Shown: piece by piece, positions 1 through 64,000 of the stretch | Numbering within the stretch: position 1 is the first letter of the stretch | Layout of the letters: each line of letters starts with the position of its first letter | Origin: Carboxydocella thermautotrophica | Lineage (GTDB): Bacteria > Bacillota > GCA-003054495 > Carboxydocellales > Carboxydocellaceae | Length of the DNA stretch: 64,000 bases | Assembly: GCA_003054495.1 (NCBI GenBank) | Contig: CP028514.1 | Location: 12,501 to 76,500, forward strand | Reading direction: 5' to 3' | Program-made: the position numbers and the translations under genes | The notes under the pieces: model-generated | The model's input: only the letters and a program-made list of their open reading frames with translations | Told to the model about the DNA's origin: nothing | The model's database searches: none

Positions 1-2389
<2,389 letters not shown>

Positions 2390-2443
2390 AAAAGAACTCT
2401 GTGCGGTTTTGAGGGAGCAGTCACTTATCCCTTAAAAGAATAG

Positions 2444-2560
2444 TCCGGTGGCAATGGCGGTGGGGCAACACCCGTACCCATACCGAACACGGCAGTTAAG
2501 CCCACCAGCGCCGATGGTACTTGGACCGCAGGGTCCTGGGAGAGTAGGTCGCTGCCGGAC
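2444..2560 (+). rRNA. rrf: 5S ribosomal RNA
   Basis: About 117 nt with the 5S hallmarks: a 5' TCCGGTGGC pairing with the 3' GCTGCCGGA end, the CCCGTACCCATACCGAACAC loop, and the GGGAGAGTAGGTCGCTGC 3' half. It lies 55 nt after the 23S end, the usual Firmicutes order 23S-5S. An rnmV gene, whose product matures 5S precursors, is at 16833. Confidence 0.96.
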
Positions 2561-2568
2561 ACGAGTTA

Positions 2569-2606
2569 ACCCATCAAGCAGAAATGCTTGGTGGGTATTT
2601 TATTTA
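2569..2606 (+). terminator. Intrinsic terminator of the rRNA operon
   Basis: ACCCATCAAGCA and TGCTTGGTGGGT form a 12-bp stem (one G-U) around a GAAA tetraloop and are followed by ATTTTATTTATATT. Confidence 0.9.
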
Positions 2607-2727
2607 TATTCCATTTTTATCGAATTAAATTGACTACCGGAAGGAAGTTAACTGTAAGTGTAGAATAGAATATTTTGCTGAATAAAAGAGGTAAAGGATA
2701 AAACTAATTTTTAGGGGGAATTTAAAT

Positions 2728-3561
2728 TTGATTAATTATAAGATGGTTAATTATAAGGTTCAAATAAAGCCATTAGTAAAATGGGCAGGTGGTAAGACAC
2801 AACTTTTAGATACAATAACAAAATTTTTGCCTGAAAGTTTTGATAGATATATAGAACCATTTATTGGGGGAGGAGCTTTGTATTTTTTCTTAGAGCCAGA
2901 AAAGCCAATAATAATTGATAAAAACCATGAACTTATCAATTTTTATAGAGTGGTTAGGGATAATTTGGACGAAATGATTGAAGAATTAACAAGTTATAAA
3001 AATGATGCGGAGTTTTATTATTATATTAGAAAGTTACAGCCACACCAATTAACAAATATACAAAGAGCAGCAAGATTTCTTTACTTAAACAAAACTGGAT
3101 ATAATGGGCTTTGGAGGGTAAATAAAAAGGGAGAATTTAATGTACCTTTTGGAAAATATAAAAACCCTAAATTAATTGATAGAGAAAACTTAATGCGCGC
3201 AAGAGAATTATTAAAAAGAACTGAAATATTATTTGGTGATTTTGATATGTGTTTAGATTATGCAGACAAAAATACCTTTATCTATTTTGATCCCCCCTAT
3301 CATCCGCTTTCAGAAACATCGTCTTTTACTAGTTATACAAGCGACGATTTTACAGAGAAAGACCAGATCAGGTTAGCAAATATTTTTTGTGAATTAGATA
3401 GAAGAGGGAGTAAACTAATGTTAAGTAACTCTGATACTCCGTTTATTAAGGAACTTTATAAAGGATATAACATAGTTAAAGTTTATGCCAAAAGAGCTAT
3501 AAATTGTCGTCCGGATAAACGTGGCCCCATTTCTGAATTAATAATTAGAAATTATAGCTAA
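2728..3561 (+). CDS. DNA adenine methyltransferase, Dam/DpnM type (class D12)
   Basis: A 277-aa N6-adenine methyltransferase. Motif I-like EPFIGGGALYF (about residues 43-53) binds AdoMet, and the catalytic DPPY sits in IYFDPPYHPLSETSSFTSYT. The line-up with DpnM, including LKWAGGK-type N-terminus, GYNGLWRVN, FNVPFGKYKNPK and the C-terminal SELIIRNY, is close along the whole length, so GATC is the likely target; this is inferred, not tested. The TTG start at 2728 is chosen because AGGGGGA lies 9 nt upstream, while the ATG at 2743 has no RBS. It is first in a three-gene AT-rich restriction-modification operon right after the rRNA operon. Confidence 0.9.
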   Translation: MINYKMVNYKVQIKPLVKWAGGKTQLLDTITKFLPESFDRYIEPFIGGGALYFFLEPEKPIIIDKNHELINFYRVVRDNLDEMIEELTSYKNDAEFYYYIRKLQPHQLTNIQRAARFLYLNKTGYNGLWRVNKKGEFNVPFGKYKNPKLIDRENLMRARELLKRTEILFGDFDMCLDYADKNTFIYFDPPYHPLSETSSFTSYTSDDFTEKDQIRLANIFCELDRRGSKLMLSNSDTPFIKELYKGYNIVKVYAKRAINCRPDKRGPISELIIRNYS

Positions 3562-3586
3562 TGAAGAAGTAGAATAGGTGAGAAAA

Positions 3587-4735
3587 ATGGCAGGTTATAT
3601 TATTAACCTAAATTCAAATAGTGCTTTAGAACTATATATTAAGAATGGAGTTTATTCTACTTTGTTATCACCCCCGAATGGATATTGGAGAATACATCAT
3701 GAAGCCACTTTTGCTGATTATGCTACAATGAAACCAGGAGACAATATATATTTTTTTATTGACCGCAAAATTTATGGAATTGGGGAATTAGTAAATATAA
3801 ACGGAGATTGCAAGTTTTTAAACTATCCTGATGCTAATAAGCCATTATTACCTCCATATTCAGAATTGGAAAAAAAGTTGTTATGGAATGAAGGCCAAGG
3901 AAGTATAAACCAACGATGGATATGCGTATTTAAACCAAGTCCATATTTTTTTAAAGAAGGAATAGATATGGATGATGTTCTTGCCTCAAACCCGCCAGTA
4001 TTTCGTATGTTAAGAGCTTTTTGGAAGGTATCATTTATAAAAGTTGATGATGATGAAAACCAGGCTTTAATTGATATATTCTTGCGGCGTAACAAAAATA
4101 TTTTAACTAATCCAAAATCCCATGAATGTTTTTTTAGTGATTACATAAATCATCATTCTTTGTTAAGTAAAAAAATTACGCCAGATTATTTATTTAATTG
4201 TAACGACATTCTAAAAAGCTGTGCCGATGGAGATCGTCTTTCTCACGAAATGGCTCTAGAAGCAGGAATTCTTTTTCAGCTTTCTCAGAAAGAACCTAAT
4301 ACAATCAAGATATTTGGCGAATGGGATTATTTATCTCATCAAGTAATTGCGTCTCCTTTTAAGCCAATTGATTATATGGATAAAATGGATATTTTCGGAT
4401 ACTCCTATATTAAGGGATTTAAAAATACAAAATCGGAGTATATTGTAATTGAAAACAAAAAAGATATAGCAAGATTGGAAGATATTGAACAATTAATGAA
4501 GTATGTAGACTGGATTAGAGATGAATATGCTTTTGGTGATTATTCAATGATAAATGCATTTTTAGTTGCTTATGATTTTTCTAATGATGCTATACAAAAT
4601 TTAACAAATATAATACAAAGAAACTACTTAAAAGGAAGAAGACCCATCCAATCAAAAACCTGGACTGGATTAAAGTTAATAAAATACAAATATGATATAA
4701 GGAGTTCAAATATAAAGTTTGAAATATTTGTTTAG
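3587..4735 (+). CDS. Probable restriction endonuclease: PUA/EVE-like N-terminus plus PD-(D/E)XK nuclease
   Basis: 382 aa, not identified by name. The N-terminal about 170 residues look like an EVE/PUA-type base-reading fold (GYIINL at the start, YWRIHHEA, then MKPGDNIYFFIDRKIYGIGEL). The C-terminal half carries a probable PD-(D/E)XK core: an Asp in DKMDIFGY followed by YIVIENKKD, giving the E-x-K pair. It sits between two DNA methyltransferases, which supports a restriction role. ATG 3587 is preferred over GTG 3578 because TAGGTGAG is placed 5 nt before it. Strongly AT-rich codon use compared with the backbone suggests transfer. It could instead be a modification-dependent nuclease. Confidence 0.6.
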   Translation: MAGYIINLNSNSALELYIKNGVYSTLLSPPNGYWRIHHEATFADYATMKPGDNIYFFIDRKIYGIGELVNINGDCKFLNYPDANKPLLPPYSELEKKLLWNEGQGSINQRWICVFKPSPYFFKEGIDMDDVLASNPPVFRMLRAFWKVSFIKVDDDENQALIDIFLRRNKNILTNPKSHECFFSDYINHHSLLSKKITPDYLFNCNDILKSCADGDRLSHEMALEAGILFQLSQKEPNTIKIFGEWDYLSHQVIASPFKPIDYMDKMDIFGYSYIKGFKNTKSEYIVIENKKDIARLEDIEQLMKYVDWIRDEYAFGDYSMINAFLVAYDFSNDAIQNLTNIIQRNYLKGRRPIQSKTWTGLKLIKYKYDIRSSNIKFEIFV

Positions 4736-4747
4736 GAGAAATTATTT

Positions 4748-5545
4748 ATGGACAAAAAAGATGACTTATTTCAAGAGATTAATCTAGAAACAACTACGGT
4801 TTGGTCTTTTCCGGACAGGGGTAATTGGGCGACGCATAAAGGTGATTATAGGGGAAATTTTGCTCCACAAATTGCTAGAAATGTAATACTGAAATATTCT
4901 TCAGAAGGTGAATTAATTTTAGACCCTATGGTAGGCAGTGGGACTACACTCATTGAAGCTAAAATTTTAGGCAGGAAAGGCATAGGTGTTGATATAAATG
5001 AAAAAGCAATAAACATAACTAGGGAAAGAATAAAAATTGATTATAATAATACAGAAAGCAACTTTAAATTATTTAATGCTGATGCTCGTAATTTATATTT
5101 TATTAAAGACGAAAGTATAGATTTAATTTTAACTCACCCGCCTTATTTGAATATAATATCTTATTCTGAAGGTAAAATAGATGGCGATTTGTCTAATATT
5201 TCTGGTGTCAAAAAATTTTGTGATGAGCTTGAAATAATAATTGCAGAGTTATATCGCGTTCTAAAACCTAATAGGTATTGTGCGATTTTAATTGGTGATA
5301 CCAGAAAGGGCAGACATTACGTTCCTTTAGCTTATTATGTGATGGAACGTTTTTTAAATCAAGGATTTGCCCTTAAAGAAGATATAATAAAAATTCAGCA
5401 TAATTGTAAAACTACAGAAGGAATATGGCGCAATAAAGCTAATCAACTGGATTTTTATTTAATTATGCATGAGCATTTGTTTGTTTTTAGAAAACCGAAA
5501 CCAAATGAGGACTTGAGTAAAATTAGATATAGTATAAAAAAGTAA
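4748..5545 (+). CDS. Second DNA methyltransferase of the R-M island (N4-cytosine/N6-adenine type)
   Basis: 265 aa. The AdoMet motif DPMVGSGTTLIEA (about residues 58-70) precedes the catalytic motif HPPY in LILTHPPYLNIISYS (about 125-140), so the order is I then IV, as in gamma-like enzymes. The N-terminal FPDRGNWATHKGDYRGNF block is typical of a group of solitary and R-M methylases. It starts 12 nt after the nuclease gene with AGGAG upstream and ends in a strong terminator, closing the operon. Its target base is not readable. In DpnII systems a second methylase protects single-stranded DNA; whether this one does so is speculation. Confidence 0.85.
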   Translation: MDKKDDLFQEINLETTTVWSFPDRGNWATHKGDYRGNFAPQIARNVILKYSSEGELILDPMVGSGTTLIEAKILGRKGIGVDINEKAINITRERIKIDYNNTESNFKLFNADARNLYFIKDESIDLILTHPPYLNIISYSEGKIDGDLSNISGVKKFCDELEIIIAELYRVLKPNRYCAILIGDTRKGRHYVPLAYYVMERFLNQGFALKEDIIKIQHNCKTTEGIWRNKANQLDFYLIMHEHLFVFRKPKPNEDLSKIRYSIKK

Positions 5546-5572
5546 AAGGACTGTCCCAGCGACAGTCCTTTT
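5544..5572. terminator. Bidirectional terminator between R-M operon and lytic transglycosylase gene
   Basis: AAAAGGACTGTC and GACAGTCCTTTT form a perfect 12-bp stem with a CCAGC loop. A/T runs on both sides serve both converging genes; both stop codons touch the stem. Confidence 0.9.
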
Positions 5573-6152
5573 AGGCTTCCAGCTCCAACTTATTAAACAA
5601 AACCCGTTTCACATAGTTTTGCGTTTCCTGATAAGGGGGAATATTATTACCGTACTTTTTCACAGCATGGGGACCAGCATTATAGGCCGCTACAGCCAGG
5701 GCTTCATTGCCCCCAAACTGGTCCAGCAGTTGCCTTAAATATTTTGTACCCCCTTCGATATTCTGGGCTGGATCGAAAGCATTGGTTACTCCAAGCGCGC
5801 GGGCAGTAGCAGGCATTAACTGCATCAGCCCCTGGGCCCCGACGCGGGAAATAGCATGGGGATTAAAACTGGACTCCGCTTGAATTACAGCAGTGATCAG
5901 ATCCGGATCAACCCCGTATTTTTGTGCCGCTTGCTGAATTAATGGAGCGAAAGCAGCAGGGGCTTTAATCGCACCTGAAACTTGCTGTCGCGTAGTTTCC
6001 GCTTTTTGCTCGGCCTGCGCAACAGCAGATTGCAAGATCTCAGCAAAACTGGCAGTATTGTCAGTATTAAGAGAATTAGGTAACTGGTTTTGACTAAAAG
6101 TAGAGGTCAAAATCTGCCAGCGCCAGAGAAACAGGAGCAGTTCAATATCCAC
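5571..6152 (-). CDS. Lytic transglycosylase, SLT domain (MltE/Slt70-like)
   Basis: 193 aa from a GTG start at 6152, chosen because AGAGGTGA lies 6 nt upstream. The C-terminal two thirds is a soluble lytic transglycosylase domain that cleaves the MurNAc-GlcNAc bond: [20 protein letters not shown] carries the catalytic Glu, followed by [10 protein letters not shown] and the [12 protein letters not shown] motif. The N-terminus has a short hydrophobic stretch ([10 protein letters not shown]) but no clear signal peptidase site, so export is uncertain. The linker is Ala/Gln rich. It forms a minus-strand pair with the upstream HTH gene. Confidence 0.88.
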
Positions 6153-6187
6153 CGCTATCACCTCTACTCTTAGTTTAAACCAAAGGT

Positions 6188-6418
6188 TCATCTCTGTAAA
6201 GAATGAGAATTTATCCAGGACTGATATCGGTGGCGGAGATGAGCCTGTTCGATTTCATAGCGCAGCTGTTTTAAAGTGAAGTAATCAATACCCAGGCTGC
6301 TGGAAACTTCAAAGTCATCTTTGCCTTTTTGCCAGAGCGATACTATCCGTTTGACATTGGTACGATACTTTTTGCTTAATTTAGCAAAATCGATAATGTC
6401 TTCCCGTTTTTTCTTCAT
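6188..6418 (-). CDS. Small helix-turn-helix-like protein, function unknown
   Basis: 76 aa, highly charged, starting at ATG 6418 with GGAGGGATTCTT directly upstream. The middle part ([36 protein letters not shown]) has the look of a helix-turn-helix in which a small protein counts through a Trp-Gln-Lys helix and a recognition helix. No specific family is recognised. It precedes the lytic transglycosylase gene on the same strand and is divergent from the decarboxylase gene. Confidence 0.65.
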
Positions 6419-6486
6419 AAGAATCCCTCCATTTTCCCCGGTACAACTATTTTTCGCTTTTCCTTTTCTGATATGAGTTAAAACTT

Positions 6487-6515
6487 TTGGCACAGCTGCG
6501 GGCTTATGGTAAAAT
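6487..6515 (+). promoter_or_regulatory. Sigma-A promoter for the decarboxylase-tmk operon
   Basis: TTGGCA (6487-6492), 17-nt spacer, TAAAAT (6510-6515). The predicted start of transcription is at about 6522, essentially at the ATG at 6523, so the mRNA may be leaderless. Confidence 0.6.
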
Positions 6516-6522
6516 AAAAATT

Positions 6523-7896
6523 ATGAACAAACAAGCAGATTGTCCAATTTTTGATGCCATAAATGAATATCTGGCCCAAAAGGGAGATTGCTGGCATATG
6601 CCGGGCCATGGTCAGGGCCGGGCTTTTCAATCCCTTTGGCCAGAGCTGGCTGCGGTTGCCCGCTGGGATGTCACCGAGATCCCGGGACTGGATAGCTGGC
6701 ATCAGCCAGAGGGTTGTATTGCAGCTGCGGAAAAACTGCTGGCAGAGGCATATCAAACCCAGGCTTCCTTTTTTCTGGTGGAAGGAGCTTCAGCGGGAAT
6801 CTGGGCCATGATGGCAGCGGTGGTCTCGCAAAATGGAAACAGAATAGCTATACCGCGCTGGGCTCATGCCAGTGTCTTCCATGCTCTGGTGCTGACGGGG
6901 GCGGAACCGGTATTTTACCCTCCAGTTTTTTTGCCGGAATGGCAGCTGATTATCGGGCCAGAAACTGAAGGGGTTGCGCTGGATAGTGATGGTATTTTCT
7001 TTTTGTACCCTTCCTATGAAGGGGTAGCCTGGCCTCTTAAAGACTGGATGCTGGCAAATAGCTACAACACCACTGCACCTGTTCTGGTAGATGAGGCCCA
7101 TGGCGCATTATTTCCCTGGCATGAAAGGCTGCCTGTAAGTGCCATCACTTCAGGCTGTGACGGGGTGGTGCATGGGTTGCATAAAACCGGTCCGGCTCTG
7201 ACACAGACGGGTTATCTGCACCTGCCCACTGCGAAACTAAAGGCTGACTGGGTGCGAAAGAACCTATCGCTACTCACTACAACCAGCCCTTCCTATTTGT
7301 TTATGGCGGCACTGGATCTAGCGCGCAGGGAGCTGTATTTTCATGGCCGGGAAAAAATCGAGCAGATGCTGGAGTGGGCGGAACAATTGCGCTGGGAGCT
7401 GGAGAGGATAGGGATAGAAGTATTAAAACCAGAGCAATTACCAGCCGGCTACCAGCTGGATAGGACCAGGCTTTTGTTGAGGTTGGAAGGATATACAGGA
7501 GTAGAAGTGGCTACTCATTTAAGACAGAAGGGGATAGTGGTAGAAAAATACGAGGCAGATCGGGTCCTGTTATTGATAAACTATGACTTCAATCCAGAAC
7601 AGGGGAAAAGATTAATCGAGGCTTTAGGCCAATTAAAACCAAAAACGGGGAAACCTAACTGCTGGAAAGAACAATTTTATCCTGAGGAGAACCGCCTGGT
7701 CATGTTGCCCCGGGAAGCCTGGCTGGCCAAGAAAGAACGGGTAGCAACAAATCAGGCCAAAGACAGAGTGGCAGCCCAAACGGTAGCACCATGCCCACCG
7801 GGTTTGGCAATAGTTTGTCCCGGGGAAGTAATTCAGGCTGATACCATCGCTGCACTGGAGGCCTGGGGTATTGAGGAAATTTGGGTGGTGAAATAG
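6523..7896 (+). CDS. PLP-dependent Orn/Lys/Arg decarboxylase family protein (YaaO-like)
   Basis: 457 aa, fold-type I PLP enzyme of the aminotransferase-like Orn/Lys/Arg decarboxylase group. The N-terminal HMPGHGQGRAF motif is the family signature. VLVDEAHGA (about residue 185-195) supplies the PLP-ring Asp, and GLHKTGPALTQTG carries the Schiff-base Lys. A C-terminal domain follows. The length is like YaaO (about 480 aa). In Firmicutes this gene precedes tmk, as here, where tmk starts at the next base. The substrate is not determinable. The ATG at 6523 fits family N-termini although it has no Shine-Dalgarno sequence. Confidence 0.85.
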   Translation: MNKQADCPIFDAINEYLAQKGDCWHMPGHGQGRAFQSLWPELAAVARWDVTEIPGLDSWHQPEGCIAAAEKLLAEAYQTQASFFLVEGASAGIWAMMAAVVSQNGNRIAIPRWAHASVFHALVLTGAEPVFYPPVFLPEWQLIIGPETEGVALDSDGIFFLYPSYEGVAWPLKDWMLANSYNTTAPVLVDEAHGALFPWHERLPVSAITSGCDGVVHGLHKTGPALTQTGYLHLPTAKLKADWVRKNLSLLTTTSPSYLFMAALDLARRELYFHGREKIEQMLEWAEQLRWELERIGIEVLKPEQLPAGYQLDRTRLLLRLEGYTGVEVATHLRQKGIVVEKYEADRVLLLINYDFNPEQGKRLIEALGQLKPKTGKPNCWKEQFYPEENRLVMLPREAWLAKKERVATNQAKDRVAAQTVAPCPPGLAIVCPGEVIQADTIAALEAWGIEEIWVVK

Positions 7897-8535
7897 TTGC
7901 GGACAGGAAAATTTATCGTATTTGAAGGACCGGATGGAGCGGGAAAATCGACGGTATTACAGGAAATAACCAGTAAACTGCAACAGACTGGTGTCAGTTA
8001 TCTTACCACCAGGGAACCCGGGGGGACCAGAGAAGGACAGCTATTGCGGGAATTGTTGCTTAGAACTGATTACGAATGGTGTGGTGAGGCTGAGGCCTTT
8101 CTATACTGTGCTGACCGAGTGCAGCATGTCAGGCGCTTGATTTTGCCGGCGCTGGCAGAAGGGAAAATAGTGCTCAGTGACCGATACTATTACAGCACAC
8201 TGGCTTATCAGGGTTACGGACGAGGCTGGAATTTGACCTTTTTACGGCAAATTAACCAGATGGCTACCCTGGGAGTGGAGCCGGACCTGGTTTTCCTCTT
8301 TGATATTGAACCAGAACTGGGATTAAGCCGGGTTAAGAAAAATCGCCAGGGACAAGCCCCTGACCGTCTGGAACAGGAAGAGCTGGCCTTTCACCAAAGG
8401 GTGCGGCAAGGTTATCTGGAATTGGCCAGAGAGCAAAACTGGGAAATCATCGATGGCAGTCGCGACCTGGCTGAAGTGGTAGATTTGGTTTGGCAGATCC
8501 TGCAGCAAAGGATGAGAGAAAATGAAAATATCTGA
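7897..8535 (+). CDS. tmk: dTMP kinase
   Basis: 212 aa. Phosphorylates dTMP to dTDP for DNA synthesis. P-loop FEGPDGAGKST at residues 8-18; TREPGGT (the DR/EPGG motif) at about 39-45; DRYYYSTLAYQGYGRG as the LID/substrate segment. The TTG start follows the preceding stop codon directly, with GGGTGGTG as RBS, so translation is coupled. It overlaps yaaR by 14 nt. Confidence 0.95.
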   Translation: MRTGKFIVFEGPDGAGKSTVLQEITSKLQQTGVSYLTTREPGGTREGQLLRELLLRTDYEWCGEAEAFLYCADRVQHVRRLILPALAEGKIVLSDRYYYSTLAYQGYGRGWNLTFLRQINQMATLGVEPDLVFLFDIEPELGLSRVKKNRQGQAPDRLEQEELAFHQRVRQGYLELAREQNWEIIDGSRDLAEVVDLVWQILQQRMRENENI

Positions 8536-8974
8536 TTTACGTCGTGGGCCCGGGGGTTTGCCGGGAATTGATGGTCCCGGGCGGGAAAAAGATGGCGAGG
8601 CTCGCAGGGCTGATTTTAATGATCAGCTCATCAAGGCCCAGACCACGGAAACCAGAAAACAGCTGGATAAATTAATCAAAGATATTGAAGTACAGGGCCA
8701 GCGGCTGGCCAATCACCGAACCCTGGTGGAACTGAAAAGATATAAGGAAATGGTGCGTAACTTTTTGCGGGAGGTAGTTTCATCTGGCTATCAGGTCCGG
8801 GAAGAAACGGGCTGGGACCGTCGAGGCCGATATAAAGTGCATGTCCTGGTGGATAAAGTCAATGCCAAACTGGAGGAATTGACCGAGGAGATTTTGCAAA
8901 AAGAAAAAAGCCAGGTGGAAATACTGGCCCGGGTAGATGAAATTCGGGGCTTACTGGTAGATATGTATACCTGA
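8522..8974 (+). CDS. yaaR: YaaR family protein (DUF327)
   Basis: 150 aa, mostly helical and charged, with the family core QLDKLIKDIEVQGQRLANHRTLVELKRYK and the C-terminal VDKVNAKLEELTEEIL stretch. No enzymatic motif is visible; function unknown. The N-terminus is Gly/Pro/Arg rich. The position between tmk and holB is exactly that in B. subtilis and supports the assignment. GATGAGAGAA upstream serves as a weak RBS. Confidence 0.88.
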   Translation: MKISDLRRGPGGLPGIDGPGREKDGEARRADFNDQLIKAQTTETRKQLDKLIKDIEVQGQRLANHRTLVELKRYKEMVRNFLREVVSSGYQVREETGWDRRGRYKVHVLVDKVNAKLEELTEEILQKEKSQVEILARVDEIRGLLVDMYT

Positions 8975-8988
8975 ATTAAGTGGTGAAC

Positions 8989-9984
8989 ATGATGTTGAAG
9001 GAAATTATCGGGCATAAACAGTTAGTCCGTTTTCTTTTAAAAAACCTCAAAAACCAGCAAATGGCCCATGCTTACATTTTTCAAGGACCGGTGGGAATTG
9101 GGAAAAGGGTGGTAGCCCAGGCTTTTGCCCAGGCTTTTTTATGCCTTCTGCCCCGGGAGGATGGGGATGCCTGTCAGAGTTGCCAGGCTTGTTATCTTTT
9201 TCAAGCCGGGACTCATCCTGAGTTTATCCAAATCCAGCCGGAAGGTAACTCTATTAAGATAGAGCAGGTTCGGCAGTTACAGCAGACCCTGACATTGAAA
9301 CCTGTGCTGGAGCGGGGACGAGTCGTTTTGATCCAGCAGGCTGATGGGATGACTGAGGAAAGTGCCAATAGCCTGCTAAAAATTCTGGAAGAGCCGCCGG
9401 AAAGAACCGTATTTCTTCTCCTGACTGACCGGCCTTTTGCTTTACTGGAAACCATTCGTTCCCGCTGTCAGACTTTGCAGTTTTACCCTCTCAATAATGA
9501 GGAAATGCGGGAATTTGCCGGCAAGGTGATGCCGGAAGGCTGGCAGGGGGAGATTGAGACCCTCTTGTTGCTGGCAGAAGGGATTCCGGGCAAACTGGAG
9601 GAATTTTTGCAGGAAAAAGGTCTGGCTTTGACTCGTCAACAGGTTATCACGGGATTAAAAGATATTTTAGCCCAGGGGGTTAGTTGCTGTTTTAGACAGG
9701 CAGAGGAATGGGAAAAAGAAAAGGAACTGCTGTCTGTCAAACTGGAAATTCTCCTGAGTATTTTTCGGGATTTGCTGGTTCATGAGCTGGCAGCAGAAAA
9801 TCAACTGACCTTAAATAGGGATTGTGAGCCATTGTTAAAGGAAATGAAACAGCGTCTACAGCGGGAACAGATACTGGTTATCACAGACAGTATCCTAAAG
9901 GCCCAGCGCCTGCTGACTACCAATGTAAACATCCGGCTCTTGCTGGAATGGCTGTTTCTGCAAATCGCCAGATACGGAGGTTAG
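8989..9984 (+). CDS. holB: DNA polymerase III delta' subunit
   Basis: 331 aa, clamp-loader AAA+ subunit. HAYIFQGPVGIGKRVVAQAF is the P-loop region; Zn-module cysteines lie in CQSCQACYLFQ; SANSLLKILEEPPERTVFLL is the SRC-family sensor-1 block, followed by IRSRCQ with the arginine finger. The start is ambiguous (GTG 8980, ATG 8989 or ATG 8992); AAGTGGTGA best supports the ATGs. It starts 15 nt after yaaR and is followed 5 nt later by yaaT, as in B. subtilis. Confidence 0.93.
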   Translation: MMLKEIIGHKQLVRFLLKNLKNQQMAHAYIFQGPVGIGKRVVAQAFAQAFLCLLPREDGDACQSCQACYLFQAGTHPEFIQIQPEGNSIKIEQVRQLQQTLTLKPVLERGRVVLIQQADGMTEESANSLLKILEEPPERTVFLLLTDRPFALLETIRSRCQTLQFYPLNNEEMREFAGKVMPEGWQGEIETLLLLAEGIPGKLEEFLQEKGLALTRQQVITGLKDILAQGVSCCFRQAEEWEKEKELLSVKLEILLSIFRDLLVHELAAENQLTLNRDCEPLLKEMKQRLQREQILVITDSILKAQRLLTTNVNIRLLLEWLFLQIARYGG

Positions 9985-9989
9985 AATAA

Positions 9990-10805
9990 ATGGTAAAAGT
10001 AGTAGGAGTGCGCTTTAAGGAAGCGGGCAAGATCTATTATTTTGATCCCGGGCCCTGGGAGGTAAAAGCCGGTGATCATGTGATTGTGGAAACAGCCCGC
10101 GGGATTGAATATGGTCAATGTGTGACCGGGATCAGGGAAATTGCGGAGGAAGATGTAGTTCAGCCTTTAAAACAGGTTATTCGGATTGCAAATCCCGAAG
10201 ATGCGGAAATTGTAAAAGAAAATGAAGAAAAGGAAAAACAGGCCTTCAAAATCTGTTTGGAAAAGATTCAGGAACATGGCTTGCCCATGAAACTGGTAGG
10301 GGTGGAATACACCTTTGACCGCAGTAAAATCATTTTCTATTTTACTGCGGATGGCCGGATTGATTTCCGGGCCCTGGTCCGGGACCTGGCCGCTATTTTC
10401 CGTACCCGGATTGAGTTAAGGCAAATCGGAGTAAGGGATGAGGCCAAGATGCTGGGCGGGCTGGCCAGCTGTGGTCGGGTCTTGTGTTGTAAAACATTCC
10501 TGGGGGAATTTGTCCCTGTTTCCATCAAAATGGCTAAAGAACAGAACTTATCCCTTAACCCGACTAAAATTTCCGGTATCTGTGGGCGTTTGATGTGTTG
10601 CCTTAAGTATGAAAATGATGTTTATGAAGAAGAGAAAAAGGATTATCCACCTCTGGGAACCTGGGTTAACCTTCCGGCGGGAGAAGGAAAAATAGTTGCT
10701 GCTAATATTTTAAAGAAAACCGTTAGTGTGGAAATGAAGGAAAGCAAACACATTGTGGAAGTTCCTCTGGATGAAGCGAAAAGACTCCTCAACAACAAGG
10801 AGTGA
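9990..10805 (+). CDS. ricT: RicT/YaaT, PSP1-domain protein of the Y-complex
   Basis: 271 aa. The C-terminal half has the family cysteines: [14 protein letters not shown] and [14 protein letters not shown] (about residues 155-205). In B. subtilis these bind Fe-S clusters when RicT acts with RicA and RicF to promote RNase Y processing, sporulation and competence. ricA and ricF are not in this window. It follows holB by 5 nt with GGAGG upstream. Assignment rests on the motif and the conserved neighbours holB and yabA. Confidence 0.93.
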
Positions 10806-10809
10806 GAGC

Positions 10810-11190
10810 ATGCAGCTCATCAAAAAAATCACCGAGCTGGAAATTATCATCAAACATTTGCTGGATGAGTTACAGGAATTAAAAGAAAAGGCATTAAACC
10901 TGGAAGAGGAAAATGAAAAACTGCGCCGGGAAGTGACAGAAATCTACCAGAATTATCTGCAAGGAGAAGTACAGATAAAAAAGATGGAAAGGAAGCCCTT
11001 GAAACCGGTGGGGGGCGAAGGTTATGATAACCTGGCTCGTTTATATAATGAGGGTTTTCATATTTGCAATCTGCATTTTGGGCAAATGCGCCAGGAAGGG
11101 GACTGTCTCTTTTGTATGGGCTTCTTAAAAAAATCCCTGGAAAGGGAGGAAAACCAACTTGGTCCGATTGGAGCCAGGAGAAAGAATTGA
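10810..11190 (+). CDS. yabA: YabA, negative regulator of replication initiation
   Basis: 126 aa. The N-terminal half is a leucine-zipper coiled coil ([15 protein letters not shown] through [11 protein letters not shown]), used for tetramerisation. The C-terminal zinc-binding part shows H-x-C-x2-H (HICNLHF) and C-x2-C (CLFC). YabA bridges DnaA and DnaN in B. subtilis to limit initiation. ATG 10810 is chosen because AAGGAGTGAGAGC precedes it; an upstream in-frame start lies inside ricT without an RBS. It overlaps the next gene by 32 nt. Confidence 0.93.
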
Positions 11191-11905
11191 TACTTTGACT
11201 ACTGACGGATTGCAGATCATTCAGGCAGAAGATCAGTTTCGCTATACCATTGATGCTGTTTTGCTCAGCTGGTTTGCAACTGTCCAGCGGGGGGATACTA
11301 TCCTGGATCTGGGTACCGGGACGGGCATCATTCCTCTTCTAATGATCCAGCGTCAACCGGATTTGTCCTTTACGGCCCTGGAATTAAACGAACAGGTGGC
11401 TGAACGGGCACAGCGCAGCATCAGGCTTAATAAACTGCAGGAGAGAATTGAAGTTGTTAATGCTGATTTGCGCAGCTGGAAACCCGGCAGGCATTATAAC
11501 CTGGTGGTGGCCAACCCACCCTATCGCCCCCTGGGACAAGGAAAACTGAGCGCAACGAAAAAGATCGGCATGGCTCGCCATGAACTTACCTGTACTCTGG
11601 AGGATGTCATTAAAGCGGCAGCCAGGGCCCTGGGGACCAGAGGCCGCCTGGCTATGGTTTATCGTCCGGAAAGACTGGCTGAGCTAATGGTGCTGCTGGT
11701 CCAATACCGTTTTCAGGTGAAGCGCCTGTGGTTTGTACATGGCAAGGAAAGCAGGATAGCCACTCAGGTTTTGCTGGAGGCATATAAAGATGGGGGCCCA
11801 GGGTTAAAGGTATTACCTCCCCTGTTCATCTACGATGAACAGGGGCATTATACATCAGCCATGCTTGCTATTTATAAAGATCTGAGGAGTGTAGGCCTTG
11901 AGTAA
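11159..11905 (+). CDS. trmN6: tRNA1(Val) (adenine-37-N6)-methyltransferase TrmN6/YabB
   Basis: 248 aa Rossmann-fold methyltransferase. [14 protein letters not shown] binds AdoMet and VVANPPYRP is the N6-adenine catalytic NPPY motif. The N-terminal [23 protein letters not shown] is typical of the family. The TTG start has GGGAGGA 8 nt upstream, inside yabA. The following rsmI gene overlaps by 8 nt, indicating translational coupling. The B. subtilis homologue yabB has the same position. Confidence 0.9.
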
Positions 11906-12746
11906 GGGAGTGCTTTATGTTTGCCCAACCCCCATTGGCAACCTGGAAGATATAACCTTGCGGGTACTCAGAGTATTAAAGGAAGTAGACCTGATTGCGG
12001 CTGAGGATACCCGGCACACCATTAAGCTACTTAATCATTTTCAGATTTCCACTCCTCTGACCAGTTATCATGAACATAATGAAACCAGTAAGGGGCCCAA
12101 ATTGATTGACCAGCTCCAGAAAGGGAAAAAGATTGCCCTGGTATCGGATGCAGGCATGCCGGGAATTTCCGATCCGGGTTTGCATTTGATTGATCTGGCC
12201 TGGCAGGCCGGGATTAAAGTGGAAGTGTTGCCGGGCCCCAATGCAGGTTTGACAGCACTGGTAGCTGCGGGTATGGCGGAATTGCCCTTTACCTTTTTCG
12301 GTTTTCTGCCCCATCACAAAAAAGAACGGCGCCAGCTCTGGCAAAAGCTGCGACAGCATCCCTACACCCTGGTTTTTTATGAAGCCCCTCATCGTCTGCG
12401 GTTGCTGTTGGAAGAAATCCGGGAGTATTGCCCAACAGCACAAATAGCCATTGCCCGGGAGCTGACCAAGGTACATGAAGAGATTGTAAGGGGCCAGGTG
12501 GAAGAAATTATGCACTGGTGGGAAGAGAAACAGCCCCGGGGTGAGTTTGTAGTAATACTAAATCCGGGGAAAAAAGAAGGGCAGAATGAGGAAGAAACAG
12601 AGACCCATACTGAAGATAGGGCATTGATGCGGGCCCGGCAACTTATGGAGACTGGGATGAGCCTGAAAGAAGCGGCGCGACAGGCGGCGGCAGAAACCGG
12701 TTTTAGTCGCCGGGAAATATACCAGCGGTTGCTGGCAAAAGAATAA
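11898..12746 (+). CDS. rsmI: 16S rRNA (cytidine-1402-2'-O)-methyltransferase
   Basis: 282 aa, tetrapyrrole-methylase fold. Signatures: LYVCPTPIGNLEDITLR at the N-terminus, AAEDTRHT, SYHEHNE, SDAGMPGISDPG, and VLPGPNAGLTALVAAGM. The C-terminal extension (SLKEAARQAAAETGFSRREIYQRLL) is helix-turn-helix-like, as in Firmicutes RsmI. The TTG start has GAGGAG upstream and overlaps trmN6. It is the last gene of the operon, with a terminator right after the stop. Confidence 0.95.
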   Translation: MSKGVLYVCPTPIGNLEDITLRVLRVLKEVDLIAAEDTRHTIKLLNHFQISTPLTSYHEHNETSKGPKLIDQLQKGKKIALVSDAGMPGISDPGLHLIDLAWQAGIKVEVLPGPNAGLTALVAAGMAELPFTFFGFLPHHKKERRQLWQKLRQHPYTLVFYEAPHRLRLLLEEIREYCPTAQIAIARELTKVHEEIVRGQVEEIMHWWEEKQPRGEFVVILNPGKKEGQNEEETETHTEDRALMRARQLMETGMSLKEAARQAAAETGFSRREIYQRLLAKE

Positions 12747-12775
12747 GGGGGCTTATTGCCCCCTTATTTGTTTTA
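12742..12775. terminator. Terminator after rsmI, also facing abrB
   Basis: AATAAGGGGGC and GCCCCCTTATT form a perfect 11-bp stem with loop TTATT, followed by TGTTTT. It also lies just beyond the abrB stop codon on the other strand. Confidence 0.88.
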
Positions 12776-12778
12776 GCC

Positions 12779-13030
12779 CTACTTGCTGGCCAGTTCGCCC
12801 ATTTCCTTGGCACAGTCCATGCAGACATTTTTGCCCCGGAAATGGGTGATGTTACCGGCATTGCCGCAGAAAACACAGGCCGGCTCGTATTTCTTCAGGA
12901 TGATTTTTTCCGCATCTACATAGATTTCCAGGGCATCCTTTTCATCAATGCCCAGAGTTCTGCGCAACTCGATGGGAATAACCACCCGGCCCAGTTCATC
13001 AACTTTTCTTACGATACCAGTAGACTTCAT
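12779..13030 (-). CDS. abrB: AbrB family transition-state regulator with C-terminal Zn ribbon
   Basis: 83 aa. The swapped-hairpin AbrB domain occupies the N-terminal half (MKSTGIVRKVDELGRVVIPI, then ELRRTLGI and KIILKKYEP). A C-terminal pair CVFC...CMDC suggests a zinc ribbon, as in many clostridial AbrB proteins. It represses post-exponential genes until Spo0A-P shuts it off. The start ATG at 13030 has GGGAGAG upstream. The location, divergent from metS, is the same as in B. subtilis. Its promoter and Spo0A boxes are listed separately. Confidence 0.92.
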   Translation of the reverse strand: MKSTGIVRKVDELGRVVIPIELRRTLGIDEKDALEIYVDAEKIILKKYEPACVFCGNAGNITHFRGKNVCMDCAKEMGELASK

Positions 13031-13045
13031 CACAGACGTCTCTCC

Positions 13046-13117
13046 CTTCGACAAGTTTCGACAAATTACTACATCAACCGTCAGACTTATGATACCAAGC
13101 TTTCCATTTAAAGTCAA
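13046..13117 (-). promoter_or_regulatory. abrB promoter with two Spo0A boxes
   Basis: On the minus strand: -35 TTGACT (13112-13117), 17-nt spacer, -10 TATCAT (13089-13094), transcription start at about 13082. Downstream, between start point and RBS, lie TTTGTCGAAA (13056-13065, perfect 0A box) and CTTGTCGAAG (13046-13055), spaced exactly 10 bp. This is the arrangement by which Spo0A-P represses abrB in B. subtilis. Confidence 0.85.
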
Positions 13118-13134
13118 GGGGGCATTTGCATTTC

Positions 13135-13178
13135 TTGACAATTTTTTTTGTATCAGCTATTATCAGTAATAGTATTAC
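13135..13178 (+). promoter_or_regulatory. metS promoter with overlapping palindrome
   Basis: TTGACA (13135-13140), 17-nt spacer, TATTAT (13158-13163): a near-consensus sigma-A promoter. The odd-centred perfect palindrome GTAATA-G-TATTAC (13166-13178) covers the predicted transcription start at about 13170 and could be an operator. Confidence 0.8.
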
Positions 13179-13278
13179 CCGTATGGGTAAAAATGATGTG
13201 AAGAGGAGTTTGACAGCAGGTTGTCCCCGGGAATGCCGTGAACAACCTCTTACCCCTTCAGTGAGGGGTTTATTTTTT
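13175..13278 (+). promoter_or_regulatory. Structured metS leader with intrinsic terminator (attenuator candidate)
   Basis: About 130 nt of untranslated leader. Hairpin 1: TTACCC-GTAT-GGGTAA (13175-13190). Hairpin 2: AGGTTGT...ACAACCT (13218-13248) with an inner CGG/CCG step. Terminator: ACCCCT-TCAGTG-AGGGGT (13252-13269) followed by TTATTTTTT. AAGAGG at 13201 could pair with CCTCTT at 13246, competing with hairpin 2. No T-box (AGGGTGGNACCGCG) or SAM-I box sequence is seen, so the class is unknown. Confidence 0.6.
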
Positions 13279-13298
13279 CCGAATGAGGAGGTAAGAAA

Positions 13299-15221
13299 AT
13301 GGCCAAACCTACATTTTATATCACCACCCCCATTTATTATCCCAGCGATAACTTACATATCGGCCATGCCTATACTACGGTGGCCGCAGACACCATTGCC
13401 AGGTACAAGAAGTTGAGAGGGTATGATGTCCGGTTTTTGACCGGATCTGATGAACATGGCCAGAAAATCCAGCGAACCGCTAAGGCTCGTGGCCTTACTC
13501 CTCAGGAACATGTAGATCAGATTGTTGCCGGGTTTCAGAAGCTGTGGCGTCTCCTGTATGTGGATTATGATGATTTTATTCGCACCACCGAGGAACGGCA
13601 TAAAAAGGTAGTGCAGGCTATTTTTCAGAAGATTTATGACCAGGGAGATATCTATAAATCAGAATATGAAGGCTGGTACTGCACTCCCTGTGAAACCTTC
13701 TGGACGGAAAACAAACTGGTAGATGGCAATTGTCCCGATTGCGGCCGACCGGTAGAGCTGGTGCGGGAAGAAAGCTACTTTTTCCGTATGTCCAAATATG
13801 CCGACCGTTTGTTACAGTACATTGAGGAACATCCTGAATTCATTCAGCCTGTTTCCCGGCGCAATGAAATGATTAATTTCATCAAACAGGGTCTGGAGGA
13901 CCTCTGTGTTTCCCGGACCACTTTTGACTGGGGTATTCCTGTGCCCTGGGATCCCAAGCATGTCATCTACGTCTGGTTTGACGCCCTGACCAACTATATC
14001 TCCGCCCTGGGTTATGGCGGACCGGAATGGGAGAAACTGGGCAAGTACTGGCCGGCGGTACACCTGGTGGGGAAAGATATTGTGCGTTTCCACACCATCA
14101 TCTGGCCCATAATCCTGATGGCAGCCGGTATACCTCTGCCGGAAAAGGTAGTCGGACATGGCTGGCTACTGCTGGCCGGGGGCAAGATGTCCAAATCCAA
14201 GGGCAATGTGGTGGATCCCGTTCAGCTGGTGGAAAAATACGGGGTAGATGCTGTACGCTATTTCCTCTTGCGGGAATTGCCCTTTGGTTCTGATGGCTAC
14301 TATTCGGAAGAAGCTCTGGTCAATCGCATCAATGCTGATCTGGCCAATGACCTGGGCAATCTGGTTTCCCGCACGGTGGCCATGATTGAAAAATACCGGG
14401 ATGGGATCGTGCCCGCCCCTGGTCCCCTTCAGGCAGTTGACCAGGATCTGATTGAAACCTACCGGCAGGCTCTGGCTGGATATACGCGGGCCATGGATAA
14501 TCTGGAGCTGGCCAATGCCCTGTCCGAACTGTGGCCACTAATAGCCCGGGCCAATAAATATATTGACGAAACCGCCCCCTGGGTACTGGCCAAAGATCAG
14601 GAACAACAGGATAGACTGAATACAGTTCTCTATAATCTGGCTGAAGTGATCCGCATAGTTACAGTAATGCTCTCACCCTTTATGCCTTTACTGGCTCCGC
14701 GGGTCTGGCAACAACTGGGCCTGACGGATTTGAATAAGGCAGATTGGGATTCGGTACAGGTCTGGGGAGGTTTACCGGCTGGTTTGAAAGTAGTCAAGGG
14801 CCAGGCCCTTTTCCCGCGGATTGATTGGAAAGGAACAGAAACGGAGGCAGAAAAAGTGACAGAGGAAAAAGTAGAAAAAGCAGTATCTATTGACAATAAT
14901 TATATCACTATTGAAGATTTTGGTAAAGTGGATTTGCGGGTTGTAGAAGTTATTGCCGCCGAAAAGGTGCCTAAAGCTGATAAACTGCTGAAATTAGAGG
15001 TTAAGCTGGGTGATGAAATCCGCACCATCGTGTCCGGGATCGCCCAGCACTATGCTCCTGAAGAACTGGTAGGCAAACGAGTTGTGCTGGTAGCCAACCT
15101 GAAACCTGCCAGGCTACGGGGAATTGAAAGTCAGGGTATGATTCTGGCAGCTTCTGATGAAAACGGGCTGGAGGTACTGACTGTCCAAAAAGATATTAAA
15201 CCCGGGTCGAAAGTAAAATAA
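13299..15221 (+). CDS. metG: Methionyl-tRNA synthetase
   Basis: 640 aa class I synthetase. HIGH-type motif in YYPSDNLHIGHAYTTV (about residues 13-27); zinc-binding CTPC...CPDC insertion at about 127-147; KMSKSKGNVVDP as the KMSKS loop near residue 300. The C-terminal about 110 residues (from IEDFGKVDLRVVEV) are an EMAP/Trbp111 tRNA-binding domain for dimerisation, as in B. subtilis MetS. GAGGAGGTAAG is the RBS. It begins an operon with tatD. Confidence 0.97.
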   Translation: MAKPTFYITTPIYYPSDNLHIGHAYTTVAADTIARYKKLRGYDVRFLTGSDEHGQKIQRTAKARGLTPQEHVDQIVAGFQKLWRLLYVDYDDFIRTTEERHKKVVQAIFQKIYDQGDIYKSEYEGWYCTPCETFWTENKLVDGNCPDCGRPVELVREESYFFRMSKYADRLLQYIEEHPEFIQPVSRRNEMINFIKQGLEDLCVSRTTFDWGIPVPWDPKHVIYVWFDALTNYISALGYGGPEWEKLGKYWPAVHLVGKDIVRFHTIIWPIILMAAGIPLPEKVVGHGWLLLAGGKMSKSKGNVVDPVQLVEKYGVDAVRYFLLRELPFGSDGYYSEEALVNRINADLANDLGNLVSRTVAMIEKYRDGIVPAPGPLQAVDQDLIETYRQALAGYTRAMDNLELANALSELWPLIARANKYIDETAPWVLAKDQEQQDRLNTVLYNLAEVIRIVTVMLSPFMPLLAPRVWQQLGLTDLNKADWDSVQVWGGLPAGLKVVKGQALFPRIDWKGTETEAEKVTEEKVEKAVSIDNNYITIEDFGKVDLRVVEVIAAEKVPKADKLLKLEVKLGDEIRTIVSGIAQHYAPEELVGKRVVLVANLKPARLRGIESQGMILAASDENGLEVLTVQKDIKPGSKVK

Positions 15222-15233
15222 GGGGCGAATAAA

Positions 15234-16013
15234 ATGGCGAAACTGAAAATCTTTGATACCCATGCCCACCTGGATGACCGCAAATATGACCAGGACCGGG
15301 AGGAAATGTTACAACGGGCCCGGGAGGCCGGAGTGGAGCGGATTGTCAATGTGGGTTATGACCTTTCCTCCTCCCGGCGTTCCCTGGCCCTGGCGGAAAA
15401 ATATGATTTTATCTATGCGGCGGTGGGCATTCATCCCCATGATTCAGCAACTGCTAATGAGGATACCTGGAAACAATTGCTGGAACTAGCGGCTCACCCC
15501 AAGGTGGTAGCTCTGGGAGAGATGGGCCTGGATTATTACCGGGACTTGTCTCCCAGGCCGGTACAGCAAGGGGTTTTTGCTCACCAGATGGAACTGGCTC
15601 AACAGGTAGGTAAACCGGTGATTATCCATGACCGGGATGCTCATGCCGATCTGCTGGCAATGGTAAAGGAATCCCGGATTGGAGAAAAGAACGGTGGTGT
15701 CTTCCACTGCTTTTCCGGCAGCTGGGAAATGGCTAAAGTTTGCCTGGACCTGGGGTTTTATATATCCATTGCCGGTCCGGTGACGTTTCATAATGCCCGC
15801 AAGTTAACCGAGGTTGCCGCCAAAGTACCGCTAGAGCGCCTGTTGATTGAAACCGATGCGCCTTATCTTACCCCTGAGCCTTATCGGGGTAAACGGAACG
15901 AATCAGCCTATGTTGTCTGGGTGTTGCGCAAAATTGCGGAACTAAGGCAGATGGATCCGGAGGAACTGGCAGTACGCACTTTCGACAATGCTTGCCAGCT
16001 TTTCCGGATTTAG
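15234..16013 (+). CDS. tatD: TatD family metal-dependent hydrolase/DNase (YabD)
   Basis: 259 aa TIM-barrel amidohydrolase. Metal ligands are visible: FDTHAHLDD at the N-terminus, ALGEMGLDYY, VIIHDRDAH, VFHCFSGSW and LLIETDAPYLTP. TatD proteins are 3'-5' exonucleases. It starts 12 nt after metG and is co-transcribed; the same order is found in B. subtilis (metS-yabD-yabE). Confidence 0.93.
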   Translation: MAKLKIFDTHAHLDDRKYDQDREEMLQRAREAGVERIVNVGYDLSSSRRSLALAEKYDFIYAAVGIHPHDSATANEDTWKQLLELAAHPKVVALGEMGLDYYRDLSPRPVQQGVFAHQMELAQQVGKPVIIHDRDAHADLLAMVKESRIGEKNGGVFHCFSGSWEMAKVCLDLGFYISIAGPVTFHNARKLTEVAAKVPLERLLIETDAPYLTPEPYRGKRNESAYVVWVLRKIAELRQMDPEELAVRTFDNACQLFRI

Positions 16014-16102
16014 TCGGAAACTTTTGCCACTGGTAATTTTTTCTCCGGCAGGAATTCATCCCTCCTTTGGCGAATATAGTATAAGCGAAAGGAGTGGATG
16101 CA

Positions 16103-16774
16103 ATGGTAATAAACCGCAAACTCCGGACAACACTGGCCCTGCTGTTAGCCTTTGTTCTGGTGATCAGCGGCAGTGCTGCCTGGGGGAAAACGGTGAAAAG
16201 GCCCTCCCGTACCAAAATTAAAACCCAAACGGTCTATAAGTCCGAGTACACCACTTTTACAGCCCAGCCGCTGGTTCAGTATGACCCCAAGAAACCGGCA
16301 GGCTGGCGACAGGTATTGCGTCAGGCTAAACCGGGAAAAATCGAAAAGAAATATCGTCTGGTATATCAAAATAACAAGCTCATCCAAAAACAGTTAGTAA
16401 AACAGCGGGTTGTGGCAGCTGCCCGGCCAGCCCTGATAGTAAAGGGAGGCAACAGAGTGGCTTCCCGCGGCGGGGTGATTTCCCGGGGTGGCGAACGGGA
16501 TGTGGCTAAAGTAATGAATGTCCTGGCTACTGCTTATACCCATACAGGTCGGCGCACAGCTACAGGTATCTGGCCCCATCGGGGAGTAGTGGCGGTGGAT
16601 CCCAGGGTGATACCTTTTGGCACCCGCCTCTGGATTGAAGGGTACGGGGAAGGGATTGCAGCCGATATGGGCAGTGGTATTAAAGGCAACCACATTGACC
16701 TGTTTTTCGACAGTTACGGAGAGGCCATCAACTGGGGTATGCGCAATGTAACTGTATATGTTCTGGAACGTTAA
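16103..16774 (+). CDS. Secreted 3D-domain protein (YabE/Rpf-like)
   Basis: 223 aa. The N-terminus is a signal peptide or anchor (RKLRTTLALLLAFVLVISGS). The middle contains a partial G5-like region, and the C-terminal about 90 residues are a 3D domain, a double-psi barrel with three Asp: LATAYTHTGRRTATG, VAVDPRVIPFGTRLWI, IAADMGSGIKGNHIDLFF. Such proteins cleave peptidoglycan during spore revival or growth. It is shorter than B. subtilis YabE. ATG 16103 has AAAGGAG 8 nt upstream. It precedes rnmV, as yabE does. Confidence 0.88.
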   Translation: MVINRKLRTTLALLLAFVLVISGSAAWGKTVKRPSRTKIKTQTVYKSEYTTFTAQPLVQYDPKKPAGWRQVLRQAKPGKIEKKYRLVYQNNKLIQKQLVKQRVVAAARPALIVKGGNRVASRGGVISRGGERDVAKVMNVLATAYTHTGRRTATGIWPHRGVVAVDPRVIPFGTRLWIEGYGEGIAADMGSGIKGNHIDLFFDSYGEAINWGMRNVTVYVLER

Positions 16775-16786
16775 GCAAAACTGTAA

Positions 16787-16820
16787 GGAGAGGGAGTATT
16801 CCCTTTCCTTTTCCTCTTTT
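16787..16820 (+). terminator. Probable terminator after the 3D-domain gene
   Basis: GGAGAGGG and CCCTTTCC pair (one G-U) around AGTATT, followed by TTTTCCTCTTTT. Confidence 0.55.
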
Positions 16821-16832
16821 ACGGGAGGTTTG

Positions 16833-17423
16833 ATGATGAAAATCAAGGAAATCATAGTAGTTGAAGGCCGGGATGATATTGCGGCTGTCAAAGCGGCAGT
16901 AGATGCGGAGGTAATCGCTACAGGTGGTTGCCGGATCAGCAAAAAGGTGATAGAACGGATTCGCACAGCTCAGGCCAGGCAGGGGGTTATCATTCTTACC
17001 GATCCCGATGCCGCCGGAGCGGCTATTCGCAGGCGGCTGGCTGAACTGGTGCCAGGGGCCAAACATGCCTATTTACCCCGGGCGGCAGGCACCAGAGAGG
17101 GCAATATCGGAGTGGAAAATGCCAGTCCTGAAGCCATTCAGGCGGCATTGGCTCAGGTCAAGACGCTGGTAAAGGAACGGCAGGAGACATTCACTGCTGA
17201 GGATTTAAACCTCTGGGGCCTGGCCGGAACAGCTGATGCTGCCTGGCGCCGGGAACAGGTGGGGGATCGCCTGGGTATCGGCTATGCCAATGCCAAACAG
17301 TTTTTACAAAGGCTAAATGCTTATGGAATCAGCAGAGAGGATATAGAAGCTGCTGTACAGGAGATTGACGAGGAGGAGAACCATGAAAATTGCCACTCCG
17401 GCCCGGACCAGGGCCATTCTTAA
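16833..17423 (+). CDS. rnmV: Ribonuclease M5 (5S rRNA maturation)
   Basis: 196 aa, Toprim domain at the N-terminus: IIVVEGRDDIAAVKAAV gives the catalytic Glu, and ILTDPDAAGAAIRRRL the DxD motif. AGTREGNIGVENASPEAI is specific to RNase M5. It cleaves 5S precursor with help from ribosomal protein L18. ATG 16833 (or 16836) follows GGGAGG. Its 3' end overlaps rsmA by 41 nt, the usual pairing. Confidence 0.94.
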   Translation: MMKIKEIIVVEGRDDIAAVKAAVDAEVIATGGCRISKKVIERIRTAQARQGVIILTDPDAAGAAIRRRLAELVPGAKHAYLPRAAGTREGNIGVENASPEAIQAALAQVKTLVKERQETFTAEDLNLWGLAGTADAAWRREQVGDRLGIGYANAKQFLQRLNAYGISREDIEAAVQEIDEEENHENCHSGPDQGHS

Positions 17424-18258
17424 TCAATATCAGTTGCGGGCCAAAAAGAAACTGGGTCAGAACTTTCTTATCAGTGAAAGGGTAACCTCGGCAATTGTAC
17501 GAGCTATCGATTTACAACTCGATGATGTAGTGGTAGAAATTGGCCCGGGAATCGGCTCTTTGACTGAAGAGCTGCTGCAAAAAGCAGGGCAGGTAGTGGC
17601 GATTGAACTGGATCGGGAATTGATCCCGGTATTGCAGGATCTGTTTCGCGACTACTCCAACCTGAAACTGGTCAACCAGGACGTTCTGAAAGTGAACCTG
17701 GATCAATTGGTTCAGGAACAGACAGGAGCAACCCGGTATAAACTGGCTGCCAATTTGCCCTACTACATAACTACCCCGATTCTGATGCATTTACTGGAAA
17801 ACCGGTACCGGATCAGTGAAATGGCCCTGATGGTTCAGAAGGAAGTAGCAGAAAGAATCTGTGCCCAGCCCGGTGGCAAGGAATACGGGGCCATAACTGT
17901 AGCGGTCCAGTATTACTGCCAGGCCAGAATTTTCGTACAGGTACCGGCCACTTCCTTTATACCGACCCCGGAAGTGGAATCGGCGGTGATCCACCTGAAA
18001 AAACACAACCAGCCCCCGGTTGATCCAGGGGATGAAAAAATCTTTTTCCGGGTGGTGAAAGCTGCTTTTGCTCAGCGGCGCAAAACTCTGCTTAATACCT
18101 TGAGCAAAGCAGGCTTTAATTTAACCCGGGAGGAATGGTTACAGCTGCTGGAGAGCTGTCAGATTGAACCCGGCCGCCGGGGTGAAACCCTGAGCCTGGA
18201 GGAATTTGCCCGTATAAGTAGGGAATTAAGTGTCAACCCTGCCCTGACCGGTGCATAA
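17383..18258 (+). CDS. rsmA: 16S rRNA dimethyladenosine transferase
   Basis: 291 aa. Dimethylates A1518 and A1519 (E. coli numbering) of 16S rRNA. KKKLGQNFLI starts the AdoMet domain; VVEIGPGIGSLTEELL is motif I; AANLPYYITTPILM is the catalytic NLPY motif. The ATG at 17383 is preceded by GAGGAGGAGAACC. It overlaps rnmV and its stop region overlaps the reading frame upstream of yabG. Confidence 0.96.
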   Translation: MKIATPARTRAILNQYQLRAKKKLGQNFLISERVTSAIVRAIDLQLDDVVVEIGPGIGSLTEELLQKAGQVVAIELDRELIPVLQDLFRDYSNLKLVNQDVLKVNLDQLVQEQTGATRYKLAANLPYYITTPILMHLLENRYRISEMALMVQKEVAERICAQPGGKEYGAITVAVQYYCQARIFVQVPATSFIPTPEVESAVIHLKKHNQPPVDPGDEKIFFRVVKAAFAQRRKTLLNTLSKAGFNLTREEWLQLLESCQIEPGRRGETLSLEEFARISRELSVNPALTGA

Positions 18259-18292
18259 GATAAAGAAAGCGATGGGCACCGGAGGGATGGGT

Positions 18293-19129
18293 GTGACAGC
18301 CTTTAAGATAGGGGATATTGTAGCGCGCCGTTCATATCAGGCCGATGTATTTTTTCGCATCGTCAGAATTCGGGATAATCACGCTTTATTGCGCGGGATA
18401 GATGTCAGGCTGGAAGCTGATGCTCCTTTGGATGATCTGGTTTTATTGAGTGATGAAGAAGTGCGTCGGCGGCGGCTGGAATTTATCAAACACCATCATG
18501 AGCATTTGCGGCAGATTCTGGTGCGCCAGGCGGCCAATGGCCAGGAGGAACAGGATTTTTTTGAATTGCCAGGCCGGGTATTGCACCTGGATGGGGACCA
18601 GGAGTATCTTAACCTCTGTCTCAATTCCTATCAGCAGCTGAAAATAAACTGCTGGGGCTTCATGGTGCCGGAAATGGAGCAGCCGCAACGGGTGAAGGAG
18701 TTACTGGCCAAATATCAACCGGATATTCTGGTTCTGACCGGCCATGATGGTTTGCTGAAAAAAAACAGTGACTGGAAAAACCTGGACTCCTACCGTAATT
18801 CCCGTTATTTTATCGAAGCTGTCAAGGCGGCCCGTTCCTGGCAGCAGGATAAAGATGCTCTGGTGATTTTTGCCGGCGCTTGCCAGTCCTATTATGAGGC
18901 TTTACTGCAAGCGGGGGCCAATTATGCCAGCGCACCCCAGCGCATATTAATCCATGCCTTTGACCCTGTACTGGTAGTAGAGCGCGTGGCCTACTCCCCC
19001 TTCCAGATGACGGTGCCGGTGGAAGAGGTAATTAAAGCGACTATTTCCGGGGTAGCAGGAATTGGTGGGCTAGAAACAAGAGGTAAATTAAGAAAAGGTA
19101 AACCCAAAACAAAAAATTTTTTTCAATAA
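18293..19129 (+). CDS. yabG: Sporulation-specific protease YabG
   Basis: 278 aa. Matches YabG along its length: FKIGDIVARRSYQADVFFRI at the N-terminus, PGRVLHLDGDQEYLNLCL, KYQPDILVLTGHDG, VIFAGACQSYYEALL, ANYASAPQRILIHAFDPV and GGLETRGKLRKG. YabG cleaves coat proteins in the mother cell. GTG 18293 is preferred: GGAGGGATGG lies 3-12 nt upstream and the result aligns with the B. subtilis start; upstream ATGs would have the RBS too close. Strong evidence for a spore former. Confidence 0.93.
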   Translation: MTAFKIGDIVARRSYQADVFFRIVRIRDNHALLRGIDVRLEADAPLDDLVLLSDEEVRRRRLEFIKHHHEHLRQILVRQAANGQEEQDFFELPGRVLHLDGDQEYLNLCLNSYQQLKINCWGFMVPEMEQPQRVKELLAKYQPDILVLTGHDGLLKKNSDWKNLDSYRNSRYFIEAVKAARSWQQDKDALVIFAGACQSYYEALLQAGANYASAPQRILIHAFDPVLVVERVAYSPFQMTVPVEEVIKATISGVAGIGGLETRGKLRKGKPKTKNFFQ

Positions 19130-19378
<249 letters not shown>

Positions 19379-19386
19379 TTTTGTTG

Positions 19387-19420
19387 AAACCCTCCCATGC
19401 TAAGGGAGGGTTTTGAATTT
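19387..19420 (+). terminator. Terminator after the ferredoxin gene
   Basis: AAACCCTCCC and GGGAGGGTTT make a perfect 10-bp stem with a 7-nt loop, followed by TGAATTTTT. Confidence 0.9.
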
Positions 19421-19485
19421 TTGTTAATAACTTGACTTGAAACTACAATATATAGTATGGTGAGATTGAGGAAGGAGGAATGGAA

Positions 19486-21906
19486 ATGAATGGTGTCGAA
19501 AAAAATCTGCAGAGGATACAGCTGGGAATTCGGGGGATGACCTGTGCAGCATGCGCCTCCAGAATAGAAAAAGGATTGGGGAAACTGCCTGGAGTACACA
19601 CAGCAGCAGTCAACCTGGCGGCTGAGCAGGCAACAGTGGAATTTGACCCGGCTCAGATTCAGGTTGCGCAGATCCTGGCCAAGATCGAAGATCTGGGTTA
19701 TCGTCCAGTTACGGAAAAAGTAGAATTCCGGGTCAAAGGTATGACCTGTGCTGCCTGCTCCGCCCGGGTGGAAAAGGGTTTAAACCGGTTACCGGGAGTA
19801 GTGATGGCCCAGGTAAATCTGGCTACTGAACGGGCTACAGTTACTTATCTGCCGGCTCAACTGGATTTTCAGCAGATTAAGGCTAAAGTTACCGATTTAG
19901 GCTATGGGGCGGAAACTCTGACTGAAACAGGAAAGGCTGTGGTGGACCGGGAGAAAGCCGAACGGGAACGGGAAATACGGGAGCAAAAGTTGAAAGTAAT
20001 CATTTCTGCCCTTTTAAGTTTCCCCTTGTTCTTGGCCATGTTATCCCACGGACTGGGCTGGCATCTGCCTGATTTATTGACCAATACCTATTTTCAGTTT
20101 ATTCTGGCTACCCCTGTTCAATTTGGTACTGGCTGGCAGTTTTACCGGGGAGCCTATAAAGCATTAAAAAATGGCAGTGCCAATATGGATGTGCTGGTGG
20201 CTCTGGGTACCAGTGCCGCTTACTTTTACAGTGTTGCCTTTACCTTCTTTCTGCCCGGCGGCCAGGTCTATTATGAGATCAGTGCGGTGCTTATTACCCT
20301 GATTCTGCTGGGCAAAATGCTGGAGGCCATAGCTAAAGGACGGACATCGGAAGCGATTCGCAAACTGATGAGCCTGGGGGCCAAACAGGCCAGGATCCGC
20401 CGGGACGGGACGGAAATGGAGATTCCGGTAGAAGAGGTACAGGTCGGCGATCTGGTTGTAGTAAGGCCCGGAGAAAAAATACCTGTGGACGGCAAGGTAG
20501 TGGAAGGTACATCGGCAGTGGATGAATCCATGTTGACGGGGGAAAGCCTGCCGGTAGACAAAGGACCGGGGGACCCAGTTACCGGGGCCACTGTTAATGG
20601 CCAGGGAGTGCTGGTAATCGAGGCAACCCGGGTGGGAAAGGATACGGCCCTGGCCCAGATTATCCGGGTGGTGGAGGAAGCTCAGGGTTCCAAAGCGCCG
20701 ATTCAAAGGCTGGCCGATGTGGTTTCCGGTTATTTTGTACCTGTGGTAGTCGCAATCGCTGTCTTGACCTTTATTTACTGGTACTGGCGCACCGGTGACT
20801 TTACCACTTCTTTGCTAAACTTTACCGCTGTTCTGGTGATTGCCTGTCCCTGTGCTCTGGGGCTGGCTACGCCTACTTCGATTATGGTCGGTACCGGGCG
20901 GGGAGCGGAACTGGGGGTTTTGTTCCGCGGCGGTGAATATCTGGAGAAAACCCATAAAATCAATGCCATAATTCTGGATAAAACGGGTACAATCACAAAA
21001 GGGAAACCCACTCTTACCGATTACCGCAGTTTTGGTTCATGGCAGGAACGGGAAAGGGAATGGCTGTCCATTGCGGCCTCCTGTGAGCGAATGTCAGAAC
21101 ACCCTCTGGCCCAGGCTATTACTGCCTGGGCAGAAGAACAGCAATTGCCCCTGGTCAGCGTGGAGGAGTTTCAAGCTCTGGCCGGTAAAGGTATTAAGGC
21201 TAAGGTTGGACAACAGCCGGTACTGATAGGTACGGTGCGGTTACTGGAGGAAACTGGGATTGATATGGCAGAAGCCCTACCCATGAAAGATGAGCTGGAA
21301 GGCCAGGGCAAAACTGTCATGCTGGTAGCTATTGCTGGTGAACTGGCAGGGTTACTGGCTGTTGCGGATACTGTCAAGGAAAACTCCGCTCAGGCCATCA
21401 AACATTTACAGGAAATGAATATTGAAGTCTGGATGATTACCGGAGATAACCGCCGCACAGCAGAGGCAATAGCCCGGCAAGTAGGGATTACTAATGTGAT
21501 GGCCGAGGTATTGCCTCAGGATAAAGCGGAAAAAGTAAAAGCCTTGCAGCAACAGGGTAAAGTGGTGGCTATGGCGGGAGATGGCATCAATGATGCCCCG
21601 GCCCTGGCCGCAGCCGATGTCGGGATTGCCATGGGTACGGGTACGGATGTGGCCATGGAAGCGGCAGCCATAACCCTGATGCGGGGGGATCTGCTGGGGA
21701 TTGTGACAGCAGTGGAATTGAGCCGGGCTACAATGAGCAATATTAAACAGAATCTGTTCTGGGCCCTGATTTATAACATTATCGGTATTCCGGTTGCAGC
21801 TGCCGGTATGCTCAATCCGATTATTGCCGGAGCAGCCATGGCTTTCAGCTCCGTTTCGGTTGTCACCAATGCTCTGCGGCTTAAGCGTTTTAAAGTAAAG
21901 TGGTGA
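19486..21906 (+). CDS. copA: Copper-translocating P1B-type ATPase
   Basis: 806 aa. Two N-terminal heavy-metal domains each carry GMTCAAC (Cys20/Cys23 and a second pair at about 88/91). CPC in the transmembrane channel is at about 454-456 ([13 protein letters not shown]), DKTGT with the phosphorylated Asp at about 498, and [11 protein letters not shown] near the C-terminus. The CPC plus GMTCxxC pattern indicates Cu(I) export. ATG 19486 is preferred over 19480 because GGAGG is 7 nt away. No copper regulator gene adjoins. A promoter TTGTTA-17-TACAAT (19421-19449) is likely. Confidence 0.95.
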
Positions 21907-21919
21907 GGAGGTAGCAAGA

Positions 21920-22723
21920 ATGCACATAGTTGTTTGTTTGAAACAGGTACCCGATGCTACGGAAGTAAAAATCGATCCCAAAACCAATACCCTGGTGCGG
22001 GAAGGGGTACCATCCATCATCAATCCCTATGATGCCCATGCCTTAGAAGAGGCACTGCGAATCAAGGATGAGCTGGGGGGAAAAGTCACCATTATCACCA
22101 TGGGACCTCCTCAGGCAGAGGAAGCGGTACGCAAGGGTCTTTCCTATGGAGCAGACCAGGCTATCTTGCTCAGTGACCGCGCCTTTGCCGGTTCTGATAC
22201 CCTGGCCACCAGTTATATCCTCACCCAGGCTATTCGCAAACTGATGGAAAGAGAGCCGGTAGACCTGATTTTCTGCGGTAAACAGGCCATAGACGGGGAT
22301 ACGGCTCAGGTGGGCCCGGGAATAGCGGCCCGGCTGGGCTGGCCCCAGTTGACTTTTGTGGATAAAGTAGTTGAAGTAAATCCAGAGGAAGGGACTGTTA
22401 CCGTACAGCGGAAGCTGGAAGCGGTAAAAGCGGTGGTCAAGGCAAAATTACCAGCCTTGATCACTGTGGAGAAAAGCATTAATGAAATCCGTTACGCCTC
22501 CTTGCCCAATATGATTAGAGCTGCTCAGATGCCCATAACTGTCTGGGGCAAAAAAGATTTTGACCTGGATGATAATGAAATCGGTTTAAAAGGCAGTCCA
22601 ACCACCGTTAGCCGCATCTTTGCCCCACCCCAGCGGCCCGGTGGTGAAATCCTGGGCGGAATCGAGGCTGTGCCCAAACTGGTGGAACTCCTGGTGAAGG
22701 AGAAGATTGTAGCAAATAAATAA
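21920..22723 (+). CDS. etfB: Electron transfer flavoprotein beta subunit (FixA)
   Basis: 267 aa. MHIVVCLKQVPDATEVKIDP is the typical N-terminus; DLIFCGKQAIDGDTAQVGPG and LPALITVEKSINEIRYASLP are ETF-beta signatures. It starts a tight etfB-etfA-fixC-fixX operon with GGAGGTAG as RBS, 13 nt after copA. With the FixC/FixX proteins it should form a membrane-associated, electron-bifurcating complex. Confidence 0.94.
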   Translation: MHIVVCLKQVPDATEVKIDPKTNTLVREGVPSIINPYDAHALEEALRIKDELGGKVTIITMGPPQAEEAVRKGLSYGADQAILLSDRAFAGSDTLATSYILTQAIRKLMEREPVDLIFCGKQAIDGDTAQVGPGIAARLGWPQLTFVDKVVEVNPEEGTVTVQRKLEAVKAVVKAKLPALITVEKSINEIRYASLPNMIRAAQMPITVWGKKDFDLDDNEIGLKGSPTTVSRIFAPPQRPGGEILGGIEAVPKLVELLVKEKIVANK

Positions 22724-22744
22724 GGCGGGAAAGGAAGGGGAACC

Positions 22745-23995
22745 ATGGCCGTAGAGATTAATGCCAAAGCCTGTATCGGGTGCGGAATTTGTGTGGATAC
22801 CTGTCCTGTTCAGGCCCTCTCCCTGGTGGACGGGGTATCAGTAGTAGATCCCAAACAGTGTGTGGATTGTGGAGCCTGTGTCAAGGTTTGTCCCACCAAT
22901 GCTATCACTCTGGACAAACCTTTAGCAGCCCAGAAAAAACAGCCCGCTACTCCGGCTGAGCCGGCAGTAAAGAAAGCTGCCCCTGCTGCTGAGGGTGACT
23001 ATCAGGGGGTTTGGGTTTTTGTCGAACAAATGGAAGGCGAAGCGGCTCCCGTTTCCTGGGAGCTGATGGGGGAAGGGCGGAAACTGGCCGATAAACTGGG
23101 AGTGGAATTGGCCGGGGTAATTCTGGGCGCTCAGGCTGAACACCTGGTTCCGGAGGCCTTTGCTTATGGTGCCGATAAAGTCTATATTATCGATGACCCC
23201 GTTCTGGCCCGCTACCGGACTGAGCCCTATTTGCACGGGTTGGTGAAATTGATCAGGCAATACCGGCCGGAAATCGTTTTGATGGGAGCTACTACCCTGG
23301 GCCGGGACCTGTCCGGGACAGTGGCCACAGAGTTGCGGACCGGATTAACAGCAGACTGCACGGTACTGGATATTAATCCTGAAACCCGTTTGCTGGAACA
23401 GACCCGTCCTGCTTTCGGTGGCAACATCATGGCTACCATTCTCTGCCGTACCCGCCGGCCCCAGATGGCAACCGTCCGTCCCCGGGTGATGGCCATGCCG
23501 CCCCGCCAGGAAGGGCGCAGCGGCCAGGTGATCCGGGAAGAACTGGGCCTAAAAGAAGAGGAGATTCAGACCAAGGTACTGGAATACATTACCGCTGGAG
23601 CGGCTGGAGTTTACCTGGATAAGGCGGAAATCATCGTGGCCGGTGGCCGGGGCGTAGGGGCGAAAAACTGGCCTTTGCTGGAAGAGTTGGCCCAGGTATT
23701 AGGTGGCACGGTTGGAGCCAGCCGGGCAGCTGTAGAAGCGGGCTGGGCCTCGCCGGCACAACAGGTTGGGCAGACCGGTTATACCGTACGACCTAAGGTC
23801 TATTTCGCGGTAGGCATTTCCGGTGCCATCCAGCATCTGGTGGGGATGCAGACTTCCGACACCATCGTAGCTATCAACAATGACGCTAATGCTCCAATTT
23901 TCAAAATAGCCGATTACGGGATTGTGGGCGATGCAGCTCAAATCCTGCCGGCGCTGGTTGAAAACTTCAAGCAACAGCTGGCAGGGAGGAGGTAG
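22745..23995 (+). CDS. etfA: Electron transfer flavoprotein alpha subunit with N-terminal ferredoxin domain (FixB)
   Basis: 416 aa. The first about 60 residues form a 2[4Fe-4S] domain ([24 protein letters not shown]), followed by a Pro/Ala/Lys linker. The rest is ETF alpha: [27 protein letters not shown], then the FAD-binding C-terminus [44 protein letters not shown] and [23 protein letters not shown], cited here in pieces. The ferredoxin fusion offers an extra electron entry or exit. Confidence 0.94.
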
Positions 23996-24000
23996 AGAAC

Positions 24001-25293
24001 ATGGAAAAATTTGATGTGATTGTTGTTGGCGCTGGCCCGGCCGGACTGGCTGCAGCCTATACCTGTGCCAAAGCCGGGTTGAAGACGATTGTCTTTGAAC
24101 GGGGCGAATATCCCGGCAGCAAGAATGTCATGGGGGGTGTTCTCTACCGCCAGGCAACGGAAGAGATAATTCCCGGTTTCTATAAGGAAGCGCCCTTAGA
24201 GCGGCCTATTGTAGAGCAAAATTACTGGTTCCTCACTGATAAATCCGGGGTAAAAATGGGCTACCGCAGCGAGAAGTTCGGGGAAGAGCCCTACAATAAC
24301 TTCACTGTCTTGCGGGCCAAATTTGACCGCTGGCTGGCCAAACAGGTGGAAAAAGCCGGTGCCCTTATTATCAATGAAACTGTAGTAGAGGATTTGCTTT
24401 ACGAGCGGGACCGGGTGGTAGGAGTGCGCACTGATCGCCCGGAAGGGGATTTAAGGGCAGAAATGGTGATTATCTGTGAAGGGGTTAACAGCCTGCTGAC
24501 CCAGAAAGCTGGTTTAAGAGGAGATATTCCTCCTGAGCATCTGGCAGTGGCAGTCAAGGAGATAATTTACCTGCCGGCGGAAAAAATTGAAGACCGTTTT
24601 GGGCTGGAAAAAGGTCAGGGAGCGGTTATCGAACTGATCGGTGATCCTACCTATGGCATGATGGGAACCGGTTTCATCTATACCAACCGGGAAAGCATCT
24701 CTATCGGCGTAGGTGCCTTGCTCTCAGAAGTAGTGCAGCGCAAAATCAATCCCAATGAGTTGCTGGAACATATGAAGCAACATCCCCTGGTGCGGCCGCT
24801 GATTGAAGGGGGAGAAAGCAAAGAGTATCTGGCCCATTTAATTCCTGAAGGTGGTTACAAAGCCATGCCCAGGCTTTATGCCCCCGGGGTACTGGTAGCC
24901 GGGGACTCGGCGATGCTGGTCAATGGCATTCACCGGGAAGGCTCCAACCTGGCCATGATGAGCGGCAAGTTTGCTGCCCAGACAGCCATAGATGCCATCA
25001 GTACCGGGGATTTCAGCAACCAGATGCTGGCCCGTTACCAGGAACGCCTGCAGAATTCCTTTGTCTTGCAGGATTTACAGAAATACCAGAACGCTACCGG
25101 GCTGTTTGAGGAAAATCCCCAGTATTTCAGCCAGTATCCGGCTATGTTGAACCAGGTAATGCATGAATTCTTTACTGTGGATAATGTGCCCAAAAAGGAA
25201 AAGCAGAAAAAAATGCTGGAAATTATCCGCCAGCATCGCTCCCTGCGGCAGGTAGCCGGTGATATGTTTAAATTATGGAGGGTTCTGGGATGA
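24001..25293 (+). CDS. fixC: FixC-type ETF:quinone oxidoreductase
   Basis: 430 aa FAD protein. The N-terminal dinucleotide motif VVGAGPAGLAAAYTC is at residues 8-22; PGSKNVMGGVLY follows. The C-terminal FAD motif VLVAGDSAMLVNGIHREGSN is characteristic of FixC/ETF-QO. It takes electrons from ETF to quinone. It follows etfA by 5 nt, and its stop overlaps the fixX start (ATGA). Confidence 0.94.
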   Translation: MEKFDVIVVGAGPAGLAAAYTCAKAGLKTIVFERGEYPGSKNVMGGVLYRQATEEIIPGFYKEAPLERPIVEQNYWFLTDKSGVKMGYRSEKFGEEPYNNFTVLRAKFDRWLAKQVEKAGALIINETVVEDLLYERDRVVGVRTDRPEGDLRAEMVIICEGVNSLLTQKAGLRGDIPPEHLAVAVKEIIYLPAEKIEDRFGLEKGQGAVIELIGDPTYGMMGTGFIYTNRESISIGVGALLSEVVQRKINPNELLEHMKQHPLVRPLIEGGESKEYLAHLIPEGGYKAMPRLYAPGVLVAGDSAMLVNGIHREGSNLAMMSGKFAAQTAIDAISTGDFSNQMLARYQERLQNSFVLQDLQKYQNATGLFEENPQYFSQYPAMLNQVMHEFFTVDNVPKKEKQKKMLEIIRQHRSLRQVAGDMFKLWRVLG

Positions 25294-25568
25294 AAAAAAT
25301 TGATGACAAACTTTACCTGACCCGCTTTATCCCCGCTTCTGAAAGCCATTTGAAAATAATCGATGAAAATGTCTGTAAAACTTATTGTCCCGATAAAGTT
25401 TGTACCCTCTTTTGTCCGGCCAAAGTCTATTCCTGGGAAGAGGAACATATGCAAATCGCCTTTGAAGGCTGCCTGGAATGCGGGACCTGCAAATATGGCT
25501 GTCCCTTTGACAATATCGCCTGGAAAAATCCCCGGGGCGGATTCGGGGTACAGTACAAGTTTGGGTAA
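25290..25568 (+). CDS. fixX: FixX-type ferredoxin
   Basis: 92 aa. Family pattern CPDKVCTLFCPAKVYSW, then FEGCLECGTCKYGCPFDNIAW, giving the 4Fe-4S ligands. The ATG at 25290 overlaps the fixC stop and is preceded by GGAGGG. Partner of FixC. Last gene of the operon. Confidence 0.94.
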   Translation: MKKIDDKLYLTRFIPASESHLKIIDENVCKTYCPDKVCTLFCPAKVYSWEEEHMQIAFEGCLECGTCKYGCPFDNIAWKNPRGGFGVQYKFG

Positions 25569-25743
25569 TTTTTAGCAGGAATTTATAAAAATATATCGTA
25601 TATATGGTATATAGAACAATGTATAAAACAAAAGTCATGAGGGTTTAACAGAACCACACGACTACCTGATAATTCTTACTGATTTCCTGAGAAGGGAAGG
25701 GTAAGAATTTTTAGGTAGTTTTTTGTCTATTGTGAATAAAATT
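25569..25743 (+). terminator. Long two-part hairpin terminator or leader element after fixX
   Basis: ACTACCT (25661-25667) and AATTCTTAC (25671-25679) pair with AGGTAGT (25713-25719) and GTAAGAATT (25701-25709), with a 3x3 internal loop and an inner TTTCC/GGGAA hairpin; TTTTTTG follows. Upstream GGTT-TAACAG-AACC is a small hairpin (about 25642-25655). It may simply terminate the fix operon, or be an expression platform of an unrecognised riboregulator. The AT-rich stretch 25575-25630 shows no gene. Confidence 0.7.
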
Positions 25744-25787
25744 TTGAATTTAAAATTTAATGAAGGATAATTATTTAAAGTGTCGAA
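25744..25787 (+). promoter_or_regulatory. Promoter of the chemotaxis operon with a Spo0A-box-like site
   Basis: TTGAAT (25744-25749), 16-nt spacer, GATAAT (25766-25771). TGTCGAA, the exact 0A-box core, lies at 25781-25787, just after the predicted transcription start, the position of a repressor site. Confidence 0.5.
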
Positions 25788-25826
25788 TTTTCATGGTTAA
25801 CATTACAAATTGAAGGAGCGGTTACT

Positions 25827-26282
25827 ATGACAAATGAAAAGCAATTTGTTGTTTTTCAGCTGGGAAAAGAGACCTACGGCATCGATATTGCCAAGGTCTG
25901 GGAAATTATCACCATGCAACCCATAACTAAAGTTCCCCATACAGCCAGTTTTATCGAGGGGATTATCAATTTGCGGGGGCGGGTTATACCGGTTCTGGAT
26001 CTGCGCAAGCGCTTTGACTTGCCGGCTACCGAATACACCCGTTCTACCCGGATTGTGGTAGTGGAGATTGAGGGCAATACCCTGGGCATGATCGTGGATG
26101 GAGTTTCGGAAGTGTTGCGGATTAGCAGTGATATTGTGGAAGCGCCCCCGCCGGCTATTACTGACGTGGATTCTGAATATCTGGAAGGTGTGGCCAAACT
26201 GGAAGACCGTCTGATTATTTTGCTCAATCTGGATAAGGTCCTGAATAAACAGGAAAAACAGGCCCTGGAACAAATGCAGTAA
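25827..26282 (+). CDS. cheW: Chemotaxis coupling protein CheW
   Basis: 151 aa. CheW fold: KQFVVFQLGKETYGIDIAKV at the start, TASFIEGIINLRGRVIPVLDL as the family core, VVEIEGNTLGMIVDGVSEVL, and LINLDKVL-type ending. It links receptors to CheA. GAAGGAG upstream. First gene of a seven-gene chemotaxis operon. Confidence 0.96.
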   Translation: MTNEKQFVVFQLGKETYGIDIAKVWEIITMQPITKVPHTASFIEGIINLRGRVIPVLDLRKRFDLPATEYTRSTRIVVVEIEGNTLGMIVDGVSEVLRISSDIVEAPPPAITDVDSEYLEGVAKLEDRLIILLNLDKVLNKQEKQALEQMQ

Positions 26283-26294
26283 AGGGAAGGTGAA

Positions 26295-28334
26295 ATGATG
26301 GGTCTGCAATTGGATGCCTCGCCTGAGGAGTTGAAACTGTTTCTGGAAGAAGCGGAAGAACATTTACAACTACTGGAAGAGGATTTGGTCAGGCTGGAAA
26401 ACGAGGGAGATAACCAGGAGTTATTGCAGGAAATTTTTCGTTCTGCTCACACATTAAAGGGTTCTTCTGCTACTCTGGGCCACCAGAAAATGGCCCATTT
26501 GACCCACGCTATGGAAAACGTTTTCGACAAATTTCGCAAACAGCAACTGACAGTTAATATAGAAATAATGAATGTACTTTTTGAGGCACTGGATAATTTG
26601 AAAATCCTGAAAAATGAAATTGAAACCATGGAAGAGAGCGGTATAGACTTGGAGGGGATTTTGCAACGGCTGTCAGCTATGGCCAGTGGCGAAGGGGTAC
26701 AAGCTGCTGCCAGCAAAAAAGAGGTGCCTCAGCAGCAACCGGTTTTGCAATTGGATTGGCAGGACCAAAAAATGGCTGCTGAATTGGCTCAGCAAAAAAG
26801 AGGCCAGTTCTGGCAGGTTAATGTATTTTTCGCTGAAAACAGCGATATGTTACCGGTAAGGGCTTTGATTACCCTGATGACACTGCGGGAAAAAGGGGAT
26901 ATTATCAAATCCGAGCCGACAGCCGAAGAGATTGAACAGGAACAGGCCAAAACCACTTTGCGCGCCATTGTGCTCAGTTCCTGTGGGGCGGAGGAAATCA
27001 GCAAAGCCCTGCAAGAGTTGCCGGATATTATTAATGTTAAGGTAGAGCCTTTTGAGCTGGCCAAACAAGAGGAACAGGCACCCCAAGAACAAAAGGCAGC
27101 AAAGAAGATTGAGGGAAACAAAAACAGGGCAACCCTGAGCAAAGCCAGCCGTACCGTCAGAATAGACGTAGAGTTGCTGGATAACCTGATGAACCTGGTC
27201 GGGGAGCTGGTTATAGACCGGACCCGCCTGGCTCAGATTATTACTGAAATTGAAGCTAAATATGATGTAAATGATCTGACGGAAGATTTGAATCGCACTT
27301 CTGTGCATATTGGCCGTGTCACTACCATGTTGCAGGAAGAGATCATGAAGGCCCGCATGATTCCGGTGGAAAGCCTGTTCAACAAGTTTCCGCGCATGAT
27401 GCGGGACTTGAGCCAGAAAGCAGGTAAGGAAATTGACTTTATTATGGAGGGCCAGGAAACCGAGCTGGACCGCTCCATTATTGAGGAGATAGGAGATCCT
27501 CTCATCCATCTCTTGCGCAATGCGGTGGATCATGCGATTGAACCGCCAGAAGAAAGGGAAAAGCTGGGTAAACCGCGTAAAGGTGTAGTGAAATTAATTG
27601 CCCGGCATGAGGAAAACCATATTGTGATCCTGGTACAAGATGATGGGCGCGGCATTGACCCCAATAAAATAAAGGAGTCTGCGGTGCGGAAGGGAATTAT
27701 CTCCGATGAAGCGGCCAAACGGCTGAATGATGAGGAAGCTATCAATTTGATTTTTGCTTCTGGTTTGAGCACAGCCACTAAAGTTAGTGATATTTCCGGC
27801 CGCGGTGTCGGCATGGATGTGGTACGCACCAATCTGGAAAAGGTCAATGGTTCCATTGAAATTGATACCCGGGTCGGGGTGGGCACTGTCTTCAAGATAA
27901 AGCTGCCGCTAACATTGGCTATTATCCGGGCTTTGATGGTTAAAGTGGATGAACGGGTCTATGCCATTCCCCTCACATCAGTGCTGGAAACTATTCGGGT
28001 GGAAAAAGAGCAAATCCGGATTGTTAACAAGCATGAGGCTATTGTGGTCAGAGGACAGGTCTTGCCCTTGCTTTACCTGCGTGAGTTGTATAATCATGGG
28101 AGCGCAGAAGAAGAAAAGGCCAAAATTTTTGTAGTTGTAGTGAATGTTGGGGGTAAACAGGTAGGACTGGTTGTGGACTACCTGATTGGTGAACAGGAGG
28201 TAGTAATCAAGTCCCTGGGCCGGTATATTGGGGATGTGCAGGGCATAGCCGGAGCTACTATCCTGGGAGATGGGCGGGTAGCCCTGATCATGGATGTTCC
28301 CAGTTTGATGAAAAAGGTTATGCAAATCAGTTAG
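26295..28334 (+). CDS. cheA: Chemotaxis histidine kinase CheA
   Basis: 679 aa. P1/Hpt at about 10-115 with the phosphorylated His52 in RSAHTLKGSS; a P2 CheY-docking-like domain at about 160-245; dimerisation P3 at about 285-350; ATPase P4 with HLLRNAVDHAIE (N box), VQDDGRGID and SGRGVGMDVVRTN; a CheW-like P5 from about 545 to the end. All catalytic boxes are intact. It follows cheW by 12 nt. Confidence 0.97.
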   Translation: MMGLQLDASPEELKLFLEEAEEHLQLLEEDLVRLENEGDNQELLQEIFRSAHTLKGSSATLGHQKMAHLTHAMENVFDKFRKQQLTVNIEIMNVLFEALDNLKILKNEIETMEESGIDLEGILQRLSAMASGEGVQAAASKKEVPQQQPVLQLDWQDQKMAAELAQQKRGQFWQVNVFFAENSDMLPVRALITLMTLREKGDIIKSEPTAEEIEQEQAKTTLRAIVLSSCGAEEISKALQELPDIINVKVEPFELAKQEEQAPQEQKAAKKIEGNKNRATLSKASRTVRIDVELLDNLMNLVGELVIDRTRLAQIITEIEAKYDVNDLTEDLNRTSVHIGRVTTMLQEEIMKARMIPVESLFNKFPRMMRDLSQKAGKEIDFIMEGQETELDRSIIEEIGDPLIHLLRNAVDHAIEPPEEREKLGKPRKGVVKLIARHEENHIVILVQDDGRGIDPNKIKESAVRKGIISDEAAKRLNDEEAINLIFASGLSTATKVSDISGRGVGMDVVRTNLEKVNGSIEIDTRVGVGTVFKIKLPLTLAIIRALMVKVDERVYAIPLTSVLETIRVEKEQIRIVNKHEAIVVRGQVLPLLYLRELYNHGSAEEEKAKIFVVVVNVGGKQVGLVVDYLIGEQEVVIKSLGRYIGDVQGIAGATILGDGRVALIMDVPSLMKKVMQIS

Positions 28335-28346
28335 GGGGCCTGAAGG

Positions 28347-28925
28347 GTGCAGTTGGAAAAACTGGAACAAGCGATCAAAGATGCTTTACAAAATTCCGGC
28401 CAGGTGTTTTCTGAAATGCTGGGCCTGGAAGTCAGGATAATCAGCCCCCGTCTGGATTTGCTGGACTTAAAAGAGGTGTTGAGCTGGGCCGGGGGCCCGG
28501 AAACAGTGGGACTGGGCCTTTACCAGGCTGTAACGGGGAACATCAGCGGTCACCTCTTGCTGTTTTTTGAAGAGGGACAGGGTTTTCGCCTGGCGGATTT
28601 TCTCCTGATGCAGCCACCGGGTACAACCAGGGAGCTGGGGGAGATGGAAAGATCGGCTCTGGCGGAACTGAGCAATGTAACCGGATCCTTCTTTATGAAT
28701 GCCCTGGCTGATATGACCGGTCTGGAGATTGTTCCGTCCACACCAGCGGTTGTTTATGAAATGCTGGGGGCGATTTTTAGTGATATAGTGGCAGATTTAA
28801 GCCTTTCCGGCAACCAGGCACTGGTCGTAGAAACAGAATTTCATGTGGGTGAACAGGAAATGAAAGGACACTTCTTTTTCATGCCAAATCCGGAAAGTTT
28901 GCAAATTCTGTTGGCCCACTTGTAG
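28347..28925 (+). CDS. cheC: CheC family CheY-P phosphatase
   Basis: 192 aa. The phosphatase motif E-x2-N-x22-P is exact once, in AELSNVTGSFFMNALADM... ending at VPSTP. The other, N-terminal site of two-site CheC proteins (around KDALQNSGQVF) is degenerate, so a single active site is expected. The start is GTG 28347, with GAAGG upstream. Together with CheD it adjusts adaptation. Confidence 0.85.
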   Translation: MQLEKLEQAIKDALQNSGQVFSEMLGLEVRIISPRLDLLDLKEVLSWAGGPETVGLGLYQAVTGNISGHLLLFFEEGQGFRLADFLLMQPPGTTRELGEMERSALAELSNVTGSFFMNALADMTGLEIVPSTPAVVYEMLGAIFSDIVADLSLSGNQALVVETEFHVGEQEMKGHFFFMPNPESLQILLAHL

Positions 28926-28937
28926 GAGCGGTTATAC

Positions 28938-29426
28938 ATGAATGAGACAAAAATTGGGGTCGGCCTGGGGGAAATGCACTGGTCTCGTACACCCAATACC
29001 GCTTTAGTTTGTTATGGATTGGGGTCCTGTGTAGGAATTGCTGCCTATGATCCGGTGAAAAAACTGGGAGCTATGGCCCATGTGGTATTGCCAGACAGCA
29101 GTATCATGCGGCCAGGTGACAGTGTCTATAAATATGCCGATACCTGTGTGCCTGCCCTGCTGGCAGAGCTGGAACGCCTGGGGGCAGATCGCCAGCGGTT
29201 ACAAATAAAAATAGCTGGCGGGGCCCAGGTACTGGCAGTAGCCGGGGCGGCCCGTATGGATATTGGCAATAAAAATGTACAGGCAGTAAAAGAAGCCGTG
29301 CGCAAATTAGGGCTTAGAATAAGCGCTGAGGATACAGGGGGCAACCATGGCCGCACTTTTTCCCTGTTTATAGATAGCGGTAAAGTAACTGTAAAAGTGG
29401 TAGGGAAACCTGAAGTGGAAATATAG
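28938..29426 (+). CDS. cheD: Chemoreceptor glutamine deamidase CheD
   Basis: 162 aa. Catalytic Cys in LGSCVGIAAYD, catalytic His in AMAHVVLPDS, and the KIAGGAQVL and SAEDTGGNHGR blocks. CheD deamidates receptor Gln residues and activates CheC. It lies 12 nt after cheC with AGGAG upstream. Confidence 0.95.
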   Translation: MNETKIGVGLGEMHWSRTPNTALVCYGLGSCVGIAAYDPVKKLGAMAHVVLPDSSIMRPGDSVYKYADTCVPALLAELERLGADRQRLQIKIAGGAQVLAVAGAARMDIGNKNVQAVKEAVRKLGLRISAEDTGGNHGRTFSLFIDSGKVTVKVVGKPEVEI

Positions 29427-29443
29427 GAAAGGAGAGCCTTTCG

Positions 29444-29800
29444 ATGGCGAAAATACTGGTTGTAGATGATGCGGCATTTATGCGGATGCGGGTAGTTAAA
29501 TTGTTGACTGAAAACGGATATGAGGTGATTGAAGCCGGGGATGGCAAGGAAGGAGTGGATAAGTATCTGGCAGAGAAACCGGATCTGGTGTTAATGGATA
29601 TCACCATGCCGGTAATGGATGGTATTGCTGCCGTACAGGAAATCAAAAAACATGACCCCAATGCGATTATTGTGATGTTAAGTGCCCTGGGACAACAGAC
29701 CATGGTGATGAATTCCATTAAGGCTGGTGCCAAGGATTTTATCGTTAAGCCCTATCAGCCGGACAAAATCCTGTCCACCATTAAACGGTTTATTGGATAG
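29444..29800 (+). CDS. cheY: Chemotaxis response regulator CheY
   Basis: 118 aa stand-alone receiver. Acidic pocket VVDDAAF, phosphoacceptor Asp in LVLMDITMPVMDG, Ser/Thr in MLSALGQQ, and Lys in FIVKPYQ. Substrate of CheA, target of CheC and CheX. GGAGAG RBS. Confidence 0.95.
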   Translation: MAKILVVDDAAFMRMRVVKLLTENGYEVIEAGDGKEGVDKYLAEKPDLVLMDITMPVMDGIAAVQEIKKHDPNAIIVMLSALGQQTMVMNSIKAGAKDFIVKPYQPDKILSTIKRFIG

Positions 29801-29812
29801 GCGGGAGGCAAA

Positions 29813-30892
29813 ATGCGAGTTATCAGCACTAATCGTTTGCAGCCGGGAGATAAACTGGCCAAACCGGTTTATGGCACTGCAGGCGGGCTAATTATGCCGG
29901 CCAATTTGCCTTTGACCCGGGAGCATATTGAGCGGTTGTTAAAACAGGGAGTACAACAGGTATATCTGGATGATCCCCGGGTTGCTGATTTGCAAATAGA
30001 AGAGCCCATCCGGGAAATTACCCGGATTAAGGTAATCAAGGTCTTGCAGGAAGCCATGCAGGAAATAGGCAAGAAAGGCCTTGCGGTCAGCCTGAATAGC
30101 AAGGCAATAGAAGAAGTAATTCATGAGCTCCATGAAGAATTAATCTATGGGAGGGCTAGGGAAATAAACCTTTATAAAGTCCAGGCCGGAGAGGATTACT
30201 TGCCTTTACAGGCACTGAATACTGCTATTCTCGCAACTAATATGGCCCGACTGGGCGGGTTTGTCCAGAACAGTAAGGATGTGGTGACCGGGACCCTTTT
30301 AATGAATCTGGGCCTGGCCCTGATTCCGAAGGAGATCCTGTTTAAGCCAGGAGCTTTACTGCCAGAGGAAAAAATACAGGTACAAAAACATGTGGAGTAC
30401 TCTCTGCAAATCGCAAACAACAATTTTCCCAATCTCCGTGCGCATGTAAAAGTAATAATCCAGCAACACCATGAACGCCTGGATGGCTCCGGCTATCCTC
30501 AGGGCCTAAAAGGGGAAAAAATCCATCCCCTGGCTCAGCTGGTTGGAATTGCGGAAACATACAGTGCCATGGTTTCCTGGCGGCCATACCGGGAAAGAAT
30601 CAGTCCCCAGGAAGCTATCGAGTATATTATGGGTGGAGCTGGCATTGAATTTGACCATAAGCTGATCGATATTTTCAGTCGCTGTACAGTACCCTATCCT
30701 GTAGGTTCAATGGTGCTGCTATCTACCGGAGAAAAGGGAGTGATTATAGATCTGGGCAAAGGGCTGGCTACTCGCCCGCGAATTCGCCTTTTTACTGATG
30801 AAAAGGGACAGAATCTGGCCCAGCCAGTAGATATTAATCTATCTGATCCCCAGTACCAGACCCGGGTAATTGTGGGATTGCTCGATGAATAA
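29813..30892 (+). CDS. HD-GYP-like protein with degenerate metal site
   Basis: 359 aa. The N-terminal domain resembles those found before HD-GYP domains (LQPGDKLAKPVY, LTREHIERLLKQGV). The C-terminal domain keeps HHERLDGSGYP (about 219-229) and ISPQEAIEYI, but the HD pair is replaced by Met164-Asn165 (TLLMNLGLALIPKEIL, where active forms have LHDIGK), and the upstream ligand His is Asn136. A c-di-GMP phosphodiesterase activity is therefore doubtful; binding or scaffolding is more likely. It sits between cheY and cheX. Confidence 0.82.
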   Translation: MRVISTNRLQPGDKLAKPVYGTAGGLIMPANLPLTREHIERLLKQGVQQVYLDDPRVADLQIEEPIREITRIKVIKVLQEAMQEIGKKGLAVSLNSKAIEEVIHELHEELIYGRAREINLYKVQAGEDYLPLQALNTAILATNMARLGGFVQNSKDVVTGTLLMNLGLALIPKEILFKPGALLPEEKIQVQKHVEYSLQIANNNFPNLRAHVKVIIQQHHERLDGSGYPQGLKGEKIHPLAQLVGIAETYSAMVSWRPYRERISPQEAIEYIMGGAGIEFDHKLIDIFSRCTVPYPVGSMVLLSTGEKGVIIDLGKGLATRPRIRLFTDEKGQNLAQPVDINLSDPQYQTRVIVGLLDE

Positions 30893-30905
30893 GGAGGAAA
30901 AAATA

Positions 30906-31376
30906 ATGAGGGTGGAATTTATCAATCCCTTTGTCAAGGCTGCCTATGATGTGCTGGAACAGGAGGTCCAGGCTGAAATCAAGAAAGGACAGCTGAGCAT
31001 CGAGGAATCATCCGTTACTACCCAGGATGATGTAACGGTTTTAATCGGAGTTACAGGCCAGCTGGCCGGGGTGGTTATGTATTCACTGGCGGAGAGGACA
31101 GCCAAAAACCTGGTTTCCCGCATGCTAGGACAACCGGTCCCGGTTTTTGATGATATGGTGGAAAGTGCCGTGGCGGAACTGGGTAATGTTATCTCCGGTC
31201 TGGCCAGTGCCCAGCTGGAAGCCAATGGGTTTATTTGTCATATCGCCCCACCGACGGTAATTGTAGGCCGAGGGGTAATTATCTCAACGGTAAATATCAA
31301 AAAACTGGTTATCCCTCTGGAAACCCAGTATGGTAATTTAAGAATCGCTGTAGCTTTAAAAGAAACGGGAAAATAA
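30906..31376 (+). CDS. cheX: CheX family CheY-P phosphatase
   Basis: 156 aa. MVESAVAELGNVISGLASAQ holds the E-x2-N pair of the phosphatase site; PPTVIVGRGV follows. The N-terminal FINPFVKAAYDVL is the usual CheX start. ATG 30906 has AAGGAGG upstream; the longer upstream frame has no RBS. Last gene of the chemotaxis operon. Confidence 0.92.
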   Translation: MRVEFINPFVKAAYDVLEQEVQAEIKKGQLSIEESSVTTQDDVTVLIGVTGQLAGVVMYSLAERTAKNLVSRMLGQPVPVFDDMVESAVAELGNVISGLASAQLEANGFICHIAPPTVIVGRGVIISTVNIKKLVIPLETQYGNLRIAVALKETGK

Positions 31377-31378
31377 CT

Positions 31379-31430
31379 AAAGCTTGCCCTTTAGACTGCA
31401 TAAAAAGCAGTTAAACAGGGCAAGCTTTTC
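31379..31430 (+). terminator. Terminator of the chemotaxis operon
   Basis: AAAGCTTGCCCT pairs perfectly with AGGGCAAGCTTT, with an inner ACTGC/GCAGT hairpin, followed by TCTTGTT. Confidence 0.88.
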
Positions 31431-31461
31431 TTGTTGCCAGAATTTAGAGGTGATGGAACCT

Positions 31462-32229
31462 ATGCAAGCCGGTTGGCTGGTAGCCATTGGCGGAGCTGAG
31501 CAAAAAGATCCACCGGGTGAGATATTGGAGCAGCTGGTAAAAAGATCACCTCCAGGGGAGATGGTGGTTATCACAGCTGCTTCTACACAGGCGGGGAAAA
31601 CCGGTCACCAGTATGAAGAAGCCCTGCAAAAACTGGGGCGACAGGTCAGGATTTTGCATTTCAATAACCGGGCCCAGGTGCGCCAGTTTATTTATCAGGA
31701 TTTAGCACCAGCGGGGATTTTTTTCACCGGCGGGGACCAGAGTCGTCTCACGGCTTTGCTGGCAGGGACGGAATTGCTGGATTACCTGACTGAACTCTGG
31801 CGACAGGGCTGTACCCTGGCTGGAACCAGCGCCGGAGCCGCTGTGCTGGGTTCAGTAATGATAGCCGGGGGCAGGGCCGAAGCCAGTCCGCGCAAGGAAC
31901 TGGTCAGCCTGGCCCCGGGATTTGGCTGGCTACCCAATACTGTCATTGACCAGCATTTTAACCAGCGCGGGCGGTTTAACCGCTTGCTCACGGTACTGGC
32001 TACTTTTCCCGGCATACTGGCTCTGGGCCTGGATGAAAATACCGCCCTGTTCGTCAGGGAAAATATTGGCGAAGTGGTAGGAGAAGGGACAGTCACCGTG
32101 CTGGATGGGCGCGAAATGGATTTTTCCAGTGCCCCGGAAGTGGATGGTTTTACGCCCCTGACAGTGACTGATGTACGGTTGCATAGTCTGGCCGCCGGTT
32201 ATAAGTTTGACCTGAACCAAAGAAGGTGA
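31462..32229 (+). CDS. cphB: Cyanophycinase
   Basis: 255 aa S51-type serine peptidase that releases beta-Asp-Arg from cyanophycin. ITAASTQAG, FFTGGDQSRLT, the nucleophile elbow AGTSAGAAVLGSVMI, then GFGWLPNTVIDQHFNQRGR and LGLDENTALFV are all family motifs. ATG 31462 has AGAGGTGA 8 nt upstream. It is followed 6 nt later by the synthetase gene, forming a cyanophycin operon. Confidence 0.93.
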   Translation: MQAGWLVAIGGAEQKDPPGEILEQLVKRSPPGEMVVITAASTQAGKTGHQYEEALQKLGRQVRILHFNNRAQVRQFIYQDLAPAGIFFTGGDQSRLTALLAGTELLDYLTELWRQGCTLAGTSAGAAVLGSVMIAGGRAEASPRKELVSLAPGFGWLPNTVIDQHFNQRGRFNRLLTVLATFPGILALGLDENTALFVRENIGEVVGEGTVTVLDGREMDFSSAPEVDGFTPLTVTDVRLHSLAAGYKFDLNQRR

Positions 32230-32235
32230 GAGAAA

Positions 32236-34887
32236 ATGAAAATTATCCGCAGTCAATGTTATGAGGAAAAAAATATTTATTGCTTTCGGCCGGTGGTGAA
32301 GGGCACTATCCGGATTCCGCCGGAGCATAATCTCCCTTCCGATCGGATTCCTGGTTTGGCAGCCCTCATCCTTGCTTACCTTCCCGGTCTTATGGAACAC
32401 CACTGTTCCCGGGGCTATGCCGGCGGCTTTGCCGAACGGCTGAGAGAAGGAACATATCCCGGCCATATTATTGAACATATCGCGCTGGAACTGCAGGTTC
32501 AGCTAGGACAGGATGTCTATTTTGGCCGTACCGAGGAGAGAGTGGAAGGATTGGTTGATATCATCGTCGAATGCCTTGTACCTCAGGTGGGGTTGGCAGC
32601 TCTGGCCTGGGCGGTAAAACTGGTGCGGTTCTGGTATACTGGAAAGCCGGTACCGCATCTGTCCACAGTGCTGGCGGATTTGGGAGCGGTTTATGACCGC
32701 TTCGGACCGGGACCATCGACCCTGGCCTTGTTACAGGCGGCCCGTCGTCAGGGACAGCCAGTAATGGAGCTGGGTGGAGGCATCTGGCAAATCGGTTATG
32801 GCCGTTATGCCCGGCGGCTGGCAGGTAGTCTGCTGGAAAATACCTCTTGTCTTTCTGCCGATCTGGTTCAGGATAAAGCTCTCACCAAAGAAATTTTACA
32901 GCGACAGGGCCTGCCGGTACTGCCCGGTTATCCGGTCAGAACCCTGGAAGAAGCCTGGGTGCGGGCAGAACAGCTGGGTTATCCGGTAGTTTTGAAAGAC
33001 AATTTTGGGCATCAGGGCAAAAAGGTATATTGTCATCTTCAGAATGGGGCAGAACTGGCGGAATGCTGGTGGCAGAAAGGGAAGGAAGGCAGCTGGTTGC
33101 TGGAGAAGGAAGGCAGGGGGCGTAACTTCAGGGCCCTGCTGGTGGATGGTCAACTGGTAGCGGTGGCTGAGCGTTTGCCTCCACGGGTCAAAGGGGATGG
33201 GCAGCGAACCATCAGGGAACTGATCGAGGAACTGAATAGAGACCCGCGCCGCGGTCAGGGCCATGGCCGGGAATTGACCCGGGTGGAAATTGATGCGGAA
33301 GTACTGCGCTGTCTGACCAGTCAGGGATATACTCTGGAGCAGGTATTGCCGGCCGGGGCTGAAGTGAACTTGCGCTTTCAGGCCAATCTATCCGGTGGCG
33401 GAGAAGCTGTTGACGTTACGGAAGAAGTTGGCCCTGAATTAAAAAAACAGCTGGAACTGGCAGCTCGCCTCAGTGGACTGAATGTCTGTGGGGTGGATTT
33501 TCTGGCTGAAGATTTGCATTCCCCCATGCCTGCTGATCAACAGCAGGGTATACTGGAAATCAATGCTGCTCCCGGATTGCGGATGCATCTGAACGGAAAG
33601 AGAGGTAAGGAGATAGCAGATTGGATTATAACACGGTTAGATCTTCAGCCCTCGCAAAAGCTTCCCCTCTTTGCGGTTACCGGTACTAATGGCAAAACCA
33701 CGGTGGTGCGCTGTCTGGCCCATTTGCTGGCTCTGGCAGGCAAGAAGGTGGGATATACTACTTCTGATGGCATATATTTTGATAAGCAATTGATTCGGGC
33801 CGGGGATATGAGTGGACCTCTCAGTGCCAGAGAAATCCTGCAACATCCTCTGGTGGAGGCAGCGGTCCTGGAAACTGCCAGAGGTGGCATTCTGCGACAG
33901 GGATTGGGCTTTAGCTATTGTGATGTGGCGGTATACACCAATCTCAGCGGGGATCACCTGGGCCAGGATGGGATCAATTCCCTGGCGGAACTGGCAGATG
34001 TTAAGGCTCTGGTAGGGGAAGTGGTTTCCCGGCAGGGCTGGATAATCCTCAATGCTGATGATCCCCAGTTACTCAGTATGGGGCCTCGCTTTCAGGGCCA
34101 GCTGTTCCTGTACACAACCAGGGCGGAAAATCCCTGGCTGGCCCGGCATCTGGCCTTAGGTGGACAGGGATTACTGGTACGGCAGGGTTGGGTACTCTGG
34201 GTTCAGGGGGACCAGTGTCTGCCCCTGGTAAAGGTGAAGGAACTGCCGGCAGCCTGGGGAGGGCTGGCTTTACATAACCTGGAGAATATGCTGGCAGCAG
34301 CGGGAGCGGCCCTGGCCTATGGTCTCAAACCGGAATTGATTGCCCGGGGTTTACGTACATTCAGCTGTGACCCGGAAACCAATCCCGGCCGTTTTAACCT
34401 CTGGCAGCTGGGCAAAATCCAGGTCCTGGTGGACTATGGTCACAATGCCGCCGGTTTTGACCGGGTGTTGAGTGCCTTGCAAGCCGGGGGCTTTGGCCCT
34501 ATAACTGCTGTGATTGGCATGCCGGGGGACCGGCGTAATCAGGATATTATCCGGGCCGGGATGGTGGCGGGCAAATATTTACATAGAGCCATAGTCAAGG
34601 AGGACAGCAATTTACGGGGGCGGCAGCCGGGGGAAATGGCAGCTTTGCTCTGTCAGGGTTTGCGGACAGTGCTTTCCCCGCAGGATATACAGGTGATTTT
34701 GCCTGAACTGGAGGCTGTAAAGCAGGCTCTGCTTACTGCTGTTCCCGGCGAGACGGTGGTGGTTTTCTATGAAAAACTGGCTCCGCTCGTCAAACTTTTG
34801 CAGGAACTGGGAGCCAGGCCGGTGCGATTGGCAGAATACCATAAATATGTTATGATGAAAGGGAAACTGCAAATTAGAGGAAGGTAG
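32236..34887 (+). CDS. cphA: Cyanophycin synthetase
   Basis: 883 aa, normal for CphA. N-terminal domain, then an ATP-grasp region (KDNFGHQGKKVY, NFRALLVDGQLVAVAER, LEINAAPGLRMHLN) that adds Asp, then a Mur-ligase-like domain starting with the P-loop VTGTNGKTTVVRCLAHLL (about residue 480) that adds Arg. DYGHNAAGFDRVL and IGMPGDRRNQD are conserved C-terminal blocks. GAGAAA RBS. ispE follows after 3 nt. Confidence 0.95.
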   Translation: MKIIRSQCYEEKNIYCFRPVVKGTIRIPPEHNLPSDRIPGLAALILAYLPGLMEHHCSRGYAGGFAERLREGTYPGHIIEHIALELQVQLGQDVYFGRTEERVEGLVDIIVECLVPQVGLAALAWAVKLVRFWYTGKPVPHLSTVLADLGAVYDRFGPGPSTLALLQAARRQGQPVMELGGGIWQIGYGRYARRLAGSLLENTSCLSADLVQDKALTKEILQRQGLPVLPGYPVRTLEEAWVRAEQLGYPVVLKDNFGHQGKKVYCHLQNGAELAECWWQKGKEGSWLLEKEGRGRNFRALLVDGQLVAVAERLPPRVKGDGQRTIRELIEELNRDPRRGQGHGRELTRVEIDAEVLRCLTSQGYTLEQVLPAGAEVNLRFQANLSGGGEAVDVTEEVGPELKKQLELAARLSGLNVCGVDFLAEDLHSPMPADQQQGILEINAAPGLRMHLNGKRGKEIADWIITRLDLQPSQKLPLFAVTGTNGKTTVVRCLAHLLALAGKKVGYTTSDGIYFDKQLIRAGDMSGPLSAREILQHPLVEAAVLETARGGILRQGLGFSYCDVAVYTNLSGDHLGQDGINSLAELADVKALVGEVVSRQGWIILNADDPQLLSMGPRFQGQLFLYTTRAENPWLARHLALGGQGLLVRQGWVLWVQGDQCLPLVKVKELPAAWGGLALHNLENMLAAAGAALAYGLKPELIARGLRTFSCDPETNPGRFNLWQLGKIQVLVDYGHNAAGFDRVLSALQAGGFGPITAVIGMPGDRRNQDIIRAGMVAGKYLHRAIVKEDSNLRGRQPGEMAALLCQGLRTVLSPQDIQVILPELEAVKQALLTAVPGETVVVFYEKLAPLVKLLQELGARPVRLAEYHKYVMMKGKLQIRGR

Positions 34888-34890
34888 GAC

Positions 34891-35772
34891 ATGGAGATTA
34901 CGCTATTAGCACCGGCCAAAATCAATTTAACTCTGGAAATCAAGGGCCGGCGTCCCGACGGCTACCATGAAGTAGCCATGGTGATGCAGTCCCTGGAACT
35001 GGCAGATACCATTACCTGTCGTTTGCGTTCAGATGGCAAAATCTTTCTGGAGGGAAATCACCCGGAGGTAGCATGGAATGAAACTAACCTGGCCTGGCGG
35101 GCGGCCTGGCTCCTGCAGGAAGTCAGTGGGGTCAAACTGGGGGCGGAAATCCTGGTAGAGAAGCGCATCCCGGTGGCGGCCGGCCTGGCCGGAGGGTCCA
35201 CCGATGCGGCAGGGGTTTTGCGGGCCCTGAATCAGCTCTGGAACCTGAACTGGTCCAGGGAGAAGCTGGCCGAACTGGGGGCTCGCCTGGGGTCGGATGT
35301 GCCTTTTTGCCTCTATGGTGGAACGGCCCTGGCCACCGGCAGAGGAGAACAGATTCAGCCCTTACCGGCACTGCCGCAGCATTCCCTGCTGCTGTTAAAA
35401 CCACCTTATGGAGTATCTACGGCAGAGATTTACGGGCTTTATGCCCGAATGGGCCGAAGTCAGCAGGGGCAAACGGAACGGATGCTGGCAGCTGTAAGGA
35501 CCGGAAACTGGCAGGAGGTGGCCCGGCATCTGGCCAATGACCTGGAACAGATCACTCTGGCCCTTGCTCCCGACTTAAAAGAGCTAAAGGAAGCGGCCTG
35601 CAGGGCAGGATGTCCTGGAGTGTTGATGTCAGGCAGCGGCCCAACGCTGTTTGCTTTAATCAATGATGAAGCTCAGGATCAGGAACTGGCTCAACGCTGG
35701 CAGGAGGCCGGACAGGTAATCAGGACAAAAACCGGTTTGCCCCTGCCATTGCCGGGAGAGGAGCAAATGTAG
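34891..35772 (+). CDS. ispE: 4-diphosphocytidyl-2-C-methyl-D-erythritol kinase
   Basis: 293 aa GHMP kinase of the MEP isoprenoid pathway. Motifs: APAKINLTLEIKGRRPDGYHE, the P-loop-like PVAAGLAGGSTDAAGVLRAL, and the C-terminal LMSGSGPTLFALI. GAAGG RBS overlaps the end of cphA. In B. subtilis ispE also lies upstream of purR. Confidence 0.96.
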   Translation: MEITLLAPAKINLTLEIKGRRPDGYHEVAMVMQSLELADTITCRLRSDGKIFLEGNHPEVAWNETNLAWRAAWLLQEVSGVKLGAEILVEKRIPVAAGLAGGSTDAAGVLRALNQLWNLNWSREKLAELGARLGSDVPFCLYGGTALATGRGEQIQPLPALPQHSLLLLKPPYGVSTAEIYGLYARMGRSQQGQTERMLAAVRTGNWQEVARHLANDLEQITLALAPDLKELKEAACRAGCPGVLMSGSGPTLFALINDEAQDQELAQRWQEAGQVIRTKTGLPLPLPGEEQM

Positions 35773-35802
35773 TAAAATGGAGCAGGAGAGGGGGATAGTT
35801 CC

Positions 35803-36498
35803 ATGGAAAGAAGATTAATCCCGGTCAAACTGGATAGTTACAAACCTTTAAGGGAAATCGTTTTTGAATCCCTGCGGGAAGCCATTATCAATGGTACCCT
35901 GAAACCCGGGGAACGGCTGATGGAAATTCAGTTAGCCGAGGAAATGGGAGTGAGCCGGACACCGGTACGGGAGGCCATCCGCAAGCTGGAACTGGAAGGC
36001 TTTGTAGTAATGGTACCCCGGAAAGGGGCCTATGTAGCTGGCATTTCCCTGAAGGATATTGCTGATGTCTTTGAAGTGCGGGCCGCGCTGGAGAGTCTGG
36101 CTGCCGGCCTGGCGGCAGAGCGCATAACCGAAGAAGAACTGGAAGCGTTAGAGCGCAGTCTGGTTAAGGTAGCGGAATCGACAGAAGCGGATGACCTGAC
36201 TTCCCTGATTTCCGCTGATACCGATTTCCATGATATTCTCTACCGGGCCAGCCGCAATGAACGGCTGGTGCAGATTGTCAGCAACCTGCGGGAACAGATC
36301 CAGCGTTTCCGCATGACTTCTCTGTCCCATCCCGGTCGGATGCGGGTGGCCCTGGAGGAACACCGCAAAATCGTGGAAGCCATTTCAGAACGGAATGTAG
36401 AACTGGCCCAGCAACTGGCTCGCGAACATATCGAAAATGCGGAAAACACCATGCTGAACATGATGCGCAAAATGGAGGAGGAAGGGGCGAAAGGCTAA
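35803..36498 (+). CDS. GntR family transcriptional regulator, FadR/FCD type
   Basis: 231 aa. An N-terminal winged helix (PLREIVFESLREAIINGTLK, then GERLMEIQLAEEMGVSRTPV) is followed by an all-helical FCD ligand domain with candidate metal ligands D151xxFH and the later EHRKIVEAI and REHIENAE histidines. Such proteins usually sense organic acids; the ligand is unknown. Its stop overlaps the next ATG by 1 nt, suggesting a shared function or at least translational coupling with the nucleotidyltransferase-like gene. Confidence 0.88.
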   Translation: MERRLIPVKLDSYKPLREIVFESLREAIINGTLKPGERLMEIQLAEEMGVSRTPVREAIRKLELEGFVVMVPRKGAYVAGISLKDIADVFEVRAALESLAAGLAAERITEEELEALERSLVKVAESTEADDLTSLISADTDFHDILYRASRNERLVQIVSNLREQIQRFRMTSLSHPGRMRVALEEHRKIVEAISERNVELAQQLAREHIENAENTMLNMMRKMEEEGAKG

Positions 36499-37217
36499 TG
36501 CGTGCCCTGGTTTTGGGCGGTGATGCTAAATGTTTACGTCCGTTAGGCCAGGAGCCCATGTTAAAGCGCATTATTGAATGCCTCTGGTCAGCCCAGGTGG
36601 TCAAAGAGGCACTGGTTGTGGGACCGGTGGCCCAGTCGCCCTGGCCCCTGCCCCCGGGGATAGCCTGGGTACAGGGAGGCGAAAATCTTTCTCAATCCCT
36701 GCAAATTGGCTGGGAAGCCCTACGGCGGCGAGGAGTGGGTAACCGGGAATATATCCTGCTCCTCTCAGGAGATATGCCTTTGTTGTCCCCCCGGCATTTG
36801 CAGGAATTTCTTACCGATTGCCAGGGGGAACATGATGCCTATTATCCTATTGTTCGCCAGGAGGACAATGACCGCCTTTATCCCGGGGTAAGACGGACAT
36901 ATGTCCGTCTGGCTGAAGGCACTTTTACCGGAGGCAATGTTTTTTTGATTCGGGCCGGGGTAATGGATAACTGCATGGATTTGCTGGAACGCTTTATTTC
37001 CGCCCGCAAGCAGCCCTGGCGCCTGGCACGATTGCTGGGGCCCACTTTTCTGTGGCGCTGGTGGCGGCAAACCCTGACCATTGCCGATATTGCCCGCAAG
37101 CTCCAGCAACTGACAGGGTTTTCCGGTCAGGCGGTGATTTGTCCCCATCCGGAAATTGCCCTGGACCTGGATAAGGAGGAAGACTGGCTCTGGCTGGAAA
37201 AGGGCCAATATTTCTAA
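36498..37217 (+). CDS. MobA-like NTP transferase family protein
   Basis: 239 aa. A Rossmann-like nucleotidyltransferase fold is suggested by MRALVLGGDAKCLRPLGQEPML, the N-terminal loop of this superfamily, and by YILLLSGDMPLLSPRHLQEF with the metal-binding Asp. The canonical LAGGxSxRMG loop is changed to LGGDAKCLRPLG, so catalysis is uncertain. Substrate unknown. It ends in a strong terminator. Confidence 0.78.
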   Translation: MRALVLGGDAKCLRPLGQEPMLKRIIECLWSAQVVKEALVVGPVAQSPWPLPPGIAWVQGGENLSQSLQIGWEALRRRGVGNREYILLLSGDMPLLSPRHLQEFLTDCQGEHDAYYPIVRQEDNDRLYPGVRRTYVRLAEGTFTGGNVFLIRAGVMDNCMDLLERFISARKQPWRLARLLGPTFLWRWWRQTLTIADIARKLQQLTGFSGQAVICPHPEIALDLDKEEDWLWLEKGQYF

Positions 37218-37248
37218 ACATCCTCATGGACAGAGGATGTTTTTTTTA
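37218..37248 (+). terminator. Terminator upstream of purR
   Basis: ACATCCTC and GAGGATGT pair perfectly around a 7-nt loop, followed by seven T. Confidence 0.92.
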
Positions 37249-37321
37249 TTATAATGATGGAAAAATGAAATTTTTTTGCCTCAAATGGATAAAATATTCG
37301 GGAAATGGGAGAGTGATTCCC

Positions 37322-38173
37322 GTGAAAATTAAACGCAGTGCCAGAACAATTATTATCGTACAGGAACTGCTCAATCGACCCCATCATCTCTTTCCCCTGA
37401 CCTATTTTGCTGATGAACTGGGAGTAGCCAAATCCAGCCTCAGTGAGGATATTGGGCTGATCAAGGAAACTATAGCCCGGTTACAGCTGGGGATAGTGGA
37501 AACTGTAGCGGGAGCAGCCGGTGGGGTTCGTTTTTTGCCTTTAATCGGGGCGGAAAAACGGGCCAAACTGGCGAAAGAGCTCTGTCAGAGGTTACAGGAG
37601 CCGGAACGCATCATTCCGGGCGGATTTTTGTATATGAATGATATTATCTATGATCCGGAAATCGCCGGCTGGATCGGCCAGATCTTCGCTTCTCGTTATG
37701 TCTACCAGCCGCCGGAATATGTCCTGACCGTGGAAACCAAAGGCATACCCCTGGCTATGATGACCGCCAGGGCTCTGGGGGTGCCTCTGGTCATCGCCCG
37801 GGATGACAGCAAAGTTACCGAAGGGTCATCGGTGAGTATCAACTATGTTTCCGGTTCCACCCGACGCATTCAGACCATGGCCCTGGCCCGGCGCAGTTTG
37901 CCCCGGCAGGCCAGGGTCCTGATCATTGATGATTTCATGAAAGCCGGGGGTACGGCCCGGGGCATGAAAGAACTGCTCCAGGAATTTGAAGCGGAAGTAG
38001 TAGGAACCGGCGTCCTGATCGCTACTGTGGAGCCGGAACAGAAACTGGTAGGAGACTATTTCTCCCTGCTGGAGCTGGTAAATATTGATGAGGAAAAGAA
38101 ACAGGTGGAAATCCGGCCAGCGGCCTGGGTAACCCAGCCGCTGGCAGAGGAGGAAGGTCTGTGGCAATTGTAG
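37322..38173 (+). CDS. purR: Pur operon repressor
   Basis: 283 aa. N-terminal winged helix (RTIIIVQELLNRPHHLFPLT, FADELGVAKSSLSEDI), then a phosphoribosyltransferase-like effector domain with the PRPP loop VLIIDDFMKAGGTARG (about 200-215). It represses purine genes and is relieved by PRPP. GTG 37322 has GGGAGAG upstream and fits the B. subtilis length (285 aa). It overlaps ilvA by 13 nt. Confidence 0.95.
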   Translation: MKIKRSARTIIIVQELLNRPHHLFPLTYFADELGVAKSSLSEDIGLIKETIARLQLGIVETVAGAAGGVRFLPLIGAEKRAKLAKELCQRLQEPERIIPGGFLYMNDIIYDPEIAGWIGQIFASRYVYQPPEYVLTVETKGIPLAMMTARALGVPLVIARDDSKVTEGSSVSINYVSGSTRRIQTMALARRSLPRQARVLIIDDFMKAGGTARGMKELLQEFEAEVVGTGVLIATVEPEQKLVGDYFSLLELVNIDEEKKQVEIRPAAWVTQPLAEEEGLWQL

Positions 38174-39369
38174 ATTTGACCATGATTGAGCAGGCGGCAG
38201 TCCGCCTTCAAGGGGTTGCTCACCGCACTCCCCTGGACCTGTCCACTACCTTCAGCCGTCTGAGTGGTCGGGAAGTCTGGTTAAAACATGAGAATCTGCA
38301 AAAAACCGGTTCTTTTAAATTGCGGGGCGCATATAACAGGATTTTAACCCTGTCCCCTGAAGATAAGGCCAAAGGGGTAATAGCCGCCTCAGCAGGGAAC
38401 CACGCCCAGGGAGTAGCATACGGGGCCAGTGCTGCAGGCATTCCGGCTACCATTGTCATGCCGGAGGGAGCTCCTCTCAGCAAGGTATCCGCTACCCGCA
38501 GTTATGGGGCCAGAGTAGTGTTGAGCGGAATTTCCTATGATGAGGCTTACCAGAAGGCCAAAGAGATTCAGGAACAAACCGGAGCCACTTTCGTTCATGC
38601 CTTTGATGACCCGGAAGTCATAGCGGGGCAGGGGACCATCGGCCTGGAGATTCTAGAGGAGATTGAACCGGAAGTGGTGGTAGCCCCTATCGGCGGCGGG
38701 GGGCTGGTGGCCGGACTGGCTACAGCTATCAAAGGTCGCAATCCCCGCATTAAAGTGATCGGGATTCAGGCGGCCGGAGCTCCGGCTATGTACCTGTCCA
38801 AACGGGCCGGCAGCTGGCAGGAGACCATTCAGGTGGATACCATTGCCGATGGGATTGCAGTTAAAAAACCGGGACAACTAACTTTTCAGATTATCAATGA
38901 CCTGGTGGATGAGATTGTGACCGTTACGGATGAGGAAATTGCCCAGGCTATCCTCATGCTGCTGGAACGGGGCAAAACCATCGTAGAAGGGGCCGGGGCA
39001 GTAGGAGTGGCGGCGCTGCTGGCAGGCAAGCTGCCTTTCAGCGGTCGGACAGTGATTGTCCTTTCCGGTGGCAATATTGATGTGAACATGGTGGCGACCA
39101 TTATTAACCGCGGTCTCAGCAAAGCTGGCCGCCGTTTGCGCTTTCGCACCATTCTGGTGGATAAGCCCGGCAGCTTGCAAAAATTGCTGGAGCTGATCGC
39201 TGGTACCAGGGCCAATGTCATCTCCATTACCCATGATCGTACCCGTCCGACTTTAACCTATACCCAGGCGGAAGTGATACTGGAACTGGAAACCCAGGAT
39301 AATCAACATATTGGGGAAATTCTGGCGATACTGCAGAATAACCACTATCAAGTGGAAATAGTTAGTTAA
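38161..39369 (+). CDS. ilvA: Threonine ammonia-lyase (threonine dehydratase)
   Basis: 402 aa PLP enzyme. [20 protein letters not shown] carries the PLP lysine, [14 protein letters not shown] the phosphate contact, [16 protein letters not shown] the glycine loop, and a C-terminal ACT-like regulatory domain begins at about 325. Short form (about 400 aa). GTG start with GAGGAGG upstream inside purR. It directly precedes ridA, whose product clears the reactive enamine/imine made by this enzyme. Confidence 0.94.
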
Positions 39370-39383
39370 AGGAGGAACGAGCA

Positions 39384-39767
39384 ATGACAAAAGAAATTAT
39401 TTCTACTACCGCAGCACCCCAGGCCATCGGACCCTATTCCCAGGCGGTCAAGGTGGGCAATTTGCTATTCTGTTCCGGTCAGATTCCCATTGATCCCGTC
39501 ACTGGCCAGCTGGTTACCGGGGATATCCAAACCCAGACCCGCCGGGTGCTGGATAACATTAAGGGTCTACTGGAAGCTGCCGGCAGCTCTCTGGATAAGG
39601 TGGTAAAAGCAACGGTATTTATTAAGGATATGAATCAGTTTGCCACCATTAATGAAATCTACGCTACATACTTTACTGCCAATCCGCCGGCCCGCTCCCT
39701 GGTAGAGGTAGCCCGCCTGCCGAAAGATGTCGATATTGAGATTGAGGTAATAGCCTTATGTGAATAA
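39384..39767 (+). CDS. ridA: RidA (YabJ) reactive intermediate/imine deaminase
   Basis: 127 aa. Family blocks: [34 protein letters not shown], and [20 protein letters not shown] with the conserved Arg. It hydrolyses 2-aminoacrylate-type intermediates made by PLP dehydratases. GGAGG RBS. In B. subtilis yabJ lies between purR and spoVG. Confidence 0.96.
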
Positions 39768-39805
39768 TTGTGTAAGAATTTGTATGAAACTTTTAGCACA
39801 AATAA

Positions 39806-39832
39806 GCAGGATTTTTTTGGGATGGAGAGAAT
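39806..39832 (+). promoter_or_regulatory. Sigma-H promoter of spoVG
   Basis: GCAGGATTT (39806-39814) fits the sigma-H -35 consensus RNAGGAWWW, and AGAGAAT (39826-39832) fits RNNGAAT with an 11-nt spacer. B. subtilis spoVG is a classical sigma-H gene. Confidence 0.75.
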
Positions 39833-39889
39833 AAAATAACCTGTATTGGAAAATAATATCTAGTAGGCAACCAGGAAGGTGGTGAGACT

Positions 39890-40168
39890 ATGCTTAATAT
39901 TACCGATGTACGGATTCGGAAACTGAGCCCGGAAGGAAAACTGAAAGCAATTGCCTCTGTCACCCTGTCCAATGTCTTCGTTGTCCATGACATCAAAGTG
40001 GTGGAGGGTCAAAAGGGCTTATTCGTGGCGATGCCCAGCCGCAAGACTTCTGAGGGGCATTACCGTGACATCGCCCATCCTATAACTTCAGATTTCCGGC
40101 AGCTGATTTCCCAGGTGGTTCTGGACGCCTATCAACAGGCAATGGTAGAGGAACAGGTCAGTGCTTAA
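39890..40168 (+). CDS. spoVG: Septation/regulatory protein SpoVG
   Basis: 92 aa. MLNITDVRIRKLSPEGKLKA at the N-terminus, then VTLSNVFVVHDIKVVEG, LFVAMPSRKT and YRDIAHPI: the full SpoVG signature. It is an RNA/DNA-binding regulator active in early sporulation. AAGGTGGTGAG RBS. Terminator follows. Confidence 0.97.
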   Translation: MLNITDVRIRKLSPEGKLKAIASVTLSNVFVVHDIKVVEGQKGLFVAMPSRKTSEGHYRDIAHPITSDFRQLISQVVLDAYQQAMVEEQVSA

Positions 40169-40174
40169 ACAGCA

Positions 40175-40206
40175 ACACCCCGCGTCAGCGGGGTGTTTAT
40201 ATTTTG
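40175..40206 (+). terminator. Terminator after spoVG
   Basis: ACACCCCGC-GTCA-GCGGGGTGT, perfect 9-bp stem, then TTATATTTTG. Confidence 0.9.
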
Positions 40207-40244
40207 GAGAGATGAAGTTGCATGAAAATTGATAACACAGATAC

Positions 40245-40356
40245 CGAATCGACAAAAATGAAGGGATTCCTTCTTTATTTAAAATTCCATTTTTCTCGAC
40301 AAAAGGGCAGGAATTAAGGGAAAGCTGTTGAATATACAAAAAGTTAGGCATAATAA
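40245..40356 (+). promoter_or_regulatory. glmU promoter and Spo0A-box-like sites
   Basis: TTGAAT (40328-40333), 17-nt spacer, TAATAA (40351-40356). Upstream are two imperfect 0A-like sites on the minus strand, around TCGACAAA at 40249-40256 and 40296-40303. Apart from these, the 222 nt between spoVG and glmU show no gene. Confidence 0.45.
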
Positions 40357-40390
40357 CAAATGGATAGCTCATATAAAGGAGGCGTCTTTT

Positions 40391-41779
40391 TTGGAAGGGC
40401 TGGCAGCAGTCATCCTGGCAGCAGGAAAAGGGACAAGGATGAAGTCCCGGCTGCCCAAAGTATTACATCCGGTCGGGGGCCAACCGATGGTCAGCCATGT
40501 CATGGCAGCTTGCCGTACTGCCGGAGCGCAACCGGTGGTGCTGGTTATCGGGCATGGAGCAGAACAGGTGCAGGCCACTTTAGGGCCGGAGCAGGTATAT
40601 GTAGAACAGAAAGAACAACTGGGTACAGGTCATGCTGTCATGCAGGCAGAGACTGTATTGCGGGATTTTGAGGGAGATATTCTGGTTGTGTGTGGAGATA
40701 CCCCTTTGTTGCGCGGTGAAACCCTGGCGGCTCTGGCCCAGTACCATCGCCAGCAAGAGGCAGTGGCTACGGTACTGACCATGACGCTGGCAAATCCGAC
40801 AGGTTATGGCCGGATTATCCGGGATGAACAGGGCCAGGTGGCAGCCATCGTGGAGGAAAAGGATGCTACCCCGGAGCAGAAAGCCATCAGGGAAGTCAAC
40901 TCCGGTACATATTGCTTCCAGGCGCAGGCCCTCTTTGCCGCCCTGCAGCAAATCACCCCCAACAATGCCCAGGGGGAGTATTATTTAACGGATGTGCTGG
41001 CTATTTTCCGGCAGCAAGGGCAAAAGGTAGCGGCCTGGCAGCTGTCAGATGATACAGAGGTGATGGGTATCAATGACCGGGTGGCCCTGGCAGAAGCCAA
41101 CCGGCTGTTCCGGGAACGCATTAACCGGCAGCAGATGCTGGCAGGAGTAACCATTCTTGACCCGGCCACTACTTATATAGAGGCGGAGGTCAAAATCGGC
41201 GCTGATACCGTCATTTACCCCAATACCCACTTGACAGGCAAAACCACTATCGGAGCTGGCTGCCAGATCGGTCCTGATACCAAAATTATGGACAGCCAGA
41301 TTGGAGATGGGGTGGAGATCCAGTTCAGCGTGGTTTTGCAGGCGGAGATCGGCAATGACTGTACTATCGGGCCCTTTGCTTACTTGCGCCCTGGTACCCA
41401 CCTGGCGGCCGGGGTCAAGGTGGGCGATTTTGTGGAAATTAAAAATGCAGTGATTGGCCAGGGCAGCAAAGTGCCCCATCTCAGTTATATAGGAGATGCG
41501 GAGATTGGCTCCGGGGTTAATATCGGGGCTGGCACCATCACCTGCAATTATGATGGTTACAAAAAATCAAAAACCATTATTGGCGATGGCGCCTTTATTG
41601 GCAGCAACAGCAACCTGGTCGCACCGGTAACTATTGGCGCCGGGAGCCTGGTTGCCGCTGGTTCCACTATTGTTAAGGATGTACCGGCTGATGCCCTGGG
41701 GGTGGCCCGGGCGCCGCAAAAAAACCGGGAAGGCTGGGCTAAAGCTCGGCGCGAAGCAATCGAAGGAGGTAAAGCATAA
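40391..41779 (+). CDS. glmU: Bifunctional UDP-GlcNAc pyrophosphorylase / GlcN-1-P acetyltransferase
   Basis: 462 aa. The N-terminal uridyltransferase has AAVILAAGKGTRMKSRLPKV; the C-terminal half is a left-handed beta helix of hexapeptide repeats ending in IGSNSNLVAPVTIGAGSLVA. Makes UDP-GlcNAc for the wall. TTG 40391 is chosen because AAAGGAGG lies 7 nt upstream and the product then matches B. subtilis GlmU; the longer frame from 40328 overlaps the promoter. Confidence 0.96.
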   Translation: MEGLAAVILAAGKGTRMKSRLPKVLHPVGGQPMVSHVMAACRTAGAQPVVLVIGHGAEQVQATLGPEQVYVEQKEQLGTGHAVMQAETVLRDFEGDILVVCGDTPLLRGETLAALAQYHRQQEAVATVLTMTLANPTGYGRIIRDEQGQVAAIVEEKDATPEQKAIREVNSGTYCFQAQALFAALQQITPNNAQGEYYLTDVLAIFRQQGQKVAAWQLSDDTEVMGINDRVALAEANRLFRERINRQQMLAGVTILDPATTYIEAEVKIGADTVIYPNTHLTGKTTIGAGCQIGPDTKIMDSQIGDGVEIQFSVVLQAEIGNDCTIGPFAYLRPGTHLAAGVKVGDFVEIKNAVIGQGSKVPHLSYIGDAEIGSGVNIGAGTITCNYDGYKKSKTIIGDGAFIGSNSNLVAPVTIGAGSLVAAGSTIVKDVPADALGVARAPQKNREGWAKARREAIEGGKA

Positions 41780-41782
41780 ATC

Positions 41783-42724
41783 ATGGGTGTGCGCCAGATG
41801 AAAATTTTTACCGGTAATGCCAACCCGGCGTTGGCAGCGGAAATCGCCGAATATCTGGGGGTTAATCTGGGACAAGCTCAGGTTTCCCGCTTTAGTGATG
41901 GCGAAATCGTGGTCAAAATCAATGAGAGCGTACGGGGGGCGGATGTATTTGTCATTCAGCCCACCTGTAGCCCGGCCAATGACCATTTGATGGAACTGCT
42001 GATTATGATTGATGCCCTGCGTCGGGCTTCTGCTCGCCGCATTACTGCCGTTATTCCTTATTACGGTTATGCCCGGCAGGATCGAAAAGCCCGGGGCCGG
42101 GATCCCATTACTGCCAAGCTGGTGGCTAACCTGATTACCGTCGGGGGAGCTCGTCGGGTAATGACCATGGATTTACATGCTGGTCAGATTCAGGGCTTTT
42201 TTGACATTCCGGTGGACCACTTGCCCGGGGTTCCCATCCTGGCCGAATATTTCCGCAACAAGAACCTGGAGAACGCTATTGTTGTCAGCCCTGACCTGGG
42301 CGGAGTAACCCGGGCCCGGGCTCTGGCTGACCGGCTGGGCAGTGCCATTGCCATTATTGACAAACGGCGGCCGGAACCGAATGTAGCAGAGATAATGAAC
42401 ATCATAGGCGATATCGAAGGCAAGACAGTGATCATGATCGATGATATCATCGACACCGCCGGGACTATCACCCTGGGTGCCCAGGCCTTGATTGAGCGGG
42501 GGGCGAAAGAGGTTTATGCCTGCTGTACCCATCCGGTCTTATCCGGTCCCGCTATCTCCCGCATTGAAAACTCTCCCATCAAGGAACTGGTGGTAACCAA
42601 TACCATTCCCCTCTCAGAGGAAAAACGCAGCAACAAAATCAAGGTCCTGTCAGTTGCGCCGCTTCTGGGTGAAGCCATTTTGCGCGTTCATGAGGACCTG
42701 TCAGTGAGTATGCTGTTCGACTAG
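41783..42724 (+). CDS. prs: Ribose-phosphate pyrophosphokinase
   Basis: 313 aa. Makes [60 protein letters not shown] and the PRPP loop [14 protein letters not shown] are present. GAAGGAGGT lies 12 nt before ATG 41783. Co-transcribed with glmU; ends in a terminator. Confidence 0.97.
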
Positions 42725-42750
42725 GTATAATACTTATCTAAAACGGGCAT

Positions 42751-42790
42751 AATACCAGCACAAACAAATGGTGCTGGTATTATTTTTTTT
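42751..42790 (+). terminator. Terminator after prs
   Basis: AATACCAGCAC and GTGCTGGTATT pair perfectly around AAACAAATG, followed by ATTTTTTTT. Confidence 0.92.
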
Positions 42791-42803
42791 GGAGGTGTAG
42801 TCA

Positions 42804-43442
42804 TTGACTGGTCAAAATCTGACAGCCCGAATTCGGGAGAGAGACGGAAAAGGGCATAATCGCCGCCTGCGCCGGTCCGGCTGGGTGCCGGGAGTTGTAT
42901 ATGGTAATGGTATTGATGGCAGTATTTTGGTCGCAGTGGATAAAGTACAATTGCGGCAACTGCTCAACAGTCCGGGCGGCCGTACCCGCTTGCTGAGACT
43001 GGATTCCGGCTTGCCTACGGGCCCTATTGACGCTTTGATCAAGGAAGTGCAGTGGGATCCTGTTACGGAAGAGCTCCTGCATGTGGATTTGCAAAAGGTG
43101 GAAACAAACCGCAAAGTTCATGCCCAGGTACCGGTGCACCTGGTGGGAGAAGCCCAGGGGGTAAAGGCCGGGGGCATTATTCAGTTTAATGTTCGCCAGC
43201 TGGAAGTGGAATGTTTGCCCCAGGATATTCCGGCGGAAATCACCATTGACATCAGTCACCTGAAAATAGGCGGAATGATCCGGGTCAAGGATATCCCTGT
43301 TCCGCCTGGTTGCCAGATTGCCCAGGATCCCGATACTATTATTGCCGCAGTGATTGCACCCAGGATGCAGGTCGAGGACGTAGAAGTGGAAGTGGTTGAA
43401 TCCGTACCAGCCAAACAAGCGACTACCACTGCGGCATCATAA
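42804..43442 (+). CDS. rplY: 50S ribosomal protein L25/general stress protein Ctc
   Basis: 212 aa, long (TL5/Ctc) form. N-terminal L25 domain (LTARIRERDGKGHNRRLRRS, then WVPGVVYGNG), C-terminal beta domain (VHLVGEAQGVKAGGIIQ). Binds 5S rRNA. TTG start with GGAGGTG 7 nt upstream. In B. subtilis ctc also lies between prs and pth. A weak stem CCCTCTGCC/GGCAGGGGG follows at 43451-43472. Confidence 0.93.
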   Translation: MTGQNLTARIRERDGKGHNRRLRRSGWVPGVVYGNGIDGSILVAVDKVQLRQLLNSPGGRTRLLRLDSGLPTGPIDALIKEVQWDPVTEELLHVDLQKVETNRKVHAQVPVHLVGEAQGVKAGGIIQFNVRQLEVECLPQDIPAEITIDISHLKIGGMIRVKDIPVPPGCQIAQDPDTIIAAVIAPRMQVEDVEVEVVESVPAKQATTTAAS

Positions 43443-43476
43443 TAAAGTGACCCTCTGCCCACTGGCAGGGGGTTAC

Positions 43477-43506
43477 TTGCTTCTGCTGGCTCTGGTTGTA
43501 TATAAT
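43477..43506 (+). promoter_or_regulatory. Probable promoter, originally of pth
   Basis: TTGCTT (43477-43482), 18-nt spacer, TATAAT (43501-43506). It is followed by AGGGAGGT-ATG opening only a 9-codon frame, then the TnpB-like element, so it may be the old pth promoter separated from its gene. Confidence 0.45.
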
Positions 43507-43555
43507 GAGGGAGAGCAAGGGAGGTATGCAACAGCTTCAGAAAACTATACTATAA

Positions 43556-44257
43556 TTGATTGTACCTAACTATTTTACTATTATAAAAGCATGGAATATT
43601 ATCCATTGGAGAAGCAACAAAGTCCGGCAGGGTTTTCGGGAGTTGATCAGGAATGCCAGAGAAACACGAGAAGAACAAATTAGCATAACTGTGTGCGGGG
43701 AGTTTTTTCCAGAGATTTACCCGGCTCACCGGTCTTCGAAGTGGAGCCGGGGCGAAGAAGACCCGCTGACTACGGAGATGCGTCTCTTCTGTGCCTGTAT
43801 GCGGTGGGCCTTTAACCGGCTCCTGGAAGGTGCTTCCCGCCATGAAATCAAGAAGTCAGGACAAGAACTTTTCGGGCTGAACTCCCGCTATACGGATGAT
43901 GCCAGACTTAAAGCACAGGCCCTGCTGGACTCCCAAACAGAACTGCTGAAGTTAGAAAATGAAGAAACAGAAAAGAAACTGGGCCGGGCCAGGAAGAAAC
44001 TCAGCCTGACAGTCAAGGGGCGGAACAATCGGGTGGTTTCACTGGCAAAAAGGCTGGCTGAACTGAAGGATTACCGGGAGAAGGGGACAATACCAGAGGT
44101 AGTCTTTGGGGGCAGAAGGCTGTGGGAAAAGGTCTGCCAGGGCCGGGCCGCCCGTGAAAAATGGCGGCACGCCCGCAGGAATCGCCTCTACTCCTGGGGA
44201 GACGAGAGCAAGGGAGGCAACCCCAACAGGAACTGGTGCAGATATGGCTGGCCATGA
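43556..44257 (+). pseudogene. TnpB-like (IS605 OrfB family) gene, N-terminal fragment
   Basis: About 233 codons. LTTEMRLFCACMRWAFNRLL, DARLKAQALLDSQTELL, the Lys/Arg-rich coiled coil KLGRARKKLSLTVKG, VVFGGRRLWEKV and ARRNRLYSWGDESKGGNPN resemble the N-terminal and bridging region of a clostridial branch of OrfB/TnpB. The true start is unclear because no good RBS is seen. The frame stops at 44257 after a GGNPN block, where homologues continue into strands of the wedge domain. The rest of the protein is in another frame. Confidence 0.7.
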
Positions 44258-45123
44258 AGTTACCCTATGCGGTAGAACTGATCCGCACCCTGGAAGGACG
44301 CTGCTTGGTACATTTGACATTTGAAGTGGTCAGGGTGCAGGAACCGGACTTTGCTAAAGGTTGTCTGGCTATAGACACAAACCCTGATGGGGTAGCCCTG
44401 TGTAACGTTAGCGCTTCCGGCCAGCCGGAACCGTGGGCGGAGGGTTTAAATATTCCTTCTCCCGGCAACCTGGGCAAATACGAAGGAGAGTTTCAGGTTA
44501 TCCCTTACCCGAACGGCTTTCTTTATATCAGAATACCAGACTTAGCCCATGCTTCCAGCTTCCGGCGTAGCTACCTGATAGGCGTTTTAGCCAGAGTAGT
44601 GGTAGATATAGCTTTCTTTTCAGGCAAACCCATTGTTTTAGAAAACCTGAACTTTGGCAAAGACAGACTGGACACTAATAAAAAGTTTAACCGCATGGCT
44701 TCCAATTTTCCATTTGCGAAAATGGTAGGAGCAATGTATCGGAGAGCGGTGAAAGAAGGGGTGCCTTTCAAGTTAGTATCACCCCGGCATACTTCTACCA
44801 TAGGTTACTGGAAGTATATGAAACGTTACGCCGTTCCGGTGCATTGCGCGGCGGCACTGGTTACAGGTCGCCGGGCAATGGGGTTCAGGGAACGGGTGAC
44901 TGAAGAACTCAGGCAACTGGTATCGCAAATCAAGCAAAACCTGACCCGGAAGGTTAATCCTGATAGACCTGAGGAAGGAAAAGGGATGACCCGTAGGGTC
45001 AGGGCCTGCTTGAGGCGGCTGGAGGAGAGGCTTCCTGTGCATAACGGGCTTGCCCAGAGTGAGCAGGAGGCGTATAACTCCGTCTGGCCTGACCTGAAGT
45101 TATTGGCCCTGTCCGTACGGTGA
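44161..45123 (+). pseudogene. TnpB-like (IS605 OrfB family) gene, C-terminal fragment in shifted frame
   Basis: Meaningful homology begins at about 44230 (QIWLAMKLPYAVELIRTLEG). RuvC-I-like Asp in CLAIDTNPDGVAL, RuvC-II-like Glu in KPIVLENLNFG. Where canonical TnpB has a CxxC zinc ribbon and a final Asp, this branch has SPRHTSTIGYWKYMK, VHCAAALVTGRRAMGF and no zinc ribbon. A frameshift with loss of perhaps 30 residues separates it from the N-terminal part, so the gene is probably dead. Confidence 0.7.
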
Positions 45124-45357
45124 CCCCGTTTAGCCGGTGTCGGAGAAACCGGTAGGCGTCCTAACAGGACGCGGGAGGCGGAGTTATACTCCCACCGGGA
45201 GGTCAGCATAAACCGGTGCAGTACTCCCGTCCGGGTGGAACTCCCGGGCCGAGGTCCCCTGTCGCCCTGCCCCGCGGGGGCAAATCAAGTATTCGGAAAG
45301 GAGGCGAAATCCTGGTCTGGGGGCCGACTTGGCTGGAGATAAAAACAGTCAAGTTTT
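45124..45357 (+). ncRNA. Candidate structured RNA / right end of TnpB-like element
   Basis: GC-rich, no convincing ORF. Stacked hairpins: CCGGT...ACCGG, GCGTCC-TAACA-GGACGC, GGAG-TTATA-CTCC, and CCGGG/CCCGG combinations up to about 45260. In IS605-type elements the omega RNA covers the 3' end of tnpB and the right end, the position seen here. The assignment is by position and structure only. Confidence 0.45.
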
Positions 45358-45375
45358 TTGAACCAGGGCGAGAAT

Positions 45376-45948
45376 ATGAAGATGCTGGTGGGACTGGGCA
45401 ATCCCGGCCCGCAATATGAATTGACCCGGCATAATGTCGGTTTTCTGGTGATTGATGCCCTCGCTGATAAGGTAGGGGTTAGCAGTTTCAAGCAGCAGGC
45501 CGGCGCGCTGGTAGCTTCGGTAAATTATCAGGGGGAAAAATTGCTGCTGGTCAAGCCTCAGACCTACATGAACCTGAGCGGCCAGGCCGTAGGGGAACTG
45601 GCCCGTTATTATAAAATTCCGGCTCAAGATGTGCTGGTTATCTATGATGATATGGATAACCCGTTTGGCCAGCTACGCTTGAGGGCCAGGGGGAGTTCTG
45701 GCGGCCATAATGGGATCAAGTCGATTATCAGCCATTTGGGGACGGAGGAGTTTCCCCGCCTCAAGGTGGGGATTGGCCGGCCGCGGCCAGGCCAGAGTGC
45801 TGCCGATTATGTCCTGGAGCCTTTTAGTAACGAGGAACGGGCGGCACTGGGGCGCATAATTCCCGCTGCGGTAGATCGGGTGTTGTCGGTGGTGGACAAG
45901 GGGATAGTGGCGGCGATGAATGAGTTTAATGGGAAGAGGGTTTGTTAG
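45376..45948 (+). CDS. pth: Peptidyl-tRNA hydrolase
   Basis: 190 aa. LVGLGNPGPQYELTRHNVGF (catalytic His), LVKPQTYMNLSGQAVGELAR, VIYDDMDNPFGQLRLRARGS and SGGHNGIKSII are family motifs. Recycles peptidyl-tRNA. The start ATG 45376 has AGGGCGAG upstream. Normally followed by mfd; here the CRISPR-Cas locus intervenes. Confidence 0.96.
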   Translation: MKMLVGLGNPGPQYELTRHNVGFLVIDALADKVGVSSFKQQAGALVASVNYQGEKLLLVKPQTYMNLSGQAVGELARYYKIPAQDVLVIYDDMDNPFGQLRLRARGSSGGHNGIKSIISHLGTEEFPRLKVGIGRPRPGQSAADYVLEPFSNEERAALGRIIPAAVDRVLSVVDKGIVAAMNEFNGKRVC

Positions 45949-45978
45949 AGTATTTTGCAGTTAGGTAGGGAAAGGAAA

Positions 45979-46731
45979 ATGAGGCTGGATATTATCTTGA
46001 AAACCAAAGACAAAGAAGTTCTATTACCTTTTAATTATCAGTATCAGATAACTTCGTTTATTTATGAGATGGTTGCAAAATCATCACCTGATTATGCTAC
46101 TAAACTTCATGATGAGGGATTTGGAGAAAAGAGATTTAAATTTTTTACCTTTTCTCAAATTGTAGCAAGAAAGAAGAAAATTGTTTCTGATGGTGTTTGG
46201 CTATTTGGCGAGTTTGTCTTGAAAATAAGTTCACCTCTTTACGATTTTTTATTTCACTTGTTAAATGGGCTTTATAAACAAAATAATATCAAGATTGGTA
46301 GAGAAATCTTTTTGATTAAAGATATTTTACTTTATGAAAATCCAGTAATTAAATCGGGAATGAATTTTGTCTGTCTGTCACCTATTGTGGTAAGCACAAT
46401 AAAAGATGACTTTTCTACACCTTACTATATTAGATATACAGAGGAACCCGAGTTGTTTAATGAAAAATTACGCCAAAATCTTATCAGAAAATATCAAACA
46501 TATTATGGACGGGCGCCGGCGGCAGATAATTTACAAATTGTTTTTGATCAAGAATACCTTCAGAGACATAAGGGTACCAAGCTAATTCATTATCGTGATC
46601 AAAAAATCCTGGGTTATTTGGCTCCCTTTACTATTTATGGGTCTGATGAACTAATTACTTTTGGTTATGATACAGGTTTTGGAGAGAAAAACAGTATGGG
46701 TTTTGGGTTTGTAGAGCTGAGGAAAAGATAA
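45979..46731 (+). CDS. cas6: CRISPR-associated endoribonuclease Cas6
   Basis: 250 aa. Ferredoxin-like double fold with the C-terminal glycine-rich loop GFGEKNSMGFGFVELRKR, the Cas6 signature; a candidate catalytic His lies in TKLHDEGFG near residue 42. It cuts pre-crRNA in the repeats. AT-rich compared with pth. AAAGGA RBS. Only 30 nt after pth, so it may be read from the pth promoter, and it has its own terminator, separate from the other cas genes. Confidence 0.9.
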   Translation: MRLDIILKTKDKEVLLPFNYQYQITSFIYEMVAKSSPDYATKLHDEGFGEKRFKFFTFSQIVARKKKIVSDGVWLFGEFVLKISSPLYDFLFHLLNGLYKQNNIKIGREIFLIKDILLYENPVIKSGMNFVCLSPIVVSTIKDDFSTPYYIRYTEEPELFNEKLRQNLIRKYQTYYGRAPAADNLQIVFDQEYLQRHKGTKLIHYRDQKILGYLAPFTIYGSDELITFGYDTGFGEKNSMGFGFVELRKR

Positions 46732-46736
46732 AAGAA

Positions 46737-46779
46737 GCCCCGAAAATCTTCTTCTAAGAGGATTTCGGGGATTTTTTTT
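46737..46779 (+). terminator. Terminator between cas6 and cas4
   Basis: GCCCCGAAAATC and GATTTCGGGG pair with one bulged A around a 12-nt loop; ATTTTTTTTA follows. The AT-rich 46780-46858 probably holds the promoter of the next seven cas genes. Confidence 0.85.
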
Positions 46780-46858
46780 ATGAATTTTATTACATAAAAA
46801 GGAAAATAAGATGGAATGTAGAAAATAAATATATAAAAAATGGTTCCAAGGTGAAATT

Positions 46859-47365
46859 ATGCAAAATTACTTAATGGAGCTTGAGTTGGGTGGGCTTGAA
46901 ATTAATTACTATTTTGTGTGTAAGAGAAAACTCTGGCTTTACTCCAGATATATTAGGCAAGAAACTAATCATGATCGTGTAGAACTAGGGCAATTTATTC
47001 ATGAAGAGTCATACCGGAGGCAAAAAAAAGAAATCGAAATCGGATCCATAAAAGTAGATTTACTTCAAGATGGGGCAATATGTGAAATAAAATTATCATC
47101 CAGGATGGAAGAAGCTCATTTGTGGCAATTATACTATTATCTTTATTATTTAAAAAAGCAAGGCTTTAATCAGGTGAAAGGAGTGCTTTTATTTCCTAAA
47201 GAAAGGAGAAAAAAAGAGGTGATTTTGACCCAGGAGGTAGAAAAGGAACTAAAAAAAATTATCGCTCAAATTATCACAATAAAGAAGGAAGAATTACCAC
47301 CTGAAAAACTGAATAAACGTAGTTTTTGCACTAAATGTGCATACTTTGAGTTTTGTTACGCCTAA
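46859..47365 (+). CDS. cas4: CRISPR-associated exonuclease Cas4
   Basis: 168 aa. Fe-S cysteines: one in YFVCKRKLWL near the N-terminus and three in SFCTKCAYFEFC at the C-terminus. RecB-type nuclease motifs: ELGQFIHEESY, IKVDLLQDGAICEIKLSSRM (Asp and E-x-K). It trims prespacers before integration. It is placed first in the effector operon, not beside cas1. Confidence 0.93.
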   Translation: MQNYLMELELGGLEINYYFVCKRKLWLYSRYIRQETNHDRVELGQFIHEESYRRQKKEIEIGSIKVDLLQDGAICEIKLSSRMEEAHLWQLYYYLYYLKKQGFNQVKGVLLFPKERRKKEVILTQEVEKELKKIIAQIITIKKEELPPEKLNKRSFCTKCAYFEFCYA

Positions 47366-47383
47366 GAGAGGAGGTGATCCGTG

Positions 47384-48709
47384 ATGAAATATTTCACTTA
47401 TACCGGCAATCCCTTTATTGATACGGGATTGAATGTTGTTTTATCCTGGCATAACAAAAAAGCTCCAGAAGAACTAATAGTTGAGGACCTGGAAAAAATG
47501 ATTGAGATTTCTGCCAGACTTTATGGCAGCGAAAAATGGCTGAAAAATCTTTATTCTGTTTTTCCCAATAACCCCTTTACCAATCCTTCAATTAAAAATA
47601 AGGAATCTAGATACCTGGAATTCATGAATGATTTAAAAAATAATATTAAACCGTTAGATACTGGACGTGGTTGTGTTGGTTGTGGCAAACGTGAACCATA
47701 CAAAAAATTTACTAAGACAGATATACCACTTACAGGTACAAAGGATTTGAGAAATTTATTTCCGGCGGCTGAGGCAGGAGAGAGTTATTGCGCTCTTTGT
47801 GCTATGCTTATTCAGTTTATGCCAATGGCTTTATTTGCTTGTGGTGGACGATTCATGCTAGTTCACTCGGCAAATTCAGAAATAAATGGAATATATGTCC
47901 GGCGATGTTTAAAAGAAATAAAGCAACAAATAGCTTTGGGGGATATGTCAGGTGTCTTTGACCAGGGTTATAAAAACCCGATAAATGCTCTTTTTTTCCT
48001 TGCTGAAGAAATTGTCAGGGATATTAATGATTTTTTTGATGAACCGGTAATGGTAAGAATTTATAGTTTCACAAACTATAACCAATCGCCGGATTTAAAT
48101 ATTTATGATTTACCGGCTCCTGTTTTTTATTTCATTGTGCAAGCACAGAGGAAAGGTTTTACACAGGCTTGGAATGAGCTGAAAAACAAAGGATATACAG
48201 GAAAAAAAGCAGAAAATACCAGTAAGGAAAAACGCAAAAACCTTAATAACGAAGTCTTATTAAAGCTGTTAAATGAGGAGAGCGTTGTACCATATTTTTT
48301 AAACATAAGCACACGATCTATTGTTGGAAATTTTGAATTTTTATCCTTATATTTGAAGGAGGTGAGGAGATATATGCAGAGAAGAATTGAATCAATAAAA
48401 AGATTAGGAGATGAACTGGCGATATTTATCCGGGAAAATAATGACCAAAGAAGACTTTATCTTTTAGAAACAGTAGACAAGTTTGATGACTTTAGAAATC
48501 AGCTGCGGATAATTTATCGTAAGCGTTTAGACATGGGAATTTCCACACCACTATTTACAGTTGATGAATATGTGGAAAATCTTTTTCCTGATGGCCCAGT
48601 GAACTGGAGAGAAACCAGAGATCTAATACTTTTCAGAATATACGAAACTTTATCAGGCTGGCTGGCAGAAAATGCAGGGGAAGAAAATGAGGAGGAGGAA
48701 GAAGAATGA
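47384..48709 (+). CDS. cas8b: Type I-B large subunit Cas8b (Cst1 family)
   Basis: 441 aa. FTYTGNPFIDTGLNVVLSW is the Cst1-type N-terminus; two zinc-binding pairs, GCVGCGKREP and SYCALCAML, follow. The C-terminal end is a run of Glu (EENEEEEEE). Recognises PAM and anchors the Cascade complex. ATG 47384 (GTG 47381 is possible) with GAGGAGGTGA. It overlaps cas7 by 4 nt (ATGA). Confidence 0.88.
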   Translation: MKYFTYTGNPFIDTGLNVVLSWHNKKAPEELIVEDLEKMIEISARLYGSEKWLKNLYSVFPNNPFTNPSIKNKESRYLEFMNDLKNNIKPLDTGRGCVGCGKREPYKKFTKTDIPLTGTKDLRNLFPAAEAGESYCALCAMLIQFMPMALFACGGRFMLVHSANSEINGIYVRRCLKEIKQQIALGDMSGVFDQGYKNPINALFFLAEEIVRDINDFFDEPVMVRIYSFTNYNQSPDLNIYDLPAPVFYFIVQAQRKGFTQAWNELKNKGYTGKKAENTSKEKRKNLNNEVLLKLLNEESVVPYFLNISTRSIVGNFEFLSLYLKEVRRYMQRRIESIKRLGDELAIFIRENNDQRRLYLLETVDKFDDFRNQLRIIYRKRLDMGISTPLFTVDEYVENLFPDGPVNWRETRDLILFRIYETLSGWLAENAGEENEEEEEE

Positions 48710-49701
48710 GAAAACATTGTCTTGGTTTTGTGTTGATTGATGCACCTCATTCAGCACTGAACAATGCTGGTACGGATGAAGGGGCGAGAACGGAAAATAC
48801 TATTGCAGTTAAAAAAATAAAAAAAGGGCGAGAAGTTTATCCGTATGTATCTGCCCAGGCGTGGAGATACTGGTGGCGAGAAGTATTAGGCAGTAAATTT
48901 AATTGGACAATGTCACCGATTGCCCGAGAATCTAAAACAGCTTTTACAGAAAATAATCCTTTGAAATATTATGATGATGATGTATTCGGGTATATGCGGG
49001 CAGAAAAAAAGGAGACCTTTACCAGAGTGTCACCTTTGAAATGTTCGCCTTTAGTTTCAGTTGTGCCATTTAAACCTGTTGATGATTTCGGGGTTATGGC
49101 CCGCCAAGAAGGGGATCCTGTGCCTTATGAGCATCAATTTTATTCTACTGTTCTAAAAGGAATTTTTGCCCTTGACCTCGATAGTGTAGGTCGCTTTACT
49201 ACTGTTAATAAGACTGGTTTTAAAAATATTAGCAAAGAACTGTTACAAAAAGCCCATGATTTTAATGCTCAAGTAGTGGATGGAGAAGCTATTCTTACAG
49301 CACAAGAGCGAGCCAAACGGGCAAAAGAAACTTTGTTAGCTCTGGCCTATTTATTTGGTGGAGCCAAGCAAACATTACATTTAACAGATGTATCCCCAAA
49401 ATTCATCATTTTACTTATCCTGGATGGAGGAAATCATCTGCTGATGAATGTTACAGGGGAAAAAGAAGGAAAACCCATAATTAACTTTGATTATTTAGAA
49501 GAGGTTTTATTGGATTATCAGGATAGTATTGTTTCCAACGTATATATAGGCAAGGCCAGTGGCTTTATGGATGAAGTAGATTTGAATAGATTTAAAGCTC
49601 GTATGGCAGAGAAAGGCTTTGCGCGTATAGAGATAGGTACAGTTAAACAGATGATTGAAAGTTTTGCGGACGAAGTTGAAAAATATTATCTGGAGAGATA
49701 A
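48706..49701 (+). CDS. cas7: Type I-B Cascade backbone Cas7 (Cst2/DevR family)
   Basis: 331 aa. LGFVLIDAPHSALNNAGTDE, VYPYVSAQAWRYWWREVLG and the TRVSPLKCSPLVSV block are of the DevR/Cst2 family. Coats the crRNA spacer. Coupled to cas8b by an ATGA overlap; cas5 follows after 2 nt. Confidence 0.92.
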   Translation: MRKHCLGFVLIDAPHSALNNAGTDEGARTENTIAVKKIKKGREVYPYVSAQAWRYWWREVLGSKFNWTMSPIARESKTAFTENNPLKYYDDDVFGYMRAEKKETFTRVSPLKCSPLVSVVPFKPVDDFGVMARQEGDPVPYEHQFYSTVLKGIFALDLDSVGRFTTVNKTGFKNISKELLQKAHDFNAQVVDGEAILTAQERAKRAKETLLALAYLFGGAKQTLHLTDVSPKFIILLILDGGNHLLMNVTGEKEGKPIINFDYLEEVLLDYQDSIVSNVYIGKASGFMDEVDLNRFKARMAEKGFARIEIGTVKQMIESFADEVEKYYLER

Positions 49702-49703
49702 CG

Positions 49704-50354
49704 ATGAAGGTCTTAAAAGTAATAATTAAGGGAATTACGGCATCCTTTCGCTATCCCCTTTTTATCAGCGGTTATCAGCCAACGCTATCAGTTCCTCCTC
49801 TTTCTACAGTTCTAGGATTGCTTTCTGCAGCAGCTGGGAAAGTAATAGATCAGGTTGATTTTGGTCTGGCTTATAATTTCACTTATGAAGCCCGGGCAGT
49901 TGATCTGGAAACAGCGTATGAAATAGGTGACAACCTATCTTTTAAGACCAATGTATGGCGCAGAGAATTTCTTTTTCATCCAGAACTTACGTTATATGTT
50001 ACAGATTTAGAACTTCGTCCAATTTTTGAAAAACCTGTTTTTCAGTTATTACTAGGGAGAAGCCAGGATTTGGCTCAAGTTGCAAAGATTGAAGAAATTG
50101 AACTTATGCAAACATCTAAAGCTATATTAAAGGGGTGTATTGTTCCTGCTGATACACCAGGAGCTATAGGGCCATTGGTCTCTTTGCCAGTAATGTTTGA
50201 TAGCCATTTTCCTCGAAAAAGATTAAAAGCTGATAAATTCATTATTGTCGACCGGGAATGCCAGATTGAATACGAGCGTAATCTTTATATTGATTTGGCT
50301 GAAAGCAGAGGAGTGTTCTTGTATGAACCAGAATATTTTAGCCAAGCCGGATGA
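49704..50354 (+). CDS. cas5: Cascade subunit Cas5 (Cas5t)
   Basis: 216 aa RAMP protein. LKVIIKGITASFRYPLFISG and PTLSVPPLSTVLGLLSAAAG are the Cas5 N-terminal signature; GAIGPLVSLPVMFD lies later. Binds the 5' handle of crRNA. Overlaps cas3 by 32 nt. Confidence 0.9.
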   Translation: MKVLKVIIKGITASFRYPLFISGYQPTLSVPPLSTVLGLLSAAAGKVIDQVDFGLAYNFTYEARAVDLETAYEIGDNLSFKTNVWRREFLFHPELTLYVTDLELRPIFEKPVFQLLLGRSQDLAQVAKIEEIELMQTSKAILKGCIVPADTPGAIGPLVSLPVMFDSHFPRKRLKADKFIIVDRECQIEYERNLYIDLAESRGVFLYEPEYFSQAG

Positions 50355-52491
50355 AAGTTTGCAAGAACATACTCATAAAGTCCTAAAAGTTTTACGTAAC
50401 TTAATGAATGTTTATAGAAATGCCCCGGTTTATACCGGGGATATCCTTTTTTACAAAAAACTTTTCTGGGCAGCATTTTTACATGATTTCGGTAAAGGGG
50501 CTCTTGGATTTCAAAAACAACTCACGGAAAAAAAGCGTTGGGGCTTCCGTCACGAGCTTTTATCAACGGCATTTTTGAATTTTTTACCGTTTTCCGATAA
50601 AGATAAAGAAGATATTGCCTTATGGATAGCGACACATCATAAAGATCTATTTTTATTACGGGAAAGATATCTAGATAAAGAAGTTTTAAATAAACGTTTT
50701 GAAGAAATAAAACCCTATATGGATGATTTGTTTAAATTATTACAATATGGTGGTCAACTTTATTATGAAGTTTTTGGGGAAAAGGTTGATTTTGTAGAAA
50801 AAGAATTAGTAGAAGTATCAAGTATTGTTAGCATTATTTTGAAACAAATAAGAAAAATAAAATTTGTTGATGATATATCAATAAAAGATAAAATGTTAGG
50901 TTTTTTAGGCAGAGGCTTTTTGATTGCAGCTGATCATCTAGCATCGGCTGGTAAAACATATATTGAAAGATTTTCATCTCCTTCAGAGGTTTATAAATTT
51001 TCTAACTTGTTTTCTACACAGAAGTACTGCCAAAATTACAGAGATAATTTATTACTTATTGCTCCTACAGGTTCCGGTAAAACAGAAGCGGCGTTATTTT
51101 GGAGTGAAGCTAATCAAAGTGAAGGAAATGGGGATCGAGTATTTTATATACTACCCTATACTGCTAGCATCAATGCGATGTATGAACGCCTAGCCAAGGA
51201 TTTTGGCGAAAAAAAGGTCGGTTTTTTACATGGAAAAGCAGCTTATTATCTCTACAAAAAATTAAATGAGGATGATTTAAAGAAAATACGCGATCTTAAA
51301 GATTTGAATCATAAGATATTTAAACCAATAAAAATTATGACGCCATTTCAGTTAATAAAAACGTTTTTTGGCATTAAAGGTTTTGAAATGAATTTAGCTG
51401 AGTTGCTAGAAGCTAAAATTATTATAGATGAGGTACATGCGTATGATCCCCGTACCATTGCTTTATTACTTTCATCTTTAAGGTACTTACAGAAAAACTT
51501 TAATGTGCGTATTTTAGTAATGTCAGCGACTATTCCAAGATTTTTAAAAGAGCTCATCATGCAAAAACTTACTATTAATCAAGAAATTTCTTTAACCCCG
51601 AATGAGTGGAACAGATTTACGCGCCATCGTGTAAATATTTTGCAAGGAGATATATTTGATCACCTTGCCTTAATTAGAAAGCATATAGAACAGGGGAAAA
51701 AAGTACTAGTAATTTTAAATACAGTAAAAAGGGCTCAAGAAGTTTATCAATTATTTTTTGATATTCCCTGTCATAAAAAACTTTTACATGGCAGATTTAT
51801 TCAACGGGATCGGGAGGCTATTGAAAAAGAGATATCTAAACTTGGTTTATTAGTAGCTACCCAGGCGGTGGAGGTTTCGCTAGATATTGATTATGATCTT
51901 CTATTTACAGAACCAGCTCCATTAGATGCCCTTTTGCAACGTTTTGGCAGAGTGAACAGAAGAGGTAAAAAAGGTATTGCTGATGTTTTTGTGTTTTCTA
52001 AAGGAAGTCGAGAAGACAAATATATATATCAGCCGGAATTAGTAAATAGAAGTATTGAGGTTTTAGAAAAAGTAGATATATTACAGGAAGTGAAAGTTCA
52101 GGAAATGATTGATTATGTTTATGAAAATGGTTTTAACCAAAAAGCACAGAGTCTTTATGATGAAGTTGAAACTAATATGAATAGTTTATTAGATAGTTTA
52201 TATCCATTTATAGTTTCTGAAGAAAACGAGGAACGATTTTATCAGCTTTTTAATTCTATCGATATTGTACCGGAACGTTTTTATGGGGAATATATAGATC
52301 TAATTGAAAAGGAAAAATATTTTGAAGCAATGGGATATATAGCCAGCGTGAATTTTGGTCAATTTATTAAGTTGAAAAAACAGGGGCTTATTTATCAAAA
52401 GGAAGACACACTGATAACAAGTTGCCGCTATGATGATGAAATAGGACTAGTAATAGATGAACCGGAAAGGGTTTTGGAAAACTTTTTCTAG
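50323..52491 (+). CDS. cas3: CRISPR helicase-nuclease Cas3
   Basis: 722 aa. N-terminal HD nuclease: EHTHKVLKV, FLHDFGKGALGF with His54-Asp55, RHELLSTAFL, ATHHKD. SF2 helicase: Walker A APTGSGKTEAAL (Lys253), DEVH at 369-372, VMSATIPRF, and QRFGRVNRRGK (motif VI). Degrades target DNA after Cascade binding. ATG 50323 has AGAGGAG upstream; an upstream in-frame start is inside cas5 without an RBS. Confidence 0.94.
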   Translation: MNQNILAKPDESLQEHTHKVLKVLRNLMNVYRNAPVYTGDILFYKKLFWAAFLHDFGKGALGFQKQLTEKKRWGFRHELLSTAFLNFLPFSDKDKEDIALWIATHHKDLFLLRERYLDKEVLNKRFEEIKPYMDDLFKLLQYGGQLYYEVFGEKVDFVEKELVEVSSIVSIILKQIRKIKFVDDISIKDKMLGFLGRGFLIAADHLASAGKTYIERFSSPSEVYKFSNLFSTQKYCQNYRDNLLLIAPTGSGKTEAALFWSEANQSEGNGDRVFYILPYTASINAMYERLAKDFGEKKVGFLHGKAAYYLYKKLNEDDLKKIRDLKDLNHKIFKPIKIMTPFQLIKTFFGIKGFEMNLAELLEAKIIIDEVHAYDPRTIALLLSSLRYLQKNFNVRILVMSATIPRFLKELIMQKLTINQEISLTPNEWNRFTRHRVNILQGDIFDHLALIRKHIEQGKKVLVILNTVKRAQEVYQLFFDIPCHKKLLHGRFIQRDREAIEKEISKLGLLVATQAVEVSLDIDYDLLFTEPAPLDALLQRFGRVNRRGKKGIADVFVFSKGSREDKYIYQPELVNRSIEVLEKVDILQEVKVQEMIDYVYENGFNQKAQSLYDEVETNMNSLLDSLYPFIVSEENEERFYQLFNSIDIVPERFYGEYIDLIEKEKYFEAMGYIASVNFGQFIKLKKQGLIYQKEDTLITSCRYDDEIGLVIDEPERVLENFF

Positions 52492-52504
52492 GGGGATATC
52501 TTTT

Positions 52505-53488
52505 ATGAATAGAACTATTTATATATTTAACAATGGTAGATTGAAAAGAAAAGATAACACATTATATTTTGAAACTGAAGAAAATAAAAAACCTTTGCCA
52601 ATAGAAAATATAGAAAGTATATATTTTTTTGGTGAGATAGATTTAAACACTAAAGCCGTTAACTTTTTGGCACAAAATAACATAAGTTTGCATTTTTTCA
52701 ACTACTACGGGTTTTATACGGGCAGTTTTATACCAAGGGAGTATTTAAATTCTGGATACCTCCTGGTGAAACAGGTAGAACACTATCTTGACCGGGAAAA
52801 AAGAATGGTTTTAGCAAAGGAAATAGTTGAAGCTGCATCGGACAATATTTTAAGAAATTTATATTATTACAAAAATCGCGGTTATGATTTGGAACATGAA
52901 ATTTCAGGTATAACAATCTTAAAGAAAGAGATCAATAAAACAAAAGAACCAGAAGAGCTAATGGCAATAGAAGGGAACATACGACAGTATTACTATCGTG
53001 CTTTCCCAATAATAACCGGATACGAAATGGAGAAAAGAGTAAAAAGACCGCCAGACAATATCTTGAATACATTAATTTCATTTGGAAATACCGTTTTTTA
53101 TACTACAGTTTTATCTCAAATATATCATACTCAATTAAATCCAACTATAAGCTACCTACACGAACCAGGTCAAAGAAGGTTTTCACTGGCTTTAGATCTA
53201 AGTGAAATTTTTAAACCAATAATTGTGGATAGAGTGATTTTTACGGTTTTGAACCGCAATATAGTTACCGAAGACGACTTTAATGTTGAAGAAGGTTACT
53301 GTTTTTTAAAAGAAAAGGGTAAAAAAGCTTTTTTACAAACCTATGAGGAGAAACTAAGAACAACAATAGAGCATAGAACCCTTAAACGCCATGTATCATA
53401 TCGCACTTTAGTAAAATTGGAGGCCTATCGATTGATCAAACATCTCATTGGTGATGAAAAATATAAAGGGTTTAGAGCGTGGTGGTAA
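52505..53488 (+). CDS. cas1: CRISPR integrase Cas1
   Basis: 327 aa. N-terminal beta domain (TIYIFNNGRLKRKDNTLYFE) and the helical catalytic domain with Glu156 (AIEGNIRQYYY), His219 (YLHEPGQRRFS) and Asp231/Glu234 (LALDLSEIFKP). Integrates new spacers with Cas2. ATG 52505 has AGGGGGAT upstream. cas2 starts 2 nt after its stop. Confidence 0.95.
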   Translation: MNRTIYIFNNGRLKRKDNTLYFETEENKKPLPIENIESIYFFGEIDLNTKAVNFLAQNNISLHFFNYYGFYTGSFIPREYLNSGYLLVKQVEHYLDREKRMVLAKEIVEAASDNILRNLYYYKNRGYDLEHEISGITILKKEINKTKEPEELMAIEGNIRQYYYRAFPIITGYEMEKRVKRPPDNILNTLISFGNTVFYTTVLSQIYHTQLNPTISYLHEPGQRRFSLALDLSEIFKPIIVDRVIFTVLNRNIVTEDDFNVEEGYCFLKEKGKKAFLQTYEEKLRTTIEHRTLKRHVSYRTLVKLEAYRLIKHLIGDEKYKGFRAWW

Positions 53489-53489
53489 T

Positions 53490-53753
53490 ATGTATATAGT
53501 CATTGTTTATGATATTGGAGAAAAAAGAGTTGCGAAGGTATGCAAGTTTTTAAGGAAATATCTTTATTGGGTACAAAACTCTGTATTTGAAGGAGACTTG
53601 ACAGAAAGTCAATTTGAAAAAGTAAAACATGGATTAAAAAAATTAATAAAAGAAGATGAAGATATGGTGTTGTACTATGTTTTTTCCACTCCTAAATGGG
53701 TTGAAAGAGGAATTTTAGGTAAAGAGAAAAATCCCATTGATGCTTTTTTGTAA
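53490..53753 (+). CDS. cas2: CRISPR adaptation protein Cas2
   Basis: 87 aa. MYIVIVYDIGEKRVAKVCKF with the conserved Asp, then KYLYWVQNSVFEGDLTESQF and VLYYVFSTPKWVER. Forms the Cas1-Cas2 integration complex. Last cas gene before the leader and array. Confidence 0.95.
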   Translation: MYIVIVYDIGEKRVAKVCKFLRKYLYWVQNSVFEGDLTESQFEKVKHGLKKLIKEDEDMVLYYVFSTPKWVERGILGKEKNPIDAFL

Positions 53754-53909
53754 ATACAGCAGGAAAAGAAGGGAGAGGTATAGAATAGATATATGTGTAA
53801 ATTAATTGTTATCGTCGCTACCCCAGCATAATTACATTATTATAGGTAGACGACATTTTTGGCTTACTAACCATCCTGAAAGCCTTATTTTTTCTGGCTT
53901 TCAGGATGG
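53754..53909 (+). promoter_or_regulatory. CRISPR leader with promoter and hairpin next to the first repeat
   Basis: AT-rich. A possible promoter is TTGTTA (53806-53811), 17-nt spacer, TAATTA (53829-53834). GTCGCTACC (53814-53822) and GGTAGACGAC (53845-53854) pair with one bulge and precede ATTTTT, so a cas-operon terminator is an alternative reading. A perfect 14-bp inverted repeat, CCATCCTGAAAGCC (53871-53884) with GGCTTTCAGGATGG (53896-53909), ends directly at the first repeat. Confidence 0.7.
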
Positions 53910-56900
53910 GTCTTAATAGAACCATTGTGGGATGGAAACTGATAACGAAGGCATCAGCCCTAATCTGGCCTACTGGGTCTTAATAGAACCATTGTGGGAT
54001 GGAAACGGAGAGGTCTTGGGGGAATGCCTTCCTCAGCGCCAGAGTCTTAATAGAACCATTGTGGGATGGAAACCTAGGCCGGTGACGGTGTAAGGCTTCC
54101 CCTTTTCGTCAGTCTTAATAGAACCATTGTGGGATGGAAACGCACTGCAAGCAGTAATAAAAAAGCGAAAAGGTAAGGTCTTAATAGAACCATTGTGGGA
54201 TGGAAACCACCTCTCCAAAGCCTGCATTATGCGTGGTACAGCATGTCTTAATAGAACCATTGTGGGATGGAAACCTTGTCAGGTATGCTGTTATTTTCAA
54301 GGGTTGCATTAGTCTTAATAGAACCATTGTGGGATGGAAACGGCTCATGCGCCGCAGACTGGAAGATGGCGGGGGACTGTCTTAATAGAACCATTGTGGG
54401 ATGGAAACGCCGGCATGGCTATGCAGGACTTAGCCAAGTACCAGGTCTTAATAGAACCATTGTGGGATGGAAACAATAGTGTGATAATAGAAAACGTCTG
54501 CTGGGGGCTGGGTCTTAATAGAACCATTGTGGGATGGAAACCTCCGGCAGCGCGGGATGCGCTGTCAGGGGCGGCTATTTGTCTTAATAGAACCATTGTG
54601 GGATGGAAACACTGGTGTGGTAAAGACGGCAAATGGCAAGACGTCTGTCTTAATAGAACCATTGTGGGATGGAAACCAAGCTTGTCCATGCCAAACTTGC
54701 GGATCCGATCAGGTCTTAATAGAACCATTGTGGGATGGAAACTGATGGTGGCAAGAAAGGAGGAGTAAATCATGATTTGTCTTAATAGAACCATTGTGGG
54801 ATGGAAACGTTCTGATGCCAGTATGGTGGCCGATAGCCATACCAGTCTTAATAGAACCATTGTGGGATGGAAACCAAGTTAGCTCCCTGCAGGTCAGCAC
54901 CCCTCAGGTCAGTCTTAATAGAACCATTGTGGGATGGAAACCCGGGTGCTGGAGGCAACATGAGAGAACGGCGCTTTGTCTTAATAGAACCATTGTGGGA
55001 TGGAAACATATCGGGCCGGGAAAAGCAAGGAAGAGGCTATGGCCGTCTTAATAGAACCATTGTGGGATGGAAACATATAATTTCAGCGAGGAGGTGGCAA
55101 AAGCCTGTGCTGTCTTAATAGAACCATTGTGGGATGGAAACCGCCCGGTGATTATCAACCTGCTGTTTGGTCATATAGGTCTTAATAGAACCATTGTGGG
55201 ATGGAAACCCAGTAGGAGAGAGCCGGTGTAGCACAGCACCGGTGGTCTTAATAGAACCATTGTGGGATGGAAACGGCTCCTGCTCTGGTCAAGCACCTGG
55301 GCTATGACTGTCTTAATAGAACCATTGTGGGATGGAAACTCGCAGCAGGAAGCAAAATCTACTGGGATGCTGTAAAGTCTTAATAGAACCATTGTGGGAT
55401 GGAAACTTAGGTGTATATCTCAGTTCCGGGTCGGCTGTCAGCCGTCTTAATAGAACCATTGTGGGATGGAAACCAATAGAAGAGATTAAGCCCGCACATC
55501 TCGCAGTGGGTCTTAATAGAACCATTGTGGGATGGAAACAGTCAGCAAGGGTAGGCCTCGTTCTGGGAGCATTTTCAAGTCTTAATAGAACCATTGTGGG
55601 ATGGAAACCAACTGCGGAACTATGGCATATTGGCGACGGAGCAAGGTCTTAATAGAACCATTGTGGGATGGAAACGTTCATAATCCAGGACTTCAGTCAA
55701 TGTCAGCAAATTGTCTTAATAGAACCATTGTGGGATGGAAACACAACAAGCCATTTGTTACTATCAGTCTTATCCAAATAGTCTTAATAGAACCATTGTG
55801 GGATGGAAACAGTGCAGAGCCAGCTCAACGACCTGCGCCGCCAGGAGTCTTAATAGAACCATTGTGGGATGGAAACAGGTATAATTTGCATAAAAACTGT
55901 ATAAACTTAGTATGTCTTAATAGAACCATTGTGGGATGGAAACGAAGCGGGGCCGGCAATTGAGGCGGGAGTTTGCAAAGTCTTAATAGAACCATTGTGG
56001 GATGGAAACTTCTAGTCTGGATTTTATGTGTTCAGGCAATCTAAGTCTTAATAGAACCATTGTGGGATGGAAACCTTGGATGGCTAGCTCTATAACGTCT
56101 GGCTCAACATGGTCTTAATAGAACCATTGTGGGATGGAAACATGCAATATCTAACCCATCTCGTAAGAGAAGTATTGGTCTTAATAGAACCATTGTGGGA
56201 TGGAAACGCGGCAGTGCCGGAACAGCCCTATATACGTGGCCAGTCTTAATAGAACCATTGTGGGATGGAAACATGAAGCATACAGGGTCGCTGCACTCAG
56301 CGATAATCGTCTTAATAGAACCATTGTGGGATGGAAACCCAAAGATTCATTCTTGATATTGGAGGTGAAACCGAGTCTTAATAGAACCATTGTGGGATGG
56401 AAACATGCCAACGCTTATCATGCCTCCTCGATGCCCCTCTAGTCTTAATAGAACCATTGTGGGATGGAAACGGCGCATCCGGGAACTGAACCGAACTTGG
56501 CGCAGGAGTCTTAATAGAACCATTGTGGGATGGAAACGCTGTTGCTTACAGACAAGTTACAAGTGAGCAACCAGAGTCTTAATAGAACCATTGTGGGATG
56601 GAAACTTGGCGCCAGGATGGAGCATCAGCACTTCGCAAGTATCGTCTTAATAGAACCATTGTGGGATGGAAACGAATTAATTCCGTGTCGGTGAAAACAA
56701 CCCCATCTGCGTGTCTTAATAGAACCATTGTGGGATGGAAACAAATACTCAAGGTAGGCATAATCAATGTTTGTGCCCGTCTTAATAGAACCATTGTGGG
56801 ATGGAAACCAGCATGGGTAAGTGATTCGGTGATATTGGCCGCCGGTCTTAATAGAACCATTGTGGGATGGAAACTTGGGACTGTTGGTAATTTTGCCTAC

Positions 56901-57139
56901 CAGAGGCTCCCGTCTTAATAGAACCATTGTGGGATGGAAACCGGCTTCCTTGCGCAGCTTTTCCCGCTCGTCGCTCAGTCTTAATAGAACCATTGTGGGA
57001 TGGAAACGGTGGAAAACTTGCTCTGGCGAGAAATAGCAGCTGCGTCTTAATAGAACCATTGTGGGATGGAAACCTCTATCTCATCATTCAGCTTGGCCAA
57101 TTCCAGCCGGTCTTAATAGAACCATTGTGGGATGGAAAC
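53910..57139 (+). CRISPR. Type I-B CRISPR array, 49 repeats and 48 spacers
   Basis: The 30-bp repeat begins GTCTTAATAG and ends GGATGGAAAC. Counting repeat starts from 53910 to 57110 gives 49 copies spaced 65-69 nt, so spacers are 35-39 nt. All copies I read, including the last, are identical. The 3' end ATGGAAAC is the usual 8-nt 5' handle, so transcription runs left to right from the leader beside cas2. Peptides such as LNRTIVGWK predicted here are repeat translations, not genes. Confidence 0.99.
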
Positions 57140-57207
57140 AAGCAATTTCAGACAAAGGGGACGGTTCCTTTCGTCTAAAAATTTATTTTGTAAGGAGAGG
57201 GTGTTTC
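57140..57207 (+). repeat. Array trailer with hairpin
   Basis: AGACAAAGG and CCTTTCGTCT pair with one bulge around GGACGGTT (about 57150-57176). The stretch lies after the last CRISPR repeat and before the ABC fragment; it could be a terminator or a dispersed repeat. Confidence 0.4.
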
Positions 57208-57465
57208 ATGAAGATAGTTAAAATGAAGGATGTAATAAAAAGGTTTGGTGATGTTATAGCTTTAGACAATGTAAATTTAGAAATAGAGGAAGGAGAAATT
57301 TACGGTCTATTGGGGCCTAATGGGGCAGGTAAGACAACAGCTATAAGCATAATCTGCGGCTTGCTCAATTTTGATAGAGGAAAGGTGTATGTTTTTGATA
57401 AAAATATACGCAAAGAACCGGAATTCATAAAGAAGAGTATAGGTATTGTGCCGTCTTTTTCTTAG
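57208..57465 (+). pseudogene. Truncated ABC transporter ATP-binding protein
   Basis: 85 aa of an ABC ATPase N-terminus: VIKRFGDVIALDNVNLEIEE, Walker A in GLLGPNGAGKTTAISIICGL, and KKSIGIVP where family members continue to the Q-loop. The frame then ends after SFS. Signature and Walker B are missing. ATG 57208 has AAGGAGAGGG upstream. The cut coincides with the end of a transposase remnant. Confidence 0.8.
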
Positions 57466-57684
57466 GTGGAAGATTGGATTCGCAACGAATTCTGCGAATA
57501 GTAGAGGGGCTGACAGTAATCCCCTCATGCTCGGATAGTAATTGGGCTAAATGATGCTCATTTGATAAAGCATGTGCCGGTTTTCGCCCGCGGTTTTTAT
57601 GGATAATTCCGGTTTCTCCCTCCTCCAAGATTCTTTGTAACGCTTCAATTCTTTTTTGCTCATAGTGATTCTCTCCTGTCCCAT
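57450..57684 (-). pseudogene. Decayed transposase remnant, probably ISNCY-like
   Basis: On the minus strand, one frame begins MGQERITMSKKELKRYK (ATG at 57684). A second frame gives EQKRIEALQRILEEGETGII, then HKNRGRKPAHAL and TVSPSTIRRIRCESNLPPKK. These look like parts of the N-terminal HTH region of an ISNCY-type transposase, joined by a frameshift or deletion and cut off before the catalytic domain. Family name tentative. Confidence 0.5.
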
Positions 57685-57826
57685 AGTGACATTTTCTCAG
57701 AAGCGTTACAATATGACAATATCACAGACGTACGACAAAACTGGCCGAAACATTGAATGGTACTCATGTTTAACCGTGCCACTCATCGGACATAATGTAA
57801 ACAAGAGTCCAGAAGGAGGATAGGGC

Positions 57827-58210
57827 ATGGAATTGGTCGCCGCATGCCTGGCAGCACTAGTAGCCGTCCTCTTTAATCGCCGGGTTCAAGCAGAGACCGG
57901 CTGGCAAATTGCAGTCATAACCGCCCCACTAATCGAAGAATTAGCCAAAACCGGTTTCGCTAAAATCCTATCAGCCCAGGTATTACCCGTGCACCTCTAC
58001 TTCGGCCTCATTGAAGCAATCTACGATGCCTGGGCCAAACCTGAGCGCCATCTTCTGCCGGCCCTGCTCAGCCTGCTCAGCCACGGCTTTTTCGGCTATC
58101 TCACTGTCAAAAGCGGCATCCTTGCTGCCCTGTTCGCCCATTTCTCCTGGAACGGTCTGATCTGGTACATGCAGAGGAGGAGGCAAAATGCGGGTAATAT
58201 ATTATTGTGA
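57827..58210 (+). CDS. Small membrane protein resembling PrsW/CPBP intramembrane proteases
   Basis: 127 aa, several hydrophobic segments. Conserved-looking motifs: EELAK (Glu37, Glu38, Lys41), GLIEAIYD (Glu63), SHGFFGYL (His86) and AHFSWNG (His105, Asn109), which match the order of acidic and His motifs in PrsW-like glutamic/metallo proteases. Much shorter than PrsW. AGAAGGAGGATAGGGC RBS. It overlaps the next small gene by 23 nt. Function unknown. Confidence 0.65.
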   Translation: MELVAACLAALVAVLFNRRVQAETGWQIAVITAPLIEELAKTGFAKILSAQVLPVHLYFGLIEAIYDAWAKPERHLLPALLSLLSHGFFGYLTVKSGILAALFAHFSWNGLIWYMQRRRQNAGNILL

Positions 58211-58376
58211 ATTGTGTCAGGAAATCGTGGATGAATGGGAAATAGCCTTGACTGAGCCTGACAACCCATCTATAATGGAAATGCATATGGAACCAACCCT
58301 TTGTCCTGATTGCATGACAGCAATGGGTAAGGACGAAGGCTGGTTAGGCCAAATCAAGTACAATTACCTACACTGA
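58188..58376 (+). CDS. Small zinc-ribbon protein, function unknown
   Basis: 62 aa with two CxxC pairs (YYCELCQEI and TLCPDCMTA), acidic between them. GAGGAGGC lies before ATG 58188 inside the upstream gene, so the two are coupled. No family recognised. Confidence 0.65.
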   Translation: MRVIYYCELCQEIVDEWEIALTEPDNPSIMEMHMEPTLCPDCMTAMGKDEGWLGQIKYNYLH

Positions 58377-58421
58377 TTTGTGCCAAATTGCACTTTCATA
58401 GTGGGGGAAGGAGAAGAGCAA

Positions 58422-61400
58422 ATGACCAGAGGGCTGGTCGGGCCCTTGCTTCAGGCGAAAGAACTCCAGGATTTGTGGCGGGATTTAGGAGTAAAGAAAA
58501 AAACCGCCCTGGTCTATGGAGTAAGCGGAGCGGTGTCTGCTTCATTACTGGCGGCCTGGTACCGTTTGCGGCAGCAACCTCTGCTAGCCATAGTAAGGGA
58601 TCTGGCTGATGCAAAACGTCTATGTGATGACTTGAGCACATTTTTGCCGGAAGAGGAGATTTTACTCTATCCGGCCCAGGAACTATTACCATGGGACATT
58701 GAAGCCAGTAGCCGGGAGTTATTAACTGCCCGGCTAAAAGTGCTGGGCGCGCTGGCCAGAGGGCGCACCTCACTGATAGTGGCTCCCGTTGCTGCTTTAA
58801 GCCGGGCGGTCACACCACCGGAGCAATTCAAAAATTATCTGGTTACCCTGAACAAAGGCCAGGAAATAGAGCCGACCGCCCTGGCGGCTCAACTTCTCCA
58901 GATGGGTTATGAACGGGTATCCCAGGTGGAAGTAGCAGGGCAATTCAGCTGGCGCGGAGGAATTGTCGATATTTTTCCGGCCTCGGCCAGTGAACCGGTG
59001 CGCCTGGAATTTTTTGATGTAGAAATTGATTCCTTGCGCCTTTTTGACCCGGTGAGCCAGCGCTCTTTGCGGGAAATAGAGCAGGCGGAGATTCTGCCGG
59101 CCCGGGATTATTTTGCCACTGCTGCTGATTGGCAACAGGCAGCCAGGGTGCTGGAAAAAGAGTACCAGAATTTGCGCAAAAAACTGATCGGGCTTCAACA
59201 GAGGGAAGCAGTGGGGCGTTTGGATCAGAAGCTGAAGGATTTGCTGAGCCGGCTCAAGGAGGGCCTGATTCCTGCTGGTCTGGATGCCTTCGCCGCCTAT
59301 GTAATGCCAGAAAAAGCTACCCTGCTGGACTACTTGCCGACCGGGGCGCTGATAGCCGTCGAAGATCCCAACCGGGTCAGGGAAAAGGCGCTGGCCTGGG
59401 ATGATGAGCGTGGAGAAACCTTTGCCAGCTGGCTGGAACGGGGTATGGCTTTGCCCGGGCAGGAAGCTTTATATTTCAGCTGGGAAGATATATGGCGGCA
59501 GCTGACAGGAAGGCCCTTGCTGGGCCTGGCCCTTTTGCCCAGGGAGCAAACAGGCTGGCGGCCCGAACTTCTGTTAAACCTGAACAGCCGGACGGCGCCC
59601 CTGTATCAGGGAAATCTGGAAGAATTGACCCGCGACTTAAAAAACTACAAACGTCAGGGCTATGCCGTCGCCCTGCTTACAACCCATACCCAGCGCAGCC
59701 AGCAGTTGCTGGATTTATTGAAAGAGGCGGAGATTGAAGCTGTATATTTAGGCCGATTGCAGCAGGAATTTCGGACTGGAAATATCGTTATCACCCGGGG
59801 GGAACTTTCAGCCGGTTTTGAGTTTCCCCAGAGCAAAATCCTGATTTTAACGGAGAGAGAGCTTTTTGGCCAGAGCAAAAAGGGCAGAAAAGCCCGGGAA
59901 ATTAAGCCTGCTGGCGGCCAGAAAATCAGCGCTTTTACCGACCTCAAGATCGGGGATTATGTAGTTCATGTCAATCACGGGATCGGGGTGTATGAAGGGG
60001 TTGAACAGCTGAGCGTTGGCGGTATTACCCGGGACTACCTGGTGGTAAGCTATGCCGGGGCCGATCGCCTCTATATCCCTACGGAACAGATTAGCCTGTT
60101 GCAAAAGTACATCGGTACTGATGGGCAAAAACCCAGGATCAGTAAACTGGGCGGGCAGGAATGGCAAAAAGCCAAGGCCAAAGCCAGAAGTGCGGTCAAA
60201 GAGATGGCCGAGGAGCTGATCAAGCTCTACGCTGCCCGCGAAGCCCTAAAGGGTTTTGCCTTTTCGCCGGATACCGTCTGGCAGCAGGAATTTGAACAGG
60301 CCTTTCCTTATGAGGAGACTCCGGACCAGTTGCAGGCTATTGCCGAAATCAAGGCCGATATGGAACGGCCCCGGCCCATGGATCGTCTCCTGTGCGGGGA
60401 TGTGGGCTATGGCAAAACCGAAGTAGCTTTGCGGGCAGCCTTTAAAGCCGTAATGGACAACAAACAGGTAGCCATCCTGGTGCCGACCACCATCCTGGCC
60501 CAGCAGCATTACAATACCTGTCTGGAGAGGTTTCAGGGCTTTCCGGTTTCCATTGACCTGCTCAGCCGTTTTCGCAGTGCCCGGGAACAAAAAGCTACCT
60601 TAAAGAAACTGGCCAGTGGCCAGGTGGATATTATAATAGGTACTCATCGGCTGTTACAGGATGATGTAAAGTTCAGAGACCTGGGGCTGTTGATAGTCGA
60701 TGAGGAACAGCGCTTTGGTGTTGCCCATAAGGAAAAACTGAAACAATTAAAACAGACGGTGGATGTCTTGACCTTAAGCGCAACCCCCATTCCCCGGACA
60801 TTACACATGGCTCTGGCGGGGGTTAGGGATATGAGCTTGCTGGAAACCCCGCCGGAAGAAAGATATCCAGTACAGACCTTTGTGGTGGAATTCAATCCTC
60901 TGATGATCCGGGATGCTATCCTGCGGGAACTGGCCCGCGGGGGACAGGTCTATTTTGTTCACAACCGCATTGAAGACATGGATCGCATCTTTACCTTCCT
61001 GACCCAGCTGGTACCCGAGGCCCGCATAGCAATTGGACATGGACAGATGAGGGAAGATGAGCTGGAAAAGGTCATGCTGGATTTTCTCAACCAGGAATAT
61101 GATGTTCTGCTCTGTACTACCATTATTGAAACCGGTCTGGATATTCCCAATGTTAATACCATCATTATCGATAATGCTGATACCATGGGTCTGGCCCAGC
61201 TCTATCAGCTGCGGGGCCGGGTGGGACGCAGTAATCGTATGGCCTATGCCTATTTAACCTATCGCAAGGATAAGGTATTGACGGAAATTGCGGAAAAAAG
61301 GTTGCAGACATTACGGGAGTTTACCGAGCTGGGTTCCGGGTTCAAGATAGCCATGCGGGATCTGGAAATCAGGGGGGCCGGCAATTTACTAGGGCCGGAG

Positions 61401-61958
61401 CAACATGGTCATATTATGGCCATAGGTTTTGACCTTTACACTCAGATGCTGGAGGAAGCGATACGTGAGTTAAAAGGAGAAATCAAGGAAGAACCGCTGG
61501 AAACTACTGTGGAAATTGCAATAGATGCCTATCTGCCTGCAGACTACATCGAAGATGGTGCGGTAAAAATGGAGATTTACCGCAAAATCATGCTCTGCCG
61601 CACGGAAGAACAATTACTGGATTTGTCGGATGAGCTGGTAGACCGTTTTGGTGATCCGCCTTTACCGGTGGTCAACCTGTTGACTATTGCCAGAATAAAA
61701 ATTCTAGGCCAGGAAGCAGGCATTACCTATATCGGCAAACAACAGGAACATTTAATTATCAAGCTGGCACCTGATGCTCCTTTGGAGCCGGTCAAGATCC
61801 TGAGGTTACCGGGAAAGATTCGGGGGCTGAATATTGTCGGGGGTGCGGAGCCGGTTATAAGAGTGCCCTGGTCCAAACGGGACCCGGGGCTGAACTGGGT
61901 GGAAAAAATTATCAGGGAAATAAAATACTGTGGAATTGGTTCCGAGAATTTGGTATAA
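58422..61958 (+). CDS. mfd: Transcription-repair coupling factor
   Basis: 1178 aa, equal to B. subtilis Mfd. The N-terminal UvrB-like part (WRGGIVDIFPASASEPVRLE, FFDVEIDSLRLFD), the RNA polymerase-interacting Tudor-like domain (GDYVVHVNHGIGVYEG), then the RecG-like translocase: LLCGDVGYGKTEVALRA, VDEEQRFGV, TLSATPIPRTLHMA, QLRGRVGRSNR; a TRCF C-terminal domain ends it. ATG 58422 with GGAAGGAG; the longer TTG frame lacks an RBS. Confidence 0.97.
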   Translation: MTRGLVGPLLQAKELQDLWRDLGVKKKTALVYGVSGAVSASLLAAWYRLRQQPLLAIVRDLADAKRLCDDLSTFLPEEEILLYPAQELLPWDIEASSRELLTARLKVLGALARGRTSLIVAPVAALSRAVTPPEQFKNYLVTLNKGQEIEPTALAAQLLQMGYERVSQVEVAGQFSWRGGIVDIFPASASEPVRLEFFDVEIDSLRLFDPVSQRSLREIEQAEILPARDYFATAADWQQAARVLEKEYQNLRKKLIGLQQREAVGRLDQKLKDLLSRLKEGLIPAGLDAFAAYVMPEKATLLDYLPTGALIAVEDPNRVREKALAWDDERGETFASWLERGMALPGQEALYFSWEDIWRQLTGRPLLGLALLPREQTGWRPELLLNLNSRTAPLYQGNLEELTRDLKNYKRQGYAVALLTTHTQRSQQLLDLLKEAEIEAVYLGRLQQEFRTGNIVITRGELSAGFEFPQSKILILTERELFGQSKKGRKAREIKPAGGQKISAFTDLKIGDYVVHVNHGIGVYEGVEQLSVGGITRDYLVVSYAGADRLYIPTEQISLLQKYIGTDGQKPRISKLGGQEWQKAKAKARSAVKEMAEELIKLYAAREALKGFAFSPDTVWQQEFEQAFPYEETPDQLQAIAEIKADMERPRPMDRLLCGDVGYGKTEVALRAAFKAVMDNKQVAILVPTTILAQQHYNTCLERFQGFPVSIDLLSRFRSAREQKATLKKLASGQVDIIIGTHRLLQDDVKFRDLGLLIVDEEQRFGVAHKEKLKQLKQTVDVLTLSATPIPRTLHMALAGVRDMSLLETPPEERYPVQTFVVEFNPLMIRDAILRELARGGQVYFVHNRIEDMDRIFTFLTQLVPEARIAIGHGQMREDELEKVMLDFLNQEYDVLLCTTIIETGLDIPNVNTIIIDNADTMGLAQLYQLRGRVGRSNRMAYAYLTYRKDKVLTEIAEKRLQTLREFTELGSGFKIAMRDLEIRGAGNLLGPEQHGHIMAIGFDLYTQMLEEAIRELKGEIKEEPLETTVEIAIDAYLPADYIEDGAVKMEIYRKIMLCRTEEQLLDLSDELVDRFGDPPLPVVNLLTIARIKILGQEAGITYIGKQQEHLIIKLAPDAPLEPVKILRLPGKIRGLNIVGGAEPVIRVPWSKRDPGLNWVEKIIREIKYCGIGSENLV

Positions 61959-61959
61959 T
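61951..61959 (+). promoter_or_regulatory. Extended -10 promoter of prsA
   Basis: TGGTATAAT is a perfect extended -10 element over the mfd stop codon; the -35 (TGGAAT, 61931-61936) is poor. Confidence 0.5.
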
Positions 61960-61991
61960 AAAAACAGTTTTCAGAAAGGGGATGTGATGGA

Positions 61992-63083
61992 ATGTACAAA
62001 CTGAAAAAACTGGTTGCGTCCGTACTGACCGCTGCCATGCTGGCCCTGGTAGCCGGTTGCGGTAGCAATGCGGTAGCTACGGTTAATGGGGAGGATATCA
62101 CCAAGGAACAGTTTGAACGCCGCCTGGAAAAAATGAAAGCGGTATACAAGCAAAATGGAGCTAATTTTGACACCGAACAGGGTAAAGCTATGTTAAAGGC
62201 GATCCAGAAGCAGGTATTAGATGGCATGATCGAAGAAACTATCCTGTTGCAGGAAGCCAAAAAACAAGGGGTACTGCCTTCTGATGCCGATGTGCAGAAA
62301 CGGGTAGAAGAGACCATCAAGAAATTTGAATCCAAAGAAAAATTCCTGGAAGCCCTGAAGAATTATAACATGGATGAAAAGGAATTTGCGGAGTGGACTA
62401 AACAAAACCTGGCTCTGGATGCTCTGTATAACAAGGTAACTGCTAACATCAAGGTAACTGATGAGGAAATCAAGAAATATTATGAAGAAAACAAGGAACA
62501 GTTCAAGCAACCGGAACAGGTACGAGCCCGTCATATCCTGATCAAATTTGATACCCAGCAGGAAAAAGTAGGCCGGACTGAGGAACAGGCCAAGAAAATG
62601 GCCCAGGACCTGATCAAGGAACTGGAGAAAGGTGCTGACTTTGCCAAACTGGCTAAAGAAAAGTCTGAAGACCCAGGCTCTAAAGACAATGGTGGCGAAT
62701 ACACCTTTAGCCGTGGTCAGATGGTTCAGGAATTTGAAGATGCGGCTTTCTCTCTGAAACCGGGCAGCTTTACCAAGGAACCGGTAAAGACCCAGTATGG
62801 TTATCATATTATTAAGGTAGAAGAACGCATCCCTGCTAAAGAACGGACTTTTGAAGAAGTTAAAGGGGAACTGGCCCTGCAATTGCCCATGCAAAAGAAA
62901 CAGGAAGCTTTCGCCAAATATACTGCTGAGTTGAAGAGCAAGGCCAAAATCGAGATTAAGGACAAGGAGCTGGCCGCATCCCCGGCCCCTGCTCCCAGCA
63001 ACGGTAGCCAGTTACCTCCGGGCCATCCCAGTACTTCCGGTGGTAGCAGCAGCGCACCCCAGCCTGCTAAACCGGCGCAATAA
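61992..63083 (+). CDS. prsA: Lipoprotein peptidyl-prolyl isomerase, PrsA/SurA type
   Basis: 363 aa. Signal peptide with lipobox LVAGC (Cys at about 23). SurA-N-like helical region (VNGEDITKEQFERRLEKMK). Parvulin PPIC domain from about 175 to 275: VRARHILIKFDTQQEK, FAKLAKEKSEDPGSKDNGGE, and YGYHIIKVEER. The C-terminal tail is Pro/Ser/Gly rich. Folds exported proteins at the outer face of the membrane. GGGGATG RBS. Confidence 0.93.
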   Translation: MYKLKKLVASVLTAAMLALVAGCGSNAVATVNGEDITKEQFERRLEKMKAVYKQNGANFDTEQGKAMLKAIQKQVLDGMIEETILLQEAKKQGVLPSDADVQKRVEETIKKFESKEKFLEALKNYNMDEKEFAEWTKQNLALDALYNKVTANIKVTDEEIKKYYEENKEQFKQPEQVRARHILIKFDTQQEKVGRTEEQAKKMAQDLIKELEKGADFAKLAKEKSEDPGSKDNGGEYTFSRGQMVQEFEDAAFSLKPGSFTKEPVKTQYGYHIIKVEERIPAKERTFEEVKGELALQLPMQKKQEAFAKYTAELKSKAKIEIKDKELAASPAPAPSNGSQLPPGHPSTSGGSSSAPQPAKPAQ

Positions 63084-63117
63084 CGAAGTTCGAAGTTCGA
63101 GGTACGAGCTTCGAGAT
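63084..63117 (+). repeat. Heptanucleotide tandem repeat (TCGAAGT type)
   Basis: Five heptads of the form CGAAGT, TCGAAGT, TCGAGGT, ACGAGCT, TCGAGAT directly follow the prsA stop. TCGAAG and CTTCGA within it can pair. The unit is the same as in the 5' arm of the 23S rRNA intervening sequence. Confidence 0.7.
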
Positions 63118-63250
63118 GCAAAGAATTGGAATGCTAGGGTAGGCAGTTTAGAAGCGAGTATAACAAGGCACCGGAGGCGTACTGGAAGTACGTCGAGGAT
63201 GCCGCAGCGACAGCTGACGCAGTAATACGAAGCCTATAATCGGGCGAGCA
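63118..63250 (+). ncRNA. Structured non-coding stretch upstream of spoVT
   Basis: No supported ORF. GGCA (63167-63170) and TGCC (63200-63203) close a helix whose inner stem CGTACT-GGA-AGTACG extends to 8 bp by G-U and G-C pairs (about 63176-63194). A further GCCT...GGGC pairing occurs at about 63232-63245. Could be a small RNA, a leader or part of a dispersed repeat with the preceding heptads. Confidence 0.4.
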
Positions 63251-63258
63251 TAAGAAGT

Positions 63259-63350
63259 CTGACAATTTTGGTAGCATAATTCCCTTCCCGCCGATAAATA
63301 CTAACAGTGACAAAAAAATTGTCAGTTGGTATAAAGGAGGGAAGGGAATT
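63259..63350 (+). repeat. Two interleaved perfect inverted repeats over the spoVT promoter and RBS
   Basis: A: CTGACAATTTT (63259-63269) with AAAATTGTCAG (63315-63325), 11 bp. B: AATTCCCTTCCC (63278-63289) with GGGAAGGGAATT (63339-63350), 12 bp. The order A-B-A'-B' is that of a pseudoknot; B' contains part of the RBS. Confidence 0.85.
63274..63303 (+). promoter_or_regulatory. Sigma-G promoter of spoVT
   Basis: GCATA (63274-63278), 18-nt spacer, AATACTA (63297-63303), one mismatch from the forespore sigma-G consensus GMATR-N18-CATWMTA. The start point would be about 63310, leaving the RBS in the leader. B. subtilis spoVT is a sigma-G gene. Confidence 0.65.
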
Positions 63351-63353
63351 GTC

Positions 63354-63917
63354 ATGAAAGCAACAGGAATAGTTCGTCGGATTGATGACCTGGGACGGGT
63401 GGTAATACCGAAGGAAATCCGCCGCACTTTAAGGATCAGGGAAGGCGATCCGCTGGAGATTTTTGTCGATCGGGATGGAGAAGTGATCCTGAAAAAATAT
63501 TCCCCCATTGGGGAACTGGGTGATTTCGCCCGGGAGTATGCCGAATCTCTGCATGAAGCAGTCGGCCATATCTGTTGCATTACTGACCGGGACAATGTCA
63601 TTGCCGTAGCTGGAGGCTCTAAGAAAGAGTTTATGAATAAACCCATCGGTCCCGCAGTGGAAAAGGCGATGGAAGAAAGGAAAGCGGTTATTATCAATAA
63701 CCCGGGTGAACATCCCCATTGCCTGGGTTGTCCTGTGGATGATGAAGATGACACCTGCAAGTTTACAGCGGAAGTAATAGCACCCATTATAGCTGAAGGG
63801 GACCAGATCGGCGCAGTGTTGATTCTCTCTAAAGACCCCAATGTCAGGATGGGAGAACTGGAACTAAAGCTGGCTGAGACTGCAGCGGGCTTTTTGGCCA
63901 AACAAATGGAACAGTGA
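63354..63917 (+). CDS. spoVT: Stage V sporulation protein T
   Basis: 187 aa. N-terminal AbrB-type DNA-binding domain (MKATGIVRRIDDLGRVVIPK, EIRRTLRIREGDPLEIFV), C-terminal GAF domain with HPHCLGCPVDDEDDTC, which could bind a metal. Regulates sigma-G genes in the forespore. GGAGG lies 13 nt upstream and GGGAAGGG closer to the start. Located downstream of mfd and prsA as in Bacillus. Confidence 0.95.
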   Translation: MKATGIVRRIDDLGRVVIPKEIRRTLRIREGDPLEIFVDRDGEVILKKYSPIGELGDFAREYAESLHEAVGHICCITDRDNVIAVAGGSKKEFMNKPIGPAVEKAMEERKAVIINNPGEHPHCLGCPVDDEDDTCKFTAEVIAPIIAEGDQIGAVLILSKDPNVRMGELELKLAETAAGFLAKQMEQ

Positions 63918-63924
63918 AGCTGGC

Positions 63925-63959
63925 GGGTAGTATGCCTGAGGTATACTACCCTTTATTTT
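63925..63959 (+). terminator. Terminator after spoVT
   Basis: GGGTAGTAT and ATACTACCC pair perfectly around a 9-nt loop, followed by TTTATTTT. Confidence 0.9.
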
Positions 63960-63982
63960 GACCGACTGGAGGAGGACGGAGG

Positions 63983-64000
63983 ATGGCAGAAATATATATT
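63983..64000 (+). CDS. Start of next gene (only 6 codons in window)
   Basis: ATG 63983 after GGAGGAGGACGGAGG reads MAEIYI. In Firmicutes a MazG/YabN-type gene often lies soon after spoVT, and such proteins begin with a similar strand, but six residues do not decide this. Confidence 0.35.

Follow-up and report, generated by a model that had tools for sequence, protein, structure and literature searches.

Leaders of type I-E and I-F CRISPR systems carry an IHF site together with an upstream motif, and in the type I-E ones IHF bends the leader at a place that corresponds to the hairpin, IR2, considered here. The role of IHF in both leader types is named in the sections of a study of Sulfolobus islandicus (PMC9456107) on which we draw, and the same sections treat the question of how Cas1-Cas2 locates the correct array end without IHF as open in most bacteria. 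According to them, in the type I-A system of S. islandicus Cas1 binds a leader-proximal stem-loop (-25 to +7) regardless of its sequence, the accessory factor Csa3a binds a distal motif (-143 to -94), and mutating either the proximal or the distal region lowers acquisition (PMC9456107). Binding to stem-loops was likewise seen for the Cas1 proteins of P. furiosus and Synechocystis; the S. islandicus Cas1 bound a single-stranded hairpin and not a double-stranded probe, and the authors call the in vivo role of their stem-loop unclear (PMC9456107). When the CRISPR locus is missing, Cas1-Cas2 integrates near inverted repeats capable of forming cruciforms, as stated in a section of a review (PMC9180970).

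The S. islandicus stem-loop with its distal motif is the best functional match for the leader that we describe from the window, i.e. the whole 64,000-nucleotide stretch of Carboxydocella thermautotrophica DNA analysed here. Like the archaeal leader, it has a stem-loop at the leader end beside the first repeat (IR2) and a separate motif upstream (IR1), and in both cases the stem is kept while sequence and loop differ. Unlike it, our locus is bacterial and of type I-B, its stem lies wholly within the leader (-39 to -1 as against -25 to +7), the distal motif is a 44-bp palindrome, Cas1 binding is a prediction, and no Csa3-type accessory factor scores above threshold. Csa3 (TIGR01884) reached its cut-off in none of seven genomes, which would leave the part of distal partner to some other protein. 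Type I-E and I-F leaders similarly place before the first repeat two elements that could guide integration, with different sequences. A hairpin at the leader end of the array is also known from Cas13 systems, where it blocks extraneous crRNA; in that work (PMC13187072), those hairpins pair the leader with the first repeat, unlike IR2 with both arms in the leader, and extraneous crRNA of Class 1 systems is placed at the last repeat. A block of extraneous crRNA through leader-repeat pairing was rejected for the window given the location of both arms and a predicted leader-repeat pairing of 0.02.

A type I-B leader with two palindromes

The type I-B cas operon (cas6, cas4, cas8b1/cst1, cas7, cas5, cas3, cas1 and cas2; 45955-53753, plus strand, as are all stranded features below) encodes the full set of Cas8b, Cas7, Cas5, Cas3, Cas6, Cas1b, Cas2 and Cas4, every protein, Cas8b1/Cst1 included, exceeding its NCBIfam cut-off. 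It is followed by a leader of 156 nt from the cas2 stop to the first repeat (53754-53909), which has homologues in the genomes G088 and G122, and by an array of 49 repeats of 30 nt (53910-57139); the repeat occurs 49 times genome-wide, every copy within this array. The cas1 gene (52457-53488; TIGR03641, type I-B Cas1b) has its nearest relatives in G088 and G122, the latter being Carboxydothermus islandicus, which carries the same Cas1 at locus L215 (NZ_BDJL01000003.1); a Cas1 search gave identities of 88 and 89%. The cas1-cas2 part of the locus (52457-53753) thus has a Cas1 88-89% identical to that of Carboxydothermus, a member of a different class, as against only 49% to the order-level relative G002, and horizontal transfer of the cas locus is therefore likely.

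Around the locus, two overlapping frames at 43556-45123 match TnpB, one its N-terminal and the other its C-terminal part, and represent a probably broken IS605-type TnpB near the cas operon; past the array, at 57209-57465, a short and apparently truncated frame resembles by eye an ABC transporter ATP-binding protein at its start. That the same-species genome G001 lacks the locus could not be used: an assembly gap is likely there, as pth is missing too and the contig stops some 350 bp before the point matching window position 58000, on its upstream side.

IR2 is a perfect 14-bp inverted repeat whose left arm CCATCCTGAAAGCC (53871-53884) and right arm GGCTTTCAGGATGG (53896-53909) enclose an 11-nt, AT-only loop TTATTTTTTCT (53885-53895). 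The outer end of the right arm, AGGATGG, lies at the junction, and its final base directly precedes the first repeat GTCTTAATAGAACCATTGTGGGATGGAAAC (53910-53939). Coordinates, arms and loop agree with what the first-pass annotation had reported. Folded alone as RNA the element reaches -26.5 kcal/mol (z -8.5, none of 200 shuffles equal) and as DNA -16.1 kcal/mol (z -8.9), and in a census of perfect inverted repeats over the whole 64-kb window (arms of at least 10 bp, loops of 3-20) its arm is the longest, the runner-up having 13 bp. The annotation was also right that this is not a normal terminator: the search for terminator-like sites returned none, and the stem is followed by GTCTTAATAG and not directly by a U-run, and a Rho-independent terminator was dropped. 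A sigma-A promoter search in and upstream of IR2 in these leaders gave nothing that clearly exceeds shuffles, and the only Rfam matches were to repeat families, none reaching the gathering score, and, on the minus strand, to Histone3, also under its threshold and judged by us to be chance.

The second palindrome, IR1 (53811-53854, 44 bp, ATCGTCG ... AGACGAC, no strand assigned), lies some 55 bp ahead of the first repeat on its upstream side and is a degenerate copy of a Bacillota-wide leader motif, GTCGTCGA..TAxTGxAAAAA..TCGACGAC, with one mismatch per arm and unchanged spacing. The motif was seen in 76 leaders, in 72 of which the arm starts are exactly 37 bp apart, a frequency biased by the fact that these leaders were partly gathered by the model itself. 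Occurrences in either orientation are spread over Bacillota type I-B leaders, and a few come from leaders of MAGs labelled Kapaibacterium, Aquificales and KSB1; in the window clade the motif is reversed and sits nearer the array than it does in the main group. In that main group its distances to the first repeat show a period of 11.7 bp (R 0.44, 61 deduplicated leaders), a value reached by a proportion of 0.0005 among 2000 jittered sets, a significance inflated by related genomes. It suggests that the distance may be helically phased. No description of either palindrome was found among literature titles, in which subscription journals are thinly covered, and IR1 may be described there.

Conservation and rarity of the leader-end hairpin

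Leaders of relatives were gathered by searching the G088 leader within its family, which gave several leaders, and by a covariance model built from eight leaders, which also found G086 and G364 of another family. IR2 is in place in seven array-bearing leaders from the window genome, two genomes of a second genus and one of another family (window, G088c41, G088c27a, G122c3a, G122c10a, G122c10b and G086), with a diverged form in G364; two further leaders, G088c27b and G122c3b, are relics with no array at that place. In G050, a Carboxydothermus genome which we take to be C. hydrogenoformans, loci L130 and L133 appear by eye to hold a relic leader and degenerate repeat copies of this type. A pattern search allowing up to three mismatches, in which each palindrome may appear on both strands, located IR2-like sequence at nine places in five of 398 genomes: seven adjoin arrays of at least three repeats, one is a relic leader and one lies elsewhere (G294). 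The same search with the pattern written backwards gave no match in the 398 genomes. The presence of IR2 in the same place in leaders of relatives excludes chance, and IR2 is a real, clade-specific leader element. The five array-bearing Carboxydothermus leaders fold at -19 kcal/mol or lower; in the array-less G088c27b the pairing is mostly lost (-7.8 kcal/mol), though the relic G122c3b retains its stem (-18.7 kcal/mol).

The two arms do not vary alike. When the seven array-bearing leaders are compared column by column, G364 and the relics left out, the outer seven columns are variable in all seven positions of the left arm and in none of the right (two-sided Fisher test by hand, about 0.0006, with columns picked after viewing), and over all 16 columns per side the count is nine against three (p 0.066). 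All seven leaders keep most pairs of the inner stem; one pair is altered on both sides in two sequences, and others have turned into G-U. No whole-structure measure of covariation exceeded shuffles, and covariation was rejected as a proof of pairing; wobble and other mismatches are too scarce to tell DNA from RNA pairing. The outer stem is broken in the Carboxydothermus leaders, and the complement is perfect in the window only and nearly so in G086. The loop of relatives has 7 nt, a T-tract in Carboxydothermus and AAAAAAT in G086, which indicates that the element was turned round in the latter, while in the window two lost loop-side pairs and a full outer stem yield the perfect 14 bp. The element thus has two overlapping layers, a primary-sequence leader end and a clade-specific stem-loop built upon it.

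A general rule of a junction hairpin in all type I-B leaders was rejected. Among 101 loci, drawn from part of the Cas1 places, 73 had an array of at least three repeats, and the 50 nt before the first repeat gave z < -2 in seven of these, the window being the strongest (-6.3). The 80 loci from named genomes included 58 with arrays, where only L215, L255 and L264 fell below -2. In the pooled and deduplicated set of 128 leaders, from which leaders short of upstream sequence were dropped, the interval -40 to 0 gave z < -2 in 10 and z < -3 in five, and each of seven other intervals gave z < -3 in 0 to 3 leaders. Beyond the window clade there are two strong cases, L190 (G119) and L069 (G097), unrelated leaders with z of -4.5 and -3.3 over the last 40 nt; one of the two pairs an A-tract with a T-tract, and they are possibly independent. 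The long G088 array L200, whose repeat matches 27 of 30 bases by hand, has no hairpin, and other arrays of the same genome do. This absence, with the rarity among type I-B leaders, makes the stem-loop a clade feature, and type I-B integrases do not generally need the inverted repeat.

The junction sequence itself is the part that is broadly shared across type I-B leaders. The 50 leaders whose repeat is of the AGCCTACC class end with A (82%), Y (88%), G (84%) and G (88%), and among the other 78 the closing GG alone is strong (77 and 72%). The right arm of IR2, whose outer seven bases are unchanged in all seven leaders, closes with ATGG and so fits the terminal AYGG.

A proposed integration mark and its competitors

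The first-pass annotation had offered a leader-anchoring signal or protein site as one explanation. This explanation is the best fit, given that the element is in place in leaders of relatives and resembles the Cas1-binding stem-loop of S. islandicus; yet the perfect 14 bp proved special to the window genome, the outer left arm is unconserved and most type I-B leaders do without a stem-loop. The S. islandicus layout and the known integration near cruciform-forming inverted repeats lead us to favour IR2 as a leader-proximal DNA mark for the spacer integrase, a proposal that we hold to be about evenly balanced between right and wrong. Its right arm, ending in the leader-terminal ATGG, would be a primary-sequence signal adjoining the Cas1-Cas2 target site, as its conservation suggests; the upstream complement would in this clade make of the leader end a stem-loop, or a small cruciform in supercoiled DNA, which Cas1 could read by shape as it does in S. 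islandicus, and IR1 may be a distal docking or accessory-factor site. Integration would then depend on the sequence of the right arm as well as on the shape of the stem. The reversal of the loop in G086 relative to Carboxydothermus is expected if shape and not loop sequence matters. Against an integration mark stand the many type I-B leaders, L200 included, that have no stem-loop, and the broken outer stem in Carboxydothermus. Beside the observed position, fold, conservation pattern and leader specificity of IR2, and the observed order IR1-IR2-repeat, we infer that Cas1 would bind IR2, that a cruciform may form and that acquisition would be affected.

An RNA hairpin at the 5' end of the pre-crRNA, shielding the fold of the first repeat for Cas6, is in our opinion unlikely, though it deserves a hearing: IR2 would sequester the leader-end GGATGG, a copy of the 3' arm of the repeat stem (GGGATGG), from the CCAT of the first repeat. 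The predicted mean probability that a first-repeat base pairs with the leader is 0.02-0.03 in the window and climbs to about 0.48 once the left arm has been shuffled or removed, and in a comparison with shuffles that spare just the last 14 bases the window (0.02 vs 0.44) shows the largest effect of 133 leaders; G122c10a (0.14 vs 0.35) and G364 (0.04 vs 0.25) agree, and the inner-stem changes in array-bearing leaders are mostly G-U or compensated. The effect is nevertheless little in G122c3a (0.32 vs 0.43), G122c10b (0.36 vs 0.42) and G086 (0.02 vs 0.08) and goes in the opposite direction in G088c41 (0.47 vs 0.35) and G088c27a (0.45 vs 0.35), no promoter is prominent upstream of IR2, and the trend over the 133 leaders is small (mean -0.03, Wilcoxon p 6e-5, with related sequences). 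RNA insulation as a conserved role was rejected, not being kept in G088.

The symmetric arms around an AT-rich core of free orientation, and the A-tract-bearing, fixed-length palindrome IR1 upstream, could also make IR2 a dyad site in double-stranded DNA where a dimeric architectural or regulatory protein meets arms split by an AT tract; with the outer half conserved asymmetrically and a candidate protein not found, we think it rather improbable. It is quite doubtful, finally, that the stem-loop is a by-product of a right arm conserved for its sequence, to which the left arm is repeatedly matched by template-switch correction of quasi-palindromes. Such a process would suit an invariant right and a variable left outer arm, a complement that is perfect only in the window and nearly so in G086, and a loop reversed as a whole in G086, but the inner stem is kept in seven array-bearing leaders of three genera, and the array-less G088c27b has lost most of its pairing, though the relic G122c3b has not.

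Extending the DNA-mark proposal, we may suggest, tentatively and with more doubt than confidence, that Bacillota type I-B leaders hold an IHF-free integration module in which IR1, a fixed 44-bp palindrome at helically phased distances from the first repeat, docks the adaptation complex via a DNA loop and IR2 completes the target by shape in the window clade. IR1 may in this respect be the more general discovery of the two. In a leader whose stem-loop can be detached and whose sequence end can be separated, recognition of shape and of sequence can be tested apart, and a thermophile genus offers arrays with and without the hairpin within one genome, G088.

Follow-up and report, generated by a model that had tools for sequence, protein, structure and literature searches.

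The spoVT gene of Carboxydocella thermautotrophica follows mfd and a prsA-like gene, in this order and all co-oriented on the + strand, and two inverted repeats precede it whose arms are spread over its promoter and its ribosome-binding site. The question raised by this locus is what the repeats do, either as DNA or as part of an RNA, and it is addressed here for a stretch of 64,000 nucleotides of contig CP028514.1 (the window) and for the upstream regions of related spoVT genes. The relevant features are collected in Table 1. The gap between the prsA-like gene and spoVT measures 270 nt, and a scan of positions 63050-63353 for terminator-like sites on the + strand found none; on the basis of this result and of the co-orientation, the prsA-like gene is the presumed source of RNA reading through into spoVT. 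An interspersed repeat of about 170 nt lies at 63084-63256, between the two genes, and has two more copies in the genome, one of which (L259, 76%) is located inside a tRNA gene cluster and the other (L260, 68%) upstream of an apparent ATP synthase c-subunit gene.

Table 1 Features of the spoVT locus, with positions counted from the first nucleotide of the window
Feature	Position	Strand	Remarks
mfd	58380-61958	+	
prsA-like peptidylprolyl isomerase gene	61992-63083	+	NCBIfam peptidylprolyl isomerase matches, below curated cut-offs
Arm A, CTGACAATTTT	63259-63269	+	True repeat of A', without supported role
-35 element GCATAA, sigma-G/sigma-F type	63274-63279	+	Consensus position kept in relatives
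Arm B, putative anti-Shine-Dalgarno in promoter spacer	63278-63292	+	Pairs with 63336-63350; spacer/SD pairing recurs in relatives
Promoter spacer, 17 nt	63280-63296	+	Between -35 and -10
-10 element AATACTA	63297-63303	+	Consensus kept in relatives
Inner part of predicted hairpin	63298-63332	+	63298-63305 with 63325-63332 and 63308-63313 with 63319-63324; includes A'
Arm A'	63315-63325	+	Partner of arm A; consumed by nested hairpin
spoVT Shine-Dalgarno sequence (SD), AGGAGGG	63335-63341	+	Read from the sequence; within arm B' except 63335
Arm B'	63336-63350	+	Partner of arm B; holds the spoVT SD
spoVT coding sequence	63354-63917	+	TIGR02851, 294.7 bits versus cut-off 235.9

A preliminary description of this DNA had reported two perfect inverted repeats of 11 and 12 bp, interleaved in the order A-B-A'-B', and both are present in exactly this arrangement. 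The A/A' repeat comprises 11 nt at 100% (63259-63269 / 63315-63325), and B/B' has a perfect core of 12 nt (63278-63289 / 63339-63350) which extends to 15 nt at 93% (63278-63292 / 63336-63350). Perfect inverted repeats of at least 11 nt occurred in 17 of 20,000 dinucleotide-shuffled 151-nt regions; when the window itself was cut into 1277 tiles, 23 of these contained one. A mobile element was rejected, the hairpin being single-copy in its genome, and an Rfam search of the region returned only microRNA-family matches far below the gathering score, which were taken as chance.

The promoter of the window, GCATAA-N17-AATACTA, is the equivalent of TGAATAA-N17-TATACTA in most relatives, and transcription of spoVT would accordingly start near 63310. 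With this start, arms A and B would lie upstream of the promoter-started RNA and arms A' and B' within it, which agrees with the earlier assignment of the former to the promoter region and of the latter to the leader and ribosome-binding site. In C. difficile, a similarity of the spoVT promoter to sigma-F as well as sigma-G sites has been reported (PMC3789822), so that use of sigma-F is possible at the promoter of the window, too. In the genomes of the relatives, the strict motif GAATAA-N17-TATACTA is nearly unique to spoVT, with mostly one to three matches per genome, and the sequence just 3' of the -10 element of the spoVT promoters is also conserved, often being TCACTGAAAG-like.

As RNA, positions 63278-63350 (73 nt) are predicted to fold as one nested hairpin of 28 bp and -35.4 kcal/mol. 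Its outer stem pairs 63278-63289 with 63339-63350 and 63291-63292 with 63336-63337, and all SD positions except 63335 and 63338 are paired. For the larger region 63250-63380, the predicted fold has -43.5 kcal/mol (z = -6.64), a value that no shuffled sequence reached. Within the B hairpin, 63298-63313 can additionally pair with 63319-63332, which the preliminary description had overlooked. This pairing uses arm A', and the pseudoknot proposed in that description, in which A:A' and B:B' would form jointly and mask the SD of read-through RNA, is therefore unnecessary. It is also very improbable: the two repeats have few mismatches or none and are interleaved, and A:A' alone would contribute -11.0 kcal/mol, but this helix would have to displace an inner stem which already pairs A' (63299-63333 alone, -10.8 kcal/mol), its probability is about 1e-20 in an ensemble of nested structures, and among relatives the A position pairs with the leader at p<=0.05 in 13/121 cases, only slightly above shuffled sequences, with which about 6 are expected.

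The RNA expected from a start near 63310 has a weak predicted structure (-9.9 kcal/mol over 84 nt), and the predicted probability that the SD of the window is unpaired amounts to 0.17 in the read-through RNA versus 0.57 in the promoter-started RNA. Shuffling of the spacer raised the value for the long RNA from 0.17 to 0.23, a small change because the rest of the leader pairs, too. We propose that arm B is an anti-Shine-Dalgarno sequence (anti-SD) residing in the spacer between the two elements of the spoVT forespore promoter. A transcript running through from the prsA-like gene, which has the same orientation, would include arm B, which would pair over the spoVT SD as a hairpin and cause poor translation, whereas RNA begun at the spoVT promoter would start 3' of the anti-SD and have a free SD, so that SpoVT would be produced only upon firing of the forespore promoter. 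Judged by sequence comparison and folding predictions, such a control of read-through RNA is the probable explanation for B/B' at spoVT.

The comparison with relatives was based on 215 non-identical spoVT upstream regions, 150 of which have a well-matching promoter near the gene; these loci are mutually related and were drawn from best protein matches, and their promoters are consensus calls. The genome G001 of the same species has a promoter and leader identical to those of the window and is hence uninformative. Spacers pairing with their own SD better than composition-preserving shuffles were found in 42 of the 150 loci at p<=0.05 (about 7.5 expected) and in 20 at p<=0.01. When each family was represented by one locus, a mean of 13.4 out of 45 families reached p<=0.05 (about 2.3 expected), and 15 families include at least one case of strong spacer/SD pairing. 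The nearest relatives, both belonging to the same order, carry the pairing as well (TTCCCTCC with GGAGGGAA, and TCCCTCCTT with AAGGAGGGA). About two thirds of the spoVT loci are without an anti-SD, and those with a GAGGGGT-type SD have it in 0 of 11 cases, so that the anti-SD is not general to spoVT. Among the leaders, those of L165, L171, L173, and L181 have a common block, approximately CGGGTGGCAGGTCCTCTGACACC, between the -10 element and the SD.

It might be argued that pyrimidine-rich spacers just happen to match a purine-rich SD, leaving translation unaffected. Spacers rich in C/T do pair easily with SDs rich in G/A, with shuffled spacers already averaging -6.4 kcal/mol, and the counts of loci are inflated by relatedness. 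Such a by-product is nevertheless unlikely, as the observed pairing exceeds that of shuffles which preserve the composition, as spacer and SD vary jointly (see below), and as only 4 of 26 sigG promoter spacers examined in the same genomes attain p<=0.05, the assignment of these promoters being rough in general and poor for sigG of the window's own genome. Furthermore, little excess is seen at neighbouring positions: in a scan with a sliding 17-nt window, the excess peaks at the spacer with 30% of the loci, compared to 6-7% just 5' of the -35 element and 0-5% over most of the 120 nt upstream.

The 45 loci reaching -14 kcal/mol in spacer/SD pairing are designated anti-SD loci. Their median predicted probability of an unpaired SD is 0.01 in read-through RNA versus 0.48 in promoter-started RNA, with a lower accessibility in the long RNA at 44 of the 45, a result that is partly circular because these loci were selected for strong pairing; at loci without an anti-SD, the values are 0.45 and 0.49, respectively.

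Spacer and SD also change together, as in the pairs ATCCCCC with GGGGGGAT and TTCCCTCC with GGAGGGAA. When the SDs were permuted among 40 strong unique pairs, the mean pairing dropped from -17.0 to -14.1 kcal/mol and none of 5000 permutations matched the real value, kinship being ignored in this test. In the loci picked for strong pairing, U-A (10) alternates with C-G (8) at SD column 2 and U-A (3) with A-U (7) at SD column 7. If the loci are classed by their SD alone, ATCCCC occurs solely with GGGGAT SDs (4/21) and TTCCCT solely with AGGGAA SDs (7/37). These observations point to a spacer/SD pairing maintained by compensatory change, with relatedness partly controlled. Conservation in relatives, which had been suggested as a check for both repeats, was thus found for B/B' and not for the A position; together with the predicted fold, the recurrence and covariation of B/B' support the earlier idea that an RNA started upstream would hide the ribosome-binding site.

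The same data bear on the alternative that the arms are DNA sites, by which SpoVT or another regulator would bind dyads across the promoter and control its own gene. SpoVT has an AbrB-type DNA-binding domain according to a profile match, the arms lie on and beside the promoter, and TGACAA/TTGTCA forms a short palindrome near the presumed transcription start. However, one arm is the SD itself and the other one tracks its changes, and neither the A/A' nor the TGACAA/TTGTCA sequences were seen in the leaders of relatives on inspection by eye. Moreover, spacer/SD mismatches on the mRNA strand comprise 16 U.G versus 2 C.A, which fits pairing of the mRNA strand, although it is in part expected because the SDs are G-rich. 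The reading of the repeats as SpoVT or AbrB operators, put forward in the preliminary description, is thus not favoured and appears improbable.

Returning to the anti-SD, loci that carry it appear to have fewer upstream terminators: a sequence resembling an intrinsic terminator precedes the promoter at 4/45 anti-SD loci versus 33/85 in the comparison (p = 2e-4), a link which is no more than suggestive, the median p being 0.07 with one locus per family. The distance from the upstream stop codon to the spoVT start is 96-171 nt at 17 of 18 anti-SD loci, the window being the outlier with 270 (Mann-Whitney p = 0.03 for the distance comparison, with values copied by hand).

Mechanisms of this kind are already known or proposed, and on sequence evidence the spoVT case appears to be alike. 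In the leader of the phage T4 lysozyme gene e, a long RNA started upstream hides the ribosome site, whereas the RNA of a later promoter, which lies across the 5' strand of the hairpin, escapes, with a measured effect of about 100-fold (PMC3014915). Similarly, the spoVT promoter holds the 5' strand, and the short RNA is predicted to be devoid of it; gene e differs in being a phage gene with late-promoter machinery and in that its effect was measured, that at spoVT being predicted. For sigG (spoIIIG) of B. subtilis, a hairpin of 20+ bp has been suggested to keep read-through RNA from being translated; in the RNA from the gene's own promoter, it cannot form (PMC5942855). Like sigG, spoVT is a forespore gene located behind a co-oriented upstream transcription unit and has a hairpin that is predicted to be confined to read-through RNA; the gene and the upstream operon are different ones, and at spoVT the promoter spacer supplies the 5' strand, whose sequence covaries with that of the SD in many Clostridia-type genomes. 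A further 5-bp hairpin of B. subtilis sigG covers the SD and lowers translation (PMC5942855), but it lies wholly inside the promoter-started RNA and dampens always, while the 5' strand at spoVT is located upstream of the presumed start. By its sequence, spoVT appears to share the layout of T4 gene e and B. subtilis sigG, with the 5' strand before its own start and the 3' strand over the SD, and according to the folding predictions its SD is occupied by pairing in the read-through RNA and accessible in the promoter-started RNA. No earlier report of such a hairpin at spoVT was found in the open-access papers searched.

A broader view is that Clostridia-type spore formers repeatedly use promoter-spacer anti-SDs as insulators at the level of translation, which would be swapped with terminators and would silence forespore genes in read-through RNA; it is offered tentatively and is rather doubtful at present. 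If arm B acts at spoVT as proposed, one stretch of 17 nt would double as promoter spacer and translation lock, and the gene of a developmental regulator directly behind a co-oriented gene would need no terminator for its insulation. Owing to the covariation, this lock can be tested by reporter swaps, and the search can be extended to other forespore genes. Beyond spoVT, strict matches to GMATAA-N17-TATACTA in 36 genomes were mostly without an SD-like complement when inspected by eye. At L301 and L304, the sigG spacers show good pairing with the SD of this gene (p = 0.002 each) and resemble the hairpin proposed for B. subtilis sigG.
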